Source of the DNA: Streptomyces sp. NRRL S-350
Lineage (GTDB): Bacteria > Actinomycetota > Actinomycetes > Streptomycetales > Streptomycetaceae
Length of the DNA stretch: 12,707 nt
Direction: 5' to 3'
Assembly: GCF_000719705.1 (NCBI RefSeq)
Contig: NZ_JOHO01000108.1
Span: 1 to 12,707, forward strand
In this document: positions 1 through 12,707 of the stretch, in pieces
How positions within the stretch are numbered: the stretch's first letter is position 1
How the letters are laid out: each line of letters begins with the position of its first letter
Made by a program: the position numbers and the translations under genes
The notes under the pieces: model-generated
Databases searched by the model: none
Seen by the model: only the letters and a program-made list of their open reading frames with translations
What the model was told of the DNA's origin: nothing

Positions 1-1
1 G

Positions 2-1477
2 TCAGGGGGTGGGGTGGCGGGCGTCGTAGGTGAGGAAGGCGGGGCGGCGGGCGGCGAGGAGGAGTACGGCGGCGACGCAAGCGAGGCCGCCGGTGATCAC
101 GGAGGTGGCGGGGTTGGTGAGGGCGGCGACGGTGCCGGATTCGAAGTCGCCGAGTCGGGGTCCGCCGGCGACGACGACGATGAAGATGCCCTGGAGTCGG
201 CCGCGCATCTCGTCCGGGGCTGCGACCTGCATCATCGTGTTGCGGAAGATCATGCTGATGGTGTCGGCGCAGCCCGCGACCGCGAGTAGGAGGAGGCCGA
301 GCCAGAGGTTGTGGAGGGCGCCGAAGGCGGCGATGGCCAGGCCCCAGGCCACGACGGCGGCGAGGACGGCTACGCCTTGGCGGTGTACGCGGCTGACCCA
401 GCCCGAGAAGAGCGCGCCGATCAGGGCACCGACGGCGGGGGCGGAGACCAGCAGGCCGACGGTGCCGGCGTCGCCGCCGTAGAAGGTGACCGCGATGGCG
501 GGGAAGAGGGCGCGGGGCATGCCGAAGACCATGGCGGCCAGGTCGGCGAGGAAGCTGGTGCGCAGGTTGGGCTGCTCGCGCAGGAAGCGGAGGCCGTCGA
601 GGACGGAGGCGCGGCCCTTGCGCTCGCCGAGCGGTCGCATGGCGGGCAGGCGCCACATCGCGTAGAGGGTGGCGGTGAAGGCGACGGTGTCGAGCAGGTA
701 GGCGGCTTGGGCTCCGTACGCGCCGATGAGGACGCCGCCGAGCATGGGGCCGACGGTGAGGCCGAGGTTCATGCTGACGGTGTTCAGGGCGTTGGCGGCC
801 GGGAGCTGATGGGCGGGGACCAGCCGGGGGATCATCGCGGACCGGGCGGGTGAGCTGAGGGCGAAGAATCCGGCTTGGACGGCGACGGCGGCGTAGAGGA
901 TGGCGACCATGCCGAGGCCGGCCAGCGCCTGCGCGGCAAGGACGGCGGAGACGGCTGCCAGGCCGCCCGAGCCGATCAGGCCCAGCCTTCGCCGGTCGAC
1001 GGTGTCGGCGATGGCGCCGCCGTAGAGGCCGAAGGCGACCAGTGGGACGAGGGAGAAGATGCCGACCAGGCCGGTCGCGAAGGCGGAGCCGGTCAGGTCG
1101 TAGACCTGGACGGAGACGGCGACGGCCGTCATCTGCTGGCCTATGGAGGAGACGGCCTGGCCGATCCAGACGCGGCGGTAGTCGACGTGGTCGCGCAGCG
1201 GGCTGAGGTCGGCGAAGGCCCGTCGGTACCACGGACCGGGGGCGGCTACCGGGTCCGGCGGCAGGGGCACGGCGTCAACGGGGGCAACGGCGGCCACTGC
1301 GTCGGGTGCAGCCCCGGATTCGGGGCTGGTGCCTGGCTTTGGGCCAGGCCCCGCGGAGGTCCCTGAGACAGGATCCGGGTCGGGGCCGAGTGAGGCAGCG
1401 GACGCAGCGGACGCGGAGGTGGAGGAAGCGACGGAGGCGGCGGACGCAGCGGAGGCGGGCTGTTGATGGTTCGACAT
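2..1477 (-). CDS. MFS exporter, EntS-like (MFS_3 family)
   Basis: A 491-residue membrane transporter of the major facilitator superfamily, closest in style to the EntS/MFS_3 exporters that pump siderophores or drugs out of the cell. The core starts near residue 83 and alternates hydrophobic helices with short loops. The loop after helix 2 carries the MFS motif GGAIADTVDRRR (about residues 154-165). A long cytoplasmic loop separates the two halves, and a short polar tail follows the last helix. The start at 1477 (MSNHQQ) was chosen because a GGGGGA ribosome site lies just upstream; an ATG at 1540 lacks one. The odd part is an N-terminal extension of about 80 residues rich in Ala, Ser, Pro and Gly, with SAASAAS-type repeats, which most relatives lack. 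The substrate cannot be told from sequence, and no siderophore genes are nearby. It is the last of the four minus-strand genes, 123 bp after the DUF1684 gene. The stop codon is just inside the window edge. Confidence 0.9.
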   Translation of the reverse strand: MSNHQQPASAASAASVASSTSASAASAASLGPDPDPVSGTSAGPGPKPGTSPESGAAPDAVAAVAPVDAVPLPPDPVAAPGPWYRRAFADLSPLRDHVDYRRVWIGQAVSSIGQQMTAVAVSVQVYDLTGSAFATGLVGIFSLVPLVAFGLYGGAIADTVDRRRLGLIGSGGLAAVSAVLAAQALAGLGMVAILYAAVAVQAGFFALSSPARSAMIPRLVPAHQLPAANALNTVSMNLGLTVGPMLGGVLIGAYGAQAAYLLDTVAFTATLYAMWRLPAMRPLGERKGRASVLDGLRFLREQPNLRTSFLADLAAMVFGMPRALFPAIAVTFYGGDAGTVGLLVSAPAVGALIGALFSGWVSRVHRQGVAVLAAVVAWGLAIAAFGALHNLWLGLLLLAVAGCADTISMIFRNTMMQVAAPDEMRGRLQGIFIVVVAGGPRLGDFESGTVAALTNPATSVITGGLACVAAVLLLAARRPAFLTYDARHPTP

Positions 1478-1514
1478 AGTCCCCCATGCTCCGCCCCGCC
1501 CCCCGGCGGCCCCG

Positions 1515-1583
1515 CACCGGGGCCCGCCTGTGACCCGCACCGGGGCCCGCCCGTTGCTCTCACCGGGGCCCGCCCGCGGCCCC
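1515..1583. repeat. Three copies of a 23-bp-period repeat
   Basis: The 14-mer CACCGGGGCCCGCC occurs at 1515, 1538 and 1561, exactly 23 bp apart, with variable sequence between. It contains the self-complementary GGGCCC. It fills the gap between the DUF1684 gene and the MFS gene and runs into the hairpin at 1578-1595. It could be simple slippage or a site that binds a protein. Confidence 0.7.
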
Positions 1584-1595
1584 GCGTGCGGGGCC
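1578..1595 (-). terminator. GC hairpin just after the DUF1684 stop
   Basis: GGCCCCGC (1578-1585) and GCGGGGCC (1588-1595) form a perfect 8-bp inverted repeat with a 2-nt centre; in RNA the loop would open to about 4 nt. It lies only a few bases beyond the stop codon of the DUF1684 gene on the minus strand. There is no U-tract, which is normal for streptomycetes. It may be a weak terminator or an mRNA 3' stabiliser. Confidence 0.45.
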
Positions 1596-1600
1596 GGCCG

Positions 1601-2389
1601 CTACCGGTTCAGTACCTGCTTCTCCCCCGCCTCCACCGCGAAGTCGAGCCGGTTGCCCGGCGGCGGGAACGGGCAGATGAAGTGGTCCGAGAAGGCGCAC
1701 GGCGGCAGGTAGGCCCGGTTGAAGTCGAGGACAGTGCGGCCGTCGGCGTCCGGGGCCGGCAGGGTGATGAAGCGGAAGCGGTAGGTGTCGATGCCGCTGC
1801 CGGCGTCCGCGATCACGCCGCTGAGGCGGTTGCCCGACCGGCTGACGGTCAGCGTCCGGTGCTCGCCCGCCACGGTGAAGGCGATCTGCCCGGTGACTGC
1901 GAGCGGGCGTTCCCTGCCGTCGGCGTTGGGGACGACGACCGACTGCGTCCCATCCTCGAACGGGGTGAAGATCGCGGGTACAGCCCATTCCGGCGCGTAC
2001 GGGTGGGCGGAGATGCCGGCGAAGGCGGCGCGCCGGGGCGACGCCGGGTCGAAGACTCTCAGGGCCAGTTCGCCTTCGCGCTCGATGGGGACGAGCAGCA
2101 GGTCTCCCAGGGTGGCGGTGTCGGCGGCCGGGTCGCTTTCCGGACGGAGCAGCACCTCGCCGTCCACCGGGGTGTCGGCGCCGGTGGCGGTGATGCCGTC
2201 ACCCGCCGCCGCCCGTACCCGTACGCCCTCCGCGTCGGCCCACCAGTGCCCGGGCAGGCCGGGGATCTCGGCGGGCTCGGGCTCCAGCCAGTGCGTGCCG
2301 GTGAGCGCGAGCTGGCCGTGCCGTGCGCTCACGGACGCCGCCCGCCCGTCGCTCCAGTGCTTCCAGTCCTCCGCGGCCGTCGCCGTCAT
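1601..2389 (-). CDS. DUF1684 domain protein
   Basis: A 262-residue, apparently cytoplasmic protein of the DUF1684 family, common in actinobacteria and bacteroidetes and without a proven function. The family signature is in the C-terminal part: RFRFITLP (about 204-211), LDFNRAYLPPCAF (221-233) and CPFPPPGNRL (239-248). The N-terminal part begins with a Trp-rich helix (EDWKHW) and a GTHWLEP motif typical of the family start. No signal peptide or membrane segment is seen. The start at 2389 (MTATAAED) was chosen because it matches the usual length and follows a GGTGG purine run; the frame stays open upstream to 2515, and an ATG at 2449 is a weaker alternative. It sits 184 bp after tesB and 123 bp before the MFS gene on the same strand. 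The conserved Cys-rich NRAY-PPCAF...CP block suggests a structural or metal role, but that is inference. Confidence 0.85.
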   Translation of the reverse strand: MTATAAEDWKHWSDGRAASVSARHGQLALTGTHWLEPEPAEIPGLPGHWWADAEGVRVRAAAGDGITATGADTPVDGEVLLRPESDPAADTATLGDLLLVPIEREGELALRVFDPASPRRAAFAGISAHPYAPEWAVPAIFTPFEDGTQSVVVPNADGRERPLAVTGQIAFTVAGEHRTLTVSRSGNRLSGVIADAGSGIDTYRFRFITLPAPDADGRTVLDFNRAYLPPCAFSDHFICPFPPPGNRLDFAVEAGEKQVLNR

Positions 2390-2573
2390 CGGTCCACCAT
2401 CCCGGTCGGTCCGCGGGCGGCCCGCCGTTCGGGCGCCCGTCTCGGTCATCCACCACAACACCGCCCACGCGGACGGATCATTCCCGTCGGCCCGAAGTCG
2501 CCGGACCCGCAACACGGCGGCAACGCACCGACACGGCGCACGCCACCGGCCGCACGCGTCACCTCCCCGTCGT

Positions 2574-3443
2574 CTACCCGTCTCGGCGCTTCAGCGGCCG
2601 GAACAGCCCTTCCTGCACCACGGACACGACGAGCTGCCCGCTCCGGTTGAAGATCTGCCCGCGGGCCAGGCCGCGCGCGCCGTGCGCGATGGGGGACTCC
2701 TGCTGGTACAGCAGCCAGTCGTCCGTCCGGAACGGCTGGTGGAACCACATCGCGTGGTCGAGCGAGGCCATGTCGAAGTGCCGCTCGCCCCACAGCGGCT
2801 CGACGGGGGCGCGGACCGCGTCGAGCAGCGTCATGTCGCTGGCGTAGGTGAGGGCGCAGACGTGGATCAGCGGGTCGTCCGGCAGCGGGCCGTCGGTGCG
2901 CAGCCAGACGCCGCTGCGTGCTTCGACGTCGGTCAGTTCCTCCTTGGTCCAGCGGAGCCGGTCGACGTAGCGGACGTCGAAGGGCTGACGGCGGCTGATG
3001 AACGGCGGCAGTTCGCCGAGCCGGGAGCCGACCTCCTCCAGCGCGCTGGGCAGGTCTTCGGGGGCGGCGACGGCCGGCATCGGGTACTGGTGCTCGATGC
3101 CGCCCTCCTCGGGTCTGTGGAAGTCGGCGGTGAGCGCGAAGATCGACCGGCCGCCCTGGATGCCGAGCACCCGGCGGGTGGTGAACGAGCGGCCGTCGCG
3201 GATCCGGTCGACCTGGTAGACGATCGGCACGCCAGGCACTCCCGGCCGCAGGAAGTAGGCGTGCAGCGAGTGGACGGGGCGCCCGTCGTCCACCGTGCGC
3301 CCCGCCGCGACCAGCGCCTGCCCGGCGACCTGGCCGCCGAACGTTCGCTGCAGGGCCTCCTCAGGGCTACGCCCGCGGAAGATGTTCAGCTCGATCTGCT
3401 CGAGGTCCAGCAGATCGACAAGATCGTCGACGGGGGTACCCAT
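2574..3443 (-). CDS. tesB: Acyl-CoA thioesterase II
   Basis: A 289-residue double hot-dog thioesterase that hydrolyses acyl-CoA to free fatty acid and CoA in the cytoplasm. The N-terminal hot-dog half has RTFGGQVAGQAL (33-44) and HSLHAYFLRPG (58-68). The C-terminal half has the catalytic residues known from E. coli TesB at matching positions: Asp203 (YASDMTLL), Ser227 in place of the E. coli Thr228 (MASLDHAMWFH), and Gln277 (SVVQEGLFRP). The length agrees with E. coli TesB (286 residues). The ATG at 3443 follows a GGAGAGGA ribosome site about 8 nt upstream. The 241 bp before it hold three sets of short repeats. The role is probably fatty-acid turnover or CoA recycling; the neighbours do not narrow it. 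The family assignment is very secure. Confidence 0.95.
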   Translation of the reverse strand: MGTPVDDLVDLLDLEQIELNIFRGRSPEEALQRTFGGQVAGQALVAAGRTVDDGRPVHSLHAYFLRPGVPGVPIVYQVDRIRDGRSFTTRRVLGIQGGRSIFALTADFHRPEEGGIEHQYPMPAVAAPEDLPSALEEVGSRLGELPPFISRRQPFDVRYVDRLRWTKEELTDVEARSGVWLRTDGPLPDDPLIHVCALTYASDMTLLDAVRAPVEPLWGERHFDMASLDHAMWFHQPFRTDDWLLYQQESPIAHGARGLARGQIFNRSGQLVVSVVQEGLFRPLKRRDG

Positions 3444-3494
3444 GAACGCTTCCTCTCCGGACCCCGGCCCTGCGGCACGGACTCCGATCGAATT

Positions 3495-3568
3495 CTCCAG
3501 CTCACTCGAATTCTCTGGCGACCCGGGTCATTCCCGCTCACCGGCCCTGAGCCTCCAGTTCACTCGAA
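3495..3568. repeat. Duplicated 16-mer upstream of tesB
   Basis: CTCCAGCTCACTCGAA (3495-3510) recurs with one mismatch at 3553-3568, 58 bp apart. A second short repeat, CGAATTCTC, occurs at 3489 and 3507 and overlaps the first copy. The AT content is higher here than around it, so this is the likely tesB promoter region. The repeats could be operator half-sites. Confidence 0.55.
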
Positions 3569-3614
3569 CGAGTAGACGAGTCAACGAGCAGACGAGTCAA
3601 CGAACGGACGACGG
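3567..3614. repeat. 16-bp tandem repeat, about 3 copies
   Basis: Units at 3567-3582 and 3583-3598 differ at a single base (AACGAGTAGACGAGTC against AACGAGCAGACGAGTC). A degenerate third unit (3599-3614) merges into the next repeat. It is noncoding, in the tesB-alkB gap. Confidence 0.75.
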
Positions 3615-3657
3615 AGACGGCCGGACGACGGAGACGGCCGGACGACGGAGACGGCCG
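3607..3657. repeat. 17-bp tandem repeat, 3 perfect copies
   Basis: GACGACGGAGACGGCCG is repeated without any difference at 3607, 3624 and 3641. It ends 27 bp from the alkB stop codon. Perfect identity suggests recent slippage, so copy number may vary between strains. Confidence 0.9.
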
Positions 3658-3684
3658 GACGCACCTACGCCTCGACCCCGAGTG

Positions 3685-4431
3685 CTACGCCCCCATCCCC
3701 GACTGCCGCACCGTGATGTTGAGCCGCCCGACCAGCCCCAGCTCCGGATCCGCCGTCCCCTGCAACGTGCGGACCACCCCGTGGTAGGCGAACCGGGCCG
3801 GGCCGCCGAACACCAGCAGGTCCCCGCTGGACAGCTCCAGATCGGTCCACGGCCGGGTCCTGGTCTCGGTGTTCCCGAGTCGGAAGACACAGCGGTCGCC
3901 GAGCGAGACCGACACCACCGGCGCGTCCGCCCGCTCGTCGCGGTCCTGGTGGAGGCCCATCTTCGCGCCGTGCGGGTAGTGGTTGACGATCGCGACGTCC
4001 GGCTCGTACGACGCGGCGCCGGCGACCTGGGGCAGTGCGGCCCCGTACGCCTCGGCGACGGCCTGCCGGGCAAGGCGGCCCAGCTCGGGCGGGAACGGCT
4101 TGACGGGGGCGCCGTCCTCGGCGACCCGCCGGTACCCGTACGGGTACCAGTGCCAGCCCAGGCTCACCATTCGTACGGACATCATCCCGCCGGTGGGCAT
4201 CCGCACCGAGTGCAGCCCGGCCGGCGGACGGGCCCACTCCCGGCAGGCGGCGACCAGGCGCAGCTGCGCGTCGAGGTCGAGCCAGCCGGGCAGCAGGACG
4301 GCACCGGGTGCGGGCTCCGATCGCCCGAGCACCCCGGAGGAGCCGGAGGGCCCGGAGGAAGCGGAGGAGTCGGAGGCCTCCTCGCCCCCGGCCGCCCCGG
4401 TCGGATCACCGAACAACTCGCCCTGGATCAC
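3685..4431 (-). CDS. alkB: AlkB-type 2-oxoglutarate/Fe(II) dioxygenase
   Basis: A 248-residue oxidative dealkylase that removes methyl and other alkyl groups from damaged bases in DNA or RNA, using Fe(II), O2 and 2-oxoglutarate. Numbered from the chosen start, the iron ligands are His161 and Asp163 (GLHQDRDE) and His217 (FAYHGV). The 2-oxoglutarate-binding arginines are Arg236 and Arg242 in RLNITVR. The NHY-x-x-GAK block just before the first histidine and the SLGDRCVFRLG strand also fit the family. The start is the GTG at 4431 (MIQGELFGDP), which has an excellent GGGGGAGGA site 7 nt upstream. A GTG at 4449 would add six residues but has no ribosome site. Residues about 16-38 form a Gly/Ser/Glu linker with no clear structure. 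No ada or alkA gene is adjacent. It is the most upstream of the four minus-strand genes, with a 419-bp divergent gap before it. Confidence 0.93.
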   Translation of the reverse strand: MIQGELFGDPTGAAGGEEASDSSASSGPSGSSGVLGRSEPAPGAVLLPGWLDLDAQLRLVAACREWARPPAGLHSVRMPTGGMMSVRMVSLGWHWYPYGYRRVAEDGAPVKPFPPELGRLARQAVAEAYGAALPQVAGAASYEPDVAIVNHYPHGAKMGLHQDRDERADAPVVSVSLGDRCVFRLGNTETRTRPWTDLELSSGDLLVFGGPARFAYHGVVRTLQGTADPELGLVGRLNITVRQSGMGA

Positions 4432-4438
4432 CCCACCA

Positions 4439-4447
4439 TCCTCCCCC
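4439..4447 (-). promoter_or_regulatory. Shine-Dalgarno that decides the alkB start
   Basis: GGGGGAGGA on the minus strand, 7 nt before the GTG at 4431. It overlaps the alternative upstream GTG (4449), which argues against that start. Confidence 0.7.
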
Positions 4448-4516
4448 ACCAGCCAGGCCGAAGCCCGGCCATAGCCCGGCCGAAGCCCACCGAAACCCGG
4501 CCCGGGCCCCTGGCGG

Positions 4517-4543
4517 CCCCGGCACCCCCGGCACCCCCGGCAC
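4517..4543. repeat. 9-bp tandem repeat, 3 copies
   Basis: CCCCGGCAC is repeated perfectly three times, then decays. It is noncoding, about 90-110 bp upstream of alkB. It is probably a slippage product. Confidence 0.75.
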
Positions 4544-4850
4544 CGCCGACACCACGCCTGGCAGGCGGGCGTCAGTCGAACGGTGCGGTATTCCGGAACG
4601 CCGATGAGGTGCTGCCAGGGCGGGGGACTGGGCGGAGGAACCGGGAGGAGGCAGGGTCAGCGTTGCGATGAGGCCAAGCGAGTAACCGACAAAAACCGGC
4701 TTGGGGGCAGGCCCGGCGCCGGGGCAAGACGGACTGCCGAAGCAGACACTCACCCTGCCCCACTCACTGTCCGCTCGCCCCTTCCCGACATCGTTTCGCG
4801 CACCGACCCTTGGACTGACGTCCAGCCACCTCGAGGGAGACCGCCCAGTC

Positions 4851-5718
4851 ATGCGCGCCCACGACGAACACTCGGACCACACCCGACCCGGTCACCGGAC
4901 CGGCACCCCACGCTCCGCATCGGCCACCTCAGCCGCCCGGACCGGTCTGCTGGCCCTGCAACACAGCATCGGCAACGCCGCCCTCGGCGCCGCTCTGGGG
5001 CGCGAACAGTCCGCCCGGGGCGTGACCGTCCAGCGGGCTCTACGCCCCGCGGGCGAACGCCTGGAGACGTACGTCGGAGCCATGGCCGACAGCACGCGCT
5101 CGGTGGGCAAGGCGAGGCAGTCACCGGCACTCAGCGCGTTCGGGCGGGCGATTCCCGCCAACCTGGTCGACCTGGAGGAGGAGAGCGCCGACTACGAGCC
5201 GGATCCCAAGGACCCGCAGGGCAATGCCCCGAAGGCGGGCGGGCGCTTCGAGAACCTCTACGGGCACCGTGGCCGTCATGATGGAGAACTACCGCTACCC
5301 CCCGGAGGAGTACACGGCGAGCGAGGCCTTCATCCACCAGTGGTCCCGAGCCGTGGCGATGTTCAACGCCAACGCCTTCAGCAAGGCGATGCTCAAGGTC
5401 CCGACGAAACCCGAGGACGTGCCGGACCGTCTGCCGGACAGCATCTTCCGACAGAACGTCTCGGGCCCCGCCGCCAAGGAAACCCTCGGCGGCCTGTTCC
5501 CCGAAGGGGCCGACACCGTGACCTTCCAGGAGAACGACCCCACCTACGAGAAGGTCCTCGCCACTGTCAACGGCAAGTCCACCAGGAACATGGTCAGCAC
5601 TTTCAACGAGATCAAGGGACTGCCCGACAACCGGAAGTTCCGTATCTCGGGCGGCGCCATCACACGGGTGCAGGGCAACTTCCAGTTGCGGTTCGACGTG
5701 ACCGACCGAACGGCGTGA
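4851..5718 (+). pseudogene. Frameshifted gene with eCIS/DUF4157-style N-terminus
   Basis: The ATG at 4851 follows GAGGGAGA by 10 nt. The first frame runs with clean GC-rich third positions to about 5264 (138 residues ending RFENLYG). From 5266 to the TGA at 5716-5718 the coding signal moves to the +1 frame (TVAVMMENYRYPPEEY ... FRISGGAITRVQG), where codons again end in G or C. One extra base near 5265 explains it. The joined protein would be about 288 residues. The N-terminus has GLLALQHSIGNAALGAALG followed by VQRA (about 32-63), a signature I know from actinomycete DUF4157 and contractile-injection-associated proteins. The rest is soluble, charged and unrecognised, with a run of helices and an acidic patch (DLEEESADYEPD, about 107-118). 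Read literally, the first frame continues to 5993, and a separate short product could start at 5278. It could be a true pseudogene, a sequencing error or, less likely, recoding. No partner gene is adjacent. Confidence 0.7.
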
Positions 5719-6348
5719 TCCACCCCGAGCGGGCAGCGGCCGACCCCCGGCTGAGGCATCAGCGCCAGGCCGCCTCGGCGCGCTTCGGCCGAAGCCTCCA
5801 GTCCGGCGCGGCGAAGCGGGCCGCAGGCGGCGACGCGGTCTGCTCCGGTGAGCCGGCCCGGTCTGCCGCGGTCGGCGGACGAGCATGGCGGTTCCCAGGG
5901 GTGCTCGGCGACCGGACCGGGGTGGCGAGGAGGAAGAGCCGGCCGACCACGGCGGCGGGCTGGAGGTCGAAGACGCTGGTGAAGGGCCGGTGATCAGGAG
6001 CAGGGTCCGCCGGCCTCGGAGTTGGCGTGCCACTCGCAGGTGGCGGTGATCTCGCCGTTTGACCAGGTCCGGCGGACGGGCCGAGGCGGACGGGGCGGCG
6101 GACGGGCCGGGTGGCCTGGATCAGAGAGAGGGCGAGCGCGGCACCGGCGGTGGTGCTGCGACACCGGGGACACCGCAACACCACGACACCACGACACCGG
6201 GAAACGCCAACGGCCGCCCCTCCACCCGGCGGAGAACCCGCGCGGGGGAGAAGCGGCCGTCGAAGCTGGAGCAACCGGCGTCAGTGGATCATGACGCCAC
6301 GGAGCCCGAAACCTCAGGGCCTCGCAGCCCCGGGGCTTCAGATGCGTT
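5719..6348. other. Gene-poor stretch with possible decayed coding remnants
   Basis: This is 630 bp with no intact gene. A perfect 14-bp palindrome GCTTCGGCCGAAGC (5782-5795) could be a weak terminator for the gene ending at 5718. On the minus strand, about 5900-5998 reads with GC-rich third positions (FTSVFDLQPAAVV, then GRLFLLATPV) in one frame, and 5994-6065 does so in another. Neither has a convincing start. The last 60 bp before 6349 contain AGCCCCGGGGCT and imperfect GGGC/GCCC pairs downstream of the Rpf gene, too weak to call a terminator. Confidence 0.5.
5994..6065 (-). pseudogene. Possible 3' remnant of a lost gene
   Basis: On the minus strand the last 23 codons before a TGA encode a Cys/Trp-containing tail (WSNGEITATCEWHANSE, then AGGPCS) with strong GC-rich third positions. 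Upstream the same frame turns into low-complexity Pro/Arg without a ribosome site. The simplest reading is the tail of a gene whose 5' part was deleted. I do not recognise the family. A chance open stretch is possible. Confidence 0.25.
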
Positions 6349-7245
<897 letters not shown>

Positions 7246-7357
7246 TCACCGGCGATCTGTTTCGAGCGATCGCGTCGGCGGGCACCTGCCACTCCCGGCG
7301 GGCCGGGGGGCTGTGCGTCGGGGGTGAACCCGGGTGGCGCTCGTTGCGCCGACCAAG

Positions 7358-7387
7358 AAGCTACGAGTCGGGCGGCGGGGAATCCAA
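7358..7387 (-). promoter_or_regulatory. Candidate promoter of the Rpf gene
   Basis: On the minus strand TTGGAT (7382-7387) and TAGCTT (7358-7363) are separated by 18 bp, a fair fit to the streptomycete housekeeping-type promoter. Transcription would start near 7351 and give a leader of about 238 nt. Confidence 0.4.
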
Positions 7388-7418
7388 AACTCGGACGGTC
7401 TGCCCAGCTCAGCCAAGG

Positions 7419-7433
7419 GTTACCAGCGGTAAC
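7419..7433. promoter_or_regulatory. Perfect inverted repeat, possible operator
   Basis: GTTACC-AGC-GGTAAC, a 6-bp perfect dyad with a 3-bp centre. It lies about 32 bp upstream of the candidate -35 of the Rpf gene, in the divergent region. The geometry suits a dimeric repressor or activator. Confidence 0.4.
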
Positions 7434-7498
7434 ACCGGCACAATCTTGCCCGAAATGTCGGTTTTAGTCGTTGATTCCTAGATCAAACACCACGGCCA

Positions 7499-7514
7499 CG
7501 TGAGCCACCTCACG
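7499..7514. promoter_or_regulatory. Second inverted repeat, possible operator
   Basis: CGTGAG-CCAC-CTCACG, a 6-bp perfect dyad with a 4-bp centre, in the less GC-rich part of the region upstream of the gene at 7707. Confidence 0.35.
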
Positions 7515-7706
7515 AGTTCAATCCGGCAGTCCCGTCACCGACATCGACAGATTGCGACCACGAGAACACGCCGCGCGGTCGGATCCAGGGCAATTCCCGT
7601 CAGCCTCGACGGGCACCCGTGACGCCTGACACAAGGGCCCGTTGGTCATGGCGACCTCCCCCTGTCCGCCCCCGAAGCCCCATCCACACCCATCCGAGGA
7701 GACCCT

Positions 7707-8567
7707 GTGCCGCGCATGCTCGACGTCAGCGACGAGGTCCGGTCCGAGATCGGCGACGACGAGGCCGACCGCCTCCTGGGCGGTGACCGCGCCCCCGACA
7801 GCTACGAGTGCACGTCCTGCCGGACCGCCGGCGACACGCACGTGGAGCCCACCAGCACCGTGCTCTTCGTCGGCGACGAGACCGCCGTGCTCGCCTTCGC
7901 CCACGCCCGCTGCATCCCCTCCCAGGTGGTGGCGGTCTCCGAGGAGCAGCTGGTCGGCGCCGTGCGCAGCATCAGCCAGTCCCAGACGGGCGCCCCGGAC
8001 CTCGCCATCCCCGCACCGGCCGGGGCCGCCCCCGCCCCCGGCGCCCCGGCGCCGACCCCGGGAATCTCCGCCGGAACCCAGCCGACCGCCCCCGGCCAGG
8101 CCGCCATCCTCGGCATCACCTGCGGTCTCGTCCTGCACGGAAAGGTCGGGCACGCCTCACTCGTGGTCGAGCCCACCGGCCCGGTCGGCCGCCCGGGCAG
8201 CACCTCGGGCGAGGACGAGTTCCTCGACCTCCTCCAGGACGCCGGCTTCCAACCCGTCGCCGACCTCGACGAGACCCCGGAGCAGCTGCCCGGCTGGTCG
8301 GTCCTGGTCGCGATGGGCAAGCTGCACGCGATCCTGCAGCCCGCAGCCGCGGGTGGCAGCACCGGCTGGTGGCAGGCACATCAGCCGCTGCAGGTCACCG
8401 ACGCCTGGCGGATGGCGGCGAGCCAGCTGTCCGAGGTGACCATGTACGCCGTTCCGGCCGGCATGGTGGGCCGCCAGCCCCGGGAAGACCTGCTGCGCCA
8501 AGCGCTGGAGCGGGCGGTGGCACTGGGCCAGGTCGTCGCCGCCTCCCTCCCGCTCGCCGGCACCTGA
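7707..8567 (+). CDS. Conserved-looking unknown protein, possible zinc site
   Basis: A 286-residue soluble protein that I do not assign to a named family. The GTG start is supported by GAGGAGA ending 4-5 nt upstream; an ATG three codons later is less well spaced. The N-terminal part (1-95) has Cys35-x-x-Cys38 (YECTSCRTAG) and His66-x-x-Cys69 (AHARC), spaced like a CxxC...HxxC zinc ribbon. Residues 96-130 are an Ala/Pro-rich linker. The C-terminal domain (131-286) is alpha/beta-like, with GITCGLVLHGKVGHASLVVEP, FLDLLQDAGFQPV and a closing helix DLLRQALERAVALGQVV. No signal peptide or membrane helix is seen. It is transcribed alone and closed by the hairpin at 8611-8654. Codon use is normal, so it is very likely a real, expressed gene. 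Confidence 0.85.
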   Translation: MPRMLDVSDEVRSEIGDDEADRLLGGDRAPDSYECTSCRTAGDTHVEPTSTVLFVGDETAVLAFAHARCIPSQVVAVSEEQLVGAVRSISQSQTGAPDLAIPAPAGAAPAPGAPAPTPGISAGTQPTAPGQAAILGITCGLVLHGKVGHASLVVEPTGPVGRPGSTSGEDEFLDLLQDAGFQPVADLDETPEQLPGWSVLVAMGKLHAILQPAAAGGSTGWWQAHQPLQVTDAWRMAASQLSEVTMYAVPAGMVGRQPREDLLRQALERAVALGQVVAASLPLAGT

Positions 8568-8610
8568 CGGTCCCGCCCCGCCCCATCCCTTCCGCCCCTC
8601 CCATCCCGAC

Positions 8611-8654
8611 GCGCCGGACGGCGGCCGCCCCTTCATCGGGCCGCCCTCCGGCGC
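8611..8654 (+). terminator. Strong hairpin terminator after the 286-residue gene
   Basis: GCGCCGGA (8611-8618) pairs with TCCGGCGC (8647-8654). After a single C/C mismatch, GGCGGCC (8620-8626) pairs with GGCCGCC (8639-8645), leaving a 12-nt loop. It begins 44 nt after the stop codon. There is no U-tract, as usual for streptomycetes. Confidence 0.75.
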
Positions 8655-8721
8655 GGGCGCGCCCAGCTGTCGTCGACACCAGCACACGTGCAGGTCTCAC
8701 GGTTCCTTCCCGCGCTTGCCC

Positions 8722-8928
8722 CATGAGCACCGCTCATGAGCGGACCTCATGGGCAGGTCTCATGAGCACCTCCCATGAGCAGACCTCATGAGCGGCACAC
8801 ATGAGCAACGCTCATGGGCACTTCCCATGAGCCCCACGCATGAGCACTCATGAGCCACCCGCATGACCAACACATGAGCGCCCCGCCACGCATGAACACC
8901 CACATGAGCAGCGCTCATGTGCACCCGC
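8722..8928. repeat. 16-unit CATGAGC array, 13-bp period
   Basis: CATG occurs at 8722, 8735, 8748, 8761, 8774, 8787, 8800, 8813, 8826 and 8839, exactly 13 bp apart. It then continues at 8849, 8862, 8873, 8891, 8903 and 8916 with spacings of 10, 13, 11, 18, 12 and 13. The heptamer CATGAGC is exact in 11 of 16 units; the others are CATGGGC (8748, 8813), CATGACC, CATGAAC and CATGTGC. The six bases between heptamers vary, often ending in CT so that the palindrome CTCATGAG forms. The array is noncoding: 13 is not a multiple of 3, and no ribosome site precedes the many ATGs. It lies after a terminator and ends 63 bp before the assigned start of the next gene. It is probably a cluster of protein-binding sites or a structured leader; I know of no named family. 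Confidence 0.92.
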
Positions 8929-8991
8929 CTGAACGCCCCACACTGGCCCCCCGCCCCGCATCCCCCGCCCCTCTCGCTCGTTGGCCCCTAC

Positions 8992-9783
8992 GTGTACAGC
9001 TACGACGTCTCCGCGTCCCCCGGCCGGTCCGCCACCGCCCCCCGCTCGATCCCGGGCATGCGGCCGTCGTACGACGCCGAACACCCGCACTCCACCACGC
9101 CGATCTATGACGAGCTGTACTCCGAGTACCGGCGGCTCTTCCGTGCCCTGCCCGGCGACCGCTCGGGCGAGGAGGACCTGGCCTTCACCGGATTCGCAGT
9201 CCGCGACGGATACCCGCGGCTCGGCGAGCAGCGCCCGTACTTGCCCCAGCACCAGGCCTTCCACACCCTCGCGGGCCAAGCGCCGGGCCTCCCCCAGTTC
9301 CTGGCGCCCCAGCCCCACAGCGCGGGCTCGTCCCCCAGCCATCACGGGGGTCACACCGGGCACATGCACCACACGGGCAACAGCAGCCACACCAGCAACA
9401 TGAGCCAGGCTGGCCACACCGGCAACCGTCCCCACGGACCAAACGCCTTCCAGCCCGGCAACAACAACCCCGGCACCCACCCCCAGCCCACCGCCCCCAC
9501 CAGCGACGGTTCGGGCTACGCCCCGGCCCCCGTCCCGCACCAAGCCCACTCCCAACACGCGAGCGCCCCGGCCCAGTTCACCAACGGCCAGGGGTGGGTC
9601 GCCGCCGGCTACCTCGGGCAGGTCCCGCATCCCATGGCCGTGCCCGCACCCGTACCGCCCGCGCCGCCCGCCCCGTCCCCGGTGATGGGCACGGCCACCG
9701 GTCTCGCCACCGCCCCGTCCGCCGGGGGCCGTCACCGCCAGATGCTCTCCCTCCCCCCGGGCCGCAACGGCGATCACCACTGA
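8992..9783 (+). CDS. Unknown His/Pro/Gly-rich protein
   Basis: A 263-residue protein from the GTG at 8992 (MYSYDVSA). An ATG at 9058 (MRPSYDAE) and one at 8917 inside the repeat array are alternatives. None has a good ribosome site, so a leaderless mRNA is possible. GC-rich third positions are clear from about 8990 on, which favours 8992. The only compact, ordered-looking block is about 36-73: TPIYDELYSEYRRLFRALPG then DRSGEEDLAFTGFAVRD. I believe similar blocks occur in unnamed streptomycete proteins, but that is from memory. Residues 109-149 are His-rich (HHGGHTGHMHHTGNSSH and so on, ten His). The rest is Pro/Ala/Asn/Gly low complexity, ending in RHRQMLSLPPGRNGDHH. No signal peptide or membrane helix is present. 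It is likely mostly disordered, and metal binding by the His-rich part is possible but unproven. It stands alone between the CATGAGC array and a strong terminator. Confidence 0.75.
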   Translation: MYSYDVSASPGRSATAPRSIPGMRPSYDAEHPHSTTPIYDELYSEYRRLFRALPGDRSGEEDLAFTGFAVRDGYPRLGEQRPYLPQHQAFHTLAGQAPGLPQFLAPQPHSAGSSPSHHGGHTGHMHHTGNSSHTSNMSQAGHTGNRPHGPNAFQPGNNNPGTHPQPTAPTSDGSGYAPAPVPHQAHSQHASAPAQFTNGQGWVAAGYLGQVPHPMAVPAPVPPAPPAPSPVMGTATGLATAPSAGGRHRQMLSLPPGRNGDHH

Positions 9784-9874
9784 CCACGGCCGACCACCGG
9801 CACCCCACCGGCCAGCGCCGCCTGCCTGCCTGCCCCACCGCCCCACCGCCCCGCCCCGCCCACGCCGAGAAACA

Positions 9875-9912
9875 CCGGAGGGCCCCGCCACCACCGTGAC
9901 GGGGCCCTCCGG
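9875..9912. terminator. Bidirectional hairpin terminator
   Basis: CCGGAGGGCCCCG (9875-9887) and CGGGGCCCTCCGG (9900-9912) are perfectly complementary over 13 bp around a 12-nt loop. It lies 91 nt after the stop of the plus-strand gene and 114 nt beyond the der stop on the other strand, so it can serve both converging genes. Confidence 0.85.
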
Positions 9913-10002
9913 CCGTCCGCAGAAGAACGCGCCACTGCCGCGCCCCTGCTGCGTCCTCTACTCTTGTACGCCTACCACTACTTCCCTGCTACCTACTGTC
10001 CC

Positions 10003-10023
10003 CTACCTGCTACCTGCTACCTG
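10003..10023. repeat. 7-bp tandem repeat next to the der stop
   Basis: CTACCTG is repeated three times perfectly inside a pyrimidine-rich stretch (about 9950-10040) of unusually low GC for this window. On the der mRNA it reads as CAGGTAG repeats, several with in-frame TAG codons just after the TAG stop. Confidence 0.75.
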
Positions 10024-10026
10024 CTG

Positions 10027-11481
10027 CTACTTCTTCTTCCGCTTCTCGCGGACCCGCACCGAGATCGAGATCGGCGTCCCGACGAACCCGAACTCCTCGC
10101 GCAGCCGACGCTCGATGAAGCGCCGGTAGCCGGCCTCCAGGAAGCCCGAGGCGAACAGCACGAAGCGGGGCGGCCGGATGCCCGCCTGGGTACCGAACAG
10201 GATGCGCGGCTGCTTGCCGCCCCGGATCGGGTGCGGGTGGGCGGCCACCAGCTCACCGAGGAAGGCGTTCAGGCGCGCGGTCGGGATGCGGGTCTCCCAG
10301 CCCTCCAGCGCGGTCTCGACCGCCGGGACGAGCTTCTCCATGTGCCGGCCGGTCTTGGCCGAGACGTTGACGCGCGGGGCCCACTGCACCTGGACGAGGT
10401 CGCGCTCGATCTCGCGCTCCAGGTAGTAGCGGCGCTCCTCGTCCAGCTGGTCCCACTTGTTGTAGGCGATGACGACGGCGCGCCCGGCCTCGACGGCCAT
10501 CGAGATGATCCGGGTGTCCTGCTCGGCGAGGGTCTCGCTGGCGTCGATCAGGACGACCGCAACCTCGGCCTTCTCCAGCGCGGAGGAGGTGCGCAGCGAG
10601 GCGTAGAAGTCGGCGCCGGCGGTCAGGTGGACCCGGCGGCGGATGCCGGCGGTGTCGACGAACTTCCAGGTCTTGCCGCCGAGTTCGATCAGCTCGTCGA
10701 CCGGGTCACGGGTGGTGCCGGCCAGCTCGTTGACGACGACGCGTTCCTCGCCGGCGACCTTGTTCAGCAGGCTGGACTTGCCGACGTTCGGCCGGCCGAT
10801 CAGCGCGATGCGGCGGGGGCCGCCGGGGGCCGCGTCGCCGAAGGTCTGCGGCGGGGCCTCGGGCAGCGCGTCCATGACGGCGTCGAGCAGGTCGCCGGAG
10901 CCACGGCCGTGCAGAGCGGAGACGGGGTACGGCTCGCCCAGGCCGAGCGACCACAGGTAGGCGGCCTCGGCCTCGGTGGACGGGCCGTCGACCTTGTTGG
11001 CGCACAGGACGGTCGGCTTGCCCGCCCGGCGGATGATCTTGATCAGGGCCTCGTCGGTGTCGGTGGCGCCGACCTTGGCGTCCACGACGAACAGCACCGC
11101 GTCGGCCTGCTCGATGCCCAGCTCGGCCTGGGCGGCCACCATGGCGTCGATGCCGAGGACGTCGATCTCCCAGCCGCCGGTGTCGACCACCTTGAAGCGG
11201 CGGCCGTTCCAGCTGGCTTCGTAGGTGACCCGGTCGCGGGTGACGCCCGGCTTGTCCTCGACGACGGCCTCACGGCGGCCGATGATGCGGTTCACCAGGG
11301 TCGACTTGCCGACGTTCGGGCGGCCGACCACGGCCAGTACCGGCAGGGGGACGTGCTCGGTGCCGTCGAAGCCGTCGACACCGTCCAGGTCGAAGCCCTC
11401 TTCGGCGGCGAGGGCCATGAACTCGGCGTAGTCGGAGGCGTCCAGCTCACCGGGGCCGGTGGCTGCGTGCTCTGCGGTCAT
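10027..11481 (-). CDS. der: Ribosome biogenesis GTPase Der (EngA)
   Basis: A 484-residue GTPase with two tandem G domains and a C-terminal KH-like domain, needed for 50S subunit assembly. Domain 1: GRPNVGKST (53-61), TRDR switch (81-84), DTGG (100-103), NKVD (162-165). Domain 2: GRPNVGKSS (229-237), AGTTRDP (254-260), DTAG (276-279), NKWD (341-344), SAKTG (374-378). The KH-like part (about 400-480) ends in the basic tail REKRKKK. All key nucleotide-binding residues are present. The first 45 residues are an acidic extension typical of actinobacterial Der. The ATG at 11481 has only a weak GGAA upstream. It lies 336 bp downstream of cmk on the same strand and may share its transcript or have its own promoter in the gap. 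Identity is certain. Confidence 0.98.
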
Positions 11482-11817
11482 GTTCGTCTGTTCCGTTTCC
11501 CGGCCCGGCCCTTCCCAGGGGCGGCCCGTGCGTACCTGCCCCGTCTGGGGCAGCGCGATGGTTGTCTCCGCGGCGCCTCGGCGGCCCGCGGTTCACTCAG
11601 TGGCCGGACCGGCGGGAGCCGGACCAGCAGTCGTTCAACCCGACAGCAGCCGGGACGGGCAAGGACCCGACCGACAGCAGTCGGGACCGGCAAGGGTCAA
11701 CCGACGGCGATCCCCGATCGCAGCCCCTCACCACAGCCCCCGACCACAACCCCCCACCACAACCCCCGACCGCAGTTCGCGACAGCAGTCGGAGCCGGCG
11801 GTCGGAGCCGGCAGGGG
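11482..11817. other. Repeat-bearing gap between cmk and der
   Basis: This is 336 bp without a supported gene. It holds a 7-bp hairpin (11536-11553), imperfect 31-bp repeats (11641-11702, partial at 11780), and CCACAACCCCC-type repeats (about 11727-11770). In S. coelicolor, as I recall, a plsC-like acyltransferase gene lies between cmk and der; nothing of that kind remains here. Confidence 0.6.
11536..11553 (-). other. Hairpin upstream of der
   Basis: CTGCCCC and GGGGCAG form a perfect 7-bp stem with a 4-nt loop, 55 bp upstream of the der start. It could be a terminator for cmk transcripts or an attenuator-like element in the der leader. Confidence 0.4.
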
Positions 11818-11819
11818 TC
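11641..11819. repeat. 31-bp imperfect repeat, two adjacent copies plus a distant one
   Basis: Copies at 11641-11671 and 11672-11702 share CGACAGCAG-Y-CGGGAC-S-GGCAAGG. A third, rearranged copy starts at 11780 (CGACAGCAGTCGGAGCCGG) and runs to the cmk stop codon. CCGAC words are frequent in the whole stretch. Confidence 0.65.
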
Positions 11820-12531
11820 AGACCGACGACAAACCGGCCCGCTCCTCCACCAGCGCGGCGATCCGGTCGATCACCTGCTCGAGGGTGAGCTCGCTGGTGT
11901 CCACCCGGACCGCGTCCGCGGCCTGGGTCAGCGGCGCCGTCTTCCGGGAGGAGTCGGCGGCGTCGCGGCGGGCGAGATCGGCGGCCATCGCGGTGATGGT
12001 CGCCTCGTCGACGCCCTTGGCCCGCAGCTCGGCCGCCCGGCGCATGGCGCGGGCCGCCTCGGATGCGGTCAGGAAGACCTTGACGGTGGCGTTCGGGAAG
12101 ACCACCGTCCCCATGTCCCGGCCCTCTGCAACGATGCCACGCTCGGCGACCTCGGCGCAGCCCCGCTGCAGCTCCACCAGCCGGGCCCGTACGGCCGGCA
12201 CCGCGGACACGGCGCTGACCTGCGCGGTCACCTCGGGGCCGCGGATCGGGCCGGAGACGTCCTGGCCGTCCACCGTGATGGTGGGGCCGTCGGCGTCCGT
12301 GCCCGACACGATCACCGGCTTGCCGCAGGCGACGGCCACCGCGTCCGGGTCGTTCACGTCGACGTCGTTGGCCAGCATCCACCAGGTCATCGCCCGATAC
12401 ATGGCGCCGGTGTCCAGGAAGCTCAGACCCAGCCGGGCGGCGACGGCCCGCGAGACGGTCGACTTTCCGGAGCCGGAGGGTCCGTCGATGGCGACGACGA
12501 CCGGGGCGTGCGCTCGGTCGGCAGTGTCCAC
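11818..12531 (-). CDS. cmk: (d)CMP kinase
   Basis: A 237-residue cytidylate kinase that transfers phosphate from ATP to CMP or dCMP in pyrimidine nucleotide synthesis. From the chosen start, the P-loop GPSGSGKST is at residues 17-25, the CMP-binding DTGAMYR at 40-46, the GPIRGPEV...VSAVSAVPAVR region follows, then EGRDMGTVVFP and RRDAADSSRKTAPL with the lid arginines. All are as in known Cmk proteins. I prefer the GTG at 12531 (MDTADRAH) because AGAGAGAGG lies 8 nt upstream. The ATG at 12555 adds eight residues (MRQREVRP) but has no ribosome site, and its codons include that very site. In streptomycetes, as I recall, aromatic-amino-acid genes (prephenate dehydrogenase, chorismate mutase) often precede cmk; none reaches into the 176 bp shown here. 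Confidence 0.96.
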   Translation of the reverse strand: MDTADRAHAPVVVAIDGPSGSGKSTVSRAVAARLGLSFLDTGAMYRAMTWWMLANDVDVNDPDAVAVACGKPVIVSGTDADGPTITVDGQDVSGPIRGPEVTAQVSAVSAVPAVRARLVELQRGCAEVAERGIVAEGRDMGTVVFPNATVKVFLTASEAARAMRRAAELRAKGVDEATITAMAADLARRDAADSSRKTAPLTQAADAVRVDTSELTLEQVIDRIAALVEERAGLSSV

Positions 12532-12539
12532 GGGGCGAA

Positions 12540-12548
12540 CCTCTCTCT
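12540..12548 (-). promoter_or_regulatory. Shine-Dalgarno that decides the cmk start
   Basis: AGAGAGAGG on the minus strand, 8 nt before the GTG at 12531. Confidence 0.6.
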
Positions 12549-12564
12549 GACGCATGGAGCCGAA

Positions 12565-12576
12565 GCCTGCGCAGGC
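12565..12576. promoter_or_regulatory. Perfect 12-bp palindrome upstream of cmk
   Basis: GCCTGCGCAGGC lies 34-45 bp before the preferred cmk start. A patch with lower GC (GGTTAATGG, 12603-12611) follows further upstream and may be part of the promoter. It could be an operator or a leader stem. Confidence 0.3.
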
Positions 12577-12707
12577 GGACGGCCGGGGATTGTCTCCCTC
12601 AAGGTTAATGGACCGCCGAGGTCGCCCGCTCCGCCGTCCGTCGGGGCCCTACCCGGCGCCCGCCCCAGCCTGTACCCGGCCCGTCCACCGACTCCTACCC
12701 CTGTCTC

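Follow-up and report, generated by a model that had tools for sequence, protein, structure and literature searches.

The stretch of DNA analysed here (the window, 12,707 nucleotides of a Streptomyces sp. NRRL S-350 contig) carries, between two genes of the forward strand, an array of short repeated words in regular phase. Neither the upstream gene (7707..8567, +) nor the downstream gene (8992..9783, +, GTG start) has a Pfam or NCBIfam match, and the scanned window has no Rfam match at the gathering score. The spacer also contains a G+C-rich inverted repeat 3' of the upstream gene (8611..8654, +, read by eye), which is likely to act as its terminator, and a leader between the array and the downstream gene (8945..8991, +), defined by DNA matches that begin at query positions 386-396 (8945-8955) in most relatives of the genus and likely to be a promoter or 5' region. 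A preliminary description of this DNA took the spacer for an ordinary gap between a terminator and an unassigned gene; the gap is, however, one of many that carry such arrays. Elsewhere in the window, the perfect 17-bp tandem repeat reported near 3607 is present at 3605-3661 in 3.4 copies.

The array (8722..8919; no strand is assigned to it or to its parts) consists of 16 CATG words in the interval 8722-8928. As first described, the ten leading words lie on exact 13-bp steps (8722-8839, a block spanning 8722..8842) and the other six follow more loosely, at steps of 10, 13, 11, 18, 12 and 13 bp, the last five of these in the downstream part (8849..8919). The original count of 16 CATGAGC elements was too high, as 11 of the 16 words are exact CATGAGC on the + strand. 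Over the full window and both strands CATGAGC occurs 15 times, compared to a mean of 1.29 (maximum 5) in 200 shuffles, and a single copy lies outside the array, at 9399. The heptamer was said to be kept while the hexamer between copies varied freely, but the freedom of the hexamer is only partial: it frequently ends in CT, so that the next CATG completes a dyad, CATGAG-N5-CTCATG. The unit of the arrays is this 17-bp dyad and not a 13-bp direct heptamer repeat, which was rejected because the dyad fits the arrays read; the appearance of a direct repeat arises where linkers put CATG on a single 13-bp step, as they do in the window. Five exact dyads are present, at 8722..8738, 8735..8751 (which shares one CATG with the preceding dyad, as adjacent dyads of the 13-bp block do), 8774..8790, 8800..8816 and 8903..8919 (the downstream end of the array), together with six near ones that have one or two mismatches. 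Across arrays the linkers between dyads are usually 7-9 bp. Of 207 pairs of neighbouring dyads (non-overlapping, with at most two mismatches, less than 120 bp apart), 166 have their starts separated by 24-27 bp, most often by 26 bp (85 pairs) or 25 bp (53 pairs).

The pattern CATGRGC-N6-CATGRGC occurs at 23 places on seven contigs of the window's own genome (G000) and in nine of 70 genomes of the genus, with 14-23 copies in each of G000, G008, G062 and G066 and one copy in each of the other five. Exact dyads single out the same four genomes (44 in G000, 55 in G008, 54 in G062 and 47 in G066), compared to 0-2 in the remaining 66; a reversed-pattern control gives 0-2. Wider samples gave 0-2 exact dyads in the other 390 of 394 genomes of the family (a sample that includes the 70 of the genus) and in the other 393 of 394 genomes of the class (a sample that includes G000 and 39 more from the family sample), so that dyad-rich genomes number four of the 748 different genomes searched and the other 744 have 0-2. 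A scan of GTDB contigs found 112 stretches with a three-word pattern; among the 80 of these that were listed, 71 have two spacers identical or one base apart and are plain tandem 13-mers, several exact dyads are found only at loci of S. novaecaesareae (eight) and K. xanthocidica (six), and one further locus has a single exact dyad. The carriers of dyad arrays are one small clade of Kitasatospora soil bacteria. Long tandem arrays of CATGAGC in unrelated bacteria, namely a Jiangellaceae MAG (L091, where the step shifts from 13 to 12 and 11), a Bdellovibrionales MAG (L147) and Fontibacillus (L141), look like plain tandem repeats. A viral source was considered and set aside, the sole IMG/VR match being an unrelated AT-rich 13-mer tandem; the window array has no match among plasmids, and one G062 array has none among phages. 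The word GCTCATGAGC was rejected as the key site, being present at 5-10 copies per genome in four array and four array-less genomes alike. A search of G016 and G017 for arrays of other motifs yielded high-count words that, at the places inspected (five in G016 and three in G017), lie mainly inside called genes.

Both flanking genes of the window array were present in all 29 relative loci examined, which had been picked by DNA matches mostly covering the start of the downstream gene. Among the 18 relative gaps printed, 15 have no array and are 110-588 bp long (14 of them 110-282 bp), whereas the gap is 344-373 bp in three array species and 424 bp in the window. The hairpin 3' of the first gene and the leader before the second are readable whether or not a gap carries the array, which lies between them in the window; since the genes, hairpin and leader are kept in array-less relatives, the array was added to the spacer. 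The orthologous gaps of G011 (L026) and G020 (L043) have short repeats of their own (CCTCGAC-like and CCGGAAACCC-like, by eye) that are not dyads; perhaps this spacer tolerates repeats in general. Arrays occupy the same spacer in at least two of the four species in 11 cases (in one of these, beside a histidine kinase gene, only that neighbour is common to G000), and in all four species at two spacers, that of the window and one after a PadR gene. Orthologous arrays also differ by units that came or went in blocks of 25-26 bp. A tree built for 16 genomes from six gene pieces (5,703 columns, with some missing) unites G000, G062 and G066 at 99.9/100, and G008 joins them at 79.9/77; a one-gene tree does not resolve G000 and G008 and requires two changes. 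A single origin of the arrays is likely rather than proven.

Whether the dyads act as DNA or as RNA hairpins may be judged from changes in their arms, for which 251 non-overlapping dyads with at most three mismatches were collected from the window and 33 fetched stretches. Two-sided changes at positions 2-6 were found in none of the 251, a count to be read with the mismatch limit in mind, because it trims double changes. At position 1/17 both sides are changed in nine dyads compared to 4.2 expected, seven of the nine to G..C, a slight trace of covariation that counts against a DNA-only reading. Among 109 changed arm pairs at co-directional loci, in sense orientation, 85 are mismatches, 20 are G-U and four are Watson-Crick. 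The extension to CATGAGC is present on at least one half of 222 of the 251 dyads (205 expected if the sides are independent). RNA folding of array strands is better than that of shuffles in four of four tested (z -4.7 to -6.5), as expected of any dyad array. A family of RNA hairpins or terminators, in which stem changes would be compensatory or G-U, was rejected on this evidence: arm changes are mostly uncompensated mismatches, which favours recognition as DNA, by a dimeric protein. The arrays are most likely the sites of such a protein, and the earlier impression of a multi-site protein-binding element is supported.

The arrays are essentially extragenic. In 44 array rows with at least four words each (three of them without an exact dyad), 612 of 7,100 array bases fall inside called genes; 17 rows overlap a called gene, nine by more than 5 bp and one over more than half of its length, and some of these overlaps may be misplaced starts, the calls being those of a simple gene finder. 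The 42 rows with two called neighbours comprise 28 co-directional, 13 convergent and one divergent gap, compared to 39, 14 and 15, respectively, among 68 background gaps of at least 60 bp in the G066 region. The deficit of divergent gaps has a Fisher p of 0.004 with orthologous rows counted as if independent, and 0.06 after rows were collapsed by eye to 23 loci; the enrichment of convergent gaps is then not significant (p 0.26). The 40 neighbour genes scanned have no common function: they encode enzymes of unrelated kinds, transporters, a small number of regulators and unassigned proteins.

The reading that best accommodates these observations, to which we give about an even chance, is that the window array belongs to a large set of loci, 17 of them in G066, built from a 17-bp dyad recognised by a candidate dimeric protein of this Kitasatospora clade, and that the occupied arrays form an insulating block. 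Dimers would load side by side, perhaps cooperatively, at intervals of 25-26 bp or about 2.5 helical turns, and would together make up a nucleoprotein block over the intergenic spacer, which would stop or slow read-through by RNA polymerase between convergent or tandem genes; alternatively, the block may mark and fold a domain of the chromosome arm. Insulation by a nucleoprotein block is our best guess at the effect of the arrays. The dyad and its phasing, its confinement to the clade, the shared positions, the conserved half-sites and the scarcity of compensating changes are observed; the protein, its cooperative loading and the insulation are proposed.

It is unlikely that a single transcription factor instead uses the dyads as dispersed operators to control the neighbouring genes, perhaps as sites that respond to a gamma-butyrolactone-type signal of the clade. 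Such a regulon is suggested by a gene of the ScbA/BarX family (L197:13728-14774, minus strand; NF041195, 215.9 bits, cut-off 200) in the densest dyad region of G066, a gamma-butyrolactone synthase whose orthologues of 88-94% identity are confined, among 70 genomes, to the four with arrays (the next best identity is 41%), and by arrays 37-50 bp 5' of the monooxygenase gene close by, at three loci (G000, G008 and G066). Some arrays, these among them, are closer to a start than to a stop codon, a point against the insulating block. The co-occurrence with the synthase is, however, one event, and whatever gene arrived on that branch would show it; the neighbours of arrays are functionally diverse, and divergent promoter gaps are nearly avoided. 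The synthase belongs to an island (L197:11694-14774 in G066, L188:4604-9798 in G000, and L203 in G008) with a monooxygenase, a P450 and a HAD phosphatase, of which the fetched loci of G062 contain the synthase alone, and no autoregulator receptor gene was seen in it. In G000 and G066, another array has a gene for an ScbR-type receptor (202.7 and 200.4 bits, cut-off 150) approximately 3-6 kb away, but the promoter gaps of these receptor genes (L190 and L193) contain no CATGAG dyad, only one lone CTCATG word in G000, and ScbR was rejected as the binder for this lack of a dyad in its own promoter gap. In the window's own genome, a SARP-like gene (below NCBIfam cut-offs), the ScbR-type receptor gene and a second ScbA-type gene (326.6 bits) lie side by side (L190:1693-5027), a few kb from CATGAG arrays. 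Two other regulators were tried as candidate binders and rejected. The PadR protein whose gene is flanked by arrays is widespread and not specific to the array genomes: of the 66 array-less ones, 53 have an orthologue (68-92% identity) and one more has it broken in two, and the recognition region is nearly identical in the nearest of them. An MmyB-like regulator (L198:17835-18650) was not found in the fetched, partial loci of G000, G008 and G062. In G016, but not in G017, CGAAACC words form a coding repeat in the C-terminal part of the PadR gene (L265:8389-8503).

It is also improbable, slightly more so, that the arrays are functionless and satellite-like, their units multiplied within and between nearby gaps by local duplication and gene conversion. 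Perfect 13-bp unit repeats on two contigs of G000 (C50 and C61), duplications of 25-26-bp units by which one locus of G066 departs from that of G062, and strong regional clustering would all be explained in this way. The copying of whole units would nevertheless preserve N5 and linker along with the half-sites, and plain slippage would leave the spacer as conserved as the core, whereas the half-sites are 91-96% identical between orthologous arrays, N5 45-60% and the linkers 60-79%. Between G066 and G062, identity is 95.6% in half-sites, 60.0% in N5, 79.4% in linkers and 82.2% in flanks, and between the other species pairs 91.4%, 44.6%, 59.5% and 74.5%, respectively, with each pair counted both ways and an alignment that may favour half-sites and may pair non-orthologous dyads; when only dyads with well-aligned linkers are taken (34 ordered comparisons), half-sites are 92.2% identical and N5 55.3%. 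Inversion of N5 was rejected, exact inverses numbering none of 20 for G066-G062 and one of 89 for all pairs (null means 0.10 and 0.80). Exact dyads also remain at 44-55 per genome even though, in the flanks of orthologous arrays, 18% of aligned sites differ between G066 and G062 and 25% between the other pairs. Selection on word and spacing is supported, as the preliminary description had proposed, although the selected unit is the 17-bp dyad at a phasing of about 26 bp and not the heptamer at 13 bp. Two observations were to have overturned that proposal: absence of the array from relatives that keep both flanking genes, which is the case in 15 of the 18 gaps printed, and occurrence at unrelated loci as a generic expanding repeat. 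The arrays do occur at unrelated loci, so that both are partly borne out, but as many as four species keep them in the orthologous gap with conserved half-sites, which a generic expanding repeat would not produce.

The idea that the dyads are sites of chromosome-domain organisation or segregation (matS-like, Noc-site-like or parS-like), marking part of one arm, is more doubtful still. In G066, the one genome mapped in full, ten of the 17 exact-dyad loci on the 7.6-Mb main contig lie within 103 kb (1.45-1.56 Mb), compared to a maximum of six in 100,000 uniform draws, and all loci are 1.8-3.5 Mb from dnaA (3.654 Mb), 16 of the 17 on one side of it; several arrays are also close together in G062 (C19) and G008 (C2). 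Against such a role, further loci of G066 are dispersed at 0.17-0.99, 1.81-1.83 and 6.15 Mb, the cluster is 2.1 Mb from dnaA rather than near the replication origin as parS sites would be, and restriction to four species would not be seen in a segregation system of universal kind. The iterons of an origin or partition locus, to which the array was first likened, are not supported by the same map, in which no exact-dyad locus is within 1.8 Mb of dnaA. Least probable by far is that the dyads are extragenic palindromes of the REP/BIME type, moved by a Y1 (RAYT) transposase or serving as RNA hairpins where transcripts end. Extragenic position, palindromy and arrangement in arrays speak for this. 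Against it, conservation is restricted to 6+6 bp around a variable centre, arm changes are mostly uncompensated mismatches, the window has no Rfam match, and Y1_Tnp (PF01797) is unmatched in G000 and G066, matched in G008 (part of the domain) and G062, and matched in 27 of 66 array-less genomes (29 of 70 in total).

The insulating block may be part of a more elaborate system, a rather doubtful extension in our estimation: a putative protein of the clade would coat the dyad arrays, block read-through and fold or mark a 100-kb arm domain at the gamma-butyrolactone synthase locus, sites and protein having been gained jointly on one branch. If the link to the autoregulator gene is true, signalling would be joined with chromosome organisation. 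A site system present in four of 748 genomes and under selection in unrelated spacers would be an uncommon natural instance of DNA-protein recognition at many loci that probably arose once; its 17-bp dyad offers an exact probe with which to find the protein, and its arrays a test bed for insulators in bacterial spacers.

No name for this family of arrays was found in the literature searched, in agreement with the first impression that no named element resembles it. Neither the dyad (in three spellings) nor GCTCATGAGC occurs as a whole word in that literature, where a description under another spelling is possible; CTCATGAG occurs in one paper, on nucleosome positioning in yeast. Plasmid centromere and iteron arrays of the sopC type consist of head-to-tail repeats in regular phase that contain inverted repeats. 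The dyad arrays are likewise phased repeats holding inverted repeats, but they occupy many loci of the chromosome arms and do not keep their spacer sequence, and ScpA, next to a single array (L200), is the one partition gene noted in the scanned neighbours. The response elements of ScbR/ArpA autoregulator receptors are dyad operators of a dimeric repressor, similar to the present sites in form and in the presence of an ScbA-type synthase gene in the dense region; they differ in sequence, in that the dyads form long arrays at many loci, and in that the ScbR promoter gap has no dyad. MatP/matS, Noc and parS sites are palindromic and concentrated in one region of the chromosome, but they are scattered single sites of broad lineages, whereas the dyads form dense arrays in one clade. 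REP palindromes are described as 20-40 bp long, fixed in sequence and often tagged by GTAG/CGTC (PMC3733652). Like REP/BIME elements with their RAYT enzymes (PMC2817692, PMC3733652), the dyad arrays are extragenic, palindromic, arrayed and lineage-specific; unlike them, they are not fixed palindromes of 20-40 bp, conserving 6+6 bp only with N5 and linkers free, they number about 50 exact copies per genome, and two of the four array genomes have no Y1 transposase match. The TraB recognition repeats (clt/TRS) of Streptomyces plasmids and chromosomes are described as 8-bp repeats (PMC4170104). Like the dyad arrays, they are short words repeated at several sites of streptomycete chromosomes; the dyad unit, in contrast, is 17 bp and confined, among the species searched, to four.
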